Source: Marivita lacus
GTDB lineage: Bacteria; Pseudomonadota; Alphaproteobacteria; Rhodobacterales; Rhodobacteraceae
Length of the DNA stretch: 64,000 nucleotides
Assembly (NCBI RefSeq): GCF_014637725.1
Contig: NZ_BMFC01000008.1
Span: 1 to 64,000, forward strand
Reading direction: 5' to 3'
Below, one piece after another: positions 1 through 64,000 of this stretch (position 1 is its first letter; each line of letters opens with the position of its first letter). Below the pieces are notes generated by a model that had not been told where the DNA came from, searched no databases, and saw nothing but the letters and a program-made list of their open reading frames with translations. A program made the position numbers and the translations under genes.

Positions 1-206
1 TGCCGACGGCGAACGCCATCGGCGGCAGAGAGAACTTCGATTTGAGGTCGGTGGATGAAATCGGACATAAGGTCGGACTTATCATCGGATCGTAGCCAAA
101 GTCAGACGGCCCCCACCGTAGCCTTACAGAGAGGACCGGGTTCAGAACGAAACGGCGAGATCAAGGGGACGCTACCCGCGTTCGGGTACCATCGGCTGGT
201 CAAGCT

Positions 207-482
207 TTATGGTCGTCGTACCGAATTGCCACCATCGATGATCCGGTTGATCAGGTCGGCGACCGCCGAATGCAGCTCCCTCTGCCCGTCTTCGCCCGGA
301 TCGTTTGAATGAGCCGCCGCTGCATCGCGCAGGACACCGACGATCTGGTGCTCGGGCAAGATGTCTCGATCATTTAGAGCGAGCAAAAGAGATTCGCAGA
401 TTGTGAGCGCGGCGACCGCCGTCACTTCTGCTCCAGGCGGTGTTCCCAAAGTCACTGGATTTACAGGTATTTGCGTTGTCAT
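207..482 (-). CDS. hypothetical protein, 91 aa
   Basis: I do not recognise a family. The open frame runs further upstream, but the upstream part is Arg/Pro/Cys-rich and looks non-coding, so I chose the internal ATG that gives a protein starting MTTQIPVNPV. The product is acidic and probably cytosolic, with no signal peptide or membrane segment. Its middle is mostly helical in character (TVAALTICESLLLALNDRD-like), and the C-terminal third includes a helix around LHSAVADLINRIID. No operon partner is visible on either side. Confidence is moderate because the composition is protein-like but there is no homology cue. Confidence 0.45.
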   Translation of the reverse strand: MTTQIPVNPVTLGTPPGAEVTAVAALTICESLLLALNDRDILPEHQIVGVLRDAAAAHSNDPGEDGQRELHSAVADLINRIIDGGNSVRRP

Positions 483-1001
483 GGAGTGTTTCTTTCTGGT
501 TGTGGCCGAGGCATGTTCAGTCCCGGAGAACTTGATCACAACTGTCGCACATCGCGCGTGCTGTGAACTGATCCACGGCAGGATTGCCGGCAGTGATGCT
601 CGATAATCGAGAATTGTCAGAACCTGTCCCCGTCGTGGGACTGGCCGTCCTGGGCAAGGAGGATCGGTCACGCGTGAAGCGATGTTTGGTCATTTTTTCC
701 TGTGCAGGAAGGGTAAAGATACGATGGTTGCAACCGTCAGGTGTCTGGCTGCACATGAAAGGTCCTGCATTTATGGGTGCCGGGACTAACCTGCATCGGT
801 GCAAGTGGACCGGAAAGCCTGCAAGATGCAGCCTGATCACCGAGACTTTTGGCGCATCCGCATGATGGATCTCGTCTGCCGCGGCCGACAGAAGTCTCTT
901 CGTGTCCACCTTGAACCGTGGACAGTCATATCGCGCCCGGCCCGGAAATTCGGGTCTGAGCGTCTTACGTGGCCAGTACCGGCTCACTCAAAAAGGTTAA
1001 T
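483..1001. other. gap without a recognisable gene
   Basis: About 520 bases separate the hypothetical gene from the esterase. Open frames on both strands (up to about 156 codons on the minus strand) are rich in Arg, Pro, Cys and His and match no family I know. They look like frame shadows of high-GC non-coding or decayed DNA. The 3' end carries the AAAAGG ribosome-binding site of the esterase gene. Confidence 0.4.
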
Positions 1002-1952
1002 ATGCCAGCATTTTCAACTATCGCCAATCGTCTCTCCGCTCTGGAGGAATTCGGGACTGACCCCGGGTCGCTGAGCGCGGACATCTATATTCCGGAGAAT
1101 TTCCCGAAGAACGGCCCTCTTGTCGTCGTGCTGCATGGCAGCACCCAATCGGCAGAGAGCTACGACACCGGATCAGGCTGGTCCACTCTTGCTGACGAAT
1201 GCGGGATTGCACTCCTGTTCCCGGGACAGAAGAAGGCCAACAATCTCATCGGGAGCTTCAACTGGTTCCAGACCGGCGACAGCCAACGTGGCGGCGGCGA
1301 ACCGCTCTCTATTCGGCAGATGATCACACGGGTCGTTGACGATCACGCAATCGACCCGTCGCAAGTCTTCATCACGGGGATGTCCTCGGGTGGTGCCATG
1401 ACATCCGTGATGCTGGCGACCTATCCGGACGTGTTTGCAGGAGGGGCGATCATCGCGGGGCTGCCCTATCGCAGCGCGGACAACATGATGGAGGCGATCA
1501 TACGGATGAACGGCTATGGCAGTCCTTCGGACAGCCAACTCGACGCGCTTGTGCGTGGAGCCTCCAAATTCTCGGGTCCATGGCCGACAATCTCGGTCTG
1601 GCATGGCGACAGAGATACAACCGTCGACAATTCCAACGCCAGCTCGATCGTCCGGCAGTGGCAGAAGATCCACAAGGTCGAAGGGCCGCCGACACGTGTC
1701 GAGATGGTTGACGGCGTCCCTCGGGAAGTCTGGTGCAACCCTGACGGGCAGGTGGTGATCGAGCAGTATATCATCAGTGAGATGGGCCACGGCACGCCGA
1801 TCAGTGCCGAGGGCGACGAGGGCTTGGGTCAAGCAGGCGAGTACATGCTGGAGGTTGGCATCTCCTCCACCCGCCATATCGCGGATTTCTGGGGTTTGAC
1901 GCGGTCCGGCTCAGCGCACCGGGCAGATCAGCAAACGGCTGCAGCTTCCTGA
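1002..1952 (+). CDS. PHB depolymerase family esterase
   Basis: Alpha/beta hydrolase of the extracellular PHB-depolymerase/LpqC esterase family, likely hydrolysing short polyester or ester substrates. The 316-aa product shows the oxyanion region VVVLHGST near residue 41-48, the nucleophile elbow GMSSGG with Ser128, a downstream WHGDRD Asp region and a late GHGTP that supplies the catalytic His. A GTG start 33 bases upstream is open, but the ATG at 1002 is preceded by AAAAGG at good spacing and gives the usual N-terminus. No classical signal peptide is obvious, so the location (cytosol or export) is open. It stands alone, with no polyhydroxyalkanoate granule genes nearby. Confidence 0.8.
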   Translation: MPAFSTIANRLSALEEFGTDPGSLSADIYIPENFPKNGPLVVVLHGSTQSAESYDTGSGWSTLADECGIALLFPGQKKANNLIGSFNWFQTGDSQRGGGEPLSIRQMITRVVDDHAIDPSQVFITGMSSGGAMTSVMLATYPDVFAGGAIIAGLPYRSADNMMEAIIRMNGYGSPSDSQLDALVRGASKFSGPWPTISVWHGDRDTTVDNSNASSIVRQWQKIHKVEGPPTRVEMVDGVPREVWCNPDGQVVIEQYIISEMGHGTPISAEGDEGLGQAGEYMLEVGISSTRHIADFWGLTRSGSAHRADQQTAAAS

Positions 1953-2195
1953 CGCAGTCGGGCGGAATCTTGTAAAGATACCCCTGCTCCCGCTGGCTCC
2001 CCTCAGACGAAGGGGGGTGCCAAGAACAGGCTCCCCAACACTTTCGCGGCCCAAGGCAAATTAAAGGTTTCTGGGCTGCTCCAGGTTAGGGCGCGCGTGT
2101 GTATTCGGGCGCAATGTGAGGCAAGTGTCGATCGTGCGAGACGCATTGCTCATCCCGAGCTGCGGTTGCCGCGAAAGCACTTATTGGAGACTTTC

Positions 2196-2282
2196 ATGGA
2201 TGTGACCACAATCCTCATCATAGTTCTTGTCGTTGCCCTGCTCGGCGGAGGCGGTTGGTATGGCCGCGGGCGTTGGTTCTGA
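2196..2282 (+). CDS. very small membrane protein, 28 aa
   Basis: A 28-codon frame beginning MDVTTILIIVLVVALLGG and ending in a Gly/Arg/Trp-rich tail (GWYGRGRWF). It is one hydrophobic helix with a short basic C-terminus, the pattern of tiny stress-linked hydrophobic proteins common in alphaproteobacteria (DUF3309-like). TTGGAGA lies at correct spacing before the ATG, and a strong hairpin terminator follows 28 bases after the stop, so a single-gene transcription unit is likely. A longer in-frame start exists but lacks a site. Function unknown. Confidence 0.6.
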   Translation: MDVTTILIIVLVVALLGGGGWYGRGRWF

Positions 2283-2310
2283 TCGCGAGCTGCAGCGTTC
2301 AGATTGCGAC

Positions 2311-2340
2311 GGGCCGGTAAACGCCGGCCCCGCCTTTTTG
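2311..2340 (+). terminator. Rho-independent terminator of the 28-aa gene
   Basis: GGGCCGG (2311-2317) pairs with CCGGCCC (2324-2330) around a 6-base loop, followed by CGCCTTTTTG. It lies directly downstream of the small hydrophobic protein gene. Confidence 0.75.
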
Positions 2341-2932
2341 CAGTATCCTGGCATCGCGCAGCAGAGATGCCTGCAAGAGATTCCGCAATAGAAGGAAGAC
2401 ACCTTTGCATGCAGATCGACCACCATTGATCAGAATGCCAAAGCCAGCCTTGGACAAACCGGCCTAGCTGATTGCGCGCCGAGACAAGCGCTGCGTAGGA
2501 CCGGTTTTCGCAATGGCGTCCGGGTGGCACTGGCGCTCGAAAAAGGAACGAAGAGGGTCATATTCCCATGCTTGCCGGGGATCGGTTCCAGATGCCCTGC
2601 GCCGCAGCTTTCTGTGTTTCATTTTAGCCGTGCTTGGTTTGATGGGGATGGCCTTCTGGCTCGGTGGTCTCTGGCGACCCGGGCGGTGCTCTGGGTGTGT
2701 TCATCCTCACAGGGGCACCCTGCCCGCCATGGTCAAGTGATCGGGTCGGGATTGACGCGCGCAACACCGGTTTGAGTGGTCGCGCTCCGTGCGCATCTCG
2801 GACTCTCTGCGAAACGGGAGGCATGGGTTGGCACGGCAGTGGCGACAATCTGCGCGATGCCGCCTTTGCATTCGCAACTGGCATCGTCGCCGAATGGAAA
2901 CTTTTTGCAAGCCCCGGACTGCTTGTGACGGA
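2341..2932. other. gap, possibly decayed coding DNA
   Basis: Nearly 600 bases with no convincing gene. On the plus strand around 2590-2700 there is a short hydrophobic stretch (FILAVLGLMGMAFWLGGLW) in one frame, with the sequence then better in another frame, which could be the remnant of a membrane protein. I cannot assign it to a family. The DUF2254 frame is open upstream to 2789, but that part is Arg/Cys-rich and probably not translated. Confidence 0.35.
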
Positions 2933-4279
2933 ATGGAGCAATATTTGGCGAAGTCAATTTCTATCACGCGCGTTTCCGCGTCCTGGGGACGCCTGAACTC
3001 GAGTTTCTGGTTTGTGCCCACCATGATGTGCGCGGTTGCAGTCGGCCTATCGTTCCTGCTGATCGAGGTTGATACCCGGCTTGGCGTCGGGACTGTGAGC
3101 GATTTCGGCTTGCTCTATACGTTCGGACCTGAAGGTGCCCGGGCAATCCTGTCGGTCATCGCGAGTTCGATGATCACGGTGGCAAGCCTGATCTTCTCTA
3201 TCACGATGCTTTCACTACAACTCGCCTCCTCCCAGTTCGGGCCGCGGGTTCTTGAAAACTTCATGCGTGACCGCAGCAACCAGATCGTGCTTGGAACTTT
3301 CGTCTCAACGTTCCTGTATTGCCTGGTCGTTCTGCGTGCGGTTAGGGGTACGGAGGATTCCATCTTCGTTCCACATCTGACGGTCGCATTTGCGGTGGTT
3401 CTCGCCGCTGTGGGTGTCGCGGTTCTTATCTATTTCATCCATCATATCGCCACTTCAATCCGCATCGAAACGCTGCTCGCGCAACTGGCTGCCGACGGAT
3501 GCACCTCCGTCGATCGGCTCTTTCCGGAGCGGCTCGACCTCGACCTTGGTCCCTTGCATTGCAAGGACAAACCTGCTGCGCATTGGCTCCCAAATGACTT
3601 TGAGGCAGGCTCCAAGCGGGTCAGTGCCGATGCGAGCGGATACGTGCAGAATGTCGGTATTGAAGCTCTGATGCGAATTGCCAAAAGACATGATGTCGTC
3701 TTGCGGATCGAGACCCCACCCGGTCGTTTTGTCACCGCAGGGGAATGCGTGATCACGGCCTATCCGCGTGACCGGGTGTCGGACGAGATTGCCGACAGCC
3801 TGCGCGGCGCGCTCGTTATCGGCCGAGATCGGTCAGTCAATCAGGATCTCGAGTTTGCGATCCGGCGGATTGTCGAACTGGCACAGCGATCCTTGTCGCC
3901 TGGCCTGAACGACCCCACAACCGCACTTTACTGCATCGACCGGCTGGGAGAGGTGTTCGGTCGATTGTCCGGCCGGGAACTCCCATCGCCCATCCGCTAC
4001 GACGAGAAAGGGCAGTTGCGCATTCTGACTGAAGTCCTCGTCATCGAGGAACTGGCACGAAGCGCCTTTTCGTCGATCGCCCGCTATGGCACCTCCGATG
4101 TCGATGTCGTCACGCGGCTGGTCGACACAATGGGCAAGTTGAGCCGATCATTTCCGCCCGCTGCGCGTGACGCCATGCTGACGCTGACCGAACAGGTGCT
4201 CATCGCGAGCGAGCACAACGCGTCATTGAGTTTTGATCGGAAAGCGCTTCAAGAATTGCTGAGGGGTCAGACCGTTTGA
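2933..4279 (+). CDS. DUF2254 domain-containing membrane protein
   Basis: Predicted inner-membrane protein of about 448 aa, the usual length for DUF2254. The N-terminal third has membrane segments (FWFVPTMMCAVAVGLSFLLI, then ILSVIASSMITVASLIFSI and LTVAFAVVLAAVGVAVLIYF). The SQFGPRVLENFMRDR stretch and the later LSPGLNDPTTALYCIDRL stretch are typical of the family. The C-terminal two thirds are soluble. I placed the start at the ATG of MEQYLAKS because the upstream in-frame extension is composition-poor. The biochemical function of the family is unknown. The next gene is a cation/proton antiporter, which hints at an ion or envelope-stress context but does not prove it. Confidence 0.85.
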   Translation: MEQYLAKSISITRVSASWGRLNSSFWFVPTMMCAVAVGLSFLLIEVDTRLGVGTVSDFGLLYTFGPEGARAILSVIASSMITVASLIFSITMLSLQLASSQFGPRVLENFMRDRSNQIVLGTFVSTFLYCLVVLRAVRGTEDSIFVPHLTVAFAVVLAAVGVAVLIYFIHHIATSIRIETLLAQLAADGCTSVDRLFPERLDLDLGPLHCKDKPAAHWLPNDFEAGSKRVSADASGYVQNVGIEALMRIAKRHDVVLRIETPPGRFVTAGECVITAYPRDRVSDEIADSLRGALVIGRDRSVNQDLEFAIRRIVELAQRSLSPGLNDPTTALYCIDRLGEVFGRLSGRELPSPIRYDEKGQLRILTEVLVIEELARSAFSSIARYGTSDVDVVTRLVDTMGKLSRSFPPAARDAMLTLTEQVLIASEHNASLSFDRKALQELLRGQTV

Positions 4280-4916
4280 TGCGCTGTCGTCGGTGGCATT
4301 CCTTGGGTTATGCCCTCGATACAAGGCAATGCAGTCTTGTCTGATCAAGAAGGAACAGACTGGCTTTGCATTGCAAGGCGATCTCAAATCCCCGTTCGAC
4401 CCAGCTGGAACAATGCCTGATCAGGGACCACCGCACACCAGCGCGTGGTACCCGCGGCTGTACTGGAGGTGCGGCGGTCATCTCCCGAGGCAGCCGACTT
4501 CAGACGAGGTCGTCGCGCAGGCGCTCCGCCAGGTCGTCGCGAGACCGAGCGCGACGTGCTGCCTGCGACCACCCCTTGGTTTGCATTGGTCGCTATCACT
4601 CCCATGCCTGACAGCCCCAGTCGCAGAATCCCGGTGGACATCTGGGATACCTTGATGGAGGCTTCACAGCGCGCGGATGCCGAAAGTGCCATAGTCCGCG
4701 CAGCGACGAAGCCAGCAGCGATCACATCGTCAGTACCGGCTCAGTGCAAAATCAGGCCGTGTTCTCAGTTATGTCGATTGGCTCCAGCCTTCGATTGCAC
4801 ATTTCAAATGTATCGAGGCGGCCGCCAGATCTGCAGCCGCTGATTAACGAGTTCTGGTTGTTCGAACGCAAAACTAGGTCGATGGCTCCATTCCATGACC
4901 ATAGAGAGAGGTCACG
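4280..4916. other. gap without a recognisable gene
   Basis: About 640 bases between the DUF2254 gene and the antiporter. Frames of 110-130 codons exist on both strands but are Arg/Ser/Pro-rich, have no convincing ribosome-binding sites and match nothing I know. The last 60 bases hold the AGAGAGAGG site of the antiporter gene. Confidence 0.4.
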
Positions 4917-6179
4917 ATGTCTGAAGCCGAGCCATTCTTCGGGTTGTCCCCGACACATGTTCTGATGGCCGCGATCGGCGGAGCGGTGTTCATCGCCTAT
5001 CTCTTGCCAAGGTTTGCCATCCTGCGCGCGACATCTTCTTCGGCAATCCTCATGATCCTCGGCTTGTTGACCTTCGCCTTTGTTCCGGGGATGCCGGCGG
5101 CACTCGACCCGACGACTTCACCGCGCATCTGGGAGATCACGAGTGAGATCGCTGTGATCGTGGTGTTGTTCGCCACCGGCCTCAGGATCGACGATGTCAG
5201 CAGCTGGAGCCGTTGGCGTCCCACAGTGCGCTTGCTGCTGATCGCGATGCCGCTGACGATTGCAGCACTTGCGCTTCTGAGCTGGGCCTTGGCAGGCATG
5301 ACGATCGCCGGCGCGATCCTTCTGGGCGCAGTGCTGTCGCCCACTGATCCAGTTTTGGCCGGGGACGTGCAGGTCGGACCACCGCTTGAGGGAAACGAAC
5401 ATCCCGTCCGCTTTACGCTGACTGCAGAGGCTGGGCTGAACGACGGCCTTGCCTTTCCTTTCGTCTACCTCGGTCTGATCATAGCCGCGCAGGGGACCGA
5501 TCCATCTGCCTGGCTTGTCGAATGGGTGCTGCGCGACGTTCTATACCGTATCGCGGTTGGCGCGGCAGTCGGTGCGCTTATCGGCTGGCTCCTCGGTCGC
5601 AGCCTTTTTTCCACGTGGGGCAGCAGCGCGATCGAGAAGAGCGGACCCGGCGTCATCGCCCTCGGGGCGGTTCTTCTGTGCTACGGTATGGTGGAGCTTG
5701 CCGAAGGCTACGGCTTCATCGGCGCGTTTACCGCCGGCCTCATCTGCCGCCGTGTGCAGGAGACGCACCACTTCCACAAGCGCCTGCATGCCTTCAGCGA
5801 AGCTGTCGAGCATGCACTTACGGCGATCCTGTTGGTGCTGTTGGGCGGCGTCCTGCCTGCTCTGTGGCCCGTACTGGACTGGAAGCACACGCTGATCGGC
5901 TTCGGGCTGCTTTTGGTCATTCGGCCGCTGGTCGGCTGGCTGTCGCTGCTGCGCACCGGGATGACGTCACGCGACCGACTGATCGTTGGATTTTTCGGCG
6001 TGCGCGGGATCGGTTCGATCTATTACGTCGGCTATGCGTCGGGACACATGGAGTTTGTCAACGAAGAGCAGATATGGGCGTTGGTCGCCTACACCATTTT
6101 CGCGTCCGCCCTGATCCATGGGGCGACGAGCATCCTGATCGACCGCTTCACATCTCCTTGGACAGAGCATGGTCCGTAG
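4917..6179 (+). CDS. cation:proton antiporter (CPA1/NhaP type)
   Basis: A 420-aa polytopic inner-membrane protein of the Na+(K+)/H+ antiporter family, exchanging monovalent cations for protons. About twelve hydrophobic segments are visible. The hallmark SPTDPVLAGDVQVGPP, which carries the TDP ion-binding motif, lies near residue 140-156. It is followed by EAGLNDGLAFPFVYLGL, with the ND pair expected in the transport core, and by FGVRGIGSIYY near residue 360. The ATG at 4917 has a strong AGAGAGAGGTC site. There is no large cytosolic tail or TrkA domain, so it is the short form. It is likely monocistronic. Confidence 0.88.
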   Translation: MSEAEPFFGLSPTHVLMAAIGGAVFIAYLLPRFAILRATSSSAILMILGLLTFAFVPGMPAALDPTTSPRIWEITSEIAVIVVLFATGLRIDDVSSWSRWRPTVRLLLIAMPLTIAALALLSWALAGMTIAGAILLGAVLSPTDPVLAGDVQVGPPLEGNEHPVRFTLTAEAGLNDGLAFPFVYLGLIIAAQGTDPSAWLVEWVLRDVLYRIAVGAAVGALIGWLLGRSLFSTWGSSAIEKSGPGVIALGAVLLCYGMVELAEGYGFIGAFTAGLICRRVQETHHFHKRLHAFSEAVEHALTAILLVLLGGVLPALWPVLDWKHTLIGFGLLLVIRPLVGWLSLLRTGMTSRDRLIVGFFGVRGIGSIYYVGYASGHMEFVNEEQIWALVAYTIFASALIHGATSILIDRFTSPWTEHGP

Positions 6180-6254
6180 GACCGCGTTGCCCGCCAAGGG
6201 ATGCCCAGCCAGACGCTGATTAATCTCCCGGTAACAGGTTCCATCGGAGGGCCG

Positions 6255-6539
6255 TCACATCATGCGGCGCGGTTCAAATGCGTTTTCCGGCCATCGGGTT
6301 GCTGGAGGGTTCGTTGCAGGCATGCGGTCATAGGCGGGTGCATCCCTCAGCATCTCCGGCGAACCGTTCAATATAACGAACATCTGCGACCGGTCGTCGA
6401 CGTCCTGTTCGCCCATGCCCAGGAAACCGAAGACGCCGATCACGAGCGCACGGGCCTGCCCGTCACCGGACAACACGATCTCTTTGATCTGGCCAATGTT
6501 GTCCATCTGTTCCAGATCGACTCGGTTGATCATCACCAT
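6255..6539 (-). pseudogene. PRC-barrel domain fragment (first domain), inverted
   Basis: The minus strand encodes a stretch with DNIGQIKEIVLSGDGQ, ALVIGVFGFLGMGEQDV and LRDAPAYDRMPAT, matching the first PRC-barrel repeat of two-domain periplasmic proteins common in roseobacters. There is no signal peptide, and part of the barrel after the GMGE motif seems missing. The second barrel of such a protein lies just to the right on the opposite strand. This implies either an inversion within one ancestral gene or two broken genes head to head. I treat it as a remnant. Confidence 0.5.
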
Positions 6540-6638
6540 CTCACGCTGTCCGAGCCCAGCCTCCGGAGCGTTGGTTGCTTCGGTGCGGGCCGTACATCGG
6601 CTGCAGTCAGTGTTGAAACCCTTGCCGAGAACCGCAGG

Positions 6639-6876
6639 ACCTTTGCAGCCCCCGAGATGGAGCGTGAAGGCTACAACAGGGTCAAAATGACAGATGTGTC
6701 GACCGAGATCCTGATGGGAAAAACTGTCCACGACACGAAAAACAGTGACGTCGGTACGGTCACGGACATTCTGCTCGATGGGGATGGCCAGATCACGGAT
6801 GTCATCATCGATTTTGATTGCTTCCTCGGAGTTGGCAGCAACCCAGCTTCGCTCGAATACGAGGAACTGACATTTT
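6639..6876 (+). pseudogene. PRC-barrel protein, second domain, 5' part (cut by IS256 element)
   Basis: The plus-strand frame reads a linker EMEREGYN, then VSTEILMGKTVHDTKNSDV, GTVTDILLDGDGQITDVIID, FLGVGSNPA and YEELTF, a clear PRC-barrel domain. It stops abruptly at the left inverted repeat of the IS element. The missing C-terminal end reappears in a compatible frame right after the right inverted repeat (8263-8359), so insertion, not deletion, truncated the gene. No intact start or signal peptide is visible upstream, where the other half of the protein sits inverted. Confidence 0.7.
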
Positions 6877-8262
6877 GGAGTTATTGTCAAATCTGGTGTC
6901 CAAGCGATCATCATGCGGCGGTTAGCTGCTGGTTTATTGGCTTGATGCCGTTGACGAAATCGACGCCCTGGATGACGTCGGCGAGATGAACGAAGCCGCG
7001 CAGCTTGCGCCAGCTTTGCTCAGCGCATTGTCCGAGTTTGAACATCATGTGAAGCATGCCGTCCCGGCTGAGACAGCCTTTGGTGCGCTTGGTCCGGTGC
7101 CGGATCGTGGCGAACGCGCTTTCGATCGGGTTTGACGTCCGGATGCTCTGCCAATGCTGGGCTGGGAAGTCGTAGAATGTCAGCAGTTCATCCCGATCCT
7201 TGATCAGGCATTCGGTCGCCTTCGGATATTTCGCCTCGAAGGTTTCGATGAACAGATCGAACGCAGCATGGGCATCCTCGCGGGTCTCGGCCTGCCAGAT
7301 GTCGTGAAGCATCTTCTTAGCCTTGGGCTGGGTGCGCTTGGGGAGGTAATTGAGCACATTGCCCGTTTTATGCATCCAGCAGCGCTGTTGGCGCGTGGTT
7401 GGAAGAACCTCTTCCAATGCCGCCCAGAACCCCATGGCCCCGTCACCGGTGGCCAGCTTCGGAGCAGCGAGCCCACGGGCTTTGAGGCCGAGAAGCACCT
7501 CGCGCCAGCTTTGCGTGCTTTCCCGGACGCCATCTTCAATGGCCAGAAAGTGCTTCTCGCCACGGGCGTTGACCCCGATCACAACGAGCACGCAGAGCCG
7601 ATCATCAGTGTCACGGAGCCCGCTGTAGATGCCGTCCGCCCAGATATAGACCCACTCGTCACGGCTCAGATCGGCCTTGCGCCAATCATTGTATTCCGCC
7701 GCCCACTGGCCTTTCAAACGTGAAATTGTCTTGGCAGAGAAACCGGTTGCCTCCGGGCCCAAGAGCATCTTCAGAGCCGCGCCCATTTCGCCTGTCGAGA
7801 TACCCTTGAGATAGAGCCAGGGCAGCGCGGCTTCGATAGTTTTGGCCTTTCGGACGTAGGGCGGCACAAGCGCCGAGCGGAATGTCACGGGCTTGCCGTC
7901 CTTCGCCCGTACCTTCGGCACTTTCACCGCGACCGGCCCGATCCCCGTCTGCACCGCGCGCTCTGGATGATATCCGCTGCGAACAACCGCAGCACGGCCT
8001 TCTGCTGTCCGGCGTTCAGCAAACGCGGCGAGAAAGGCGTCTCTCTCAGCTTCAACAGCGGCCTGAAGCAATTCCCGGGCTCCTTTTCGCAGAAGGTCTG
8101 TCAGCGGGTCCGTGATGGCGTCTCGACCCGCAAAATCAATGATGGTAGCGTCGTCCATGATGGTGGTGCTCCTTTGGATGGTGGCTTGTGTCGCAACAAC
8201 AAACCAACCAGATGCACCGCCGTCATTCAAACCGCCCAGACACCAGATTCAGCCATAACTCC
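6877..8262 (-). mobile_element. IS256-family insertion sequence
   Basis: A complete-looking element of about 1386 bp. The ends form imperfect inverted repeats: GGAGTTAT plus AATCTGGTGTC at 6877-6900, mirrored at 8239-8262, with about 20 of the first 24 bases matching. One transposase gene fills it. ATTTTGG occurs at both junctions (6872-6878 and 8264-8270), probably a slightly altered target duplication; the exact border is ambiguous by one or two bases. The element sits inside a PRC-barrel gene and is the most recent-looking insertion in the window, because the coding frames around it still match. Confidence 0.85.
6911..8158 (-). CDS. IS256 family transposase
   Basis: Mutator-type DDE transposase catalysing cut-and-copy movement of the surrounding element. 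The 415-aa product contains VKVPKVRAKDGKPVTF, the first catalytic Asp in YIWADGIYSGLR, the second in KLATGDGAMGFW, the conserved QQRCWMHKTGNVLNYLP and the late SNPIESAFATIRHRTKRTKG with the catalytic Glu. The frame is intact, so the element may still be active. I chose the ATG of MDDATIIDF at 8158; the upstream extension in frame runs into the terminal repeat and looks untranslated. Confidence 0.93.
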   Translation of the reverse strand: MDDATIIDFAGRDAITDPLTDLLRKGARELLQAAVEAERDAFLAAFAERRTAEGRAAVVRSGYHPERAVQTGIGPVAVKVPKVRAKDGKPVTFRSALVPPYVRKAKTIEAALPWLYLKGISTGEMGAALKMLLGPEATGFSAKTISRLKGQWAAEYNDWRKADLSRDEWVYIWADGIYSGLRDTDDRLCVLVVIGVNARGEKHFLAIEDGVRESTQSWREVLLGLKARGLAAPKLATGDGAMGFWAALEEVLPTTRQQRCWMHKTGNVLNYLPKRTQPKAKKMLHDIWQAETREDAHAAFDLFIETFEAKYPKATECLIKDRDELLTFYDFPAQHWQSIRTSNPIESAFATIRHRTKRTKGCLSRDGMLHMMFKLGQCAEQSWRKLRGFVHLADVIQGVDFVNGIKPINQQLTAA

Positions 8263-8359
8263 GATTTTGGCGACCGGGGATTACGCGGATTTGCGCATCT
8301 ATGTTGATGCGTCAAAGGAACAGATCCAGAAACTGCCGCGCTACATGCCGTTGAAATGA
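8263..8359 (+). pseudogene. PRC-barrel protein, C-terminal end (3' of IS256 element)
   Basis: Immediately right of the insertion the plus strand reads ILATGDYADLRIYVDASKEQ followed by a short tail ending LPRYMPLK and a stop. This is the normal end of the second PRC barrel whose beginning lies at 6639-6876. Joining the two halves across the element restores a continuous domain (ELTIL-ATGDYADLRIY). Confidence 0.7.
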
Positions 8360-8654
8360 AGTCAGGGCAGTTTCGGCATGAACATTTCCGCGCCGCAGCA
8401 TCGACATGCCCGTCACCACCCGAAACGAGATCCGCAACAACAGGCTGCAGAAGTGATTCTACAGCCTTCTGTTGCGGGCAATCTGTCTTGATCACTTTGT
8501 GATGCAGCATCGCCTCGCATATTTATTTTCTGGCTTCAAGATGCACACGCAGGTCGGTTCCTTCGGCTTCGCGTAGATCGGTCAGCGCGCTGAACGACAA
8601 CAGCACGGAATGTTCCCTAAACCCTAATCCGGCCATCAGACTGCAATGGACCGC

Positions 8655-8729
8655 TTAACGCAGACCGAAATATCCAAGACCGAAGAGGACGATGACAACG
8701 AGTCCGACAAGGTAGATGATTTGGTTCAT
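8655..8729 (-). CDS. 24-aa single-helix membrane protein
   Basis: A tiny gene encoding MNQIIYLVGLVVIVLFGLGY followed by FGLR and a stop. Near-identical 24-residue hydrophobic peptides (xxxIIYLVGLxVxVLxxxxxFGLR) recur in many alphaproteobacteria, so sequence conservation supports translation even though the Shine-Dalgarno is weak (a run of Cs precedes the ATG). It is one membrane-spanning helix with a terminal Arg. Function unknown. The neighbouring Crp/Fnr gene is on the same strand upstream, about 100 bases away, so the two may be co-transcribed. Confidence 0.6.
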   Translation of the reverse strand: MNQIIYLVGLVVIVLFGLGYFGLR

Positions 8730-8826
8730 GGGGGGCGTCTTTTGGATGACCCGCAAATGGTCATCTCTGCGATGGACGTAAACGGGTGAGCAATCTCTTC
8801 TACGGCAGATGGTGCCTTGAATGACC

Positions 8827-9558
8827 TCAGCGCAGGAGCGGTCCGTCCTGATCGAGATAGGCTTCGTCGAATTGCGCGAGCTCCGTGAGTCGTCTGAAAT
8901 TTTCGAAGCAAACGCGCCCCTTCTGGAAGGTGACCAGCCTCTCTTCGCGCAGATGGCGCAAGACCCGGTTCACATGAACCGCGCTCAATCCAAGAGCATC
9001 GGCGAGGTGATACTGAGTCAACGGACAATCGTATCCCGTCCTGTCGCCCAACTCCAAATGGGCTAGTCGTGCGCCGAGTTCCAGCAGGCAATGAGCCACA
9101 CGTTCCTCGGCTGAGCGGCAGCCGAGATTGACCAGATGCTCTACCACCATGGCCTCATCTCGCGAAGCCGCCCAAAGGACAGCTGTCGCGAGACGCGGCG
9201 CCTGCGCAAAGGACTTGAGAATGTCCGAGGTCAGCACCTCGGAAGCCTCGATGCGGGTTATCGCCTCAATACTGTGGTCGGAGGTGCGGAAAAGAACACT
9301 GCGCAAGCCGAGGAAATCGCCGGGGAGATGGAACCCCACGATCTGTCGCTCGCCGTCGGGGAGCAGTTTGTAGGAAAAGGCCCAGCCTTTTGCAAGTACG
9401 AAGGCCGATGAGCCTGACTGGCCTTCATGGATCATTTGATGCCCCGGCGTAAAGCTCCGGCGGCGTAGGTCAAAGCGAGTCAGTGTTGCGACGTCAGCGT
9501 CGGACAAGGCGACGAACGCCGAGAGCTTGCGCGTGAGCGGGCTCAGCTCAGTCAACAT
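8827..9558 (-). CDS. Crp/Fnr family transcriptional regulator
   Basis: A 243-aa regulator with an N-terminal cyclic-nucleotide-binding-like beta roll (about residues 20-130; FTPGHQMIHEGQSGSSAFVL, then GFHLPGDFLGLRSVLF) and a C-terminal winged helix (about 150-225) with recognition-helix region LTQYHLADALGLSAVHVNRV. It lacks the N-terminal Cys cluster of oxygen-sensing FNR, so it is not an obvious Fe-S sensor; its effector is unknown. The family binds TTGAT-N4-ATCAA-type sites, and one such perfect box occurs at 47484-47497 in this window, although no direct link can be shown. Confidence 0.88.
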   Translation of the reverse strand: MLTELSPLTRKLSAFVALSDADVATLTRFDLRRRSFTPGHQMIHEGQSGSSAFVLAKGWAFSYKLLPDGERQIVGFHLPGDFLGLRSVLFRTSDHSIEAITRIEASEVLTSDILKSFAQAPRLATAVLWAASRDEAMVVEHLVNLGCRSAEERVAHCLLELGARLAHLELGDRTGYDCPLTQYHLADALGLSAVHVNRVLRHLREERLVTFQKGRVCFENFRRLTELAQFDEAYLDQDGPLLR

Positions 9559-10260
9559 AGGTATTCCAATCGGGACGTTGGGCGGCGGCTAAAAATACCA
9601 AGATATCGGGAAAAGAGTTTTGCAATGCCGCTCTGTTCAAGTTCTGTAGAACGATAAACGCACGTGATTGCGAATTGTTCCGACTGACGTTCAGGGGGAT
9701 TTCATTCCTCAACGCGAGGGCACGGTTGATGATTTATTGATGGCGTGGATACTCCTTTCGAGAGAGCAGCGCACTGTCCCAAGGTCGATGTGTGTTGCAG
9801 ACATCACGGAAGGAGATGGCATCCCTGCCATCAACAATCTTGGTCAAATATCGTCAAAGCTCAATCGGCCAAGAAATTCACGACAGCTCAAAAAGGTGAC
9901 CAGTGAACATCCTGCTCCCCGACCACGATCACATCCGGGTCCATTTCGAACCTGCCATCCATCGGATTGCCACGTAAGCCGTCATGCGCGTCTTTGGACC
10001 CCATGAACGCAACGGTCGTCGCTTTCGGAGCTTTTGGCAAAGAGGGAAGATTCTGGGCCTGCGCTGCCAGTGCAAGCATGAAGTGGGTTGCAGATGACAT
10101 CGAAGCCGGGTTTCGTTTTGTAAAGCCGCATGTCTATTTGAGCGCTTCTTGCCGTTTCTCGGAAGCGCGGATGGGCCCAAGCGTTACGGAAGATTGGCCA
10201 AAACAGGCGTTCCGGCGTCATCACCCCCGTCCGGATCGAAAGATGAGAGCCACCGCGCCG
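9559..10260. other. gap without a recognisable gene
   Basis: About 700 bases between the start of the Crp/Fnr gene and the end of the L,D-transpeptidase gene. Short frames on both strands (up to 137 codons) show no domain, no good ribosome-binding site and unnatural composition. The part next to 9558 should carry the Crp/Fnr promoter. Confidence 0.4.
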
Positions 10261-10953
10261 CTAGCCTTGAGTATAGGTGTCAGCAGCCGTCTTGGGATAA
10301 AGGAAAACCGTGGAGTCCATTGGAACGCGGTCATAGAGATGACGGATATGGTCGTTGGTCAGACCTGCGCAACCGTTTGACACGGCGCGCCCGATGGTCG
10401 CGGGGTCGTTCGTACCGTGGATCCTGAGGAAGGTGTCGCCCCTTCCCTCCTGAAACAGATAGAGGGCCCGCGCGCCGAGCGGATTGTTCAGGCCGCCTTC
10501 CATCCCGTCCTTGTGCTGTTCATACTTTTCCGGCTCGCGCGCAATCATGTCCGGGGTCGGGGTCCAGGACGGCCATTCCTTCTTTGCCCCAATGTAAAAT
10601 CTACCGGATTCATAAAGTCCTTCCCGGCCGACGCGAATCTTGTACAGCCAAGCCTGCGCACCCGGCAGTGTCCAGTAAAGCTCGAAACGGTCTGGGACGA
10701 CATGGATCTCGCCTGGCGGCACTTCCACATCCATTGGCACGAGTCTGGGCTCCATCGGTAAAGGCAGGGTCTCAGGCGGTGCGACGTCGCGCTCATGAGC
10801 CGCACCCGCATCCGCCATCCCTAGACCCAGCGCCGACGCGCCAAGGATCAGGGCATGGCGGCGAGTCAACATCGGAGCTGCCGCGCCCGGGACGCGCCAC
10901 GAAGGAAGTACGGTCGGCATATTGGAGATGGGTCGGGTGTTCGTTCTGGACAT
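10261..10953 (-). CDS. L,D-transpeptidase (YkuD domain), exported
   Basis: Periplasmic peptidoglycan cross-linking or protein-attachment enzyme of the ErfK/YbiS/YkuD class. The 230-aa product has an export signal with a twin Arg (LTRRHALILGASALGLGMA), a YkuD domain, and the catalytic motif split as RIHGTNDP and GRAVSNGCAGLTN, with the nucleophile Cys in SNGCAG. NNPLGARALYLF is the family's typical N-P-x-G stretch. The start MSRTNTRP is chosen because GGAGAA precedes it; the longer frame (30 more residues) lacks a site. It stands alone on the minus strand. Confidence 0.88.
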   Translation of the reverse strand: MSRTNTRPISNMPTVLPSWRVPGAAAPMLTRRHALILGASALGLGMADAGAAHERDVAPPETLPLPMEPRLVPMDVEVPPGEIHVVPDRFELYWTLPGAQAWLYKIRVGREGLYESGRFYIGAKKEWPSWTPTPDMIAREPEKYEQHKDGMEGGLNNPLGARALYLFQEGRGDTFLRIHGTNDPATIGRAVSNGCAGLTNDHIRHLYDRVPMDSTVFLYPKTAADTYTQG

Positions 10954-11402
10954 CAGAATTCTCCGTTCGTGAGGGGTGAATGAATAAAGAGTAATTCCAA
11001 GCGCCTTAAGTGCGCCGGAATAAGCACTTTCCGTTTCCATTGAACGGGGGTCGGGCAGTCAGGTTCTAATGTGCGCAACTTCGGCTCCGGGTTGATCTCA
11101 TCGTGATCTGTCATCCTGTCCGAGTGCCACGCGCCTTTCAGGCACAAGCACACGGCTCGATACAAATACAACCACGTGAGATGGGAAATGGATCCTTGTC
11201 GCGGTTGACAACATAAAGTGAAGTCGTGCCTTCGACGGTCCCTCACGACACGGCTGGCTCCGGCAACAACCACGCAGACCACTTCGATCCACCCAACCCT
11301 GAACCCAAACATGCGGCCCCTCCCGGCGACCGCGAATACACCCCTGCCAGAGCCTCACGTAGCCTCCTGCTCCACCGGATTGGCCCGTCTTCACAGGCGT
11401 AT
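10954..11402. other. gap, possible short reading frame
   Basis: The upstream region of the L,D-transpeptidase gene. A 53-codon minus-strand frame starting MTDHDEINPEPKLRTLEP (10953-11114) has natural-looking composition in its first half, but it runs into the next gene's start and matches no family I know, so I do not call it. No other signal was found. Confidence 0.3.
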
Positions 11403-11777
11403 TCATAGGCGTAAAGGATCGTTGTGGATCGAATTCGCCTTGGGACGCATAAGCTCTTCGATCACCATCCGGGTCTTTGCATGGAACTCTCGCAGCGCGA
11501 CCTTCAGAAAGGGCTCCGGCTCGATCCCAAGAGTCTATGCAAGGGCCGGAATGCGCGCGATCGGAACCTTGCATTCGCCGGTTTTCATCATCGACAGCAC
11601 ATTCGGGTGGGCCAGGCCCGCGTCCCGGGCGATCTCTTTCTGGGTCTTGTGGCTTTGCTCGATGGTATTTCGCAGAAATGCGGATCTCGGGGAAACGGGA
11701 GTGGGCTTGGCGTCGGGGCACCATACACCTTGGAAATGGCCGCCCTGTCCGGTGAGATGGACTGGTCCCACAAGCAC
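11403..11777 (-). pseudogene. XRE-family helix-turn-helix regulator with in-frame amber stop
   Basis: The minus strand encodes an XRE-type HTH (KTQKEIARDAGLAHPNVLSM, MKTGECKVPIARIPALA), then a TAG at 11535-11537. The same frame continues straight on with TLGIEPEPFLKVALREFHAK and RMVIEELMRP to a TGA at 11403. Family members have Gln where the stop falls (ALA-Q-TLG), so a single CAG to TAG change explains it. The N-terminal 30 codons before the HTH are atypical, and the true start is uncertain. Likely a dead DNA-binding regulator of about 110 aa. Confidence 0.65.
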
Positions 11778-12150
11778 CTGTTCGACCGGATGATCGCAGC
11801 GACGGCGGTAAAGCTTGCTTGTCCGCTGATTTCCAAAAATCCTGCCTTTGATCAGCTTGCAGGCTCTCCCGGCTGGGTCGGACGTATCTGGAGCGAGGTG
11901 CCTCCGGATGCATCATCGCGAAACGTTGGAAATCCATGAAACGCGCCAAAATCCGCGCGTGTTGTCCATAACCCCGATAAGCCGCATCAGGAATTCGCCA
12001 CTGTCCTGGTTAAGAGCCTGCTGGTAGTCGGCGTCGATCACAGCCACGGCCTGCCCCGGGCCTTGCGGGTCCTGCGCGCTCTTGGGCACGTGATCGCGAA
12101 CCGGGGCATCTTGCGTTTTGACAAAAGCTCGCTGCGGAGCAAGGGAGATG
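11778..12150. other. gap without a recognisable gene
   Basis: About 370 bases between the XRE relic and the BLUF gene. A minus-strand frame at 11913-12245 overlaps the BLUF 3' end, and part of it (around AVAVIDADYQQALNQDSGEF) is protein-like, but it matches no family I recognise. Probably decayed DNA. Confidence 0.3.
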
Positions 12151-12564
12151 TCATTCAGGGTCGGGCGCGTTGCTGGCTGTGCGGAGCTGTGTGAAAAACG
12201 CCGTGACCTCTTGTGCCGTCGCGCGCTCGACCGCATGTGCGGCAACCTCGTCCCGTGACCAGATCCAGGTCGCGGCGGGATCGTGAAGCATGGCCCAATG
12301 CGCGAACACGCGTTCTGTCGCGGGCTCTGCCACGTGCAGTGTCACCTCCACATGGCGGTCGTCGCGCGAAATGCGGGCAAGGGTGTTCCCGACCTGCGCC
12401 TCCGGACCTTCGAGCCACTGCAGGTAGATGTCGGCACGACAGATCAGGGCGCCGGTGATGTCGTCCCTGAGATTTGCGCGACGGGCATCCATGAGAATGC
12501 CGTTCAGCATCCCCGCGTCAAAGCCGAATGGGCGCGAACTGTAGATGGCCCGGAACAGACCCAT
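12151..12564 (-). CDS. BLUF-domain blue-light photoreceptor
   Basis: A 137-aa single-domain BLUF protein binding FAD as a blue-light sensor. The residues that define the photocycle are in place: Tyr8 (RAIYSSRP), Asn31 (ARRANLRDD) and Gln49 (IYLQWLEG), with spacings near those of AppA Tyr21, Asn45 and Gln63. DDITGALI and YLQWLEGP are the family motifs. The last 30 residues form a short helix without an output domain, so signalling must be by protein contact. AAAGGATG precedes the chosen ATG; the longer frame is not needed. A B12-binding protein is encoded divergently 720 bases away. Confidence 0.88.
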   Translation of the reverse strand: MGLFRAIYSSRPFGFDAGMLNGILMDARRANLRDDITGALICRADIYLQWLEGPEAQVGNTLARISRDDRHVEVTLHVAEPATERVFAHWAMLHDPAATWIWSRDEVAAHAVERATAQEVTAFFTQLRTASNAPDPE

Positions 12565-13286
12565 GATATCATCCTTTTCCGTTTGGCCCCCTGAGGGACC
12601 CTGTGTGAGGCATATGCCGTGAGCGCGTCTGGTCAGGTCCGGTATGCGATCAGACGCCGCTTGGACAGACACCAAGTCGCTGTGGTTTGCATTTCAGCCT
12701 TTGGGGATCGACCCGCAGAACTCAAGTTACCGTAATACGTGTAGAAAATCCCGAAAAACCGGGTTTCGTGTTTCATATTGTTGTTAAATTGTTAAAGGAC
12801 CTTGCACGACGGGCAGCATGGCGACTGAAGAAATCTGCCGTCTGGCACTGCCACGACCCTGCAAGTTTGGTTTTGCGCGGGGCTGGGCAAGGGCAAACGT
12901 CGCAGCCAGCCAAGCCCATCCGTGTATGGGCCAGAGCGCCGGGTCTACACGACCCTTCGAGGACGCAGGTCTCCCGGTGACGCTCATTTCCATGCACGAC
13001 CGCAGGACGTCCGGTGGCTCTGTGCTCGCCCCCTCGTCAGAGGTGGCTGCGTCGATGACCCGCACACCACCCCTACATGGCTATGCCCGGAGACGCCCAC
13101 AGCCTCCCGCTGAGCGCGTTGATCAACATTTACTGGGGGAGAGAGTTGCAACCAAGAGTATCAACGGCGCTCACGGCGGCGTTTGACACCACCGGGGGCC
13201 GGATGTCGATGTCACCACCCCAGAACACCGACACCCTTGACTAAACGGTATGCAGTAGCATTCTTTGCGTCAGGGGGACCAAATCG
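12565..13286. other. divergent intergenic region between BLUF and B12-binding genes
   Basis: About 720 bases separate the two divergent genes. I see no convincing gene. It contains AT-rich stretches near 12765-12800 (TTTCATATTGTTGTTAAATT) and a small imperfect hairpin at 12746-12766. I looked for PpsR-type TGT-N12-ACA boxes and found none clear. The AGGGGGA ribosome-binding site of the B12 gene lies at its right edge. Confidence 0.4.
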
Positions 13287-14108
13287 ATGGATAGACTGCA
13301 CGTTTCGTTCGACCCGGAGATATTTTCACGCACTGCAACGCTATTCGCATCGAAACGCAATGCCCTTGCCACGGGTGCCGTCGAAGCTCTTGCAAGTGAC
13401 ATCGTGCAACGGCTTTCGGGCAGGAGAGCGTCCGGGCCCAGATTTGACGCCGCCGATATCAGCGAAGACAGCATCGCCGACTTTTGTGACGTCTTGGTCC
13501 AGACAAAGCCAGAAGCTGCCCTGCGCTTCATCGAGGACCGCCGCGCCGAGGGCGTGACGCGCCACGGTGTATACCTCGGCTACATCACCGGCGCCGCACG
13601 TCAGCTTGGCGCCAGTTGGGACGCAAATCACCTTTCTCTCGCCCAGGTAGCGATTGGCACAGGCCATCTCTATGCCCTTATGCGGGCCCTGCGAGCCGAA
13701 GACCTTCCATCCACCGGCGCCTTCGACCGGCGCCGCTACGCCCTCTTCGCAACGGTTCCAGGCGAAGATCACGGCATAGGCATCACTATTGCAGCCGACA
13801 TGTTCAGGGATGAAGGCTGGGAAATAGACTTGCAGGTGGGAACCAATCACGACCGCCTTGTTGCCCGTGTTGAAAATACTGAGCCACAAATCATCGGTCT
13901 GTCGCTCAGCACCGAGCAGCGCCTCGAGGCTTTGGTCAGACTGGTTGTCGCCATGCGCATCATGGTGCCACACGCGATCATCGGTGTTGCCCCGGCATCA
14001 GACGTCGACCCCAAACACCTCCGCAACCTTGTGGACATCGACCTGGTTTTCGATGACGCCCGCTCTGCATGTCGCGAGCTGGATCGCCTGATCGCAATCC
14101 GGGCGTGA
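13287..14108 (+). CDS. cobalamin B12-binding protein, PpaA/AerR (SCHIC)-like
   Basis: A 273-aa protein with a helical cap region (about 60-145; AEGVTRHGVYLGYITGAARQ, LGASWDANHLSLAQVAIGTG) followed by a Rossmann-like B12-binding domain (about 150-270). The ligand loop reads PGEDHGIG, an E-x-H-x-x-G variant of the usual D-x-H-x-x-G, with the His expected to ligate cobalt. This is the architecture of AerR/PpaA, light- or redox-responsive antirepressors of PpsR, and resembles the SCHIC half of AppA. No DNA-binding domain is present, so it probably acts on another regulator. The start has AGGGGGA seven bases upstream. The BLUF gene next door strengthens a light-signalling role. Confidence 0.78.
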   Translation: MDRLHVSFDPEIFSRTATLFASKRNALATGAVEALASDIVQRLSGRRASGPRFDAADISEDSIADFCDVLVQTKPEAALRFIEDRRAEGVTRHGVYLGYITGAARQLGASWDANHLSLAQVAIGTGHLYALMRALRAEDLPSTGAFDRRRYALFATVPGEDHGIGITIAADMFRDEGWEIDLQVGTNHDRLVARVENTEPQIIGLSLSTEQRLEALVRLVVAMRIMVPHAIIGVAPASDVDPKHLRNLVDIDLVFDDARSACRELDRLIAIRA

Positions 14109-14131
14109 CACAGCGACCGTGCGTATCTCAT

Positions 14132-14308
14132 TCAGAAGGGGATTTGGGCAAAACTGTCTTGAATGCTCAGCAAGAGCCCTGTGAGCATCCCAGGCTGCGA
14201 TCTCGGGGCTTCGTCATGAGGGAGCTCAAAACAAACACGCCCATGTAGAGCTTCGACAACCGCGATCGGTCTTTCCAAGCCTGCCCTGCCCTCGAAAAGC
14301 CCGTACAT
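14132..14308 (-). CDS. possible 58-aa protein, unknown
   Basis: A short minus-strand frame with natural composition (FEGRAGLERPIAVVEALHG, CFELPHDEAP) that stays open upstream toward the antitoxin relic without a better start. No family match, no clear ribosome-binding site. It may be the tail of a decayed gene. Confidence 0.22.
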   Translation of the reverse strand: MYGLFEGRAGLERPIAVVEALHGRVCFELPHDEAPRSQPGMLTGLLLSIQDSFAQIPF

Positions 14309-14358
14309 GCGTCGATGCCCGGCCTGTAGCGCTTGTTCGTCGTCATATACTTGTGTGT

Positions 14359-14496
14359 CTAGCCGACATCCTCAATGGAGAAACTCGCTGCGACTTCGGG
14401 TCGGTTCATGGTAACGGCCACTGGCTCGCGAAGCGCAGCCTCAAGAACCTGTCCGAAGGAGTTCTTCGCCTCGACAGCGGTCATGGTCTTCATCAT
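14359..14496 (-). CDS. Phd/YefM-type antitoxin, C-terminally truncated
   Basis: A 45-codon frame reading MKTMTAVEAKNSFGQVLEAA then LREPVAVTMNRPEVA and FSIEDVG before a stop. This is the N-terminal DNA-binding half of Phd/YefM antitoxins (typically about 80 aa; consensus AKNxFGxxLxxAxxEPVxVTKxGRPVAV). GGAGCCGG precedes the ATG. The toxin-neutralising C-terminal tail is missing, and no Doc/RelE/VapC-like toxin is readable downstream. So it is either an orphan autorepressor-like remnant or a pseudogene. Confidence 0.55.
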   Translation of the reverse strand: MMKTMTAVEAKNSFGQVLEAALREPVAVTMNRPEVAASFSIEDVG

Positions 14497-14587
14497 CCGG
14501 CTCCCGCATCGACGTTCATCACAGACAATCCCACAAATCCAAGGTTCATCGACGGGTGTTTCGGTGTGTTATGCTCACCGGAATCGG

Positions 14588-15193
14588 TCAGAGCGGCTTG
14601 ATCGAGTAGGTAGCGACGTGTCCGAAGGTCAGGTTCGGGATATAGAACTGCGTCCCACCGCCCGGAAGCTTCGTACTGCCACTCGCCTCGACAGCAACGT
14701 CTCGTTTGCTCGGCCCTCCGCTTGAGCGACTCATCCCCTTGAAACCGCCGAACCATCCATAGACCTCGCAGGACAGCTCAATCTCGAGGATGAAAGCAAG
14801 CGAGTTCCACTCTTCCTTTATGACGGAGGTCAGTCGCCCCCATTCGCGGGCAGATACTCCGTTGGCCTTGGCGATCTTCAGCTTTTGGATCAGGCCGCCA
14901 TCGTGCTTGTAGGGAAGCGAAGGTGTCCACCATGGGCTCATCGGCAAATCCACTGGTGGGATACCACTATCCGGCATCAATTTCGCATAGCTGTTGAATT
15001 TGTAAAGCTTCATGCCCTTTGGGAGCAACTCCTTCGTCGGCGGTCCAAACATCAATTGAAAGGCATCCGCAACTTTCGCACGCGAGACTGTATCAGTCAC
15101 GATCGCACCAACCTTGGTCCAATCAAGATCGCCATTCAAAGCCATTTTCAGCACACTTTCTTTGTTGACACCGGTGAGATCTGTAGGAGTCAC
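14588..15193 (-). CDS. hypothetical protein, 201 aa
   Basis: Begins with GTG (an upstream in-frame stop excludes a longer form). The sequence is protein-like, with conserved-looking motifs MSPWWTPSLPYKHDGGLI, VYGWFGGFKGM and GGGTQFYIPNLTFGHV. I recall similar uncharacterised soluble proteins in diverse bacteria but cannot name a family. No signal peptide or membrane segment. It sits alone between the antitoxin relic and the histidine kinase. Confidence 0.6.
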   Translation of the reverse strand: MTPTDLTGVNKESVLKMALNGDLDWTKVGAIVTDTVSRAKVADAFQLMFGPPTKELLPKGMKLYKFNSYAKLMPDSGIPPVDLPMSPWWTPSLPYKHDGGLIQKLKIAKANGVSAREWGRLTSVIKEEWNSLAFILEIELSCEVYGWFGGFKGMSRSSGGPSKRDVAVEASGSTKLPGGGTQFYIPNLTFGHVATYSIKPL

Positions 15194-15390
15194 ATCCGGC
15201 TCGATGAGTTTCGATCAATTTGGAACGGAAACAAGTAAACGCAAAGGTAAAGTTTAACCGACATTCCCCAAATTGGCTGACGTAGGAAACCAAGATTGTC
15301 TCAAACGACTGACAGCGTTAGAATTATCGAGAATCAAAGATCGGCAGCTGCGTCTTCGAGCGTTCTTCCAAAACGGCTTCATGGGTCCCG

Positions 15391-16389
15391 TTATTCGTGC
15401 GGAAAGCTCAGTGTCACGACCAAGCCATCGGGCTTGTAATCTTGCTCCAAGCGACCGCCAAGTTCCTGCTCAACCGTGAACTTAATCAGACGCGTGCCGA
15501 AGCCATTCGCGGCTGATGGGGTGACTTCGGGTCCGTTGCTTTCCCGCCAGCGCAGGTTCACTGTTGAAGTTCCGCGCCCTTCATCGTCGATGGTCCAGAC
15601 AATTGTGACCCGCCCATCAGGTACCGACAGAGCGCCGTATTTGACAGCGTTCGTCGCAAGTTCGTGCAGCATCATGCCAAGGCCCATAGCCTGGCTGGTC
15701 GACAGCGATACCATCGGTCCCTTTTCAAGAACCACCGGTCCGTCATCCCCGATGTAGGGCTCCAGCACCTTGTGCACCAGCGCGGGCAACTCCGCTTTTT
15801 CTTCGTTGGTCGTCACTTCCAAGGCTTTGCCAAGTGCATTGAGGCGCGCGAGAAGATCATCGCGGTATTCTTTCGCCGTGCGACCTTCGGTCTTGGTTTG
15901 CCTGGCCAGTGATTGCGCAACAGCCAGGATGTTCTTGATGCGATGGTCAAGCTCGCCAATCAGGACATCCTTCCTGTCCGACTCCTGACATCGTTCAGTT
16001 GCATCCGCGATTGTCAGCACCAACAAGCGGCTCCCACTGTCGGGTTGCAGAATGCGCTGCGCGTTGAGCAGCATGGTCCGGTGTCCGATCACGGGAAAGT
16101 CCGCCGTGATCTCGTAGTCACTGACCGAGGCGGCCCTCGGGATCACCTGTTCAAAAAGATGACGCAGGTCATCGATATTCCACTGCCCATCACCCAACTC
16201 ATGAAACGGTCGGTCGATGGTGTCGTCCCGACTGGTCTTGAATGTCGTGAAAAAAGCGAGGTTGGCATCGACGATGGTGAGATCGCTGTCGAGCACCAGA
16301 AGGGGGACCGGGATTGTATCCAGCACGCCCTGTGCCTGAACATGTGACGTTCGCAGAAGACGGTAGAGACCACCGAGGTCCAACGGCAT
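15391..16389 (-). CDS. PAS/HWE-type sensor histidine kinase
   Basis: A soluble two-component kinase of about 332 aa. An N-terminal PAS domain (about 20-130; VLDTIPVPLLVLDSDLTIVD) is followed by the HWE/HisKA_2 phosphoacceptor GELDHRIKNILAVAQSLA near residue 150-170 and the ATP-binding domain with LGMMLHELATNAVKYGALS (N box) and a terminal GFGTRLIKFTVEQELGG. This class is frequent in alphaproteobacterial light and stress signalling. No membrane span is present; the PAS domain likely holds the cue. GGAGTTGC precedes the ATG at 16389. The divergent neighbour is a single receiver protein, its likely phosphotransfer partner. Confidence 0.88.
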   Translation of the reverse strand: MPLDLGGLYRLLRTSHVQAQGVLDTIPVPLLVLDSDLTIVDANLAFFTTFKTSRDDTIDRPFHELGDGQWNIDDLRHLFEQVIPRAASVSDYEITADFPVIGHRTMLLNAQRILQPDSGSRLLVLTIADATERCQESDRKDVLIGELDHRIKNILAVAQSLARQTKTEGRTAKEYRDDLLARLNALGKALEVTTNEEKAELPALVHKVLEPYIGDDGPVVLEKGPMVSLSTSQAMGLGMMLHELATNAVKYGALSVPDGRVTIVWTIDDEGRGTSTVNLRWRESNGPEVTPSAANGFGTRLIKFTVEQELGGRLEQDYKPDGLVVTLSFPHE

Positions 16390-16608
16390 AATGCAACTCC
16401 ATCGGCTATTTCCATCTCTATGGTGCACGCCTCATGTCGAATATGCAAGAAGCGGCCCCTTTTCATGAAAGGCAGCGACGTGAACCAAGTCCGCGTGACG
16501 CCGATCATACTGACGAATCTGGTCATGCAGGAGCCGTGAACACATTGGGGCATGCAAGGGAACAAGGGCGGGTCATGCTTGGTTGACTACCAGAGGATGA
16601 CTTTCGAA

Positions 16609-16977
16609 ATGAACGCCAAAACTGTCGCCATCATTGAAGACGAGCCCATCATTGCGCTCGAACTTGAATCCATCTGCATGGAAGCGGGTCTTCAGGTGGC
16701 AGGGTTTGCCGCGACGGCCAGCAAGGCTTGGGAGAAGTTCTCCGACCTGCGTCCGGACGTGGTGATCTCCGACATGGAACTGGCCGATGGATCTGACGGC
16801 GTGGAGGCGGTCTTGAGGCTCCGGGAACTCCGACCCGATATGGTTGTCATCTTCGTCACGGCGGCGACGACGTCGGACACATTGGGTCGCATTGCAAAGA
16901 GCAAACCGGATCATGTGTTGAACAAGCCATTCGATGTTGCTGAACTCCGCAAGGCTCTTGCCGAAACAGTGTCGTAG
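16609..16977 (+). CDS. single-domain response regulator (CheY-like receiver)
   Basis: A 122-aa stand-alone receiver domain. The acidic pocket is seen in VAIIEDEPII, the phosphoacceptor Asp in VVISDMELADGSDG, the Thr switch in VIFVTAATTSD and the conserved Lys in LNKPFDVAEL. There is no output domain, so it probably relays or buffers phosphate. It is divergent from the HWE kinase, and the pair resembles HWE kinase-receiver modules of the general stress response, though no PhyR-type sigma-like domain is present. I chose the ATG at 16609 because AGAGG lies upstream; ATG 16597 is also open. Confidence 0.85.
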   Translation: MNAKTVAIIEDEPIIALELESICMEAGLQVAGFAATASKAWEKFSDLRPDVVISDMELADGSDGVEAVLRLRELRPDMVVIFVTAATTSDTLGRIAKSKPDHVLNKPFDVAELRKALAETVS

Positions 16978-17062
16978 CCGCTTCCAGTTCTGATGGCACT
17001 GTTCGCTATCTGGATGCTTTCGGCGGCAACGATGGCGGGTAGCGTCCGTCAGGCCGAGCCGT

Positions 17063-17398
17063 GATCACCTTCCGCGCTATCGTCAGTCCGAAATCTATGC
17101 CCCTGAAAAGGTCGACCTGCACCGTTCCATGCTGACCGATTGGGTGGGACGATCAACGGCACTTCTAGAACAACTGACGGCTCGTATCGGCAAACTGGTC
17201 CGGGCAGGGTCAGCCCTGTTCGCCGATGACACGCCCGTCAAGATGCAGGCCAAAGGCAAGGCGTAAACAGCGCGCCGGTGGAGTTATGTGCGCGATGAGC
17301 GTCCGTGGTGCGTGCAAGCCCCGCCCTGAGTCTGTTATCAGTTCAGTGTGGACCGGAAAGGCGAACACCCTTCATACCACCTTGTCTTATGACTTCAG
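17063..17398 (+). pseudogene. IS66-family transposase fragment
   Basis: The frame reads DHLPRYRQSEIYAPEKVDLH, MLTDWVGRSTALLEQL, RAGSALFADDTPVKMQA, then an ochre stop and YVRDERPW before further stops. These are the central IS66 transposase motifs (DWVGRS, LFADDTPVK with a catalytic Asp). The element's ends and both terminal parts of the gene are missing. Confidence 0.8.
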
Positions 17399-17518
17399 AG
17401 GCTCCCGCGTCAGCAGGGAACCGCAGCCCGGCAGCTCAAATATGCCGTGGAGAAAGAAGCGCGCCATCAACCCATTGATGCGCGTTGTCCTGCGACAGGC
17501 ACATCGGGCGGAAGTGAC

Positions 17519-17671
17519 CAGATAAGAAATTTACGATCCACATTCGCGCCTGAGGACGGCCGGTATATCTACCTTTTTGAAGGCAAGGACGCCGAGCAGG
17601 TTCGGCGGCTGAATGATACGGCGGAGCTCCCCTATATCCGAGTGGGAGAGGCAATGGACCTGACGCCCTGA
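17519..17671 (+). pseudogene. DUF4242-like fragment
   Basis: Reads RSTFAPEDGRYIYLFEGKD then AEQVRRLNDTAELPYIRVGE and a stop. This resembles the last half of DUF4242-type small proteins (S-x-x-DG-x-x-x-C-x-x-x-x-P-D-x-E-x-V-R...GLP-x-x-R-V). It follows the IS66 remnant directly and has no start of its own, so the 5' end was probably lost during that rearrangement. Confidence 0.4.
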
Positions 17672-17776
17672 TAGCCAGTGTGTTTGCTGTCGAGGCGTCC
17701 CTTGTCGAGCTGGTTTTGATCTCGTCAGCCAGGACCCGTCATCGCAAAGTTACTCCAAGAAGACGCGCACAATGGA

Positions 17777-18916
17777 TCATCGGGTCACGATACGAAGAAG
17801 CGGGTTGGCCCTGATCTCCGCGACCAAGTCCACCTGTCGGCTGAAGCCGGTCCGGGAGAAGATCGAGGCAAGCTGGGTCTTGGCCGTGTTGACACTGACG
17901 CCGACCTCGGCTGCGGCTTGGGTCAGGGTTTTACCCTCGGCGAGAATGCGGGCAAGGCGTCCCTCGGCGGGGCTCAGACCATAGGCGGCAGAGATCATGT
18001 TTTCCGGTGCACTGTTCTGTCTGGCCGGGTCGTGAAACAAGATGGCCGCCGTCGGATGGCTGTTGCCCCAAGCCTCATCGTGGTTCCGGAACGGCGAGAT
18101 CAGGATTGGTAGGACGGCGCCTTCAATGTCCCGGAGGCGCAGCACTGTTCCCGTATCGAGCCCGCGCCCAGCACCCGTCCTCGCCGCGGCCGCGATCCGC
18201 CACGAGAGGACGCCGAGGCTGCCGTAATGAACCGTACGCAACCGGCCGCCCACGACGGTAAGCCAGCGACGAAGTCCCAGAATGCGCGCTGCGACCGCAT
18301 TTGCCTGAATTATCTTGCGATCCTCCGTCACAAGGATCACGCCAAGGTTCAGCGCCTCCACGATGTCGGCACTAATGGTGGACGCCGTGGCGTGAAGGCC
18401 CAGGTCCATCGACACGCCCACCGCCCGCGCGAAGTGCTCCATGAGAAGTGCGTAGAGGCGCTTGTCCCCATCAGAGAAAGACCCCTGTCGGCGAGAGCGG
18501 TGAACCCCACTGCCGCCAACGAGACCGTGCCCCAGCGGGTAGGTGCAGCCGATCATGTGGAAGATTTCGACCCGCGAACACCAATCGGCGCAGAACTCGG
18601 TCTTGAGGAAGTCCTCCGGGTCGATCAGCTCCTCACCGAGCCGGACGATAGGTGGGGGTTGCGGAAGCGCACGCTCGAACCAGACGTTACGGGCGTGGTA
18701 ATAATCGGCATAATCACGCCGCGCGTCATCGTCGAAGTTTTCCGAAGCCGATAGCAGACGGGTCATCTTTCCACCGTGCGCTTCCGAGACGAAATGAATG
18801 GAGCTTCCGATCCCGAGCGCCTCTTCAATGACTTGTCCTGCGATAGCCGCACGGGCCGGATCGAGAACGCGGGCGTAGATCTCTCCGATCGCGGTGTGAA
18901 GTTGCGCTTCCTCCAT
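17777..18916 (-). CDS. LuxR-family helix-turn-helix regulator
   Basis: A 379-aa regulator with a C-terminal LuxR/GerE HTH (about 310-370; YGLSPAEGRLARILAEGKTL, AAEVGVSVNTAKTQLASIF). The long N-terminal part contains a PAS-like segment (about 195-300; NLGVILVTEDRKIIQANAVA, ARILGLRRWL). This layout belongs to one-component LuxR regulators of alphaproteobacteria, not to quorum-sensing LuxR or response regulators; no receiver Asp is seen. The DUF3303 gene is divergent 110 bases away and is a candidate target. Confidence 0.83.
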   Translation of the reverse strand: MEEAQLHTAIGEIYARVLDPARAAIAGQVIEEALGIGSSIHFVSEAHGGKMTRLLSASENFDDDARRDYADYYHARNVWFERALPQPPPIVRLGEELIDPEDFLKTEFCADWCSRVEIFHMIGCTYPLGHGLVGGSGVHRSRRQGSFSDGDKRLYALLMEHFARAVGVSMDLGLHATASTISADIVEALNLGVILVTEDRKIIQANAVAARILGLRRWLTVVGGRLRTVHYGSLGVLSWRIAAAARTGAGRGLDTGTVLRLRDIEGAVLPILISPFRNHDEAWGNSHPTAAILFHDPARQNSAPENMISAAYGLSPAEGRLARILAEGKTLTQAAAEVGVSVNTAKTQLASIFSRTGFSRQVDLVAEIRANPLLRIVTR

Positions 18917-19026
18917 CGCACCCCTGCCAAGGTCTCAAAACATGTCCATCATCACCCGAACGGGTGATTTCGGTCAATCTGCTGCTGCGCATACTCTCCT
19001 CACCAAGATCAGGAGAACGATAGGAA

Positions 19027-19341
19027 ATGAAATACGTACTCATCTGGCGCGAGCGCCCCTATGGAAGCGCCGCGGATGCCGAGGCCGCGCAGGAACGCGT
19101 ACTTGAGATAATGCAGCTCTGGCAGGCACCAGAGACGGTCGCCATACACCATTTCCTTGTCAGGGTCGGGGAGTACGGTGGCTTCGCAGTCATCGAAACT
19201 GACGATTTAGAGGCACTGCACCAAATGACCTCGACCTTCGCGGTCTTTGAGTTCGTTGTTCATCCGGTCATCGACGTCGGCTCGGCTCTCGCCGCCGAAG
19301 GCGCGGCGGTCGCATGGCGCCAGAGCATGGGTGCAGATTGA
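19027..19341 (+). CDS. DUF3303 domain-containing protein
   Basis: A 104-aa small protein starting MKYVLIWRERPYGSAADAEA with the later VRVGEYGGFAVIETDDLEAL and VVHPVIDVGSAL. This is the DUF3303 pattern (MKYxxxWxxRPxxS...GGFAVVETDD...FxVxPVxDI), a ferredoxin-like dimeric fold of unknown role. AGGAGAACGATAGGAA precedes the ATG. It is transcribed divergently from the LuxR regulator. Confidence 0.8.
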   Translation: MKYVLIWRERPYGSAADAEAAQERVLEIMQLWQAPETVAIHHFLVRVGEYGGFAVIETDDLEALHQMTSTFAVFEFVVHPVIDVGSALAAEGAAVAWRQSMGAD

Positions 19342-19667
19342 CCAGTCGCTGTCGAAGCTGGCCTCTTGAATGACCCGGGTCTGCCCGGCAAGGTATTTCC
19401 GAGGGCACCCATCGTGCAGGAAACACTTCAGCGTGGCGCTCAGAGGCTCTGGGGAACGATCCAAATCTCGTCTTGCCCAACGGTGCAGGGCGTGTGCATC
19501 AGCGCAGCATTCACGTAACCGGCCGTTCGAGCCTTGCGCAGCGTTTTCACGGGCTTGATGACCGCAGGTACGCATGGGACATTCGCTGGGACAATAAATT
19601 AGTGCTTGTTCTTGTGTATAGCGTGTTTGACAAGCGCGACATGTTTCAGTCCACAGGTTGGAGAGCG
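19342..19667. other. gap without a recognisable gene
   Basis: About 325 bases before the SLC13 permease. The permease frame stays open upstream to 19473, but the added 65 residues are Arg/His/Ser-rich with no site, so I treat this as the leader. No clear promoter motif. Confidence 0.35.
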
Positions 19668-21512
19668 ATGACCACCGACCAGCTTTTGATTTTCTGTATT
19701 TTGGTCGCGACGATGGGGCTGTTTCTTTGGGCGCGGTTTCGACACGATGTCGTGGCCTTGGCAGCCCTTATTGCATGCGTGATCGCGGGTCTGATCCCGG
19801 CAGCCGATGCCTTTCTGGGGTTCGGTCATCCGGCGGTCATCACCGTGGCTTGCGTTCTCATCCTGAGCCAGGGCTTGCAGAATACCGGTGCCGTTGACTG
19901 GCTCGCGCGCAGTGTCTTACCGCGTGATGCTGGACGAGTGACAAGCATGGTCGCGCTGATGGGGTTGGGTGCGGTACTGTCAGGGTTCATGAACAATGTC
20001 GGCGCTATGGCACTGTTGATGCCAATCGCGGTGCAACTGTCGGACCGATTGGACCTGACACCGGGACAAGTGCTGATGCCACTGGCGTTTGGCACCATTC
20101 TGGGGGGAATGACAACGCTGATCGGCACCCCTCCAAACCTGATTGTTTCGGGCTTTCGGGCCGAGGCGGGGTTTGGCCATTTTGCGATCTTCGATTTTGC
20201 ACCTGTCGGTGCGGCTGTCGCGATTGTCGGGGTGCTTTTCGTGGCAGCGATCGGCTGGACGCTGGTGCCGGTGCGCAAATCGGTAATGGCGGATGGTTTT
20301 GATACAGGCGCCTATTTCACGGAACTGCGCGTTCCTGAATCCAGCAAGGCCGTCGGTCTGACCTTGCGCGCCTTCGAGCGCGAGATAGAAAACAGCGATG
20401 TTCAGATCGTAGGTCTTGTTCGTAATGACGTTCGCCTGACCGCACCACACGGGGGGCGACGCATCCGCGCTGACGATGTCCTTGTGCTCGAGGCGGATGT
20501 GGATGCACTGGCAGAGGCGCTTTCCGTTTTCGACATAAAGCTCGAACAATCCATCGTTGCGCCCGATCAGGTTGATGACACCGGAGCTGATGATGCCCAA
20601 GTCGACGCAGAGGATGACGCCGATGGCGAGGAGGACACCGAGCAAAAGACCAAGAGCGATATCGTGCTGCGTGAACTTGCGGTGCTTCCGGGGTCAAGCC
20701 TCGTCGGGCGTTCGGCCCACGAGATGCATCTGCGCGCGCGCTATGGCCTGAACCTGCTTGCCGTGTCGCGGGAAGGGCATCCGCCCCGATCCGGATTGAG
20801 AAAAATAAAACTGAACTCTGGCGACCTACTTCTCGTTCAGGGTCCTGTGGATGCTGTGACCGAGTTCATCAATGACACAGGCTGCGTCCCCTTGGGCGCG
20901 CGCGAATTGCGTATCCCCGACAAGCGTATGGCCATTATCGCCGCCGCGATCATGCTGGGCGCGATTGGTCTGGTGACACTGGGCTTGCTTCCGGCCGCTG
21001 TTGCGTTTGCGCTTGGCGTTCTGATGTCGATGGTGTTGTGCACGGTGCCTCTGCAACAGGTATATACATCCATCGACTGGCCGGTGATCGTCTTGCTGGC
21101 GGCGCTGATCCCGGTCGCAGGCGCGATGCAAAGTACCGGCGCCGCCGAAATGCTGGCGCGGTTCCTGGTCGACACCGTTGCTCAGGGCAATGCGGTCGCG
21201 GCGCTCGTCGTGGTTCTGGTCACAACCATGTTCCTGTCTGACGTAATGAACAACGCGGCCACCGCAGCGGTTCTGTGCCCGATCGCGCTTGGCATCTCCT
21301 CAACACTGGGCGTCAACCCCGACAGTTTCCTGATGGCTGTTGCAATCGGGGCGTCCTGTGCCTTTCTCACGCCAATCGGCCATCAGAACAACACCCTGAT
21401 CCTGGGGCCGGGCGGGTTCCGCTTTGGCGATTACTGGAAGCTCGGCCTGCCGTTGGAAGTGATTGTGGTTGTCGTCAGCGTGCCGTTGCTGCTGCTTGTC
21501 TGGCCTTTGTGA
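19668..21512 (+). CDS. SLC13-family permease with RCK_C domains
   Basis: A 614-aa divalent anion:sodium symporter-like membrane protein (ArsB/NhaD/DASS superfamily), likely moving sulfate, dicarboxylate or a similar anion. Two halves each carry a NxG/TPP-type signature: MNNVGAMALLMPIAVQLSD with GTILGGMTTLIGTPPNLIVS in the first, and MNNAATAAVLCPIALGIS with CAFLTPIGHQNNTLILGPGG in the second. Between them lies a soluble region (about 215-420) with two RCK_C/TrkA_C regulatory domains (DDVLVLEADVDALAEAL, GDLLLVQGPVDAVTEF) joined by a very acidic linker. TTGGAGAGCG precedes the chosen ATG. Confidence 0.87.
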   Translation: MTTDQLLIFCILVATMGLFLWARFRHDVVALAALIACVIAGLIPAADAFLGFGHPAVITVACVLILSQGLQNTGAVDWLARSVLPRDAGRVTSMVALMGLGAVLSGFMNNVGAMALLMPIAVQLSDRLDLTPGQVLMPLAFGTILGGMTTLIGTPPNLIVSGFRAEAGFGHFAIFDFAPVGAAVAIVGVLFVAAIGWTLVPVRKSVMADGFDTGAYFTELRVPESSKAVGLTLRAFEREIENSDVQIVGLVRNDVRLTAPHGGRRIRADDVLVLEADVDALAEALSVFDIKLEQSIVAPDQVDDTGADDAQVDAEDDADGEEDTEQKTKSDIVLRELAVLPGSSLVGRSAHEMHLRARYGLNLLAVSREGHPPRSGLRKIKLNSGDLLLVQGPVDAVTEFINDTGCVPLGARELRIPDKRMAIIAAAIMLGAIGLVTLGLLPAAVAFALGVLMSMVLCTVPLQQVYTSIDWPVIVLLAALIPVAGAMQSTGAAEMLARFLVDTVAQGNAVAALVVVLVTTMFLSDVMNNAATAAVLCPIALGISSTLGVNPDSFLMAVAIGASCAFLTPIGHQNNTLILGPGGFRFGDYWKLGLPLEVIVVVVSVPLLLLVWPL

Positions 21513-21572
21513 CAATTCGGGACATCACGTGCCGAATGCGTTTGAGGCACCACCGAAAACCGGTTTGGTCTC

Positions 21573-21755
21573 TCACATGTAATCGTCCCCGTTCAACCGC
21601 TGTGCTAGGACGTACAGCCGCACGAACAACATCCTCAGATAGCGGCTGCCGCGTTTGGTGATCCTGCCGAAAATGGTGCGACCGCCGGTGCTGAATTGTC
21701 GGGGCACGAGATCAACCCATGCCGCGAAATCGCGACCGTCGCCATCGAAATCATC
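21573..21755 (-). pseudogene. IS110-family transposase remnant
   Basis: The minus strand reads GDGRDFAAWVDLVPRQFSTG then GRTIFGRITKRGSRYLRMLF before diverging and stopping. This is the C-terminal transposase_20 region of IS110-family enzymes (AAWLGLVPRQxSTGGxxxLGxISKRGxxYLR). Only about 60 codons remain, wedged between the SLC13 gene and the truncated TehA-like gene. Confidence 0.75.
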
Positions 21756-21759
21756 GGCC

Positions 21760-22500
21760 CTAGGCTGACTTGTCGTTCGAAATGGGGGCCAGCTGTCCCG
21801 TTATCCACTGCCGGAACACCAGGACGAGGATGAGCGGTATTACCAGGGTTGCCCCGATCAGCACCCCCAAGCCCGCGATCTCAAAAATCTTGCGTCCGTC
21901 CTGCACCAGCAGTGCCGATGCGCTCGCCGCCAACGGAAACGTGAAGGCGCTCCAGAGTGGTGAAAAACCGGTTGCAGTAAGCCAAGGGCCAGCAATGAGA
22001 AAACTCGTCAGGAGCGCCAAGGTCAGAACTGCAAAGCCGGTGGCGAACACCTGCAGCCCTGTCGCCGCCGCAACGATCGCAAAGAGCGCGGCTGGCGCAA
22101 GGTGCATCGCCAATAGCGGTCGCAATGACGGGGGCAACGTCGCGCGTCTGAGCTGCCTGGCAGATAGCACCCAGATCGCGACAGCCACGGGAACCATCGC
22201 AACGAAAAGCCCCCGCGCAAGACCCGTCATGTCCAGCGCTGCGGCCGGTGTCGCTGCCATGATAAACCCAACGAATGTCACATGCCAGGAAGGCGTAGGC
22301 TGCATACCCTCGGGTTGTCCACCACGAAGAATGTAGATCACGATCAGGGCAAACGCCGTGTGAAGTGCAAGCCCAACCAGCAAAAGCGCTATTGCAAGCG
22401 ATCTCGAATACGGCACGGCAATCATCGCCAACAGGAAGATCGACAAGGACCCGACCGCCAGTCCCGCGCGGCCAGCCAGTGTCTTAAGGTCCTCCCCCAA
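21760..22500 (-). pseudogene. TehA/TDT-family transporter, N-terminally truncated
   Basis: About 245 codons of a polytopic membrane protein of the tellurite-resistance/dicarboxylate (TDT, SLAC1-like) family. It starts within the sequence at EDLKTLAGRAGLAVGSLSIF, with HVTFVGFIMAATPAAAL and FSPLWSAFTFPLAASASALL matching the later helices. Family members have about 80 more residues at the N-terminus. The open frame continues upstream, but those codons belong to the opposite-strand molybdoenzyme relic. So the 5' end was replaced during a rearrangement and the gene is probably dead. Confidence 0.6.
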
Positions 22501-22537
22501 ACAGGTCGCCTGCACCGAGCTCGGGGCCCACTGGGAC

Positions 22538-23422
22538 GTGGTTGATGTGGTGCTGCACGCAACCGACATGCCGCGCGTCAAGGCGACGGTTGGCAGTGAA
22601 TCGGCAATGCTTTTCTCCGAGCCCCTGGCACAGGCCTGCGCCGCCCTGCGCGATGCCTTGGCAGCGGGACAGATCGCGGGTCAGGTCCGCGTCACCCCCG
22701 TCCTCCTTTGGAGTTGCGCAGCCTTCGCACCGCTGGCCTGATCGGGTCCAGCCCTGCAATCGTCCAAGGGCGAGGGATCGTCACCGGCGCGCCGCTTTAC
22801 GCCGCCGATGTGCGCCTGCCTCGCATGCTTTACGGTCGCGTGCTGCGGGCCCCCACCTCTGTCGAGGGACAGACCCGTCCCTTGCGCTGGAAACTGGATG
22901 CCGCGCGCGGTGCCGGGTTTTGTCGCCCTGAGGGAGATTGCATCTTGGGGCCGACCGCCTTCGCCCGTCGATGGCCTGCGGCTGGGGCGCGGTATCGCTT
23001 GCGGCACTTACAAAGACACAAGCCATGCGGCCGCCGTGGCCGATGTGGCCGTCGACAGCCAAGGGCGGGTGCGTGTCACGCGGCTGTGGTGTGTGCATGA
23101 CTGCGGGATCGTCCTCAACCCCGATCAGGTCCGCGCCCAATGCGAAGGCAATCTGGTCTGGAGCCTTGGCATGGTGCTGACCGACAATCTGCCCACGGCA
23201 GTCGGGCATGTCACGGCACAGAGCTTTTGCGATGCCCCGATCCCGCGCATGACCGATGTTCCAGCCATCACCGTGGATCTGATCCAGAGCGACCGTCCGC
23301 CGCAAGGGGCAGGAGAGACTGCAATGGTCGCCGGTCCCGGCGCCATCGCCAATGCGATCCGTGCGGCGACAGGTCAGCGCACCACGCGCTTTCCAGTTCG
23401 GGCCGAGGATCTGAGGGCATGA
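22538..23422 (+). pseudogene. xanthine dehydrogenase-family molybdopterin subunit, rearranged remnant
   Basis: Pieces of a large molybdenum hydroxylase subunit are stitched together. At 22741-22870 one frame gives GRGIVTGAPLYAADVRLPRM, the usual N-terminal part. From about 22900 another frame gives AVPGFVALREIASWG and then the C-terminal domain: AVADVAVDSQGRVRVTRLW, VHDCGIVLNPDQVRAQCEGN and RPPQGAGETAMVAGPGAIAN, where the Glu of GAGE is the catalytic residue. Several hundred internal residues and the start are missing. The upstream 22538-22740 part resembles another segment out of order. Confidence 0.65.
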
Positions 23423-23522
23423 AGACGCTCCGTCTCGGTCTGGTCATGCAGCGCCGAACCTACGTTTCTTTGAATATTCCGCCAGCTTCAGCCTATGCTG
23501 TTTTCCGCAAGGAGCCGAGCAC

Positions 23523-24443
23523 ATGACGAGAACATCAGACGAAACCGATTTTGCTTCGACCGCGATGATGCGCCTTGTCGCGGCGGGGCTGTCCCGGCAA
23601 CGTATCTCCATCCCGGTGCCGACATCCGCGACCGCGCATGTTTCACGCATGGCCAAGCGTGATGTGCTCGGTGATGTTCTGGCACACCATGGCCCGTTGG
23701 CCATCCTGTCCATCGCAGACGCCGCACGGTAGATGGCACCAGAGCCTGTCGTGCAGGCCCTCACTTGTGCGAAGGACATCCCTGACCTCATGAACCGGGG
23801 GCATCGCTTGGAACGCTTCAGCCATGGACGACATACAATCGCGGTGGAGCAGCTTGGCCCGGACAGTTTTCGCCTGAATCACCGCGCGCGCGACGCGCGA
23901 CCGCCGCCATCCTTCGTTGAAAGCCTCCTGGTGCTGGGGCTCCTCACGATCCTGGCCGAGATGACCGGATCGACGGATGTGACATTGAAAACTGCAGCGG
24001 GCGAGGTCTGGCGTCGTCATGGGAAATGGCACATCCCGGGCCCGTCAAGCAGCATTGCCAGCGTCGTCCTTACGACAGCAACGGTGCGCGGAACGGCTGA
24101 GTTGCATGATGCAAATCTGGTTTCTGACCCGGTTTCGGGTCTGCGGAACCGGCTTGTCGCTGACCCGGTGCGCCGCTGGACGGTTGCACACCTGGCCGCC
24201 GAATGCAGCACTTCGTCCCGGACATTGCAACGTCGCCTGACCGAAAGATCGCTGTCGTTTTCCCGCCTTGTCACGGACGCGCGGGTCGAAGTCGCGGCAA
24301 GCCATCTTTGCAAGGCAAATGGCCCGGCGCTCGCAGAGATTGCCTTCATCGCTGGATATGCAGATCAGGCTCATTTTGCGCGCACATTCAGCCGAGCTGT
24401 CGGCAGGACGCCCAGCGGTTACCGTGCAGACTTCGGCCAGTAG
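23523..24443 (+). pseudogene. AraC-family regulator with an in-frame amber stop
   Basis: One frame runs 306 codons from an ATG with AAGGAG ahead of it to a stop at 24443, interrupted only by TAG at 23730-23732. The first 69 codons (SRQRISIPVPTSATAHVSRM, GDVLAHHGPLAILSIADAAR) and the rest (APEPVVQALTCAKDIPDLMN onward) fit one AraC-like protein. The C-terminus has the HTH pair RWTVAHLAAECSTSSRTLQR and ALAEIAFIAGYADQAHFART. Translation could restart at the ATG right after the stop, giving a 236-aa form that keeps the DNA-binding domain, so partial function is conceivable. A CAG to TAG change would explain the break. Confidence 0.72.
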
Positions 24444-24840
24444 CTGATCTTAGATCTGCTCATCTTTCTGTTCTGATCGCCTCTTTGGAGAATCCACCAT
24501 TCATGGCACGCGCGGTGATTCAAGAAAGCCTTCGCCGCGCAGACATTTATGGCTTTTTTCCAAACCTGGCTTGACCGATGTTCACAGCGCTGGTCTCGAG
24601 CTCGTAGGGTGCGGGACTTTGCTTCAGATGGGTTTGCAGACACGACTGCACGCGCGCAGCCCGTCGCGCCCTGACTGAATCCACGAAATGGTCCGAACCT
24701 TTAGAAGCACCCATATTTGCTCAATGGGTCGGCTCTGACCGCAAACGGATGAAGAAACCCGTCAAAAGACATCTTTGGGATCATCGGCGCGAGCAGGATC
24801 GATGACGTCCCGGAAGTAGGTTTTCTTTTTCAGTCGCTCG
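24444..24840. other. gap without a recognisable gene
   Basis: About 400 bases between the AraC relic and the PhoD-like gene, both of which end here (convergent). No family-like frame and no strong hairpin terminator was seen. Confidence 0.4.
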
Positions 24841-26274
24841 TCACAAATCCAACGCTTTGGTCATGCCGCTCGTTTCCAAATCCCACCGAGCCGTCCAGTC
24901 CTTGTCGTCCCGCTGGAGGATAAGGTAGTTCCGCTCGGCGATGTACCTGTCGGCTTGCCCTGGCAGTCGCGCCACGCGGATAGGATGTTCGGGCACAGGA
25001 TCCTCGCCCAGCCAGGACAGTGCGCCAAGGAAACGCGCCCATGCCCTGGGCGGAGCTCGATGCGCGATGCCAGAGGCTACAAGCTGGTTGAGGTGCAGAC
25101 CACCACCGAGATCCATGACCGCGCGGGTTGCCAGGTGGATTTCGCCCGAGACCGCCGTTATGTCGTGCCCGTCCCGACGCGCAAGGTCCCGGACCAGCCG
25201 CAGCATCCGCCGCCACTCGTCGCGGTGTGCGCGGCTTTGCCATTGGTCGCGCAGGTCGTCCTCGTATTTCTGCATCCGCGGTATCACGACCATGAGCGCT
25301 TCCAACAGCGACAGCCGGGGGCCGAGCAACGGTACGCTGGACATCAGCAGGGTGTGGCCCCGCACCTGCCTCTGCGTCTCGGCCTCCATCATTGCCCAAC
25401 CACCCAACCCCATGATCTGGCGACGTGTCCGCTCGGACCGCAGATCGGGGGCAAGAATACGCAGGTCGGGAGCGTGGATGACCCAACCCAGATGCTGCCC
25501 AGTTGGATCGGCGAAACGCGCTGGTAGATCGCCATGGGTTGTCGCCTGTTGAAAGACCAGGAAGCTTTCACGCGCGACTTCGAACAGCGTTTGACCGACC
25601 GGGGAATAGGTGCGCGATCGGCGCAGAGAACCCCAGCCGTCACAGATGTCGTGATCGTCCCACTGCATCAGTGAGGGCACCCGCGCGCCGAGCCACGCGA
25701 ATTGCGGCGCAGCGTAGAGAGCAGCGTAGCGTTCGAGGAAGCGCTCGCGCAGGTGATGGCGAAGATCGTCCAGCGCCGCGCGCGATGGATCGCGCGGGAT
25801 GCGCTCGGGCCAGTCATGGCTGAGGTCGTTTCCCTCCGTCACCTCGTCTGCATAGACTTGGTCGCCGCCGTGCAGCATCAGCGCGAAGGGCCGCCGTCGG
25901 TGTTCGCCCCGCAACCGTTCCCACATGGCGTTCCGCTCGGCCTCCTCGCGGTCCATATCCCCCACTTCCTCACCATTGCAGGATACGTAGGCCAACCGCA
26001 GATCGCCCGTGAGGTCACCCATGACCTCGTAGGTCGTGCCGTTCCAGCGATATTCCGACGGACGGTCAGCCGGGAGCGTGAACCGCGCGCGCCAGACGGT
26101 CGCATCGTTGTAATCGGCCAGCCGCACCGGGTCGACCTTGCCATCCGGCAGTTCGACGGGCGCAACGGCCTCTCTTCTCGCGGCGATGAAGAGGGCGGAC
26201 AGATGCAACTTCTGATCCACGACAGTGTCGAGAATCAGGATTGGGCCAAGGGTGGAGTTGCACTGGAAGCTCAT
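24841..26274 (-). CDS. alkaline phosphatase D-like metallophosphatase
   Basis: A 477-aa PhoD-like calcineurin-fold phosphatase or phosphodiesterase. The metal centre is visible in RLAYVSCNGEEVGD, LMLHGGDQVYADEV and MQWDDHDICDGWGS, with ITAVSGEIHLATRAVMDLGG further on; these supply the Asp/His/Asn ligands. The N-terminal 100 residues look like the beta-sandwich of the family. There is no twin-Arg or Sec signal, unlike secreted PhoD, so this is the cytosolic type. A GGAGG lies very close to the ATG. Confidence 0.87.
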   Translation of the reverse strand: MSFQCNSTLGPILILDTVVDQKLHLSALFIAARREAVAPVELPDGKVDPVRLADYNDATVWRARFTLPADRPSEYRWNGTTYEVMGDLTGDLRLAYVSCNGEEVGDMDREEAERNAMWERLRGEHRRRPFALMLHGGDQVYADEVTEGNDLSHDWPERIPRDPSRAALDDLRHHLRERFLERYAALYAAPQFAWLGARVPSLMQWDDHDICDGWGSLRRSRTYSPVGQTLFEVARESFLVFQQATTHGDLPARFADPTGQHLGWVIHAPDLRILAPDLRSERTRRQIMGLGGWAMMEAETQRQVRGHTLLMSSVPLLGPRLSLLEALMVVIPRMQKYEDDLRDQWQSRAHRDEWRRMLRLVRDLARRDGHDITAVSGEIHLATRAVMDLGGGLHLNQLVASGIAHRAPPRAWARFLGALSWLGEDPVPEHPIRVARLPGQADRYIAERNYLILQRDDKDWTARWDLETSGMTKALDL

Positions 26275-26499
26275 GGCCTCCAGCTATTGCAGCCATCTTG
26301 GCAACGCAATTCTGGAAGCGAGACCTCGAGCGAAAGTATTTTTGGTTCAGCCGTGACCGCAGTGATGATAGGGCTGATTTCCGCGCACGTATCGTGCCAC
26401 AGCGCCGTCTTGAGCAAGTGACAGGCGCGCCCCATCTGTAGATGGCAACCCGGGCTCGCGGCTCAGGCAGCTTTCAAGTTCACGAGCGAGGCAAGCGAC

Positions 26500-27336
26500 A
26501 TGTCTGATACGGCCAAACGAAGCGAGCCCTTCGAGAGCAATGACCGGGACGCGGCCCTGGTGCATGCGTTCGTTGAAAGGCACTTCACCTGGCCTGGCAC
26601 CTTGCGGTTGCATCGCGCCTCTCTGGGGCTCGACCTGCTGCGCGCGCCCGTAAACTTGGCCCTCGCGCCGGTCTTTCTGATCGTCAGGCTCATGGCGCTG
26701 GTGCTGATGGGGTTGCGTCTTCGACGGGCCGGCCGTTGGCTGGCGGCGCGCCGCATCCTTCTGCGCTCCGATGCGGCGTGCGTGATCGAGCGTGCCGTCA
26801 TGGATGAGCTTCTGCGCCAGCGGTCACCCCAAGGCAATCATGACACCGCCAACTGGGCGCAGGTGGTCCAGGACTATGTCGGCATCCGAAATGCTGTTGC
26901 CGAGATCGCGACGACTGTACTGGTGCTTGGCGTGGGTTTGATCGCCTTCCGGGCGGCCACGCCCGGCGTGCTGTCGCTTGCGCCGTTCGTGTCCGACCGG
27001 ACTGCCTTGCACACCGCAGTCGCCCGGTTTCCGCTCGGCGAGACTTTGGGGCATGCCTGGTACGGCTTGTTTCCAGTGGACTTATCGGCCTGGTACATGG
27101 CGGGTGTCGGCGTGCTTCTTCTTGTGTCTGCGTCGGTCGTGACAACGTTTGCCGGCATCATTGCCGACCCTTTCCAGGCCGCTCTGGGCATTCATCAACG
27201 GCGCCTTTTGCGGCTCCTTGCGCGGATCGATGCGGCAAAGGCACCAGGCACCGAAATCGCCCGCGAACATTTGTTGGCTCGGCTCGCCGATCTGTCGGAC
27301 GCCGCCTTAGCCTTTCTGCGGATGCTGCGCCCCTGA
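26500..27336 (+). CDS. DUF6635-like membrane protein
   Basis: A 278-aa protein with an N-terminal soluble part containing RHFTWPGTLRLHRASLGLDL and then hydrophobic segments: NLALAPVFLIVRLMALVLMG, the GVLSLAPF area, and WYMAGVGVLLLVSASVVTTF. The C-terminal 60 residues are amphipathic helices (HQRRLLRLLARIDAAKA). Such proteins are found in rhodobacters as uncharacterised DUF6635 members. Function unknown. It is divergent from the PhoD-like gene and convergent with the Ca/Na antiporter. Confidence 0.65.
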   Translation: MSDTAKRSEPFESNDRDAALVHAFVERHFTWPGTLRLHRASLGLDLLRAPVNLALAPVFLIVRLMALVLMGLRLRRAGRWLAARRILLRSDAACVIERAVMDELLRQRSPQGNHDTANWAQVVQDYVGIRNAVAEIATTVLVLGVGLIAFRAATPGVLSLAPFVSDRTALHTAVARFPLGETLGHAWYGLFPVDLSAWYMAGVGVLLLVSASVVTTFAGIIADPFQAALGIHQRRLLRLLARIDAAKAPGTEIAREHLLARLADLSDAALAFLRMLRP

Positions 27337-27374
27337 TTTCAGCAAGTGACGAAAACCGAGGGGCGGCAGCCTCT

Positions 27375-28334
27375 CTACATCCCGTTCGTGAACAGGAAGG
27401 TCATGTAACCTGCATAGAAGGTCAGCATGAGAGCGCCCCAAGCGCGCCCGATCTTCTTCGACGCGAACAGCAAGGCGAGCAGCAGGAGCGCCGCACCGAG
27501 CATGACCGGCGTGTCGATCGCGCGGAAGCGTGCGCTGACCTCGATCGGCTGGATCACCACCGTCACGCCGAGGATCGCGAGGATGTTGAAGATATTCGAG
27601 CCGATCACGTTGCCGAGGACCACATCCGAGTGACGCCGGATGGCGGCGACGATGGCGGTGGCAAGCTCGGGCAGCGAGGTGCCAATGGCCACGAGCGACA
27701 GGCCAATCACGGCATCTGGCACACCGAAATCGCGGGCGATGTTCACCGCCCCCTCGACCAGCATGTCAGCCCCGAACACCAGGGCTGCGGTGCCGCCGAG
27801 TGCGAGAACCGGTGCGAGCCAGGGTCGCGGCAGGGGAATGTCCTTGAACTCCTCCGCTTCGTGCTGGAACGTTTTCGCGTCGCGATCGCGTTTTTCCAAC
27901 CAGTAGCTGGAGAAGAGGTACCCCGTAAGGACCACGAGCATCGCGATGCCCTCGATACGCGTGATGATCTCGCCCTGCACCAGCGCGAAAGCCGCGAGAG
28001 ATACGAGCGTCGCAACAAGCGCCTCTCGCACAGCAGTGCGGTCCCATCCGAGGATCGGCGCGATGATGGCAGCCACACCGACAATCAGCAGGATATTTGC
28101 GATGTTGGAGCCAACGACGTTGCCTAGGGCGATTTCAGGCGCGCCGTCGAGCGCCGCGTTGACCGAGACGAGCAGCTCGGGCGTCGAGGTACCGAAACCG
28201 ACGATGACCAGCCCGATCAGAAGCTTCGATATGCCGAGGCGCTCGGCGATCGCAACGGAACCTCGCACCAGCCCCTCACCGCCGAGGAACAGCAAAACGA
28301 GGCCTGCGGCCACGAGGAGGAGATCATGATGCAT
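27375..28334 (-). CDS. calcium/sodium antiporter (CaCA, YrbG type)
   Basis: A 319-aa inner-membrane exchanger with about ten helices arranged as two inverted repeats. Both alpha-repeat signatures are intact: GFGTSTPELLVSVNAALDGA with EIALGNVVGSNIANILLIVG in the first half, and AIGTSLPELATAIVAAIRRH with DVVLGNVIGSNIFNILAILG in the second. The Glu in each TSxPE motif binds the transported cation. GGAACAAGA precedes the ATG. Single gene, with no obvious operon partner. Confidence 0.93.
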   Translation of the reverse strand: MHHDLLLVAAGLVLLFLGGEGLVRGSVAIAERLGISKLLIGLVIVGFGTSTPELLVSVNAALDGAPEIALGNVVGSNIANILLIVGVAAIIAPILGWDRTAVREALVATLVSLAAFALVQGEIITRIEGIAMLVVLTGYLFSSYWLEKRDRDAKTFQHEAEEFKDIPLPRPWLAPVLALGGTAALVFGADMLVEGAVNIARDFGVPDAVIGLSLVAIGTSLPELATAIVAAIRRHSDVVLGNVIGSNIFNILAILGVTVVIQPIEVSARFRAIDTPVMLGAALLLLALLFASKKIGRAWGALMLTFYAGYMTFLFTNGM

Positions 28335-28526
28335 TCTTGTTCCTGTCCAAAAGTTCCAGCCGCAAATGCACAGCCGCCGCTGGCAGATAGTGCGACCTAT
28401 CGCGAAAAGGAACAGCCGGTACTGAATTGCGTTTCTGTTTTGAAAATTTCACCGGTTTGCAGGACCTGCGATTGCAATGACCCTCCGTCGATCTGATATC
28501 CACGGCGCGCAACGCAAGAGGATCAG

Positions 28527-28832
28527 ATGCAACGCGAGACCGCAAAAAGGCGAAGACCTTCGCTGTCGTTGCCCATCCTTCGGACATCCCGAAACCAGCA
28601 CAGGGCCGGGACGCTGATCCTCGGCAACCTTTTGACTGCGCTCGGCGAGGCATCTTTTGGCTGGACGATCGTGGTCTTTTCGTTGCTCACCTTGCTGCCG
28701 TTGCCGCCCGGATCGTCCCTGATCACAGCCCTGCCGCTTCTGGTAACGACCAGTCAGATGGTGCTTGGCTATCCGCATGTGAACCTGCCCGGACCGCTTG
28801 CGCGGTTGCCGCGTGACGCATCCAAGCTGTGA
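28527..28832 (+). pseudogene. ExoD-family membrane protein, C-terminally truncated
   Basis: About 101 codons resembling the first half of ExoD (exopolysaccharide synthesis/alkali tolerance) proteins: TLILGNLLTALGEASFGWTI, VVFSLLTLLPLPPGSSLITA and QMVLGYPHVNLPGPLARL. Full-length members are near 200 aa and continue with further helices that are absent here; the frame ends shortly after the LPGPLARLP stretch. Probably a broken gene. Confidence 0.55.
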
Positions 28833-29048
28833 CGATTTCGGGACAGTCCGCAATCCGATCCCGTTTTGACCTCGAGGACCTGGAGCCCCAATAGCCCGTG
28901 CATCGCTGCGTGACTGTTAAGGGGGGTCGGTTTACCAGACAGAAAGACCGTTCGGGCGGTTCCCGTTCCCCAGCAAATGATGACAGTCATGGAGATTGCT
29001 TCACGGTTTGCTCTCGAAGTCTTTCAATGAAACGCCTATTTCCCGAGC

Positions 29049-29348
29049 ATGTTGCAGCTAAGAACCCTCTGGCGGGGCGATTACGCCCTTTCCGACGCCT
29101 TCTGGACATGGGCACTCACCGTGGGCCTTCTGGTCAACGTCGTGACGAGCGTACTCTTCCTGTTCCTGATCACGCAGGATCTGGCATGGGCCGCGTTGCT
29201 CGTCGGGTATGGGGTTTCACTCCCCTACAATGTCGTTGCGGTAATCGGTGTATGGCGCGCCGCGGCACGGTACGATGGACCGACCATCCATGCCGATCTC
29301 GCCCGTGGCGCGACGGTGGTGCTGATGACGGTATTGAGCCTAACCTGA
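29049..29348 (+). CDS. small membrane protein, 99 aa
   Basis: Two to three hydrophobic segments (FWTWALTVGLLVNVVTSVLF, AALLVGYGVSLPYNVVAVIG) in a frame beginning MLQLRTLWRGDYALSDAF and ending with a Leu/Val helix. Similar uncharacterised alphaproteobacterial proteins share RGDxxLxxAFW and GVWRxAARYxGP. The ribosome-binding site is weak. Function unknown. Confidence 0.55.
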   Translation: MLQLRTLWRGDYALSDAFWTWALTVGLLVNVVTSVLFLFLITQDLAWAALLVGYGVSLPYNVVAVIGVWRAAARYDGPTIHADLARGATVVLMTVLSLT

Positions 29349-29755
29349 AGGTGCAGGCAGATGGCATGTTCATGTCCATCTTGGATCAGGCGCAGATCGA
29401 CTTCTGCTCACATCGTCGAGGAATGTTCCTGCCTCCGCCAGGCAAGCTTGCGCAGGGTTTTCGGTCGGCGATGCGGGTCTGGAGATCGGCTCGGTCAGCG
29501 AGGCTCAGGTAAAGGCGGATCTCCTGGCGTCTCATGCCCCGACACTGACACGGCTGGCCGTTAGATCGGAATCCTCCGTCGGGTGCAGGCCACGGGCTTC
29601 TAGATGCCATGACAGCGGTAGACTTGGCTGCCCAACTCAAAGCTGGACGTCTCATATGAGGCGCCAGAAACACACACACCGCTACCGCGGCTCGTTTTGA
29701 TGCGAATCACACGTATTTGATATTTGTTCCCAAATTTCCCCGCTAATTCTTTCTG
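29349..29755. other. gap upstream of the copper block
   Basis: About 400 bases with no convincing gene. The last 100 bases are AT-rich for this genome (GTATTTGATATTTGTTCCC) and probably carry the promoter for the copper genes. I looked for a CueR/MerR-type dyad and could not confirm one. Confidence 0.4.
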
Positions 29756-30163
29756 ATGATCGGTCGGAAAGCACGATTCGCCTCTTTGGCGACGATACGC
29801 ATTGTGGGGGCACTGCTCCTGCTCACTGCTTTCGCGTTTCAGTCGCTGAGTTATGCGTCCGGTCCTGCTGATCTGCTGACGCAGGAACAGCATCACGAAC
29901 AAGATCATGCATTGGCTGATCACCCGATCGAGTGCCCGATGGCGGCACAAGACATGATCGCTTCAGCGCTTGTCGATCAATGCCCAGATCATTTTGCATC
30001 TGGACATTGCTCTGTCACACAATGGTGTTTGCAAATCACCGGCGGTTTGACAAAAATAGACTTCCACGGAGTTCTGACGGCTCAAAGCCTCCGCTTCGAA
30101 GACGAACGCGCCTTGAAATCGCGCCCCTCCAGTCCCCAAGACCGCCCTCCCCGCCTCGTCTGA
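29756..30163 (+). CDS. small secreted or anchored protein at head of copper operon
   Basis: A 135-aa protein with an N-terminal signal or anchor helix (IRIVGALLLLTAFAFQSLSY), then a short mature part rich in His, Gln and Cys (QEQHHEQDHALADHPIECPM, ASGHCSVTQWC). Small proteins of this shape often precede Cus/Cop genes in roseobacters; the His/Met/Cys content suggests metal binding or sensing in the periplasm. I do not recognise a named family. It lies 93 bases before cusB and is probably co-transcribed. Confidence 0.55.
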   Translation: MIGRKARFASLATIRIVGALLLLTAFAFQSLSYASGPADLLTQEQHHEQDHALADHPIECPMAAQDMIASALVDQCPDHFASGHCSVTQWCLQITGGLTKIDFHGVLTAQSLRFEDERALKSRPSSPQDRPPRLV

Positions 30164-30256
30164 TCGTTCTTCGATGAGCTGTTGCACCTCTGCTTCAGCC
30201 CGCTTTGACCGTTTGGAAATGACCCGCCTTTGCGCTGGTCCAGACCGAGGCATACC

Positions 30257-32677
30257 ATGCGTGGACGATATTCAGCCCTGAGCATTCTTGCGCTAGCCGC
30301 AGGTGTTGCTGGGGGCATCTACTTGGAACGATTGTATTTGAACCCGGAAGACATGTCCGACGATGACGGGCCAGAGGTGCTCTACTGGGTGGCTCCGATG
30401 GATCCGAATTTCCGCCAACCCGGTCCGGGAAAATCTCCAATGGGGATGGATCTGATCCCGGTCTATGCGGGGCAGGAACCCTCTGGGGATCCCGCCGAGG
30501 TGACGCTGTCAGCCGCCGAGATCAACGCCATCGGAGTCCGCACGGCCCTGGCGCAGGTTTCGGAGATTTCACACCGCATCGAGACGGTTGGGTTTGTAGG
30601 CTACGACGAACATCTGACCAGTCACGTCCACACCCGTGTCGATGGGTGGATCGAAGTCCTGAACGTACGTGCGGTGGGCGACCAGGTCCGCAAGGGCGAC
30701 GTGCTTTTCGAATTGTTCTCTCCCGAGTTCGGCATTGCAAGTTTTGACTTCCTTCGAGCCAGCAAAGAAGGGATCGGCATTTCCCTCGAAGCGGCGCGCA
30801 ACAAATTGCGCAGCCATGGTGCGACGGACAGTCAGATCGCAGAGATCGAGGAGACCGGTGAAATGGCGCGGCGCATCCGTGTCGAAGCTCCGCGCGATGG
30901 CGTGGTGATCGGCCTTGCTGCAGCGGACGGCATGTTTCTGCAGCCAGGCACTCAAGCTGTCTCGATCACCGACCTCAGCGAAGTTTGGCTGATCGTCGAT
31001 GTGTTTGAACGCGACATTGCTCGCATGACAGACGACATGCGCGCCATCGCACGGTTCGAGCATTTGCCGGGGCGGACCTTTGAAGGTGAGATCGATTATG
31101 TTTATCCCGAGCTTGACCCGCAGACCCGAACACTCCCGGTGCGCCTGAGTTTCGACAACACGGAAGGTCTCTTGAGGCCCAACATGTTCGGCACCGTCAG
31201 TCTTGTTCCGGGCCACTCCCGGACCGCTCTCACCGTGCCGACAGAAGCGATCATCCGTACGGGGACAGCGGAACGCGTGATCCTGAAAAGCGGCGAAGGC
31301 ACGTTCATGCCGCGCCTGATCACAACCGGACTGCGCGACAATTTTGGTGAAGGTGGGCGCACGGAAGTGGTCCAGGGACTCGCGCCGGGTGAGGAGGTGG
31401 TTGCCTCGGCCCAATTCCTGATCGACAGCGAAAGCGCGCTCAGCGCCGGACTGATGCGCATGGCTCCAACCGATGAAGCGCCTGCGCGCGGCACCGGCGA
31501 ACTTATTGCTTTGGACCACTCGGCACGTATGGCGACCATTCAGCATGGCGAGCTCGAGAGTCTCGATTGGCCTGCCATGACGTCTCGCTTTCCGGTTCGT
31601 TCAGATGTGTCGCTGGATCGCATTGCGCCGGGCATGCAGGTCGCTTTTCGCGCAGCGCGTGGAGCGGATGGGCTACTTGGCTTGCTGGATCTCGGGAGCG
31701 ATGATGGCATTGCAGCGACCGGCAACGGGAAAATCTTGGCGGTCACGGCAGATGGCACGCTGACACTGACACACGACCCAATCCCGGAACTGGGTTGGCC
31801 CGCGATGCAGATGGATATGCCCGTCATTGGGTTCGATCCGTCCACAGTGCCGCTGGATGCTCCTGTCGAATTCGACCTCAGCAAGGGTGACGATGGTCTC
31901 TTTACCATTGTTGCCGTCCGCGCCGACGGAATGACGACAGCAGAGGCGGGGGCAGAGGTGGCATCGATGGCCACCGAAGCGCCACCGATCATGGTATCGG
32001 GCATCATCGATGTGCTGAACCAGACTGCGGGCACAGCAACCATTTCGCATGGTCCGATTTCCGAGATCGGGATGCCCGGCATGACCATGGACTTTGCAAT
32101 CGCGGACACGGTGGACCTGTCGGCCCTTCCTGTTGGTTCTGAAACCATGCTGACCTTCGCTCGTCCTGACGGGATGACGATGGTCCTCGCAGCAGCTGAA
32201 CCTGTCGCTCCGCCGATTGTCGTGTCGGGAACGATCGATGCGATTGATGCGGAGGTCCGCCAGGCGACCATCAGCCATGGTCCGATTGTCGAGATCGGAA
32301 TGCCTGGAATGACCATGGACTTTGCCATCGACGAGGCGCTCGACCCGACGGCACTGCCTATCGGTATCGAGGTCGAAATGACTTTTGCACGACCAGACGG
32401 GATGACCATGATCCTCCGGCAGGCTGAACCGATGGCGGCCCCGATGGAAGTCCGTGGTACCATCAACGCTGTCGATCTTGACACGGGCATGGCCAACATC
32501 AGTCACGGCCCGATGACCGAGATCGGGATGCCCGGCATGACCATGGACTTTGCCCTCGATGCTGCACTTGATCCCGGTTCCCTTCCCGTGGGGAACGAGA
32601 TCGTGCTTCAGCTGCATCGCAACGCGGACTTCTCGATGACGCTGGTCGGCACACGCGCACAGGAGGTCATTCAATGA
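30257..32677 (+). CDS. cusB: CusB-type RND adaptor fused to five CusF-like repeats
   Basis: Periplasmic adaptor of a CusCBA copper/silver efflux pump. The 806-aa protein is about twice normal CusB length. An N-terminal membrane anchor (ALSILALAAGVAGGIYLERL) is followed by a heavy-metal-binding-like segment (YWVAPMDPNFRQPGPGKSPM) lacking the usual Cys, then barrel-sandwich, hairpin and beta-barrel adaptor domains to about residue 405. The rest is five CusF-like domains starting near 412, 489, 580, 656 and 732. Repeat 2 keeps the CusF Cu ligand set H/W/M/M (HDPIPELGWPAMQMDM). Repeats 3-5 have Met in place of the capping Trp (HGP..EIGMPGMTMDFA). Repeat 1 has lost the last Met. The stop overlaps the cusA start (ATGA). 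Confidence 0.9.
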   Translation: MRGRYSALSILALAAGVAGGIYLERLYLNPEDMSDDDGPEVLYWVAPMDPNFRQPGPGKSPMGMDLIPVYAGQEPSGDPAEVTLSAAEINAIGVRTALAQVSEISHRIETVGFVGYDEHLTSHVHTRVDGWIEVLNVRAVGDQVRKGDVLFELFSPEFGIASFDFLRASKEGIGISLEAARNKLRSHGATDSQIAEIEETGEMARRIRVEAPRDGVVIGLAAADGMFLQPGTQAVSITDLSEVWLIVDVFERDIARMTDDMRAIARFEHLPGRTFEGEIDYVYPELDPQTRTLPVRLSFDNTEGLLRPNMFGTVSLVPGHSRTALTVPTEAIIRTGTAERVILKSGEGTFMPRLITTGLRDNFGEGGRTEVVQGLAPGEEVVASAQFLIDSESALSAGLMRMAPTDEAPARGTGELIALDHSARMATIQHGELESLDWPAMTSRFPVRSDVSLDRIAPGMQVAFRAARGADGLLGLLDLGSDDGIAATGNGKILAVTADGTLTLTHDPIPELGWPAMQMDMPVIGFDPSTVPLDAPVEFDLSKGDDGLFTIVAVRADGMTTAEAGAEVASMATEAPPIMVSGIIDVLNQTAGTATISHGPISEIGMPGMTMDFAIADTVDLSALPVGSETMLTFARPDGMTMVLAAAEPVAPPIVVSGTIDAIDAEVRQATISHGPIVEIGMPGMTMDFAIDEALDPTALPIGIEVEMTFARPDGMTMILRQAEPMAAPMEVRGTINAVDLDTGMANISHGPMTEIGMPGMTMDFALDAALDPGSLPVGNEIVLQLHRNADFSMTLVGTRAQEVIQ
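31994..32557 (+). repeat. three tandem 228-bp coding repeats (CusF-like domains 3-5)
   Basis: Copies begin at 31994, 32222 and 32450, exactly 228 bases (76 codons) apart. The most conserved block encodes GPxxEIGMPGMTMDFA and is nearly identical at DNA level (GGCATGACCATGGACTTTGC or one mismatch). This points to recent in-frame duplication inside cusB. Confidence 0.85.
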
Positions 32678-35600
32678 TCCCTGCCATCATTCGCGCTTCC
32701 ATCGCCAACCGGGTCATCGTCGTTGCGCTGGCAATCATGATGGGCGTTGTCGGTATCTGGGCGATCCGAGAAACTCCCGTGGATGCGATCCCGGATTTGT
32801 CCGACGTGCAGGTGATCGTTCGCACACCTTTTGCAGGCCAAGCACCCCAGGTGGTCGAAGACCAGGTAACCTATCCTATCGCAACCGCCATGCTGGCCGT
32901 TCCCGGTGCCAGCGATGTCCGCGGGTTCTCGTTTTTTGGCGACAGCTACGTTTATGTCGTGTTCGAGGACGGCACGGATCTCTACTGGGCCCGGACGCGT
33001 GTCTTGGAATATCTCGGCCAGATCACGGCAAACCTGCCGGAAGGTGTGTCGCCCCAGCTTGGGCCGGATGCCACGGGTGTGGGCTGGATCTATCAATACG
33101 CCCTGATCGACCGCACCGGCGGTCATGATCTGGCGCAGCTGCGCACGCTACAGGACTGGTTCCTGAAATATGAATTGCAGACCGTCGACGGCGTGTCCGA
33201 AGTCGCCACCATCGGCGGCATGGTCAAGCAGTACCAGGTGGTCGTCGATCCGAACAAGCTGCGCGCCTTTGACGTGACCCTGGCGCAGATCCGGACTGCC
33301 ATCCAGAATGCCAACCGCGAAACCGGCGGATCGGTGATCGAGATGGGCGAGGCTGAATTCATGGTCCGCTCCACCGGCTATGTCAACGATCTTGCCGATC
33401 TGGCCAAGGCGCCCCTCATGGTGAACCAGCGGGGCGCGGCACTGACGCTGGGAGATGTGGCCGACATCCGTCTTGGTCCCGAGATGCGGCGCGGCGTTGG
33501 GGAATTGAATGGCGAGGGTGACGCCGTTGGAGGCGTCGTGATCCTGCGTTGGGGTGGCAATGCATTGGCAACCATCCAGGCGGTCGAGACCCGGATCGAG
33601 GAATTGCGCGCATCTCTTCCCGAGGGCGTCGAGATCGTCACCACCTATAATCGTGCGGGAGTGATCGAGCGCGCAATCGAGAACCTGCAGAAGAAACTGA
33701 CCGAGGAATTCATCGTTGTCATCCTGGTCTGCGCGGCTTTTCTTCTACACATCCGGTCTTCCCTGGTGATCCTGCTGTCGCTTCCCTTGGGCATCTTTGC
33801 AGCCTTCATCATCATGAAATTCCAAGGCGTGAATGCCAACATCATGTCCTTGGGCGGCATTGCCATCGCGATCGGGGCGATGGTGGATGCGGCTATCGTG
33901 ATGATCGAAGCGATGCACCGACGGTTGGAAGAGGAAAAACTGAACAATGAGAACCGGTGGCGCATCGTCACCGAATGCGCAACAGAGGTCGGACCTGCGC
34001 TGTTCTTTTCGCTGGCGATCATCACGGTCAGCTTCCTGCCCGTCTTCGTGCTGGAAAGCCAGGAAGGGCGCCTTTTCAAGCCGCTGGCCTTTACCAAGAC
34101 ATACGCGATGGCAGCGGCCGCCATGCTGTCGATCACACTTGTGCCGGTCCTGATGGGATATTTCGTGCGGGGACGAATCCTGCCGGAACGGAAGAACCCG
34201 CTGAACCGGATCGTGATCTGGATTTACCGTCCGTTCCTGGATGCCGCCGTCGCCTGGCCTTGGGCGACCACCCTGCTGGCTGGTGTCCTCGTGGCCTCCA
34301 TGTGGTGGCCTCTGCAGCGCATCGGAACGGAGTTCATGCCCGAACTCAACGAGGGTGATTTCCTCTATATGCCGACCCTCTATCCCGGTGTGTCCATCGG
34401 CAAGGCGCGCGAAGTCCTGCAGCAATCCGACAGGCTGATCGCGACAGTACCGGAGGTGTTGACCGTCCATGGCAAGCTTGGTCGTGCGGAGACTGCCACC
34501 GACCCGGCACCACTGACCATGATCGAGACGACCATCCAGTTGCGCCCAGAAGAGGAATGGCGCGACGGCATGACCATGGAGATGATCCGCAACGAACTGG
34601 ACCGTGTCGTGCAGATCCCTGGTGTGACGAACGTCTGGATCCAGCCGATCAAGAACCGCATCGACATGCTGGCGACCGGCATCAAGACCCCCGTGGGCGT
34701 CAAGATATCGGGTGCGGATTTGAGCGTGATCGAGCAAATCGGGATCGAGGTCGAGCGTGTCGTGGCGGGCATCGAGGGCACATCGTCGGCTTATGCGGAG
34801 CGCCCCATTGGGGGTCGCTTTGTCGAAATCGACGTCAACCGCGATGCCGCCGCCCGTTACATGATGACCGTGCGCGACGTGCAGGACGTGGTACAGACCG
34901 CCATCGGAGGCATGCAGGTCTCGGAGTCGGTTGAGGGGTTGGAGCGTTTCCCGATCAACCTGCGTTATCCTCAGGAATGGCGCAACAGTCCGGAGCGCTT
35001 GCGCGATCTGCCCGTGGTGACGCCATCGGGTGCTCATATCCCTCTGGGAGCGATGGCAGAGATCAAGGTGGTTGACGGTCCGGGAATGATCCGGTCGGAA
35101 AACGCACGTCGCACGGGGTTCGTATTCATCGACATTTCTGGACGCGATCTGGGTGGATACGTCACGGAAGCACGCGAGGTCGTCGCCCGCGAAGTGACCC
35201 TTCCACCCGGATACTCCATCGCGTGGTCTGGGCAGTACGAATACATCGAGCGCATGCAGGAGCGACTAAAGCTCGTCGCTCCCGCAACCTTGCTGATCAT
35301 TACGCTGATGCTCTTCATGGCCTTCAATCGAGTGATCGAGGTGGGCATCATCCTTGCCGCCCTGCCGGTGGCTTTGGCAGGCGGCGTCTGGTTTCTGTGG
35401 TATCTGAACTTTGACATTTCTGTCGCGGTCCTGGTCGGATTCATCGCTCTGGCTGGCGTGGCGGTGGAGACCGCCATCGTGATGCTGCTCTACCTCAACC
35501 TCGCCTGGGAGAAACGAAAGAAGCTGGTAATCGCAGAGGCACGCAAGATGACATCCCAGGATGTGGAGGACGTCGTGTTCGAGGGCGCTCTGCTCCGGGT

Positions 35601-35865
35601 GCGGCCCAAGGTGATGACCGTCGCAACGATCTTCGCCGGTCTGATCCCGATCATGTATGGCACAGGTACTGGATCGGAAATCATGCAGCGTATTGCAGCC
35701 CCAATGGTCGGTGGCATGGCCACAGCGACCCTTCTGACCCTTTTCGTGATCCCCTCGATCTTCGTGATCTGGAAACGGCTCGCGTTGAAACGAGTCAATC
35801 GTGAATTGCAACAGTCCGCCATCACGAGGCCGCCATCTCCTCCCAGCGCGGTTCCCGCGGAATGA
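32674..35865 (+). CDS. cusA: CusA-type heavy-metal RND efflux pump
   Basis: Inner-membrane proton-driven Cu(I)/Ag(I) exporter of the HME-RND family, 1063 aa, the usual length. N-terminal IIRASIANRVIVVALAIMMG and ETPVDAIPDLSDVQVIV are classic. TM4 carries GGIAIAIGAMVDAAIVMIEA with the proton-relay Asp. The porter domain contains RPIGGRFVEIDVNRDAAARY, and the C-terminus has GTGSEIMQRIAAPMVGGMAT. It overlaps cusB by four bases and is followed after 35 bases by cusF. No CusC outer-membrane factor gene is present in the window, so one must be supplied from elsewhere. Confidence 0.95.
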   Translation: MIPAIIRASIANRVIVVALAIMMGVVGIWAIRETPVDAIPDLSDVQVIVRTPFAGQAPQVVEDQVTYPIATAMLAVPGASDVRGFSFFGDSYVYVVFEDGTDLYWARTRVLEYLGQITANLPEGVSPQLGPDATGVGWIYQYALIDRTGGHDLAQLRTLQDWFLKYELQTVDGVSEVATIGGMVKQYQVVVDPNKLRAFDVTLAQIRTAIQNANRETGGSVIEMGEAEFMVRSTGYVNDLADLAKAPLMVNQRGAALTLGDVADIRLGPEMRRGVGELNGEGDAVGGVVILRWGGNALATIQAVETRIEELRASLPEGVEIVTTYNRAGVIERAIENLQKKLTEEFIVVILVCAAFLLHIRSSLVILLSLPLGIFAAFIIMKFQGVNANIMSLGGIAIAIGAMVDAAIVMIEAMHRRLEEEKLNNENRWRIVTECATEVGPALFFSLAIITVSFLPVFVLESQEGRLFKPLAFTKTYAMAAAAMLSITLVPVLMGYFVRGRILPERKNPLNRIVIWIYRPFLDAAVAWPWATTLLAGVLVASMWWPLQRIGTEFMPELNEGDFLYMPTLYPGVSIGKAREVLQQSDRLIATVPEVLTVHGKLGRAETATDPAPLTMIETTIQLRPEEEWRDGMTMEMIRNELDRVVQIPGVTNVWIQPIKNRIDMLATGIKTPVGVKISGADLSVIEQIGIEVERVVAGIEGTSSAYAERPIGGRFVEIDVNRDAAARYMMTVRDVQDVVQTAIGGMQVSESVEGLERFPINLRYPQEWRNSPERLRDLPVVTPSGAHIPLGAMAEIKVVDGPGMIRSENARRTGFVFIDISGRDLGGYVTEAREVVAREVTLPPGYSIAWSGQYEYIERMQERLKLVAPATLLIITLMLFMAFNRVIEVGIILAALPVALAGGVWFLWYLNFDISVAVLVGFIALAGVAVETAIVMLLYLNLAWEKRKKLVIAEARKMTSQDVEDVVFEGALLRVRPKVMTVATIFAGLIPIMYGTGTGSEIMQRIAAPMVGGMATATLLTLFVIPSIFVIWKRLALKRVNRELQQSAITRPPSPPSAVPAE

Positions 35866-35900
35866 CTTCGAAAGCTTTACCTCAACCAGAAAGGCAACAC

Positions 35901-36245
35901 ATGAACCACCTGACTTTGATCACAGCTGCAGTCTTGCTCACGGCACCTGCGGCGTTTGCCCAAATGAACCATGGCAACATGGACCATTCCAACATGCCGA
36001 TGACAGGCGCACAGATGGAAGGTGCGGTGCATACCAAGGCCGTCGTGAATTCTATTGCGGACGGTACTGCCAACGTCAGCCATGATCCGATCCCGGAAAT
36101 CGGTTGGCCGGCCATGACCATGGACCTCGCTCTGGCTCCGGAGGCACAGATGATGGGTGAGGTCTCTGCGGGTGACAGCGTTACCCTGATGCTGATCAAG
36201 GGTGATGACGGCATGTACATGATCGGCGCGATGATGCCCGAGTGA
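35901..36245 (+). CDS. cusF: CusF periplasmic copper chaperone
   Basis: A 114-aa protein with a signal peptide (MNHLTLITAAVLLTAPAAFA), a Met/His-rich linker (MNHGNMDHSNMPMTGAQM) and one CusF OB-fold domain. The Cu(I) site is canonical: HDPIPEIGWPAMTMDLAL gives His, Trp and two Mets. It should hand periplasmic Cu(I)/Ag(I) to CusBA. The ATG at 35901 has AAAGGC ahead; an upstream start overlapping cusA is less likely because it would bury the signal peptide. Confidence 0.92.
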   Translation: MNHLTLITAAVLLTAPAAFAQMNHGNMDHSNMPMTGAQMEGAVHTKAVVNSIADGTANVSHDPIPEIGWPAMTMDLALAPEAQMMGEVSAGDSVTLMLIKGDDGMYMIGAMMPE

Positions 36246-36266
36246 TCTGGCTCGATGAAAAACGCA

Positions 36267-36299
36267 TCACAGGCAATGTCATCCAGACTTTGCCTGTGA
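36267..36299 (+). promoter_or_regulatory. perfect 10-bp inverted repeat between cusF and cytochrome c genes
   Basis: TCACAGGCAA (36267-36276) pairs with TTGCCTGTGA (36290-36299) around a 13-base loop. There is no T-run after it, so it is not a standard terminator. It may be an mRNA-stabilising or attenuating hairpin inside the operon, or a protein site. Confidence 0.5.
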
Positions 36300-36321
36300 C
36301 TGACGAAGGGAAGGAAAATTC

Positions 36322-36756
36322 TTGCGAAAGAGCTTCATACTTGGCGCGCTTGGCCTTGCCGTTCTGTTGGCCCTCGGATGGAACGCGTTCATTGAAGCGC
36401 CCGAACAACGGGCCGCAACGACAGGTGGCATCGGTGACGCATTGGTTGCCGTCTCTCTCCCTGACGCCTTGACTGGCAAGCAACAAATCGGTGCCCGGGC
36501 ATTCGAGACCAATTGTGCCACGTGTCACGGTGTCAACGCGGCTGGGCGCTATGGCATTGGCCCGCCCCTTGTGCACATCATTTACGAGCCCAGCCACCAT
36601 GGTGATCAGTCTTTTCACCTTGCCGTCATGAATGGTGTGCGAAGTCATCACTGGCCATACGGCAACATGCCCCCTGTTGACGGTCTGACAACAGGCGACG
36701 TGGATATGATCGTGGACTATGTTCGCGCGTTGCAACGGTCCAACGGTATCAACTGA
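36322..36756 (+). CDS. periplasmic or membrane-anchored c-type cytochrome
   Basis: A 144-aa mono-heme cytochrome c starting with TTG (GGGAAGGAAAATT before it). An N-terminal signal/anchor (FILGALGLAVLLALGWNAFI) precedes heme motif CATCHG near residue 65-70. The distal Met is in YGNMPPVDGL. It is encoded among copper-resistance genes, so it could deliver electrons to or from the multicopper oxidase or the respiratory chain; that link is inference. Neighbours on both sides are within 80 bases and on the same strand. Confidence 0.85.
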   Translation: MRKSFILGALGLAVLLALGWNAFIEAPEQRAATTGGIGDALVAVSLPDALTGKQQIGARAFETNCATCHGVNAAGRYGIGPPLVHIIYEPSHHGDQSFHLAVMNGVRSHHWPYGNMPPVDGLTTGDVDMIVDYVRALQRSNGIN

Positions 36757-36779
36757 AGCAGTCTCAACAGGAAGTCGTC

Positions 36780-37139
36780 ATGGCTCTTTCTCACCGCACA
36801 TTCCTCGCAGCTTTTTTTGCCATTGCACTGGTGTCGCAAGCAGCAGTTGCACATTCGACAAAAGAAGGCACAACTCCGCCCGATGGCGAAGTCCTGTCCA
36901 CATCACCCGAAACCATCGGCATGACCTTCGACATGCCCATGCGCGTCACGATGATCTCGCTCACGGATCAGGACGGCGCAGAACACGGGTTGACGCGGCA
37001 AGACAATATGCAGCCGGTAACGGTGTTCGATGCAAAGCCGCCAGTCCTTGCTGGCGGAAAATACAAGGTTCAGTGGCGCGGGTTGGCTGAGGATGGACAT
37101 CCGATGCAGGGAACGTTTTCTTTTGAAGTGACTGACTAA
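36780..37139 (+). CDS. copC: CopC-family periplasmic copper-binding protein
   Basis: A 119-aa protein with signal peptide ending AVAHS, so the mature N-terminus starts with the His that binds Cu(II) in CopC. The fold motifs SPPDGxxLxxxP are seen as TTPPDGEVLSTSPETIGMTF, and AEDGHPMQGTFSFEV closes the domain with the second His. Met-rich Cu(I) loop residues are few (MPMRVTMISL). It lies six bases from copD, the usual pairing. Confidence 0.9.
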   Translation: MALSHRTFLAAFFAIALVSQAAVAHSTKEGTTPPDGEVLSTSPETIGMTFDMPMRVTMISLTDQDGAEHGLTRQDNMQPVTVFDAKPPVLAGGKYKVQWRGLAEDGHPMQGTFSFEVTD

Positions 37140-37145
37140 GCGGCC

Positions 37146-38024
37146 ATGATGGCAGCGCTGGCATCAGCAGATGCAGTCACTTGGCTGTCCATCTGTATCA
37201 AGGCGATGGTCTATGCGACCACGCTGCTGGCTGCAGGCTTGGTATTGATTTTGCTTTCCGTGCGGACGCTTCCAGAGGATGAAGATCGGCGTCTGAGGCG
37301 TATCGCGGTTCTGATGGCCATCGCTTCGGCCGTTTTTTCGGTTCTACGGCTGCCCATCAGGGCAAGTTTCCTTATGGGTGGTACATGGGCTGGTGCTCTG
37401 GACCCAATGATCTTCGGCATTGTCTTGGAAAGCCCTTTGGGCACCGCCGTCGCACTACGTCTCGTCGGACTGGGCCTGATCCTCGGAATCGTGTCGCGCA
37501 ACCGGTTTGGGCGGAATTCCGCAGCGCTCGGAACGATTTTCGTCGCTGCGTCCTTTGCCATGCGCGGCCATGCCCTGGAAGACCCCCGGTTTCTTCTTGG
37601 GGTGTTGGTGACCGTTCACATGCTAGGGCTGGCCTTCTGGCTCGGAGCGGTCTTGGCGCTTCTGCGTCTTTCTTGGTACTCCAGTCCGCAGGCCACTGGC
37701 GCTTTTGCTGCAGAATTTGGACGCAAGGCGCTGTTGGTCGTGCCCGTATTGGTCTTGGCGGGGGTTGTAACCCTTTTGGTTCTCACTGGGTGGGGTGTTG
37801 CGCTGCTCTCCTCGGCTTACTCCCAGTTCTTCGCCTTCAAACTTGCGCTGGTCGCTGGCATCCTGGGATTTGCGGCATGGAACAAGCTGCGACTGACACC
37901 TGCATTGCATAGCGGCGCGCCCGCAGCGGCAGCACAGATGCGTGTCTCGTTGCAGATTGAGGCTGGACTGATTGCCGCTGTTCTGATGGTCACGGCAGCG
38001 CTCAGCACCGTCAGCGCACCCTAG
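37146..38024 (+). CDS. copD: CopD-family copper-resistance membrane protein
   Basis: A 292-aa inner-membrane protein with about eight helices, starting seven bases after copC. Typical parts are WLSICIKAMVYATTLLAAGL, FLLGVLVTVHMLGLAFWLGA (conserved His in a helix) and YSQFFAFKLALVAGILGFAA. CopD is thought to move copper between periplasm and cytosol together with CopC. A broad supply-versus-detoxification role cannot be decided from sequence. Confidence 0.88.
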   Translation: MMAALASADAVTWLSICIKAMVYATTLLAAGLVLILLSVRTLPEDEDRRLRRIAVLMAIASAVFSVLRLPIRASFLMGGTWAGALDPMIFGIVLESPLGTAVALRLVGLGLILGIVSRNRFGRNSAALGTIFVAASFAMRGHALEDPRFLLGVLVTVHMLGLAFWLGAVLALLRLSWYSSPQATGAFAAEFGRKALLVVPVLVLAGVVTLLVLTGWGVALLSSAYSQFFAFKLALVAGILGFAAWNKLRLTPALHSGAPAAAAQMRVSLQIEAGLIAAVLMVTAALSTVSAP

Positions 38025-38254
38025 CGCGTACCGATGCGAATGCTGTTAATGACTTTCACCTCGGCGATGACCTCCGCCGCGTATCACAAATGCAGGGTCG
38101 CTCCAACTCTACCCTTCAATCCGCTCGCCACCGCGCGCTGTCTGCCGCACGCGATCCACTTTGAAATAAGGGCCATAATGCATAGTCTCATGGCATGTGC
38201 TTTGTGGACACCCACCACCACACCTTCGGAAACCCCGTGAAGAGGAAAGCAATC

Positions 38255-39682
38255 ATGCGCGCATTGTCCCGACGTTCTGTTTTGAAGGGGGCAGTGGCTC
38301 TCGGAGGTTCGGCCTTTGTGGCACCACCTGTTTTTGGCGATCAGAGCTTCCCGGTCTTGCGAGCGTCTCCCGCCTCGGCCCAACTCGCGCCTTTGGGGTA
38401 CCCTGCGACACCCGTCTGGGCCTATTCAACCGACAAGGCCGGCACCGTGCCCGGCCCTGAAATCCGGCTCACCGCCGGAGAGCGTGTCCGCTATCGATTT
38501 GTGAACGACCTGCCGCAACCAACCGCCGTTCACTGGCACGGCATCCGGATTGAAAATGCGATGGATGGTGCCGCCCCTCTGACTCAGGCCGTTGTGCCGC
38601 CTGGCGAGAGCTTTGACTATGATTTCGTCGCCCCTGATCCCGGCACCTATTGGTATCATTCTCACAACAGGAGCTGGGAACAGGTCGCGCGTGGTCTCGC
38701 TGGCCCGCTGATCGTGGAAGATCGAGAGCCTTGGCTTGGTGAAGACGGGGCTGCGACGCGTGAGATGGTGCTCGTTCTTGACGACTGGCTGCTGAATGCC
38801 GATGCGGCCCTTGTCGAAGGAAGATGGGACGATCTGCACGCGGCTTCCCATGGCGGTCGCATGGGCAACAGTGTCACGGTGAACGGTTCAGCCTATCCCG
38901 ATCTCGATATCCGACCCGGCGAACGCGTGCGCTTGCGGATCATCAACGTTGCAACCGACCGGATCATGCCAATTGCACTGCCGGGCATGTCGTCGCGACT
39001 GATTGCACTGGACGGCCACCCAGTGGCCCCTCGCGAAATTGAAACACTCGTTCTTGGCCCGGCGCAGAGGGCGGACGTGGTGATCGACGGGCAGCTGGAC
39101 GGCGAAAAACGCGCCAGCCTGCTGCTGGATCCCGGCAATCGGGAATGGGTGGAAATTGCCGCATTCGTCCATTCCGGAGAGCCCATGACCGCATCAGGAC
39201 CAGACGTGCGACCACTGCCGGCTTGGAACTCGTTGAAGGCACCAGAGCTCTTGGATCCACAACGCGAAACATTGGTGATGGATGGCGGCGCAATGCGTGG
39301 CATGAGTGAGGCCGTTTTCAAAGGCCGAACCATGGACTTCCGGGAACTGGCCTCGAACGGAATGGTCTGGGCCTTCAATGGGGTTGCCCACAAGATGGAC
39401 AGCCCGATGTTCCGCACCGATCTTGGCCGGACGGTGCATCTGGAAATGTCCAACCACTCGATGTTTCCGCATGCCATTCATCTGCATGGTCATCATTTCG
39501 AAGTTCTGACGCGCAGCGGCACATTGAACCGAAGAGGTGATGTTCGTGATACAGTCGTGATCGGAGCTGACGAAACCATCGAGATCGCTTTCGTTGCCGA
39601 CAATCCAGGCGTCTGGATGCTCCATTGCCACATGCTGTCCCACCAGAAATCAGGAATGATGGGCTGGTTCGAAGTCGCCTGA
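38255..39682 (+). CDS. Tat-exported multicopper oxidase
   Basis: A 475-aa periplasmic laccase-like oxidase (CueO/CopA group) that probably oxidises Cu(I) or phenolic substrates. Twin-Arg signal RRSVLKGAVALGGSAFVAPP. Copper ligands are complete: TAVHWHGIRI, GTYWYHSHNR, MFPHAIHLHGHHFEV and MLHCHMLSHQKSGMMGWFEV, covering the type 1 and trinuclear sites. There is no long Met-rich loop. GAGGAAAGC precedes the ATG; the longer open frame has no site. It is 230 bases after copD, so it may have its own promoter. Confidence 0.93.
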   Translation: MRALSRRSVLKGAVALGGSAFVAPPVFGDQSFPVLRASPASAQLAPLGYPATPVWAYSTDKAGTVPGPEIRLTAGERVRYRFVNDLPQPTAVHWHGIRIENAMDGAAPLTQAVVPPGESFDYDFVAPDPGTYWYHSHNRSWEQVARGLAGPLIVEDREPWLGEDGAATREMVLVLDDWLLNADAALVEGRWDDLHAASHGGRMGNSVTVNGSAYPDLDIRPGERVRLRIINVATDRIMPIALPGMSSRLIALDGHPVAPREIETLVLGPAQRADVVIDGQLDGEKRASLLLDPGNREWVEIAAFVHSGEPMTASGPDVRPLPAWNSLKAPELLDPQRETLVMDGGAMRGMSEAVFKGRTMDFRELASNGMVWAFNGVAHKMDSPMFRTDLGRTVHLEMSNHSMFPHAIHLHGHHFEVLTRSGTLNRRGDVRDTVVIGADETIEIAFVADNPGVWMLHCHMLSHQKSGMMGWFEVA

Positions 39683-39881
39683 TATCTTTGCATGCATAAA
39701 GGACTTTGAACGCTCCAAGACCTGGCTGATCCCGCTCTCGCTTGTTCGACATTGGCTGTTCCGCTCGGAACCTCACGGCGTTTTTTTCACCCAAGACAAG
39801 ATGATGGCGTATATTCCAAATTTGTTTCAGACAGATTCTGCCGTCTGTGCCGGGCCTTCTACCGAGATGCCGGATGGCTCT

Positions 39882-41201
39882 TTAGAGCTGTGACGCCCAT
39901 CGGGGGTGTTCGTCATCCACGACGAAAGCGTGCGCATGATGCCGCTCGCCCTTGAGATGCGGGTGATCGAGCGGCAGGTTTTCGTGGGTGTGCTCGAGAA
40001 CCTCCGGGTCTTCTTTTGGCCAAAGTCGCAGGGCCGTCAGCGCCCCGAAGCAAGCCAGCGCCGCCAGCACACCGAGGGCCATCACAGGGCCAAACCGGGT
40101 CATCAGCCAGCCCGAGAGCGGATAGGTCGCAAGCCAGCAGGCATGGGAGAGCGCGAACTGGGCGGCAAACAGCGCAGGTCGGTCCTCGACATGGGCAGAG
40201 CGGCGCAGGAGGCGACCAGACGGTGTCAGCACTGCTGAATAGCCCAAACCCACCAGAAGCCATGCGCCCAGAAGGAACAACCAGTCCAGACCGAGCATGG
40301 CAATCTCTGCGGCCAGCGCCAACAGAACAATCACCATGAGCGCCGCACCTGCAACCATGACCGGTCGATCGGCCATGCGGTCAAGCACTTTCGGCAGCAC
40401 CAGCGCCGCCAGCATCGAGCCTGCGCCGAAGGCGAACATGGTCCAGGCAAGTGCGGCCTCATTCAGTCCCAGCGTGCCACGCACCAGCACAACCGAGTTG
40501 ACCAGCACCATCGCACCGGCCGCCGCGGCGGCAAGGTTCAGTGCCAGAAGCCCGCGCAGGCGCGGCGTGGCGAGATAAATGCGGATGCCCCGCGTGGTCC
40601 GGTCATATATGCCGCGTGGTGCGGAGGCCTTGGGGCTTGGCAGCAACACGGACACGACCAGAAGCGCTGAGGCCGCGAAGCCCACAACTGTCCCGAGAAA
40701 CAGAGACTGGTAGCTCATCACCGCCAGAAACAGCGCGGCAAGGGTCGGGCTGACGATATTCTCCAGATCATAGGCCAGTCGTGACAGAGAGAGTGCGCGG
40801 GTATAGCGGGCCTCCTCGGGCAGGATATCCGGAATGGTTGCCTGAAAGGTCGGCGTGAAGGCGGCCGAGGCTGATTGGAGCAAGAAGATCAGCACATAGA
40901 CCTGCCATATCTCGGTGACAAACGGCAGGCAGAGCGCTGCCCCCGCCCGAACGACATCCAGCCCCACCAGAAATGCGCGTCGGTTCACGCGCAGAGCGAA
41001 GGCGCCGGCGATCGGCGCGATGCCGACATAGGCAACCATCTTGATGGTGAAGACAGTGCCAAGCACCATCCCCGCATCGTCACCCGCCAGATCATAAGCC
41101 AGAAGCCCGAGCGCAACGGTTGCAAGCCCCGTGCCCAGCAGGGCCACGACCTGTGCGAGGAACAGGTGGCGATAGGTACGGTCGGCGAGAATGCTAAGCA
41201 T
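39882..41201 (-). CDS. MFS exporter with His-rich C-terminus (NrsD/NreB-like)
   Basis: A 439-aa major facilitator with about twelve helices, starting MLSILADRTYRHLFLAQVVA. The last 45 residues are cytosolic and His-rich (EHTHENLPLDHPHLKGERHH), as in nickel exporters NreB/NrsD, where the tail binds Ni(II). It starts nine bases after the metal-responsive repressor gene on the same strand, an operon. The long upstream open frame is antisense to the repressor region and not coding. Nickel or cobalt export is my best inference. Confidence 0.8.
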   Translation of the reverse strand: MLSILADRTYRHLFLAQVVALLGTGLATVALGLLAYDLAGDDAGMVLGTVFTIKMVAYVGIAPIAGAFALRVNRRAFLVGLDVVRAGAALCLPFVTEIWQVYVLIFLLQSASAAFTPTFQATIPDILPEEARYTRALSLSRLAYDLENIVSPTLAALFLAVMSYQSLFLGTVVGFAASALLVVSVLLPSPKASAPRGIYDRTTRGIRIYLATPRLRGLLALNLAAAAAGAMVLVNSVVLVRGTLGLNEAALAWTMFAFGAGSMLAALVLPKVLDRMADRPVMVAGAALMVIVLLALAAEIAMLGLDWLFLLGAWLLVGLGYSAVLTPSGRLLRRSAHVEDRPALFAAQFALSHACWLATYPLSGWLMTRFGPVMALGVLAALACFGALTALRLWPKEDPEVLEHTHENLPLDHPHLKGERHHAHAFVVDDEHPRWASQL

Positions 41202-41209
41202 GTCAGACC

Positions 41210-41470
41210 CTATAGGTAACGGGCGATGCTCTTGAGGTCGGACCGATCCTCGGGCACATGTTCTGTATCGAGACAGTGATCCATGTGGTCGTGAATCAGG
41301 GCGCGCTTGGCGTTGACCACGGCCTTTTCGACCGCATAGAGTTGCTGCGCGATCTGCAGGCAGGGCTTGCCGTCCTCGATCATGGCGATGACAGAGCGCA
41401 GGTGCCCGTCGGCCCGTTTCAGCCGAGCAACCAAAGCCGGATGGCTTGCGTGGATATGCGGTTTTGTCAT
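41210..41470 (-). CDS. CsoR/RcnR-family metal-sensing repressor with InrS-type ligand set
   Basis: An 86-aa all-helical DUF156 repressor. The family core KRADGHLRSVIAMIEDGKPC and LYAVEKAVVNAKRALIHDHM is clear. The metal fingerprint is H5-C37-H62-C66 with spacings 32, 25 and 4. This equals the His-Cys-His-Cys pattern of the nickel sensor InrS and differs from RcnR, which has His at the last position. It should repress its own operon with the MFS exporter and perhaps the divergent HupE operon. The ATG at 41470 starts MTKPHIHASH; the longer open frame overlaps the divergent gene. Confidence 0.88.
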   Translation of the reverse strand: MTKPHIHASHPALVARLKRADGHLRSVIAMIEDGKPCLQIAQQLYAVEKAVVNAKRALIHDHMDHCLDTEHVPEDRSDLKSIARYL

Positions 41471-41480
41471 AGAACAACGG

Positions 41481-41499
41481 TATCCTCCCCTGGGGGATA
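41481..41499. promoter_or_regulatory. candidate operator for the CsoR/InrS-type repressor
   Basis: TATCCTCCCCTGGGGGATA is a near-perfect inverted repeat with a C/G-tract centre, the type of A-form-like site bound by CsoR, RcnR and InrS. It lies 10 bases before the repressor ATG and 45 bases before the divergent gene, able to control both. Confidence 0.6.
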
Positions 41500-41544
41500 A
41501 AGCAAGACGACCTCGCTTTGGATCGCAGGAACGGGCAGGCAAGA

Positions 41545-41901
41545 ATGATGAAAGCCTTGGCGACATTTGGACGGCAGGCGTTTGCGACCCTGCTCTGCCT
41601 GTCGCTGATCGTCTGGTCGGTTCTGCCAGCCGCGACCCATGCTCCAGCAGTCCTGGAGACGATCGAGGATCATCTCGAGGTGATCGTCGTGCATGGCCAT
41701 TCGCATGGTTTTGCAGAGGATCTGGCATGGGTGTTGCACGGCCACAGCCACGACTCGGCCGATCACGATCACAATCAGCCTTTCCTCGCCACTGACTCTG
41801 GTTCGGATGCCGCGACCATCGAGCGGTCTTCGTGGCGGTTGTGGGTGTCGCTCGGCGGTCCCGCCCAGAGCTTCAGGATCGACCGACCTCCACGTGCGTG
41901 A
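41545..41901 (+). CDS. His-rich membrane or periplasmic small protein
   Basis: A 118-aa protein with one N-terminal hydrophobic helix (FATLLCLSLIVWSVLPAAT) and a His-rich mature part (VVHGHSHGFAEDLAWVLHGH, HDSADHDHNQ). It reads like a metal-buffering or metal-delivery protein. The ATG at 41545 follows GGCAGGCAAGA; the next codon is also ATG. It heads the divergent HupE operon, 60 bases before hupE-like. No family name known to me. Confidence 0.6.
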   Translation: MMKALATFGRQAFATLLCLSLIVWSVLPAATHAPAVLETIEDHLEVIVVHGHSHGFAEDLAWVLHGHSHDSADHDHNQPFLATDSGSDAATIERSSWRLWVSLGGPAQSFRIDRPPRA

Positions 41902-41962
41902 CCGGTGCCACACCCCTGAGTGGCCTCACCGATCTTCCAATTGCACATAACGGAGACCATCC

Positions 41963-42691
41963 ATGACCTCGATCTCACGGGGCTTGAACGCGCTGGCATC
42001 ACGCCGCGCGACGGCCCTGACACTCACGGTGCTTGCCCTTTATGCCTCAAGCGTGGCGCAAGCGCTGGCCCACAACGTTACCCCGGGTGACGCGGGCTAC
42101 ATTCAGGAAATATGGGGAGTGCATATCATTCCCTTCATTTATCTCGGCGCCAAGCACATGGTGACGGGCTACGACCACATCCTGTTCCTCTTTGGCGTCG
42201 TCTTCTTCCTTTACCGGATGAAGGATGTGGCCGTTTATGTCAGCATCTTCGCCATCGGACATTCGGTCACGATGCTGCTGGGCGTCTGGTATGGCTGGGG
42301 CATCAACGCCTATATCATTGACGCGATCATCGGCCTGTCGGTGGTTTACAAGGCGCTGGACAACCTTGGGGCCTATCAGAAATGGTTCGGGTTTCAGCCT
42401 GATACCAAGGCTGCGACGCTGATCTTCGGACTGTTCCATGGCACGGGTCTGGCCACCAAGATTCTCGAATACCAGATCGCCGAAGACGGGTTGCTTGCCA
42501 ACTTGCTGGCTTTCAACGTCGGTGTCGAGATCGGCCAGCTTCTCGCCCTTTCGGTCATCCTGATCGTGATGGGCTATTGGCGGCGCAGCCCCAACTTCAT
42601 GCGGCAGGCCACCGTCGCCAACATCATCATGATCGTCCTCGGCGTTATCCTGACTGGACAGCAAATCGCCGGTTACATCGCCTCGACATGA
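41963..42691 (+). CDS. HupE/UreJ-family membrane protein
   Basis: A 242-aa membrane protein of the HupE/UreJ family associated with nickel or cobalt transport. After a signal-like start (ALTLTVLALYASSVAQALAH) come six or so helices, with the family motifs GAKHMVTGYDHILFLFGVVF (the HxxxGxDH-type nickel motif), FAIGHSVTMLLGVW and FGLFHGTGLATKILEY. These His/Asp residues are the expected metal path. It follows the His-rich gene and precedes the anchor protein gene by 18 bases, forming an operon. Confidence 0.87.
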   Translation: MTSISRGLNALASRRATALTLTVLALYASSVAQALAHNVTPGDAGYIQEIWGVHIIPFIYLGAKHMVTGYDHILFLFGVVFFLYRMKDVAVYVSIFAIGHSVTMLLGVWYGWGINAYIIDAIIGLSVVYKALDNLGAYQKWFGFQPDTKAATLIFGLFHGTGLATKILEYQIAEDGLLANLLAFNVGVEIGQLLALSVILIVMGYWRRSPNFMRQATVANIIMIVLGVILTGQQIAGYIAST

Positions 42692-42709
42692 CATCTCGGA
42701 GAAAAACAA

Positions 42710-43321
42710 ATGCATAATGCCCCCGACCCCCGCCTCGAAGACCTGCCCAGCAAGGCGCAACTCTTCCGCTCCTCCATCCTTGCGGCCATTGGCGCCGCGG
42801 TGATCCTCGTCACTGCCTACCTGCCCGCCGAACACGCGATCGACCCGACGGGCGTGGGTCGCGTTCTGGGCTTGACCGAGATGGGCGAGATCAAGCGCGA
42901 ACTGGCCGAAGAAGCCGCACACGATGCCGAGATCCACGCAGAGGGATCGTCGAGCGTCATCGACGATATCTTTGGCCTCTTCGTCGGCATGGCCAACGCG
43001 CAAGGCGTCTGGACCGATACCGTGACATTCACTCTGGCCCCCGACGCCTCGGCCGAGATCAAGCTGGTGATGGCTGAGGGGGATGTCGCGGAATACATGT
43101 GGGTCGCGTCAGGCGGCCGGATCAACTTTGACCTGCACGCCCATGGTGACGGCCAGTCAATCGACTGCGACCGGGGCCGCGGGGCAACCGACGGAGAGGG
43201 CCTGATCGAGGCGCCTTTCGCGGGTGAACACGGCTGGTTCTGGCGCAACCGCGACGGCACGGACATCACCGTGACTTTGCAAGTGCGGGGCAGTTACAGC
43301 GACCTGAAGCAAACCAACTGA
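42710..43321 (+). CDS. membrane-anchored periplasmic protein of HupE operon
   Basis: A 203-aa protein with an N-terminal transmembrane anchor at about residues 24-42 (SILAAIGAAVILVTAYLPAE) and a periplasmic domain. The domain contains VAEYMWVASGGRINFDLHAH and FAGEHGWFWRNRDGTDITVT, which include His and Trp residues. Such transmembrane-anchor proteins accompany HupE-type transporters in roseobacters. Biochemical role unknown. A hairpin terminator follows eight bases after the stop. Confidence 0.7.
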   Translation: MHNAPDPRLEDLPSKAQLFRSSILAAIGAAVILVTAYLPAEHAIDPTGVGRVLGLTEMGEIKRELAEEAAHDAEIHAEGSSSVIDDIFGLFVGMANAQGVWTDTVTFTLAPDASAEIKLVMAEGDVAEYMWVASGGRINFDLHAHGDGQSIDCDRGRGATDGEGLIEAPFAGEHGWFWRNRDGTDITVTLQVRGSYSDLKQTN

Positions 43322-43328
43322 CAACACA

Positions 43329-43367
43329 GCAGCCATTCGTGCCTTGTGCGGCGAATGGTTGCTTTCC
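43329..43367 (+). terminator. Rho-independent terminator of HupE operon
   Basis: GCAGCCATTCG (43329-43339) pairs with CGAATGGTTGC (43352-43362), one G-T pair, followed by TTTCC. Position right after the last gene of the operon fits. Confidence 0.7.
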
Positions 43368-43808
43368 TGAACGTTTTTCGATGCACCTTGCGGCGTGACG
43401 GTTGCTGCCACGAGACGCCGGCTCGCCTTGCAAACTTTCAGGAACTCAGACCGTTTTCTGCCAGTTCGTGATGTTATTTTCGCTGGCGCAGAGCCCCGGG
43501 CGATGAGGGGAAGGTTGAGCTTCATCCCAGGTGGATCAGTGCGGCAAGTATGTCTGATCGGTGGACCAGCCCCAAAACGTTACCCCTGCGGCACACCTTT
43601 TTGTTTTTGTTGTAATAATCTACGAGGCGGTGGGACTTTTTTCTTTCACCATGTTTATTGGATTTTTTCGGATTTGGGTCCCACTTTTCCGGAGGGGATT
43701 GAGGCCGGAAAGCACCGCTTGCTTCGGTGACGCATCGCCCCGGTGCCTGAACATGCCAGCGGCGATCCTTACCTATGGTCTCTATAAAATGGATCAATCT
43801 GAAAGAGT
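43368..43808. other. AT-rich gap without a recognisable gene
   Basis: About 440 bases. The centre (43595-43680) is unusually T-rich for this genome and contains GTGGGAC (43630-43636) mirrored by GTCCCAC (43678-43684). No coding sequence or IS end could be assigned. Confidence 0.4.
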
Positions 43809-44120
43809 GTGACTGACCCGCGCCTCACCTGCCCGATCTGCATGCACGTGAGGCCGGATTGATCCCCTCCCCTCGGCATGTGTCCACGTGGGATGACCTG
43901 ACCGGCCCGGAACAGATGACGATGTTGGCCGAAGTGAGCGCTGCATTGGGTCGTGGCACGGCTGGTTTCGTTGCCTCATCCGATCACGGCCATTTCCGCC
44001 TGCGGGAAGCCTGTGGCGCACGTCTGACAACTGGCGGTCGAGATCCGCTCTTGCCGCTGCTCGCCGAGCGGCTGGAAAAGCCCGGTCGCCTTCGAACGGA
44101 AAGTGGCTTAAACGAGCACT
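43809..44120 (+). pseudogene. HIT/helicase-type protein remnant
   Basis: A GTG frame reads TDPRLTCPICMHVRPD then stops. The next frame continues IPSPRHVSTWDDLTGPEQMT and, further on, LTTGGRDPLLPLLAERLEK. CPxC plus a RHVxxWxDL stretch is HIT-like, and GRDPLLPxLxxxL is the start of the helicase/phospholipase-D part of related long proteins. Frameshifts and missing parts make this a scrap. The identification is tentative. Confidence 0.35.
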
Positions 44121-44312
44121 TGGGGCGGCACAATTACGCGACAGGTCCATCAGTGAGTGTGTTCGAAATCGTGCCGTATTTGCGGAGGTTGCGGTGCAGC
44201 AGGTCAAGTCGTTGGTCGGTTTCATCGGTGTTCAGAACGATCCTCGCCGCCTTGGCACTGGCCTCTGATCCATGGCTGTCGATGCGACGGGCGGTGACAT
44301 GGTATTCCAGCA

Positions 44313-45224
44313 TCACTCCCATTCCATTTCTTCATAGGCCGCCTGTGCGTTGCGGCCTGCAAGGCTGTCGAACTGTTCCAGATAGCTCCAGGCCGATTGG
44401 TCAATCGCGGGGGCATCCATGATGTCTCCACCCTCGTCGATCAGCGCGCCGATCTGCGTGCGCAGGTTGACAAGGTAGTCGTGTGTGTCGCGCGTGGCTG
44501 TGGCCAGATCGGTGGCGCGGCCGTGGCCCGGCACGATATGTGTGGGCTCAAAGGCAGCCATTTCCGAGAACACCGCGATCCAGCTTTTGACATTGCGCGC
44601 GGGGCCGTTGCCCAGAATGCGGTCGACATAGACGATATCGCCGGTGAACATTACATCGCGCTCCTCCAGCCAGACAAAGCTGTCGCCGGGCGTGTGGGCC
44701 GGGCCGCGGTGCATGATCTCGAAACTGAAGCCCCCGAAGTCGAGCGTATGATCCGTTGCAAAGGTCACGTGTGCATAAGCGGGTTCGGTTCCGTCCAGCC
44801 CACCGCCCAGAAACTGCGCAAGCGCGCTCATGTGCTGGGATGCGCGGTCCCTGTGATCCGTCACGGCAGCCTCGCTTGCGATCACCACAGCGCCCTGCGC
44901 CTGCCAGTAGCCGTTACCGAGCCAGCGATGATCCTGCCCACCGGTATTGATCACATAGACCACCGGCTGATCGGTGACCGTGCGCACCGCGTCATGCAGC
45001 ATCTCGGCGCCCTTGTACGATCCGCCCGGGTCCATCAGCACCGCGCCCTCGGGCGTGACGACCAGACCGAACGTGGCGTTGTTGGCCAGATTGGCCTCGC
45101 TGCGTTGCTCGGTCTCGCCAACGATGGCCCAGACATTGTCTGTCACCGGCTGAACCTCCAGCATTTGCGCCTGCGCAAGCACTGGCACCACCATCAACAC
45201 CGCTGCAATACCCGCGCGGATCAT
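44313..45224 (-). CDS. MBL-fold metallo-hydrolase-like periplasmic protein
   Basis: A 303-aa exported protein with signal peptide (IAAVLMVVPVLAQAQ) and metallo-beta-lactamase fold. The usual HxHxDH is replaced by NTGGQDHRWLGNGYW, a subfamily feature that keeps Asp-His; later metal loops remain as HRGPAHTPGDSFV, MFTGDIVYVDRI and IVPGHGRATDL. So metal binding may be partial or altered. SoxH/quinoprotein-relay-type proteins are relatives. Its start overlaps the thioredoxin gene end (ATG at 45224 or 45236), placing it last in the ArsR operon. Confidence 0.78.
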   Translation of the reverse strand: MIRAGIAAVLMVVPVLAQAQMLEVQPVTDNVWAIVGETEQRSEANLANNATFGLVVTPEGAVLMDPGGSYKGAEMLHDAVRTVTDQPVVYVINTGGQDHRWLGNGYWQAQGAVVIASEAAVTDHRDRASQHMSALAQFLGGGLDGTEPAYAHVTFATDHTLDFGGFSFEIMHRGPAHTPGDSFVWLEERDVMFTGDIVYVDRILGNGPARNVKSWIAVFSEMAAFEPTHIVPGHGRATDLATATRDTHDYLVNLRTQIGALIDEGGDIMDAPAIDQSAWSYLEQFDSLAGRNAQAAYEEMEWE

Positions 45225-45457
45225 GTGGTGATCCAAGCCTCAAGCTTTGCCGCATCAGGCAAGCCACCCGTGTGCACCAGCTTGCCGTCCACCGAGATGC
45301 CCGGCGTCGACATGACACCCGCCATGGCAATGGATTTTGCGTCGGTGATCTTTTCAACGGTTACCTCGACACCCAGCCTGGTTGCGGCGTCCTTGACCAT
45401 TTGTTCGGTGGTGGCGCAGCGCGCACAGCCGGGGCCGTAGACCTTGACGTTTTTCAT
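45221..45457 (-). CDS. small thioredoxin-fold redox protein
   Basis: A 78-aa single-domain protein of the redox-active disulfide protein 2 type. KVYGPGCARCATTEQMV holds the CxxC active site; the cis-Pro loop is MSTPGISVDGKLVHTG. It is cytosolic, since there is no signal. Such proteins commonly sit next to ArsP/DUF318 permeases and ArsR repressors. It overlaps the methyltransferase stop by four bases (ATGA), which indicates translational coupling. Confidence 0.88.
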   Translation of the reverse strand: MKNVKVYGPGCARCATTEQMVKDAATRLGVEVTVEKITDAKSIAMAGVMSTPGISVDGKLVHTGGLPDAAKLEAWITT

Positions 45458-46086
45458 GATGTCTGTTCCTTCTTTCTGAAAACCGAGATCTGGAAATCCT
45501 GCACCGCCCCTTTCGGCGTTTGGTGCGCCAGCAGTTCGGACTGCACTGGTGCCAGCAGGCCAGGGGCAAGCTCTTCCAAGGTGTCCGCCAGTTCAGACGG
45601 TGCATAGCGTTGCACTTGCAGGCCCGAGCAGGTGCTGGGGCCCGTTGAAGCGAAGGTGGCAATGATCGCCACGCCGCCGGCGCGCAGCGCCGCATCAAGC
45701 GTATGCAGATAGCGCTGGCGATCTTCCATATCTGTCAGGAAATGGAATGCGGCGCGGTCGTGCCACAGATCATAGGATCGGTCTGGCGTCCAATCGCGCA
45801 CATCGCCCACGATCAGGTTTGCGCTGTCCGCGCGATTGCCCAGCCGAGCGCGGGTGATGGCCAGTGCCTCTGCGGACAGATCCAGAACGGTGACCGGCCC
45901 GATCCCCTCGTCAAGGCAATGGTCAACCAATGCAGAAGATCCCCCGCCGATATCGACCAGCGCCCCGCCTGCATGCATGCACTGACGCACAAGCCGGATC
46001 GAGGCTTCGGGCGTTGCTTCGAACCACGTCAGTGCGGTTGCATCGCGGGCGGTATAGGCCCGATCCCAATGTTGGTTGCTGGACAT
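45454..46086 (-). CDS. class I SAM-dependent methyltransferase
   Basis: A 210-aa methyltransferase. Motif I is ALVDIGGGSSALVDHCLDEG, motif II VTVLDLSAEALAITRARLGN, and the DLWHDRAAFHFLTDMEDRQR stretch is typical of a family seen in metal(loid)-linked operons. It lacks the conserved Cys set of ArsM arsenite methyltransferases, so the substrate is unknown; a thiol or metalloid compound is possible given the operon. It is between the permease and the thioredoxin gene. Confidence 0.83.
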   Translation of the reverse strand: MSSNQHWDRAYTARDATALTWFEATPEASIRLVRQCMHAGGALVDIGGGSSALVDHCLDEGIGPVTVLDLSAEALAITRARLGNRADSANLIVGDVRDWTPDRSYDLWHDRAAFHFLTDMEDRQRYLHTLDAALRAGGVAIIATFASTGPSTCSGLQVQRYAPSELADTLEELAPGLLAPVQSELLAHQTPKGAVQDFQISVFRKKEQTS

Positions 46087-46105
46087 GATTCAGAACCTTT
46101 CAGGA

Positions 46106-47164
46106 TCACAAAATGGCATTGAACAGAAACCCGGTGGCGAGGATGCCCCCGGCGACGACCCCGATGAAGATCGCGATCAGCCGTCCTGTCAGCACCTGCT
46201 TGAGGATGATCATCTCGGGCAGCGACAGCGCGATCACCGACATCATGAAGGCCAGCGTCGTGCCAAGCGCCGCCCCTTTGCCCAGCAGCGCTTCGACGAT
46301 CGGGATCACGCCTGCCGCATTGGTGTACATCGGCACGCCCACAACGACCGCTGCCGGGACCGACCACCACGCCTCGCCGCCCATGATCCGCAGCATCATC
46401 TCTTCTGGGACGTAGCCGTGGATCAGCGCACCGATACCGATGCCGACGAGCACCCAGATCCAGATCTTGCCGACGATCTCGCGCACCTGTTCCGCGCCGA
46501 TCTTCAGCCGGTCGACAAGGGTCTGCCGTTCCTCCGGCAGATCGCCCACGGGGCCAGCGTTCAGTTCGCGCACCCAGTCCTGCAAATACCGCTCCAGCCC
46601 CATGCGTCCGAGGACAAATCCCGCAACCGTGGCGATTGTGAAACCAAAGACGAGGTAGATCGTGGCGATCTGCCAGCCAACGAGCCCGTAGAGCAGGCCG
46701 AGCCCCACCGGCCCCACCATCGGCCCGGCAATCAGAAAGGAAAACGTGACGCCCAGCGGGATGCCCGCCGAGACGAAGCCGATGAAGAGCGGCACCGAGG
46801 AGCACGAGCAGAACGGTGTCAGCACACCCAGAAGCGAGGCCAGAGGGTAGCCCCAGATCTGGTTCTTGCCCGCCAGCATCGCGCGGGTCTTCTCCGGGCT
46901 GAACCAGCTGCGCAACACGCCGGTGACAAAGACAATTCCGGTCAAAAGCAGCAGCACCTTGGGCACGTCATAGACGAAAAAGGCGATCGCCTCACCGGTA
47001 TGGCTGTCGCGTGCCACCGGAAACAGCGCCGTCACCCATTCCGAGATCGGGATCAGCTGACCATACAGGAGGTAGAGGACCGCACCCATGGCGGGCACGC
47101 CGATATACCAAGCCCAGTCGGGTGTATCGCGATGTGGGACGGGATCATGAGTTTGAACCGTCAT
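46106..47164 (-). CDS. ArsP/DUF318-family permease
   Basis: A 352-aa permease with about eight to ten helices. ASLLGVLTPFCSCSSVPLFI is the signature (CSCSSVP) of DUF318/ArsP permeases, which export trivalent organoarsenicals in studied cases; the paired Cys residues bind the metalloid. A second part, AVVVGVPMYTNAAGVIPIVE and GTTLAFMMSVIALSLPEMII, completes the repeat. It overlaps the ArsR stop by four bases. The related SO_0444-type members act on Cu/Zn, so the substrate remains open. Confidence 0.87.
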   Translation of the reverse strand: MTVQTHDPVPHRDTPDWAWYIGVPAMGAVLYLLYGQLIPISEWVTALFPVARDSHTGEAIAFFVYDVPKVLLLLTGIVFVTGVLRSWFSPEKTRAMLAGKNQIWGYPLASLLGVLTPFCSCSSVPLFIGFVSAGIPLGVTFSFLIAGPMVGPVGLGLLYGLVGWQIATIYLVFGFTIATVAGFVLGRMGLERYLQDWVRELNAGPVGDLPEERQTLVDRLKIGAEQVREIVGKIWIWVLVGIGIGALIHGYVPEEMMLRIMGGEAWWSVPAAVVVGVPMYTNAAGVIPIVEALLGKGAALGTTLAFMMSVIALSLPEMIILKQVLTGRLIAIFIGVVAGGILATGFLFNAIL

Positions 47165-47448
47165 GCGACTTCCTCTCGAGCTCGGTATTCGGCGGCCAGA
47201 ACCGCGTCGATGACGGCGGCATATTCGGGTGCAAGATCAGTGTTCTGGCGATAGCGCACCCATTGTGCGTCCCGCCGTGCAACCACCAGCCCGGCCTGCG
47301 ACAGGATTTTCATGTGCCGCGACATTCTGCTTTGGCTGGCGTCAAGCCGTGCCATCAATTCGCAAACGCAATGCTCACCCCCGTCCCAAAGAAGGGCGAG
47401 AGCTGCGCGGCGGGTCGGGTCGCAAAGGGCGGTCAGGATATTCTGCAT
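47161..47448 (-). CDS. ArsR-family metalloregulator
   Basis: A 95-aa winged-helix repressor. The metal site HCVCELMARLDASQSRMSRH near residues 26-45 carries the ArsR CxC pair (C27, C29) in the recognition region. It likely dissociates on As(III)/Sb(III) or a related metalloid and derepresses its own operon. The ATG at 47448 is chosen over 47484 because a palindromic operator-like sequence occupies 47461-47476, inside the longer form. Confidence 0.88.
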   Translation of the reverse strand: MQNILTALCDPTRRAALALLWDGGEHCVCELMARLDASQSRMSRHMKILSQAGLVVARRDAQWVRYRQNTDLAPEYAAVIDAVLAAEYRAREEVA

Positions 47449-47460
47449 ATAAGACTTGCT

Positions 47461-47476
47461 ATGCGTTCCGACGCAT
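47461..47476. promoter_or_regulatory. palindromic operator-like site upstream of arsR
   Basis: ATGCGTTCCGACGCAT is a 6-4-6 inverted repeat 12 bases before the chosen ArsR start. It is consistent with an ArsR autoregulatory site. Confidence 0.55.
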
Positions 47477-47483
47477 ATGCGCA

Positions 47484-47497
47484 TTGATCCATATCAA
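47484..47497. promoter_or_regulatory. perfect FNR/Crp-type box
   Basis: TTGATCCATATCAA matches TTGAT-N4-ATCAA exactly. It lies about 36 bases ahead of the chosen ArsR start, next to the ArsR palindrome, suggesting that a Fnr/Dnr/Nnr-type regulator also controls the operon. Confidence 0.6.
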
Positions 47498-47549
47498 TAT
47501 GATCAGACGATGAATCAAATGTCGCTCGATCCGCCCTCCATGCCGCACT

Positions 47550-48021
47550 TTGTGGGTTGTTTGCAGCACGTGAAGCCATTCTGGCGGCCGTTGCTGCAAT
47601 TGATGGTGATATCAAGAAGATGACCCCGAGATCCAAAGTCTGTCAGCGCCTGATGACAATACCTGGCGCCGGTCCGATCACGGCATTGGCCTTTGCCGCA
47701 GCAATTGATGATCCGCATCGATTTTGAAAATCTCGCGATGTGGCGGCCTCTCTCGGGCTGGTGCCATAACGACATCAATCTGGCGAGATCGACTACACTG
47801 GGAGAATCTCGAAACGAGGTGATGTCAAAGTTCGGACGCTCCATTGCGAGGCAGCAAATGTCATGCTGACCAGATGTGCCGCGCCGCTCTCGGTGAAATC
47901 ATGGGCGCTGGCAATCGCTGCCCGGTCTACGATGCGAAAGGCGCGCGTGGCTTTGGCCAGACGTCCCGCAATCATTCTTCATGCCATCATGCGAGACCAG
48001 ACGAACTTCAAAGCGGGCTGA
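47550..48021 (+). pseudogene. IS110-family transposase, degenerate
   Basis: One frame reads AAREAILAAVAAIDGDIKKM, GAGPITALAFAAAIDDPHRF, stop, KSRDVAASLGLVP, stop, RHQSGEIDYTGRISKRGDVK and ends MRDQTNFKAG. This is the C-terminal half of an IS110 transposase (transposase_20) with TGA and TAA stops. The N-terminal DEDD domain is absent. Confidence 0.82.
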
Positions 48022-48532
48022 AATTGCAAAGTTCAAAGCGAGGATTCCAAACACCGGTTCCCAGCGGGACCGATGCCCGAGGGAGGGCGCAGGACACGGC
48101 GTGTATTCTGTAGCAGCGGCTTCGGCCAGTTGCGGTTTCAACCTTGCCGACCCATCGCCAGCCGACCCCATCCTAAGCCCCCGAGATCAAAGAGAACGAA
48201 GGCAACCTCAGACATCGACAGCAATTGGAAAAGCGCATTGACAGATCAGAGAACAAAATATGATCCCTCCGGATCACATCCGTGATCACCTCGGAAACCG
48301 AGCTTGTGCGGCCAACGACAGGAAGGTTCGCACAGCTGACTTTTCGGTGACGAAACCGCCCCCGCAGATTTCTGCAAGGGCGTTCGCCTATTGAGCGCCG
48401 TCTTTCGCTCGGGTCATGCGTGGTTCTACAAGACATTCGGTAAGGGGCTTGAACCTGCCAAGAGCAGCCTTTTCCCAACGGCAGTCGCGTTTACGCACAG
48501 AATTAGGGGGCTTCATTCTGCGAGGTCTCGGA
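48022..48532. other. gap after IS110 remnant
   Basis: About 510 bases. A plus-strand frame (48073-48285) is Arg/Ser/Pro-rich, and I could not tie it to the IS or to a family. No intact gene or IS end was found. The ABC permease gene ends at 48533. Confidence 0.35.
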
Positions 48533-49372
48533 TCACGCCCGCCGCCATGCGCAGGACCGCCTCTCCCACCGTTGCACAAGCCCGTACTCGATGCTGAGCA
48601 TCACGCCGGTGAAGGCCAGCGCGTAGGCCATGACACTCGCAGTGTCGAAAAGCTGGAAATAGAGGTGGATCTGGAAGCCAACGCCATTGGAGCGCCCTAG
48701 AAACTCGACCACCAGCACAATTTTCCAGATCACGGCAAGCCCGTTGCGGGTGCTGGTGGCCACGAATGGCCCAAGCTGTGGCCAGATCACGTGGCGAAGG
48801 CGGGTCATCGGACTGAGCCTATAGACCTGTGCCATGTCGCGGACGCTCCGGTCCAGCGTGCGGACGCCTTCGCGGATCGTGACGGTGACCATGGCGGTCT
48901 TGTTGAGTGCAACGGCGATTATGGCCGCGACCTCGTTCAGCCCGATCCAGAGGTAGCAGAGCACGATGATCACCAGCGCGGGCAGGTTCAGAAAGACCGT
49001 GACCCAAGGGTCGAGCCACATGTTGAGCCGCTCGGACCGGCCCATGAGGATGCCGAGGGTCGTGCCCACGGTCATCGCAAGGGTGAAGGCCAGTGCCACG
49101 CGGCGCAGGGTGCTGGCCATGTGATACCAGAGTGCGCCTGACGCACTTTCTTCGGCGATCTCGTGCCAGACGGCAAGCGGCGTGGGCAGGATGTCCGCAT
49201 CCTGCATGACCCAGGCACCGAGCGTCCAGGCGGCGATCAGCAGAGCAAGCGAGATCAGGGTGACATGGGGCGGTGCGCGCATGGTTGCACCATAGGGGAT
49301 GTCGGGCCTGCGTGGCTCTTGGACGAAGGTCCAATAGGGCGGCGCGGGTGGTGCTTTTACTATCGCAGTCAT
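48533..49372 (-). CDS. ABC importer permease (NitT/TauT/SsuC type)
   Basis: A 279-aa inner-membrane subunit with about six helices. The EAA-like loop is MAQVYRLSPMTRLRHVIWPQ followed by LGPFVATSTRNGLAVIWKIV, typical of SsuC/TauC permeases. An ATPase and a binding protein of the same class are encoded on the same strand at 59363-61010, about 10 kb away; they lack a nearby permease, so these three likely form one importer. Its start overlaps the divergent NosR-like start (shared CATG); ATG 49390 is an alternative. Confidence 0.85.
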   Translation of the reverse strand: MTAIVKAPPAPPYWTFVQEPRRPDIPYGATMRAPPHVTLISLALLIAAWTLGAWVMQDADILPTPLAVWHEIAEESASGALWYHMASTLRRVALAFTLAMTVGTTLGILMGRSERLNMWLDPWVTVFLNLPALVIIVLCYLWIGLNEVAAIIAVALNKTAMVTVTIREGVRTLDRSVRDMAQVYRLSPMTRLRHVIWPQLGPFVATSTRNGLAVIWKIVLVVEFLGRSNGVGFQIHLYFQLFDTASVMAYALAFTGVMLSIEYGLVQRWERRSCAWRRA

Positions 49373-51482
49373 GGCAGGTCTTCGTTTCATTTTCGCCGCG
49401 GTTTTGTGGTGTGTGAGCGCAGTTAGCGCAGTGGGGGAGGTTTTAGCCGAGGAGGAGCTCGCAGCCCGGATTTTCGCGCCGATGAGCCTGGGGGAGTTGA
49501 TTTCCGAGAACGGGGTTTATGAGCTGCTGAATTCGGGCGGGGCGCATGCCGGTTACGTATTCCAGACTGAGCCGATGGCCCCTCTGCCCGGCTTTTCCGG
49601 CGCACCGGTGAATGTGTTGGTGGTGCTGGATCTGGACGGTCGGTTCCTCGATGTGCAGCTGCTCGATCATAACGAGCCGATCTTCGTGTCGGGGCTGGGT
49701 CAGGCGCCGTTCCACGCATTCTTCGAGCAGTATCGTGGGCATTCGATCAGTGATTCCCTCGTCGTCGGCTCGCCATATGGTGCGGCAGATGGCGGTGGGC
49801 AGCTGATCTATCTCGACGGGGTGACCAAGGCGACGGCCTCGGTGCGGATCGCGCACGAGTCGGTGCTGGCGGCGGCGTTGCAGGTGGCGCGCGAAAAGAT
49901 GCAGGGGATCGCGTCTGGGCCACCGGCCTACCCGGATCCTGCCTATACCGAAGTGCTGACCTGGGATGATCTGGTGACACAGGGCTTGATCACACGGCGC
50001 GTGGCAAGCAATGCCGAAGTGCAGGCACTGTTCGCGGGCACCGTTTGGGAGGATGACGACGCCGACGCGTTGGATGATCCTGATGCGCCCTATCTTGACC
50101 TGTGGATCGCAGATGTCGGGCCAAAGTCGATCGCGCGCGTGCTCTTGGACGAGGACACGATCGAGGAACTGGACAGGTTCATGTCGATCTCGACCTTCGA
50201 TGAGCCGATCCTCGTGATCGACAGCGGTAGACACGGGTTGGTGTCGGAGACGTTCGTGCGCAACACTGCGCCCGACTGGATCGGGGCAGAACAGGGAGGG
50301 TTCCCTGTTGCCCTGCGCGATGCGGATCTCTTTGTTGAATTGAGCGACACGGTGCCGGACGCTCTGCATCACGGGGTGGCAATGATCCTGCGCACCGACC
50401 GACGGCTGGGCTTCGATCCGACACGCGAGTGGACCTTGATCGTCGAGGCGGTTCGCGAGCATGGCATGTTCCAGCCGGAGATCGGGTCAGTGCAATTGGC
50501 CGCAACCCATGTGACGGACGAAAGGTTCTTTGCTCGGCCGGTGAAGGTGGAGAAGCTGCCCCCCTGGAAAGAGGCGATCTACAACCGGCAAAACGATCTC
50601 ACCGTGCTGGCGGTATTTCTGACGGTGCTCGTGGCGGTGCTTTGGGGCGCGCAGAGCCGGCTGGCCGGGCTCGCCGCATTCACGCCGGTGCGGCTGGGCA
50701 TACTTGCCGTGGTGCTGGGATTCATCGGCTGGTGGGGACAGGGGCAGCTCTCCATCGTCACGCCTCTGGCCGGGCTCCAGACGGCAATGGCGGGCGGGTC
50801 ATTTGCGTTCCTGCTCTACGATCCCTTCTCCCTGCTGATCTGGGGTGTGGCGCTCCTTGGCTTCGTGCTGTGGGGGCGCGGCCTCTTCTGTGGTTGGCTC
50901 TGCCCGTTCGGCGCGATGCAGGAATTTGCGCATCACCTGGGGCGGCTCTTGCGATTGCCCAAGATCGAGCCAAGCGCGCGCTGGGATGCCCAGCTGAAAT
51001 CGCTGAAATACGTGGCGCTCGCCGGGCTGGTTGCGGTGACTATCTTTGCCCCATCCTACATGGACAAGGCCGCCGAGATCGAACCGTTCAAGACCGCGAT
51101 CACCACGTTTTTCGTGCGGGAATGGTACTATGCTGCCTATGCCGCGCTTTGGCTGGTGCTTGGTATGGTTGTCTTCAAGGGCTTCTGTCGCTACCTCTGT
51201 CCCTTGGGAGCGCTGATGGCGATTGGCGGCGCGCTGCGCCTGCGGAGGTGGATTCCACGCCGGATAGAATGCGGATCGCCCTGCCAGCTTTGCAAGGTCA
51301 ATTGCAGTTATGGAGCGATCACAAATAAAGGTGCGATCCAGTATTCCGAATGCTTTCAATGCCTTGATTGCGTGACCATTCATGACGATGCGGATCAATG
51401 CGTACCGCTTATCCTCAAGGCGCGCGCCGGACGGCGCGCACCACGCGAACTGGGTCACCCAAACACGGTGCCTGCCGAATGA
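49371..51482 (+). CDS. NosR/NirI-like membrane flavo-Fe/S protein
   Basis: A 703-aa membrane protein: signal peptide, periplasmic FMN-binding domain, about five helices, and cytosolic Fe-S centres. The flavinylation motif DGVTKATAS at D149-T155 predicts FMN attached at Thr155. CGWLCPFGAMQE and CRYLCPLGALMA are the NosR CxxxCP motifs, and CGSPCQLCKVNC with CFQCLDC are cluster ligands. In denitrifiers NosR feeds electrons to nitrous oxide reductase; no nos gene is here. Next to ApbE and quinoprotein genes it more likely moves electrons across the membrane for the alcohol oxidation system. Confidence 0.88.
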   Translation: MAGLRFIFAAVLWCVSAVSAVGEVLAEEELAARIFAPMSLGELISENGVYELLNSGGAHAGYVFQTEPMAPLPGFSGAPVNVLVVLDLDGRFLDVQLLDHNEPIFVSGLGQAPFHAFFEQYRGHSISDSLVVGSPYGAADGGGQLIYLDGVTKATASVRIAHESVLAAALQVAREKMQGIASGPPAYPDPAYTEVLTWDDLVTQGLITRRVASNAEVQALFAGTVWEDDDADALDDPDAPYLDLWIADVGPKSIARVLLDEDTIEELDRFMSISTFDEPILVIDSGRHGLVSETFVRNTAPDWIGAEQGGFPVALRDADLFVELSDTVPDALHHGVAMILRTDRRLGFDPTREWTLIVEAVREHGMFQPEIGSVQLAATHVTDERFFARPVKVEKLPPWKEAIYNRQNDLTVLAVFLTVLVAVLWGAQSRLAGLAAFTPVRLGILAVVLGFIGWWGQGQLSIVTPLAGLQTAMAGGSFAFLLYDPFSLLIWGVALLGFVLWGRGLFCGWLCPFGAMQEFAHHLGRLLRLPKIEPSARWDAQLKSLKYVALAGLVAVTIFAPSYMDKAAEIEPFKTAITTFFVREWYYAAYAALWLVLGMVVFKGFCRYLCPLGALMAIGGALRLRRWIPRRIECGSPCQLCKVNCSYGAITNKGAIQYSECFQCLDCVTIHDDADQCVPLILKARAGRRAPRELGHPNTVPAE

Positions 51483-52351
51483 ACCGACGCCGCTTCCTGA
51501 CCCTGTCTGCCGCCTTTGCCTGTGCCCCTGCCTTTGCGCGTGCCGACACATGGTCGGGCCAGGCGCTGGGAGCGGATGTGACGGTCACTCTTTATGGCCC
51601 GCGAGAGTTGACGGAGCCCGCCTTGCTGGATGTGCCAAAGGTGCTGGACAAGGTGGAGCAAACATTCAGCCTGTTTCGAGATACCTCTGATCTGTCACTG
51701 CTGAACCGCACGGGGAGGCTTCGCACACCGAATGCGCTGATGCTGAACCTGATGGCGCAGGTGGAGATCGCGCATCGCCTGTCGAACGGGCTCTTTGATC
51801 CCACGATCCAGCCACTGTGGCGCGCTTTGGCCCTTGAACGTGATCCGGAGCCTGCACGCAGAGCAATGGGCTGGCACAGGCTGCGCTGGTCGAACCGGAT
51901 GATCGAATTGCAAAAGGATCAGGCGCTCACCTTCAACGGCATCGCCCAAGGGTTCGCAACGGACGCGATGCGCGAAATGCTTGTTCGGCATGGAGCCACA
52001 CAAGCGCTGTTGAACATCGGAGAACAGGTGGCGATCGGTGGACCGTTCACACTTGGGTTCGAAGACCCGACCCTCGGCCATCTTGGAAGCCGCCAACTGC
52101 GCGATATGGCAATTGCCACCTCCAGCCCTGCGGCGATGGTGTTGGGCAATCAAACCCACATCCTTGGCCCGCGCGGGGAAATGCCGATCTGGTCTACTGT
52201 CAGCATCGAGGCGCAGTCAGCCACGATGGCGGATGCCTTGTCAACGGCGGCGGTTTTCATGGACCGCGACGCACTTGAGCAGCTGAAAAACGCGGCGCAT
52301 CTGCACCGCATCACCGTGGTCGATGCGTATGGGAACATCAGGTCCATCTGA
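51479..52351 (+). CDS. apbE: ApbE FAD:protein FMN transferase
   Basis: A 290-aa exported flavinyltransferase. The N-terminus RRRFLTLSAAFACAPAFARA is a signal peptide with clustered Arg. ApbE motifs: QTFSLFRDTSDLSLLNRTGR (E/xLSxxNR), LTFNGIAQGFATDAMREMLV (NxIAxGYAxD) and ATMADALSTAAVFMD near the C-terminus. It attaches FMN to Thr of a D-G-x-T-x-A-T motif; the NosR-like partner just upstream carries one. The start overlaps that gene's stop (ATGA), so the pair is translationally coupled. Confidence 0.9.
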   Translation: MNRRRFLTLSAAFACAPAFARADTWSGQALGADVTVTLYGPRELTEPALLDVPKVLDKVEQTFSLFRDTSDLSLLNRTGRLRTPNALMLNLMAQVEIAHRLSNGLFDPTIQPLWRALALERDPEPARRAMGWHRLRWSNRMIELQKDQALTFNGIAQGFATDAMREMLVRHGATQALLNIGEQVAIGGPFTLGFEDPTLGHLGSRQLRDMAIATSSPAAMVLGNQTHILGPRGEMPIWSTVSIEAQSATMADALSTAAVFMDRDALEQLKNAAHLHRITVVDAYGNIRSI

Positions 52352-52584
52352 TTGTCCTCATGCTCAAGACAGGTCCGACAGGGTGCTGCCATCATCACCA
52401 ACTCGAAAAAAGGTATGCGCGAGGACCATGTACAGACCAGCAATCCCGTTTCCAAGACCGGAGTTTTGCGCCTGGCCATCTTTGGCCTTGGCGCATCGGC
52501 GGGGTCACCTTGGTTCTGTTCAGGACACTCGATCATGTCCTGAAAGATATTGAGGAACTATGCGACCGGGAGCCTGAGCAAAGG

Positions 52585-53481
52585 CTATCTTTCCGGGTTG
52601 TGATGGGTCAGCCCGTAGCTTTCAAAAATCGCCTCGATCCGGCCGTCGGACAGGGCAGCAAAGATGGCATCGTCCACCGTGTAACTTAAGCCGCGATAGG
52701 CGTAATGGCTGCCGGTACCAAGGGTCCATTTCGATTTGGCAAAGCCGGGCAACGGCGGTTGATGCACGGCGATCCCTTCAGCCGCACCGAATTCAAGCTG
52801 GGCCAAAGGTCCCATCGCAGCCATCACGTCTCCGCTTGCAAGCGCCTCCATTGCAGCCTGCATGCTCGGATACCGACGGATGCCAGCCGACAGCTGACCT
52901 CCTGCAAAACTGGTCAGGTAGAAATCGGCAATCGAGTCATTTTCGACGGCAACCGTGTCAAAACGGAAATAGGCCGGGACCGGACCGCCATCGGGATACG
53001 TGTCCTGAACATATGCGATAGCGATGCTTTCGGTCATGTATTGACCCGTGAACACAACCTGTTCAACGCGACAGCTGAAGGCGCTGTCATAGGGCACGCG
53101 CATCATGACGTTCGAAACCGCACCGCCGATCACCGGCCCCTGCCAGATGTTGTTGCGCAAATCCGCTTCAAGATTTTCGCCCGCATTGACGAACTTGAAC
53201 CGCGCCTCAACGCCGATGTCTTCGGCGATGATCCGTGCGATGTCTATATCGATGCCCCGCGGTTTTCCTGCCTCTGTCCAACTGTAAGGCGGATAATCGT
53301 CATAGACCGCAAAGGTCATGAATCCCCGGTCCATGATCTGGTCGATATCCTGCCCGACAATATCCCGGCTCGCGTTCTGCGGTTTGGGTTGCGGAATGAA
53401 ATCGGCGCAAGGATCGCTGGCCAGCACAGGACTGGAGCCGGCCAGCGCGAGAACGATGAGGGTCGCACGAACATGCATCAT
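52585..53481 (-). CDS. quinoprotein dehydrogenase-associated periplasmic binding protein (XoxJ/MoxJ-like)
   Basis: A 298-aa exported protein of the solute-binding fold found beside PQQ alcohol dehydrogenases. Signal peptide TLIVLALAGSSPVLA. Motifs: DRGFMTFAVYDDYPPYSWTE, GKPRGIDIDIARIIAEDIGV, SGDVMAAMGPLAQLEFG. Known relatives (MoxJ/XoxJ) do not serve transporters but are thought to help activate the dehydrogenase. It is encoded five bases after the cytochrome c550 gene, an operon. Confidence 0.85.
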   Translation of the reverse strand: MMHVRATLIVLALAGSSPVLASDPCADFIPQPKPQNASRDIVGQDIDQIMDRGFMTFAVYDDYPPYSWTEAGKPRGIDIDIARIIAEDIGVEARFKFVNAGENLEADLRNNIWQGPVIGGAVSNVMMRVPYDSAFSCRVEQVVFTGQYMTESIAIAYVQDTYPDGGPVPAYFRFDTVAVENDSIADFYLTSFAGGQLSAGIRRYPSMQAAMEALASGDVMAAMGPLAQLEFGAAEGIAVHQPPLPGFAKSKWTLGTGSHYAYRGLSYTVDDAIFAALSDGRIEAIFESYGLTHHNPER

Positions 53482-53486
53482 TGGGC

Positions 53487-54185
53487 TCAGTTTGCAGCAG
53501 ACAGACCGATCGTCAGGGCCTCGGCGGCACGGGCATAGGCCTCTTGCGTGCCATCGATCAGATTGGCGGCGCGATAGGCTGCGCTGTCGGCAACCGGTGC
53601 ACCTGACACCGTCTCGATACCGGCGGCAATCTCGGACAGGCGGGACTTGAGCGCATCGGCATCAGCCGCAGAAGGGTCCCCGGCATAGCCCACGATCTGA
53701 TCCCGCAGCTCTTTGAGTTCCTCAGCCACTTCTTCCAACGAGGCGTCATCGGGGCGGGTTTCGATATAGGTGCGGATCGCCCAGGCGGCTTCCTGCCCCA
53801 GCAAATCGCCGAATTCCGGCATCTTGGTGATGCCGTTCTGGGTGTAGCCGAACCGGAAGCGTTCCATGTACCATTCATCACCGTATTCTTCGGCTTCGAG
53901 GAAGCGTACATCGGGCGCCAGACCACCCGAAATCGCCTCGAGCCCGTGGCAGCGCGCACAGTTCTGGTTGTACCCCGAAGCGCCGATTTCGACCGCGCGC
54001 GCCCAGACCTCTTCACCGACGAGTTCGGCGCGATACGGATTCTCGGTCAACCATTCATCACCAACTGCAGGCAACCCGGTGGTGTCTACCGCTTGCGGGG
54101 CAACATCGCCATGCGCGTATACAAGGCTTGCAGCGGCAGTGAGCGCCAGCGCGGCACATGTAGATTTGATAAATGTCGCAGTCAT
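53487..54185 (-). CDS. PedF-type cytochrome c550
   Basis: A 232-aa periplasmic cytochrome c, the direct electron acceptor of PQQ alcohol dehydrogenases. Signal peptide MTATFIKSTCAALALTAAAS. One heme motif, CARCH at C76-H80, with a likely distal Met in GITKMPEFGDLLGQ. The C-terminal 100 residues form extra helices (EVAEELKELRDQIVGYAG) as in PedF proteins. The ATG at 54185 has GAGGAGG; the longer open frame is non-coding. It is divergent from the 54363 operon; the shared spacer has a GGTCGTAT motif. Confidence 0.88.
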   Translation of the reverse strand: MTATFIKSTCAALALTAAASLVYAHGDVAPQAVDTTGLPAVGDEWLTENPYRAELVGEEVWARAVEIGASGYNQNCARCHGLEAISGGLAPDVRFLEAEEYGDEWYMERFRFGYTQNGITKMPEFGDLLGQEAAWAIRTYIETRPDDASLEEVAEELKELRDQIVGYAGDPSAADADALKSRLSEIAAGIETVSGAPVADSAAYRAANLIDGTQEAYARAAEALTIGLSAAN

Positions 54186-54292
54186 GGGGTCCTCCTCAGG
54201 CACAATCCGTGTCTCGCCATATGTGTACCGGCAGGCGAGGGGGTGCGGGTATTGGACTTTCGTGTAGCGGAGCGACGTTTTGAGGCCGTTCG

Positions 54293-54312
54293 ATACGGGA
54301 CAATGGTCGTAT
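54293..54312. promoter_or_regulatory. ATACG/GGTCGTAT motif in the divergent promoter
   Basis: ATACGGGACAATGGTCGTAT sits between the cytochrome c550 gene and the ABC/propeller operon. The right half TGGTCGTAT is identical to the right half of the 61061-61092 inverted repeat; the left half is imperfect. Confidence 0.45.
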
Positions 54313-54362
54313 TTTCCGATCTTTCGCACTGCGACTACCGTACCCATGGGAGGATCGAGTCA

Positions 54363-55541
54363 ATGAGATCAGTGCGTTTTGTGTGTGTTTTTGCGTCCGT
54401 GGTCGCTTTTGGTCTCACAACCAGCGCCAACGCGCAGATCGAGATCGACATTCAGTACATCAAGCAGCTTGTTGACGCTCCGCCAACCCTGTCCAATCTC
54501 GACCCTATCCCCGAAGACCTTGGAACGCACGGCGCCGAACTGGGTCTGCAGGACAACGCCACGACCGGGCGGTTCCTCGGGCAAACCTACAGCCTGACCG
54601 TGACCGAAGTTGACGTGGGTGGGGATTTCGCAGAAGCCGTACGCTCTGCCTTGAGCAGCAGCGACTTGCTCGTGCTGGATGCACCGCAAGAGCAGGTTCT
54701 GATGGCAGCCGATATGCCCGAAACGGCAGGCGCGCTTTTGTTCAACACGCGTGCAGCCGATGTCGCGCTGCGCAGCGATGCGTGTCGGGCAAATTTGCTA
54801 CACACCTTGCCCTCCTACGCAATGAAGGCGGATGCGCTGATGCAGTTCTTCGTGCAACGGCGCTGGGAAGACATCGCATTGATCGCCGGAGAGCGCCCCG
54901 ATGACCAGGCCTGGGCGGATACGCTGGAAAACTCGGCGCGCAAGTTCGGGCTGAAATTCGGTGCGCGCAAGACATGGGTCTTTGATGCCGACATGCGACG
55001 CAACGCGTCCCAGGAAGTACCGCTTTTCACTCAGGAGCTTGGCGATTACGACGTGCTTCTTGTGGCCGACGCTGCGGATGATTTCGCGCGCTACATTCCG
55101 TACAACACGTGGCGACCGCGCCCGGTGGCCGGCTCTGCAGGGTTGCGCCCGGTGACGTGGCACCGCGTGGTAGAACAATGGGGCGCGGCACAGCTTCAGT
55201 CGCGTTTCGATACGCTGGCCGACCGCCCTATGCAGGACCGCGACTATGCCGCTTGGGCAGCGGTGCGCGCGATCGGCGAAGCGGTGACCCGCACCGGTGC
55301 CGCGGATGCCGAAACGCTGCGGGCCTTCATGTTGTCGCAAGAGTTCGAACTGGCCGGCTTCAAGGGCGCGCCCCTCACATTCCGAACATGGAACGGCCAA
55401 CTGCGCCAACCGATCCCGATTGTCCACGAACGCGCGCTGGTGGCACAGGCACCACTTGAAGGCTTCCTGCACCAGCGCACCGAGTTGGACACGCTTGGCC
55501 TCGATCAGCCTGAGAGCCGTTGTACAGCCTTCGATAACTGA
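54363..55541 (+). CDS. PQQ-alcohol-dehydrogenase-system ABC substrate-binding protein
   Basis: A 392-aa exported protein of the branched-chain-amino-acid-binding fold, in the variant tied to PQQ-dependent alcohol catabolism. Signal peptide FVCVFASVVAFGLTTSANAQ. Characteristic parts: QDNATTGRFLGQTYSLTVTE, ACRANLLHTLPSYAMKADAL and FKGAPLTFRTWNGQLRQPIP. GGGAGGATCGAGTCA precedes the ATG. It heads a six-gene plus-strand run to 59366. The true ligand is unknown; family annotation suggests an alcohol-related compound. Confidence 0.85.
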   Translation: MRSVRFVCVFASVVAFGLTTSANAQIEIDIQYIKQLVDAPPTLSNLDPIPEDLGTHGAELGLQDNATTGRFLGQTYSLTVTEVDVGGDFAEAVRSALSSSDLLVLDAPQEQVLMAADMPETAGALLFNTRAADVALRSDACRANLLHTLPSYAMKADALMQFFVQRRWEDIALIAGERPDDQAWADTLENSARKFGLKFGARKTWVFDADMRRNASQEVPLFTQELGDYDVLLVADAADDFARYIPYNTWRPRPVAGSAGLRPVTWHRVVEQWGAAQLQSRFDTLADRPMQDRDYAAWAAVRAIGEAVTRTGAADAETLRAFMLSQEFELAGFKGAPLTFRTWNGQLRQPIPIVHERALVAQAPLEGFLHQRTELDTLGLDQPESRCTAFDN

Positions 55542-55620
55542 CCTTCATCTTGCTCCGTATGCATCCTGTGAACCAGAGCAGCGCCCCCCGTTCCAATTCC
55601 ACCAGAAAGGACCGACATCG

Positions 55621-56589
55621 ATGAAACTGCCGATCCTCACCGCCCTGACTGCCGCCTTGTTGTCGACCACGGCACTGGCAGACGAGATCTGGGTGACCAA
55701 TGAAAAAGACGATACGATCAGCGTGATCGACGTTGAAACGCTGGACGTCATCCGCACGATCGAGACAGGGGAGCGCCCCCGCGGGATCACCTTCTCCAAG
55801 GATTTCTCGGTGGTTTATATCTGCGCCTCCGACAGCGATGCGGTGCAGGTCATGGACCCGAACACCGGCGAGATCCTCCATGATCTTCCGTCGGGTGAAG
55901 ACCCCGAACAGTTCGTGCTGCATCCGGACAACCGGCATCTCTACATCGCCAACGAGGACGATGCGATCACCACCGTGGTGGATACCGAAACCCGTACCGT
56001 GGTGGCCCAGATCGATGTGGGGATTGAACCCGAGGGCATGGCGGTCTCGCCCGATGGCAAAATCGCCATCACCACGTCCGAGACCACCAACATGGCGCAT
56101 TGGATCGACACCGAAACCCAGCAGCTCTTCGCCAACACGCTGGTCGACTCGCGCCCGCGGCATGCCGAGTTCATCAAGGAGGGTACCGAGCTTTGGGTCA
56201 GCGCCGAAATTGGCGGCACGATTTCCGTATTTGACGTGGCAACCCAGACCGAAAAGACAAAGATCGACTTCGAGTTGCCCAATATCCATCCAGACAGGGT
56301 GCAACCCGTGGGCTTCGAGTTCACCACTGGCGACCGCCATGCCTTCGTGGCGCTGGGGCCGTCGAACCATGTGGCGGTGGTGAATGCCGAGACCTATGAG
56401 GTCGAGGAGTACATCCTTGTCGGTCGCCGGGTCTGGCACATGGATTTCAACCGGGATCGGACGCTGCTTTTCACCACGAACGGAGTGTCCGGCGATGTCA
56501 CCGTGATCGATGTGGCCAGCCGCAAGGCGATCAAGAGCATCAAGGTGGGCCGCTTTCCGTGGGGGGCCGCATTCCGGCCCACGGACTGA
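55621..56589 (+). CDS. YVTN beta-propeller protein, PQQ-catabolism associated
   Basis: A 322-aa periplasmic seven-bladed propeller. Signal peptide PILTALTAALLSTTALA. YVTN-type repeats are seen as IWVTNEKDDTISVIDVETLD, HLYIANEDDAITTVVDTETR and LFTTNGVSGDVTVIDVASRK. This family accompanies PQQ-dependent dehydrogenase clusters; its job is unproven, perhaps a scaffold or binding protein. It is 80 bases after the ABC binding-protein gene. Confidence 0.87.
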   Translation: MKLPILTALTAALLSTTALADEIWVTNEKDDTISVIDVETLDVIRTIETGERPRGITFSKDFSVVYICASDSDAVQVMDPNTGEILHDLPSGEDPEQFVLHPDNRHLYIANEDDAITTVVDTETRTVVAQIDVGIEPEGMAVSPDGKIAITTSETTNMAHWIDTETQQLFANTLVDSRPRHAEFIKEGTELWVSAEIGGTISVFDVATQTEKTKIDFELPNIHPDRVQPVGFEFTTGDRHAFVALGPSNHVAVVNAETYEVEEYILVGRRVWHMDFNRDRTLLFTTNGVSGDVTVIDVASRKAIKSIKVGRFPWGAAFRPTD

Positions 56590-56655
56590 CCCTCAGGGTA
56601 TACCCGCCTCTCACGCGGTTCCCTTAATCAGGTTTTCCAAATAATGGAGTTTTCG

Positions 56656-57102
56656 ATGAAAAAAACTGTGACCGCAATTGCCTTTGCCCTGCTGTCCCCC
56701 ACGCTTGCGCTTGCCGATGGCGCACCCCGCGAAGACTGGGGACGCGCCGGAATCCTGTCCTCGGCCAACAAGGCCGAGTTGCCGCCAATCACCCTCAGCT
56801 CTGGCATGCCTTTGGCGGAAGCCCCTTGGGTTCTTACCTCGGGCACGTATTACGAATTCGAGATCGAAGGTGACGGCTCGGCGGAACTGGCGCTGGAGGG
56901 ATCGGAGTTCTTTCGCGCCATCTGGATTGACGAAATCGTGGTGAACGATCTGGAAATCCGGCCTCTCGGTTTGAACTCGATCGAGTTCGATGACGCCGGG
57001 ACGATGGAGATCGGCTTCGTGGCGATCAAGCCGGGTGCATATTTCCTGCGCATCCCGGGCTCGAGCGGCGAGACGCAGCGGATAGAGATCATCATTGAAT
57101 AG
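56656..57102 (+). CDS. small exported protein of the alcohol oxidation operon
   Basis: A 148-aa protein with signal peptide KKTVTAIAFALLSPTLALAD. The mature part is beta-rich (TSGTYYEFEIEGDGSAELAL, AGTMEIGFVAIKPGAYFLRI) and may have a cupredoxin-like or Ig-like fold, but the His/Cys/Met copper ligands are not evident. GGAG precedes ATG 56656, so the ATG 12 bases upstream is less likely. Found between the propeller and ABC genes. Function unknown. Confidence 0.65.
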   Translation: MKKTVTAIAFALLSPTLALADGAPREDWGRAGILSSANKAELPPITLSSGMPLAEAPWVLTSGTYYEFEIEGDGSAELALEGSEFFRAIWIDEIVVNDLEIRPLGLNSIEFDDAGTMEIGFVAIKPGAYFLRIPGSSGETQRIEIIIE

Positions 57103-57244
57103 CCAGTTGCTTGTTGCCGTGCAGCCACGATGCGTCGACGCATCGTTGATTTACCGGTAACCAAAAACCTGGGCGCGCTGCCGCCGCGCTATTGGCGCCT
57201 CCGCGAGATGAGTTTGAACCAGAGAAGCAGGCAGAACAGCGCGG

Positions 57245-57961
57245 ATGAGTTTGCAGGTCACTGATTTGTCGTTTTCCTACGGGGCGAAGACGGCGCTGGA
57301 GCGCGTATCCTTCGGCGTGGAGCGCGGCCGGTTTGCGGCGCTCCTTGGTCCAAATGGAGCGGGCAAATCAACCTTGTTTTCGCTGATGACACGTCTTTTC
57401 GGAACACAGGGTGGGTCGATTTCGATCGCCGGGCATGATCTTCGGGTCGCCCCTCTGGCGGCGATGGCGGATCTGGGGGTGGTGTTTCAGCAGACGACTC
57501 TCGATCTGGACCTGACGGTACAGCAAAACTTGCGCTATTTTGCGGCTTTGCACGGGATTTCTGGACGCGCGGCGGACAGGCGGATCGACGTGGCGTTGGA
57601 TCGGCTTGGAATGGCCGAGCGCGCAGGAGAAAAGGCGCGCGGGTTGAATGGCGGACACAAGCGGAGGACCGAGATCGCACGGGCTTTGTTGCATGAACCC
57701 AAGGTCTTGTTGCTGGACGAGCCTACAGTGGGGTTGGATGCGGTGACGCGCACAGGGCTGACGCGGCACATTCATGACCTGTGTCTTGAAACCGGTGTGA
57801 CGGTGTTGTGGGCCACACATCTGACGGACGAGGTGTCAGACGCGGATCAGGTGATCCTGCTGCATCGTGGACGCCTTCTGGCGGATGGGCGCTGTGGGGA
57901 CCTTCGGGGCTCAGCTTCCTTGTCGGAGTATTTCGCGCAGATGACGGGGGTTTCGGAATGA
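57245..57961 (+). CDS. ABC transporter ATPase, PQQ-alcohol dehydrogenase system
   Basis: A 238-aa ATPase. Walker A GPNGAGKST, Q loop GVVFQQTTLDLDLTV, signature LNGGHKRRTEIARALLHEP (diverged from LSGGQ), Walker B VLLLDEPTVGLD, and switch His in LWATHLTDEV. This is the DrrA-like type linked to PQQ alcohol catabolism clusters. Its stop overlaps the permease start by four bases (ATGA). The substrate of this ATPase-permease pair is unknown. Confidence 0.9.
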   Translation: MSLQVTDLSFSYGAKTALERVSFGVERGRFAALLGPNGAGKSTLFSLMTRLFGTQGGSISIAGHDLRVAPLAAMADLGVVFQQTTLDLDLTVQQNLRYFAALHGISGRAADRRIDVALDRLGMAERAGEKARGLNGGHKRRTEIARALLHEPKVLLLDEPTVGLDAVTRTGLTRHIHDLCLETGVTVLWATHLTDEVSDADQVILLHRGRLLADGRCGDLRGSASLSEYFAQMTGVSE

Positions 57962-58758
57962 GTGGCCTTGGCCACGCGCTGATCGCAATGCGCGCCATCG
58001 TCACCCGAGAAGCCTTGCGCTTTGTGCATCAACGCGAGCGGTTCATTGCAGCGTTGGTGCGCCCGCTTGTTTGGCTTTTGGTCTTTGCCGCGGGATTCCG
58101 GGCCGCATTGGGTCTGTCGATCACTCCGCCCTACCAGACCTACATCACCTACGAGACGTATATCGTGCCCGGGCTGTGCGGGATGATCCTGCTGTTCAAC
58201 GGAATGCAATCGTCGCTCAGCCTGGTCTATGACCGCGAGATGGGATCGATGCGCTTGTTGTTGACAGCACCCCTGTCACGGGCGTGGCTCTTGTTCAGCA
58301 AGCTTCTGGGCAGCACGATCATTTCGATCTTTCAGGTCTACGCGTTCTTGCTGGTGGCATGGCTGTTCGATATCACCTTGCCGCCACTGGGCTACGTTGC
58401 CGCCCTACCCGCTCTGGTGCTTGCGGGGTTGATGCTGGGGGCGTTGGGGTTGGCGTTGTCGAGTTTCATCAAGCAGTTGGAAAATTTTGCCGGCGTCATG
58501 AATTTCGTCATCTTCCCGATGTTTTTCCTGTCCTCCGCACTCTACCCATTGTGGAAAATGGCGGAAAGCTCGGAGCTCTTGCACGACATTTGTGCGGCCA
58601 ATCCGTTCACCCATGCGGTCGAGTTGATCCGCTTTGCGCTATACGTCGATTTCAATGGCACGGCGCTGGTCTGGACGGGCCTCGCAACACTGGTGTTCAT
58701 GGGGTTCGCTGTTTGGGGATACGACCCGGCACGCGGGATGATGACGCGCAAGGGGTGA
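57958..58758 (+). CDS. ABC-2 type permease, PQQ-alcohol dehydrogenase system
   Basis: A 266-aa membrane subunit with six helices of the ABC-2 (NodJ/DrrB) type. Motifs: RFIAALVRPLVWLLVFAAGF, YETYIVPGLCGMILLFNGMQ, DREMGSMRLLLTAPLSRAWL, and FFLSSALYPLWKM. ABC-2 permeases usually export. Start and overlap with the ATPase stop are well defined. Confidence 0.9.
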   Translation: MSGLGHALIAMRAIVTREALRFVHQRERFIAALVRPLVWLLVFAAGFRAALGLSITPPYQTYITYETYIVPGLCGMILLFNGMQSSLSLVYDREMGSMRLLLTAPLSRAWLLFSKLLGSTIISIFQVYAFLLVAWLFDITLPPLGYVAALPALVLAGLMLGALGLALSSFIKQLENFAGVMNFVIFPMFFLSSALYPLWKMAESSELLHDICAANPFTHAVELIRFALYVDFNGTALVWTGLATLVFMGFAVWGYDPARGMMTRKG

Positions 58759-58811
58759 TCTACGACCATAGCAAGGGTGATTTGCCGCGCGTTTTGCGGT
58801 ACGCCTGTGGG

Positions 58812-59366
58812 ATGAGACATTTTCTGATCCCCTTAAGCTGCGCTGTTGCGCTGAACGCCACCGCCCTGTGGGCCGAACCGGAAGATGATGATCCCGGAGG
58901 CGTGCTGAATCCCGACGAGATGACCTGGCAATCCATGCTGGACCGGGCCGAAAAAGGCGAGACCGGAATGGTGCTGTGTTCCACCGGCTACATGATGACC
59001 AAGTCGGGTGATCATGCAACGGCACGGGCGTTGTTCAAGAATTGCGCCGAGGCAGGCTATACCGGGGCGATGACCTGGATGAGCCAATTGGACAACAACG
59101 GGCTTGGCGGCGAATACGACCCCGACGCAAGTGCGGCATGGGATCAACAGGCTGCCGAGCTTGGTGACCGGGTCGGCAAGTTCAACCACGGTCTGAACCT
59201 GATGCGCGGGCATGGCATTGCCAAGGACGAGGCTTTGGGCCGCCGATATGTCGATGAGGCTGCCGCCGAAGGCTTGCCCGTGGCCAAGCGCTTGCAGGGC
59301 GCGGACTATGATCTCGACGAGGTCACCCCTGATGCCGACAACTGGAAATACGCGCCGGTGTTCTAG
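58812..59366 (+). CDS. Sel1-repeat exported protein
   Basis: A 184-aa protein with signal peptide RHFLIPLSCAVALNATALWA and about two to three Sel1/TPR-like repeats (DHATARALFKNCAEAGYTGA, KFNHGLNLMRGHGIAKDEAL, RRYVDEAAAEGLPVAKRL). Such repeats mediate protein contacts in the periplasm. A GTG start 56 bases earlier is open, but the ATG with GTGGG ahead gives a clean signal peptide. Last gene of the plus operon; its 3' end overlaps the convergent ATPase gene end by four bases. Confidence 0.72.
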   Translation: MRHFLIPLSCAVALNATALWAEPEDDDPGGVLNPDEMTWQSMLDRAEKGETGMVLCSTGYMMTKSGDHATARALFKNCAEAGYTGAMTWMSQLDNNGLGGEYDPDASAAWDQQAAELGDRVGKFNHGLNLMRGHGIAKDEALGRRYVDEAAAEGLPVAKRLQGADYDLDEVTPDADNWKYAPVF

Positions 59367-60031
59367 GAACCGCGCGGTTTGAGTTGCGCGGGCTGGCCCG
59401 ACAATTCAAGGATACGTGTGGCAAGACGCTCGGCCTCGGGGATGGCGTGGGTGACCATGAGCGTGGCGACGGGGTGATTATCGCGAAGGCGCTCAAAAAG
59501 GGTCATCATCTCGTCGCTGAGTTGGGCGTCGAGGCTGACGAAGGGTTCGTCCATCAACAGCAGTTGAGGTTTTCCAGCAAAGGCACGGGCCAGGGACAGG
59601 CGGCGTTGTTGGCCCAGCGAGAGTTGATCGGGAAAGGCGCTGCCTCGGCCGACAAGGCCCACCTCCTCGAGCGCGATCTCGATCTGTGGCAAGGTGAGGC
59701 CAAGAGTTATGGCAAGATTTTCGGCAACGGTGCGCCATCGCATGAGCGTGGGTTCCTGAAACACCATTGCCAACTTTTCTGGGCGCCGCACATGGCCAAG
59801 AAAGCGATGCTCCAAACCGGCGATGATGCGCATCAGGGTGGTCTTTCCGACACCTGACGGGCCGGTGATAGCGACGGTTTCGCGCGGCGCCAGCTTCAGG
59901 TCGATCGCCCCGAGCACCGTCTTGTCACCAAAGTGCATCGCGTCCAGCGAGACAGTGAGAACCGGCAGACCCACCGCCGGTTCTCGCGTGATCTCAGCGC
60001 TCACCAATTTGAGTTTCGGTGTCGCTGTCAC
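59363..60031 (-). CDS. ABC importer ATPase (NitT/TauT type)
   Basis: A 222-aa ATPase: Walker A GPSGVGKTT, Q loop MVFQEPTLMRWRTV, signature QLSLGQQRRLSLARAF, Walker B LLLMDEPFVSLDAQL, switch His in VTHAIPEAE. I prefer the GTG at 60031 with GGAAG ahead, one base after the binding-protein stop; an ATG at 60058 is possible. The permease of this importer is probably at 48533-49372. Short ATPases with a TauB/SsuB-like core fit. Confidence 0.85.
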   Translation of the reverse strand: MTATPKLKLVSAEITREPAVGLPVLTVSLDAMHFGDKTVLGAIDLKLAPRETVAITGPSGVGKTTLMRIIAGLEHRFLGHVRRPEKLAMVFQEPTLMRWRTVAENLAITLGLTLPQIEIALEEVGLVGRGSAFPDQLSLGQQRRLSLARAFAGKPQLLLMDEPFVSLDAQLSDEMMTLFERLRDNHPVATLMVTHAIPEAERLATRILELSGQPAQLKPRGS

Positions 60032-60032
60032 A

Positions 60033-61010
60033 TCAACTTCCAGGTTGGACAAACACACCGTCGGGCAGTGTCGTCGCCGCGCCGATCAGATCTTTCCCAC
60101 CAAGATCGGCCATCAAGGCCAACATGCGCGCAGCTGCATCGATATCGACGGGTTGATCGGCGGGAATACCTTCGATGAAGCCGGCCTTCAGAGCCACGAA
60201 CTCGGCGTCGGAATTGGCGTTCATGATGGGACGCAAGCGGTCCCATGCCGCATCCGAACTGGCCAGCAGGTCTTTGGTGGCGCGGCTGGCTGCGGCCAGG
60301 CCCTTCACCAGATCAGGGTGATCGCGCAGCATTTCACCACGCAGCACGTAACCCAGTAGCGGCGTTTCGGGATCTAGGCCCAGTTCACGTGCAGCGTCAT
60401 CCACGGTGATGAGGGGTGTCATGCCGCCCGCTTCCATCTTGGCGAGGAAATGCCAGAAGTTGATCGCGCCGTCCAATTCCCCCTGAAGCCCGGTCTTGTA
60501 GATCAGGGGCGGCGCGCCGAAGATCTGTTCGGTCTCGGTCACGAGATCCAGACCGTGCATCTTTTCAGCATAGGCGCGCAGGATCAGCCAGCTCTTGTCG
60601 AGCGGACCTCCGGCAATGCCGATCTTGCCGCCCCTGAGGTCGGCCAACGATTTGGCAGTGCTGCCTTCAGGGACAAGAAGTGCGCCCACGGCCTTGGAAT
60701 AGGGGATGAAGATATAATCTCTGCCCTCGGCCCGTTGGCGGGCGACCCAGAGCCAGTCGGAGACGATGACATCGACCTCTTCGCCCTGGAACGCAACTTG
60801 CGCAGCAGAGCCACTAGCCACCCCCAGCAAAGACAGTTCAAAGCCGTTTGCCGTGTCGAAGCCGTTGTGTTTGAGCGTGTCCAGTTCCCAGTTCACGGTC
60901 CCCGTCTGAAGCACGGCAGCTCGCAGCACAGGGGTCTCGGCACTGGCTGCACCGGCGCAGACCAGCAGCGCCGCAGAGGCCGCACGGATGGTGGAGATAA
61001 AGCTCATCAT
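60033..61010 (-). CDS. ABC importer binding protein (NitT/TauT type)
   Basis: A 325-aa periplasmic binding protein. Signal peptide ISTIRAASAALLVCAGAASA. NMT1/OpuAC-like core: VLQTGTVNWELDTLKHNGFD, EEVDVIVSDWLWVARQRAEG, KSLADLRGGKIGIAGGPLDK, FGAPPLIYKTGLQGELDGAI. Family members bind small organic anions, nitrate or vitamins. Location beside a quinoprotein dehydrogenase suggests uptake of something the system needs, but the ligand cannot be read. A strong TACGACC inverted repeat lies 50 bases upstream. Confidence 0.85.
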   Translation of the reverse strand: MMSFISTIRAASAALLVCAGAASAETPVLRAAVLQTGTVNWELDTLKHNGFDTANGFELSLLGVASGSAAQVAFQGEEVDVIVSDWLWVARQRAEGRDYIFIPYSKAVGALLVPEGSTAKSLADLRGGKIGIAGGPLDKSWLILRAYAEKMHGLDLVTETEQIFGAPPLIYKTGLQGELDGAINFWHFLAKMEAGGMTPLITVDDAARELGLDPETPLLGYVLRGEMLRDHPDLVKGLAAASRATKDLLASSDAAWDRLRPIMNANSDAEFVALKAGFIEGIPADQPVDIDAAARMLALMADLGGKDLIGAATTLPDGVFVQPGS

Positions 61011-61060
61011 GTCCTCCCAGAATGGCTGTCCTCACAGTAACAGCGGCTTTTCTTGCGAAA

Positions 61061-61092
61061 ATACGACCAAAGGATGTGGCCATTGGTCGTAT
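61061..61092. promoter_or_regulatory. 10-bp perfect inverted repeat ATACGACCAA-N12-TTGGTCGTAT
   Basis: Left arm 61061-61070, right arm 61083-61092. It sits between the divergent ABC importer operon and the cytochrome c pseudogene. A likely operator for the alcohol-oxidation regulator, since arms recur near 54304 and 61731. Confidence 0.7.
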
Positions 61093-61164
61093 GTGTTGAT
61101 GTGGAGCCAATTGGCGGGTCTGTCGCGTTCCTAAGTTGGTGTTCATTTGCAGGAGACGTTCCTC

Positions 61165-61590
61165 ATGACACGCTTTGCCCTGATTGCCGCAGTCAGGTTC
61201 CGCGCCGTTCCCGCCATTGCCAGCACCACCATGTTCCAGAAGGTCAAAATCGAAGCAGGACAAGCCCTGTTCGAGACCGCGTGCCGACGCTGTCATGCAG
61301 TGGAGGCGACGGATGCCTCATACGATCCGCCGCTTGAGAACGTCGTCGGTCTCAGGACGGGAACATACGAGACCTAAGACTGTTCCATCGCCTTGGAAGC
61401 ATCGGTCGTCGTCTGGGCGCCGGCAGCCTTGTGCGCGTGGATGGTGGATAATGACGGGTTCATGCCCGGCACCAAGATACGCCAAGTCGGCATCGAGGAC
61501 CGAACGGTCCAGGACTTTGGTCCCGCCCAACTCGCGTCGATGCCCACGCAGGACGAGTCGGTGATGTCGAAGGGATCGAGCATCACATAG
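61165..61590 (+). pseudogene. cytochrome c pseudogene upstream of the quinoprotein gene
   Basis: The frame from MTRFALIAAV gives GQALFETACRRCHAVEATDA (heme motif CRRCH), YDPPLENVVGLRTGTYET, then TAA at 61375-61377. It continues in the same frame with APAALCAWMVDNDGFMPGTK (distal Met) and VGIEDRTVQDF. Family members read through with Tyr at the stop, so one base change probably killed it. The C-terminal tail after QDF is also altered. GGAGACG lies before the ATG. Confidence 0.72.
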
Positions 61591-61730
61591 GCAACAGGGA
61601 AGTCGACGCGTAAGGCCGAACCGGGCTCGGGTCTCCTGCACAAGGGCAAGCCGTTGCCCATCATATGCGAATCGGTGGTGCTTTGAGCATAATGAGCAGC
61701 TGTCAACCTCCCAAAGGTCTTACGACCCAA

Positions 61731-61747
61731 GTCTCGTACAACAAAAT
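61731..61747. promoter_or_regulatory. TACGACC motif upstream of the quinoprotein dehydrogenase
   Basis: TACGACCCAAGTCTCGTA contains the TACGACC arm and a shorter mirrored TCGTA, about 90 bases ahead of the dehydrogenase ATG. Spacing differs from the 61061 repeat, so it may be one half-site plus a degenerate one. Confidence 0.5.
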
Positions 61748-61834
61748 TTCGTCATGCCTATACTGCTCGGTAATTTCCATTTGCGCCGGTGTGCAACTGG
61801 AGTTCTGCAACTGAAGTTCATGGGAGGAATACGG

Positions 61835-63604
61835 ATGAACAGATTTGTTGCCACCGTCACAGCCAGCATACTCGCCGCGACAGGCGCGTTTGCCCAAGGT
61901 GTGACCGAGGAGATGCTGGCCAATGACCAGACGATGACCCATCAGGTTGTCACCAACGGAATGGGGCGGCATTTGCAGCGCTATTCGCCGCTGGACATCG
62001 TAAACAAGGACAACGTCAAGAATCTCGTTCCGGCCTGGGCATTCAGCCTTGGCGGAGAGAAGCAGCGTGGGCAAGAGACCCAGCCGCTGATTTATGACGG
62101 GATCATGTATATCACCGGGTCGTATTCGCGGCTCTACGCGCTGGACGTAAACACCGGTAGAGAGCTTTGGCAGTACGACGCCCGTCTGCCAGAAGGCATC
62201 CTGCCGTGCTGTGACGTGATCAACCGTGGCGCCGCCCTGGCAGGCGACAAGGTAATTTTCGGCACGCTGGACGCGCGGATCGTGGCTCTTGACGCCAAGA
62301 CCGGGGATGTTGTCTGGCGTGACCAGATCGACGATTACAAAGCGGGATATTCCTACACGGCGGCGCCGCTGGTCGTGGGCGATCTGGTCATTACCGGCAA
62401 TTCGGGTGGTGAATTCGGGATCGTCGGCACGGTGCAGGCACGCAATGTCGACAACGGTGATCTTGTCTGGGAACGCCCGGTGATCGAAGGCCACATGGGC
62501 ATGCTCAATGGCGAAGAAAGCACCATGACCGGCACGCTGAACGCAACTTGGCCGGGCGACATGTGGAAGACCGGCGGCGGAGCCACTTGGCTGGGCGGAT
62601 CATATGACGCGGACACCGACACGCTGGTCTTCGGCACCGGCAATCCGGCGCCGTGGAACAGCCACCTGCGCAATGCGGGCGCCCCGACTGAGGGCAATAC
62701 CGGCGACAACCTTTATGCCGCAAGCCGTATCGGCATCGACCCGGCCACTGGAGAGATCAAGTGGCACTACCAAACCACGCCGCGCGAAGGCTGGGATTAT
62801 GACGGCGTCAACGAAGTGGTCTCCTATACCGACCGGGCTGGCAACATGCGTTACGCCACGGCTGATCGCAACGGCTTCTTCTATGTTCTGAACCGTGAAG
62901 ACGGAGCGTTCGTCGATGCCTACCCGTTCGTCAAGGACATCTCCTGGGCGTCTGATATCGACGACAATGGGCGACCGATCTTTGTCGAAGAGAACCGCCC
63001 CGGTGATCCTACAGCCTCTACGGATGGCAAGAAAGGTGATGTGGTGTTCTCATCACCCGGCTTCCTTGGTGGCAAGAACTGGATGCCAATGGCGTTTTCG
63101 CAGCGGACCGGCAATTTCTACGTGCCGTCCAACGAATGGGGCATGGACATCTGGAACGAGCCGATCACCTACAAGAAAGGTGCTGCGTACCTCGGGTCCG
63201 GCTTTACGATAAAGCCAAACTACGAGGACCATATCGGGTCACTCAAGGCGATCGACCCCGACACTGGTGAATGGAAGTGGGAATACAAGAACGAAGCCCC
63301 ACTCTGGTCAGGTGTCATGACCACGGCAGGTGGACTTGTGTTTTTCGGCACGCCCGAAGGTGAGTTCCTTGCGCTGGATGACGAGACCGGCGAGGTTCTC
63401 TGGTCGTTCCAGACCGGATCGGGCATCGTGGGCCAGCCGATCACGTGGGATCAGGATGGCGAGCAGTATGTCTCGGTCATCTCGGGCTGGGGTGGAGCGG
63501 TCCCGCTCTGGGGTGGTGAAGTGGCCAAGAAGGTCAGCTACCTGAACCAGGGTGGATTGCTCTGGACTTTCCGACTGCCCAAGGAACTTGCTTCCGCCAA
63601 CTGA
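61835..63604 (+). CDS. PQQ-dependent alcohol dehydrogenase, lanthanide type (XoxF/PedH-like)
   Basis: A 589-aa periplasmic eight-bladed quinoprotein oxidising methanol or other alcohols, passing electrons to cytochrome c. Signal peptide [18 protein letters not shown]. The adjacent-Cys disulfide is LPCCDV at C125-C126, and Trp-rich docking repeats recur (GELWQYD-type blades). The active site reads [11 protein letters not shown]: catalytic Asp321 and, two residues on, Asp323. This second Asp (Ala in Ca-dependent MxaF) marks lanthanide-dependent enzymes. GGGAGGAA precedes ATG 61835. No MxaI small subunit is present. Ethanol- versus methanol-type cannot be settled from sequence. Confidence 0.92.
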
Positions 63605-63630
63605 AACTGACCGCAAGAAATATAAAGGAG

Positions 63631-63661
63631 CGGCGCGCGGTATGGTGCGCCGTTTCCGTTT
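63631..63661 (+). terminator. Rho-independent terminator of the quinoprotein gene
   Basis: CGGCGC (63631-63636) pairs with GCGCCG (63647-63652), then TTTCCGTTT. Located 27 bases after the dehydrogenase stop. Confidence 0.65.
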
Positions 63662-63795
63662 GATGATACAGCATGCAATCAAATGTGCTCATCTTTTCGG
63701 GATTTGCCTCAACCTGTAGGGCGCACCTATCCTGAAACTGGAAAATTCAGGCGGGCTAGCCGTGCATTCGAAGAAGCACCGCGCGCCCGGGAGCC

Positions 63796-64000
63796 ATGTT
63801 TCAGCTCAAAGCGTTGAGCAAGCGATACCGGCGGGTGGCTTGTATCACGCGCTCTGACAAAGAGCGCATCTGCCCGGACTGTCGGTTGCATTCTCCAAGC
63901 CGTCACCGATGGTGGCATCGGCGGCTGCAGGATTTTCCCGCGCATGGAGACGGTGTGACAGTGGCACTCCAGGTTTGCCGCTGCCAATGTTGGTGTCCGC
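63796..64000 (+). CDS. ISL3-family transposase, 5' part (runs off window)
   Basis: The frame MFQLKALSKRYRRVACITRS, then ICPDCRLHSPSRHRWWHRRL and QDFPAHGDGVTVALQVCRCQ, is open to the window edge. It has the N-terminal zinc finger (CPxC...CxCxxC) and RRLQDLPA motif of ISL3-family transposases. Whether the rest is intact cannot be seen. Confidence 0.7.
   Translation, partial: MFQLKALSKRYRRVACITRSDKERICPDCRLHSPSRHRWWHRRLQDFPAHGDGVTVALQVCRCQCWCP

Follow-up and report, generated by a model that had tools for sequence, protein, structure and literature searches.

The alphaproteobacterium Marivita lacus encodes a CusB-type efflux adaptor that carries five CusF domains in a single chain, with each type of candidate metal site fixed by its position in the chain and with a gene for a small CutF-like exported protein directly upstream. 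The gene lies in what we call the window, the whole stretch of 64,000 nucleotides analysed (positions 1 to 64,000 of contig NZ_BMFC01000008.1, assembly GCF_014637725.1). We consider it probable that the protein is a tethered, graded Cu(I) capture array on the adaptor of a Cus-type pump, under co-translational copper control. Rather more tentatively, it may be read as a graded Cu(I) relay, in which three site classes stand in fixed order (H-W-M-Ser/Thr first, H-W-M-M second and two or three H-M-M-M after these) and synthesis is gated by a copper-sensing nascent peptide, the stop-codon region of its gene masking the ribosome-binding site of the adaptor.

A first-pass annotation made from the sequence alone had described the fusion; its observation is partly confirmed, holding except for a recent duplication of the last three domains, and both the fixing of site type by position and the CutF-like gene were absent from it. 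Already known are single CusB-CusF fusions, HMMM sites and CutF-like sensors; what appears to be new is that site types are mixed in an ordered array, and that this array is tied to a CutF-like gene. In the available portions of the open-licence literature searched we found no description of a multi-CusF adaptor, of an ordered mixed array or of the tie to a CutF-like gene, and the available parts of PMC10656224, PMC9302797, PMC6769254, PMC3707914 and PMC8478169 do not describe a multi-CusF adaptor either.

Architecture of the adaptor and its operon

The adaptor incorporates; 1) an N-terminal methionine site (HMBD), in which M48, M62 and M64 are invariant in our alignment and aligned with methionines in the N-terminal part of E. 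coli CusB; 2) a HlyD_D23 adaptor core; and, 3) five CusF_Ec stretches (PF11604, E 5.5e-81), D1 to D5, each of them above the PF11604 cut-off in a search of the family genomes (Table 1). The HlyD_D23 core, the similarity to CusB and the adjoining cusA gene place it in the CusB/HME adaptor family, with the NCBIfam CusB model PRK09783 matching at 177.8 bits, under its curated cut-off of 390. At 806 residues it is, as the annotation had put it, about twice the normal size; the 407-residue chain of E. coli CusB, by contrast, has no room for a CusF array.

Table 1. Features of the adaptor locus in the window, with the basis of each assignment.
Feature	Positions	Strand	Basis
CutF-like small exported protein, 135 aa	29756..30163	+	ORF, published CutF criteria
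Anti-SD arm: last codons and TGA stop of CutF-like gene	30148..30171	+	Duplex pairing
SD arm of cusB, GAGG at 30247-30250	30233..30256	+	Pairs with anti-SD arm
cusB-type adaptor with five C-terminal CusF domains, ATG start, 806 aa	30257..32677	+	ORF, Pfam, alignment, AlphaFold2
HMBD, N-terminal Met site, residues 43-69	30383..30463	+	Pfam
HlyD_D23 adaptor core (CusB/HlyD barrel-sandwich), residues 104-311	30566..31189	+	Pfam
CusF domain D1, site H-W-M-S	31484..31696	+	Site residues, alignment
CusF domain D2, canonical site H-W-M-M	31712..31924	+	Site residues, alignment, tree
CusF domain D3, site H-M-M-M	31988..32200	+	Site residues; modelled at low confidence
CusF domain D4, site H-M-M-M	32216..32428	+	Site residues, alignment, pLDDT 94.1
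CusF domain D5, site H-M-M-M	32444..32656	+	Site residues, alignment, full-length model
CusA, RND Cu(I)/Ag(I) efflux transporter	32674..35865	+	Pfam, alignment
Stand-alone CusF, site H-W-M-M	35862..36245	+	Pfam, site residues

The His ligands of the five domains are at 430, 506, 598, 674 and 750, a spacing of 76, 92, 76 and 76 codons, so that the 76-codon period claimed for D3-D5 is correct and is shared by D1-D2. The site assignments of the annotation also agree with ours: D2 keeps the full CusF set (H506-W514-M517-M519), D3, D4 and D5 all have Met at the Trp position, and D1 (H430-W438-M441-S443) is short of one Met, with a serine in its place. Judged by sequence, D2 to D5 thus have the His, Met and Met set with a Trp or Met cap, and are candidate Cu(I) sites.

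Using AlphaFold2, we modelled the full protein from an alignment of the window's protein and 57 relatives. The model (mean pLDDT 82.3, pTM 0.49) has the CusB-type core, for which the best structural match is E. coli CusB (PDB 3ne5), and five strand sets of the CusF type; D1, D2, D4 and D5 are mostly at a pLDDT of about 90 or above, D3 is at 46-75 by block and the linkers are low, and the pTM is too low to place the array with respect to the pump. Modelled alone, D4 has a pLDDT of 94.1 and is closest to Cu(I)-CusF (PDB 2vb2, TM 0.82), with a TM of 0.79 to the CusF domain of SilB (PDB 2l55). The domain search and structure prediction proposed as checks by the annotation therefore come out in favour of a CusB-type adaptor fused to five CusF domains, with five PF11604 stretches and repeats that model as OB barrels, D3 at low model confidence. 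None of the eight alignments shown from two PDB sequence searches, with 9 and 10 hits, had an H-M-M-M site.

Downstream of the adaptor come cusA and genes for a stand-alone CusF and a cytochrome c, then copC, copD and a multicopper oxidase gene. Against E. coli CusA the transporter scores 1339 bits, and residues 573, 623 and 672, which we take to be the CusA Met triad, are all conserved in the alignment. The core, the N-terminal methionines, CusA and the CusF fold are thus alike in the two systems; in contrast, the E. coli operon includes cusC (PMC7558416), whereas the window's contig has no OEP protein, the two found by a whole-genome PF02321 search both being elsewhere. A close fusion among known systems is SilB of Cupriavidus metallidurans CH34, likewise a CusB-type adaptor core with a C-terminal CusF metallochaperone domain in one chain (PMC4446572). 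SilB has a single CusF domain, while the protein described here has five, in three site classes and in fixed order, with a separate CusF gene besides.

Site order, distribution and age of the array

A scan of genome contigs with an M-type domain found at least 362 stretches that encode a relative, and 80 loci, near-copies included, were kept among the matches listed, with one adaptor-type frame per locus classified with the CusF model. These gave 63 four-domain and 13 five-domain adaptors, a total of 76 that leaves out four loci which were cut, split or short (L100, L106, L111 and L113). Among these listed matches D1 has Ser or Thr in place of its last ligand in 76/76, with the first Met changed too in seven, and D2 is HWMM in 76/76; the later domains are HMMM in 164 of 165, a pattern for which the M-type query partly selected, D1 and D2 lying outside the query. 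One D4, in a Marivita MAG (locus L035), is without the cap Met (HTMM). The same order recurred in all 11 arrays of a separate family survey (PF11604 query, 198 genomes, one per genus), some of whose genomes are shared with the scan; in that survey 27 of the 198 genomes had a PF11604 match, and 11 of the 198 genera, the window's own genome counted, had a four- or five-domain array.

We compared the window's protein with 57 of 71 distinct relatives, leaving out L035, in an alignment of 58 proteins in which D3 is a gap in the four-domain rows. Invariant throughout are H430 and W438 of D1, the whole D2 site (H506, W514, M517, M519) and, further on, H674, M682, M685, M687, H750, M758, M761 and M763, and M441 is kept in 90% or more. 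For the pair formed by the window and L035, dN/dS comes to 0.03 for both the core and D2, 0.10 for D1, 0.20 for D4, 0.12 for D5 and 0.32 for the linker, values that are rough (dS 0.9-2.1), with D3 saturated and not computable. At that rough level, the other four array domains have been under purifying selection between the two.

These counts bear on another reading, in which the extra domains are a pure buffer that only soaks up periplasmic Cu(I) or Ag(I), with no handover to the pump. Four or five copies are what would be expected of a capacity trait, the H-Met3 sites should bind tighter (PMC7558416), and a separate HWMM CusF is still encoded in 66/75 loci, the contig ending soon after the adaptor in several of the other nine. 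However, D2 is canonical in every one of the 76 proteins and, in the one pair compared, is as constrained as the core, and a mere sponge needs neither fusion to an adaptor nor a fixed order of site types; we consider a pure buffer unlikely.

The question of how unusual such an array is was addressed in a phylum sample of 398 genomes, at least 119 of them with PF11604. Among the matches listed, 48 places with frames of at least 487 aa were taken and one place from the family survey was added, and 47 of these 49 have an adaptor core (L151, which is cut, and L163, a multicopper oxidase, were excluded). Twenty of the 47 listed adaptors have one HWMM domain, six have one HMMM domain and 21 have two domains, and in 16 of these 21 the second domain is without full ligands (RRAM, HWGM and others). 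Three or more CusF domains were found in 0/47, so that the survey of CusB homologues the annotation had called for indicates that arrays are not widespread. Three domains do occur fused to a CusB core on two Alteromonadaceae plasmids, Alteromonas macleodii pKD02 and Glaciecola pGLAAG01, but there all three are HWMM, or the third is degenerate behind two HWMM, without HMMM, and the gene directly upstream is an outer-membrane factor, unlike in the window.

Degenerate second domains, together with the loss of one Met ligand from D1 throughout the scan, would suit the idea that the domains are mainly there to lengthen the adaptor as spacers or to dock partners, with metal binding in second place. 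We nevertheless regard this as improbable, since the invariant columns include those of the D2, D4 and D5 ligands and all four site residues are kept in all but one of the 165 distal domains of the matches listed.

The replacement of Trp by Met is not in itself unusual. In a sample of stand-alone or shorter-frame CusF proteins, biased to the top Pfam scores, 44/60 are HMMM and 16/60 HWMM, and the literature recognises HMMM among CusF motifs (PMC5552934, citing Kim et al., 2010). Such proteins have the same four residues as D3-D5, but they stand alone or, as in 6/47 of the listed adaptors above, one to an adaptor, whereas in the window they are in tandem behind an HWMM domain. The Met cap is ordinary, therefore, and the mixed, ordered array is not.

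The one claim that must be given up is that D3-D5 are nearly identical at the DNA level and arose by recent duplication. In the 76-codon register identity is 67.5% for D3/D4, 54.8% for D3/D5 and 56.1% for D4/D5, dS is 1.06, 2.2 or saturated, and Tandem Repeats Finder reports no array; with identity of only 55-68% and dS of 1 or more, the duplications are old. A tree of the domains of 30 chosen array proteins (14 five-domain, 16 four-domain) and 19 other CusF domains gives a consistent picture, although its few columns (73) and unsettled bootstrap leave the finer points unsure. D2 domains form one clade (99/94), as do the 74 array domains at H-Met3 positions (100/93), and D1 is not a clean clade, with one long-branch row inside. 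Within the H-Met3 group, a clade (100/99) takes in 41 of 44 internal domains, with the terminal ones outside it, so that the split between internal and terminal domains is itself old. In the window's protein, the fourth domain falls with the only internal domain of three relatives that have four domains (98/97), and the third pairs with the third domain of L035 (100/93), also a five-domain protein, so that the extra domain, to judge by the sequences, probably predates the split of the two.

The distribution of the array is patchy. The full-length protein is present in 2 of 17 genomes of the window's genus (own included), 81 of 390 genomes in an order survey match the M-type profile, and 35 of the 390 have a best E below 1e-30, which we took as the mark of an array. 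Among 3454 plasmid records that match, 30 have a single place covering at least 80% of the query, and the best 24 of these 30 are from Roseobacter-group, Roseibium or Labrenzia bacteria. Five-domain copies occur in Dinoroseobacter shibae and Roseobacter litoralis, in the latter on plasmid pRLO149_83; we claim no plasmid status for the window, repC being found on contig C32 only and not on C8, the contig of the window. Growth of the repeat on mobile DNA, with domains duplicated and tolerated to little effect, would account for this patchiness, the plasmid-borne copies, the variable copy number and the one decayed site of L035, but given old duplications, purifying selection and position-specific conservation over many genera it is the least probable of the readings and can largely be set aside.

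The CutF-like gene upstream of cusB

The small gene that precedes cusB was compared with published criteria for CutF-like proteins (PMC9973294), which are fewer than 150 aa, a signal peptide, a Cys motif, PP in the last 15 residues and a same-strand gene downstream. It encodes 135 aa with a hydrophobic, signal-like start (judged by eye), the Cys motif CSVTQWC and the C-terminus ...SPQDRPPRLV, and ends 93 nt before cusB. In CutF of Rhodobacter capsulatus (cutFOG) a small exported Cys protein with a Pro-Pro-motif end likewise stands before a copper gene, whose Shine-Dalgarno sequence is shielded by a hairpin (PMC9973294). There are differences: the CutF motif is CxxxC and that of the window CX5C; CutF controls a multicopper oxidase, whereas the gene here precedes an array-bearing cusB; and the pairing arm in the window includes the stop codon of the small gene. 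Of four proteins tested one homologue (L054) matches DUF2946, the family assigned to CutF (E 1.8e-5), and the other three, the window's included, do not; the window's copy has no Pfam match above cut-off. As CusB is already listed among the genes downstream of CutF-like genes (PMC9973294), we see the link to cusB as an extension and not as a new class.

A CutF-like frame is directly upstream in 79 of 79 array adaptors (75 scan loci among the matches listed, the window and three plasmids), 76 found by script and three, in the window, L072 and L104, by eye. Seventy-three of the script-found frames have a tail of the RPPR, KPPK or RPPQ type, and the other three (L110, L112 and L114) have QPPR or HPPR. 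At random positions in array loci, some of them near a real frame, the script reported a frame in 118 of 2000 cases. With the same script, 0/47 of the listed one- or two-domain adaptors have such a frame, a control that covers the directly upstream position only, where other pumps often have the gene for an outer-membrane factor, and CutF-like genes have been found in front of an outer-membrane-factor gene (PMC9973294).

The end of the small gene can pair with the Shine-Dalgarno arm of cusB, with a predicted duplex energy of -19.2 kcal/mol in the window. Over 70 loci the two arms of the same locus give a mean of -13.7 kcal/mol, compared with -11.6 kcal/mol for arms swapped between loci, and 0/2000 permutations were as low; after dereplication to 42, 31 and 22 loci the figures were 0, 2 and 0 of 5000, the permutation ignoring kinship. 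Folded in full, the junction does no better than chance (z -1.17, 23/200 shuffles as good), and the arms pair poorly at some loci (L045, L101). Rfam gave no match on 29500-36400. Six promoter-like sites (mean of shuffles 4.4) and 17 terminator-like sites (mean 10.0, sd 3.5) were counted and are not used as evidence.

A proposed role in copper handling

Our proposal of a copper-controlled capture array would work as follows. When periplasmic copper is high, the CutF-like exported protein, while nascent, would probably permit translation of the adaptor, stalling at its C-terminal Pro-Pro motif keeping the end of its gene off the cusB ribosome-binding site. Once made, the H-Met3 domains at the C-terminal end may bind Cu(I) or Ag(I) tightly and stock metal at the pump. 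D2 (H-Trp-Met-Met) would, like soluble CusF, swap metal with the N-terminal Met site, whose methionines would hand it on to CusA, and D1, having lost one Met, could bind weakly or transiently, or serve for docking. A review gives the pump a stoichiometry of CusA3B6C3, with six adaptors (PMC7558416), and at five domains each there could be up to 30 modules.

The assignment of the distal H-Met3 domains as collectors and of D2 as exchanger is suggested by a review, according to which changing Trp to Met in CusF increases the affinity for Cu(I) (PMC7558416). The first-pass annotation had written of a tethered multi-site sponge with altered affinity; the anatomy of such an array stands, in the fold, the ligands and an operon with CusA and CusF, and the altered affinity has some support from that review. 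If the H-Met3 sites are the tightest, metal would not run downhill from them to D2, and the direction of flow is the weakest step of our explanation. Also counting against it are the loss of the D1 ligand in all 76 listed adaptors, the HTMM site of L035, the poor folding of the junction and the loci with weak pairing. Moreover, Roseobacter litoralis tolerated less copper than R. denitrificans, which is reported to be without the heavy-metal genes of the R. litoralis plasmid (PMC3141670), and this result does not fit simple copper resistance conferred by the array.

What the Trp cap does in CusF is not fully understood (PMC6235853). Here Trp- and Met-capped sites occur together in one natural chain, position-fixed over many genera, in which the effect of the cap can be tested, and if the relay were true, the fixed order would imply that whether a module collects or hands over is decided by its cap residue, Trp or Met. 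In the same locus a CutF-like copper sensor is linked to a pump adaptor through a pairing that is open to test, and the array may serve as a marker for copper handling in Roseobacters, in which it is sometimes plasmid-borne.

The gene preceding the array adaptors

In all 79 array adaptor loci inspected (those with four or five C-terminal CusF domains), the adaptor gene is directly preceded by a small gene encoding an exported Cys protein resembling CutF of Rhodobacter capsulatus. None of 47 one- or two-domain adaptors has such a gene at this place. Potential base pairing within the window copy of this region could hide the Shine-Dalgarno (SD) sequence of cusB.

Features of the window
Feature	Coordinates	Strand
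CutF-like small gene, with potential pairing over the cusB SD	29756-30256	
Mutator-family transposase	6911-8230	-
MFS transporter, adjoining the metal-sensitive repressor	39882-41477	-
Metal-sensitive repressor (Trns_repr_metal)	41210-41728	-
HupE/UreJ-type gene, beside the Trns_repr_metal repressor	41963-42691	

CusF sites in related proteins

The fourth CusF domain of the closest relative (L006/L035) reads EIGTTGMTMGF, lacking both the cap Met and the Pro, and this site is perhaps in decay. Ligands are also missing from the second CusF domain of the two-domain adaptors L115, L118-L120, L122-L126, L129, L131, L137, L140, L142, L148 and L157; the site letters of such degraded domains are RRAM, RRAK, RRAL, HWGM, HWGQ, HWGI and YWGM.

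Beyond the adaptors, a 706-aa frame (L163, G530:C17), called multicopper-oxidase-like from its motifs, carries a C-terminal CusF-like domain with an H-M-M-M site and a shortened loop. One genome, G689, appears to hold two separate array adaptors, in frames of 742 and 763 aa on contigs C1 and C3.

The outer-membrane partner

The M. lacus genome encodes two outer-membrane factor (OEP) family, TolC-like proteins, on contigs C4 and C17, and neither is on the contig of the window. As both sit apart from the copper cluster and off that contig, the Cus pump may borrow a TolC.
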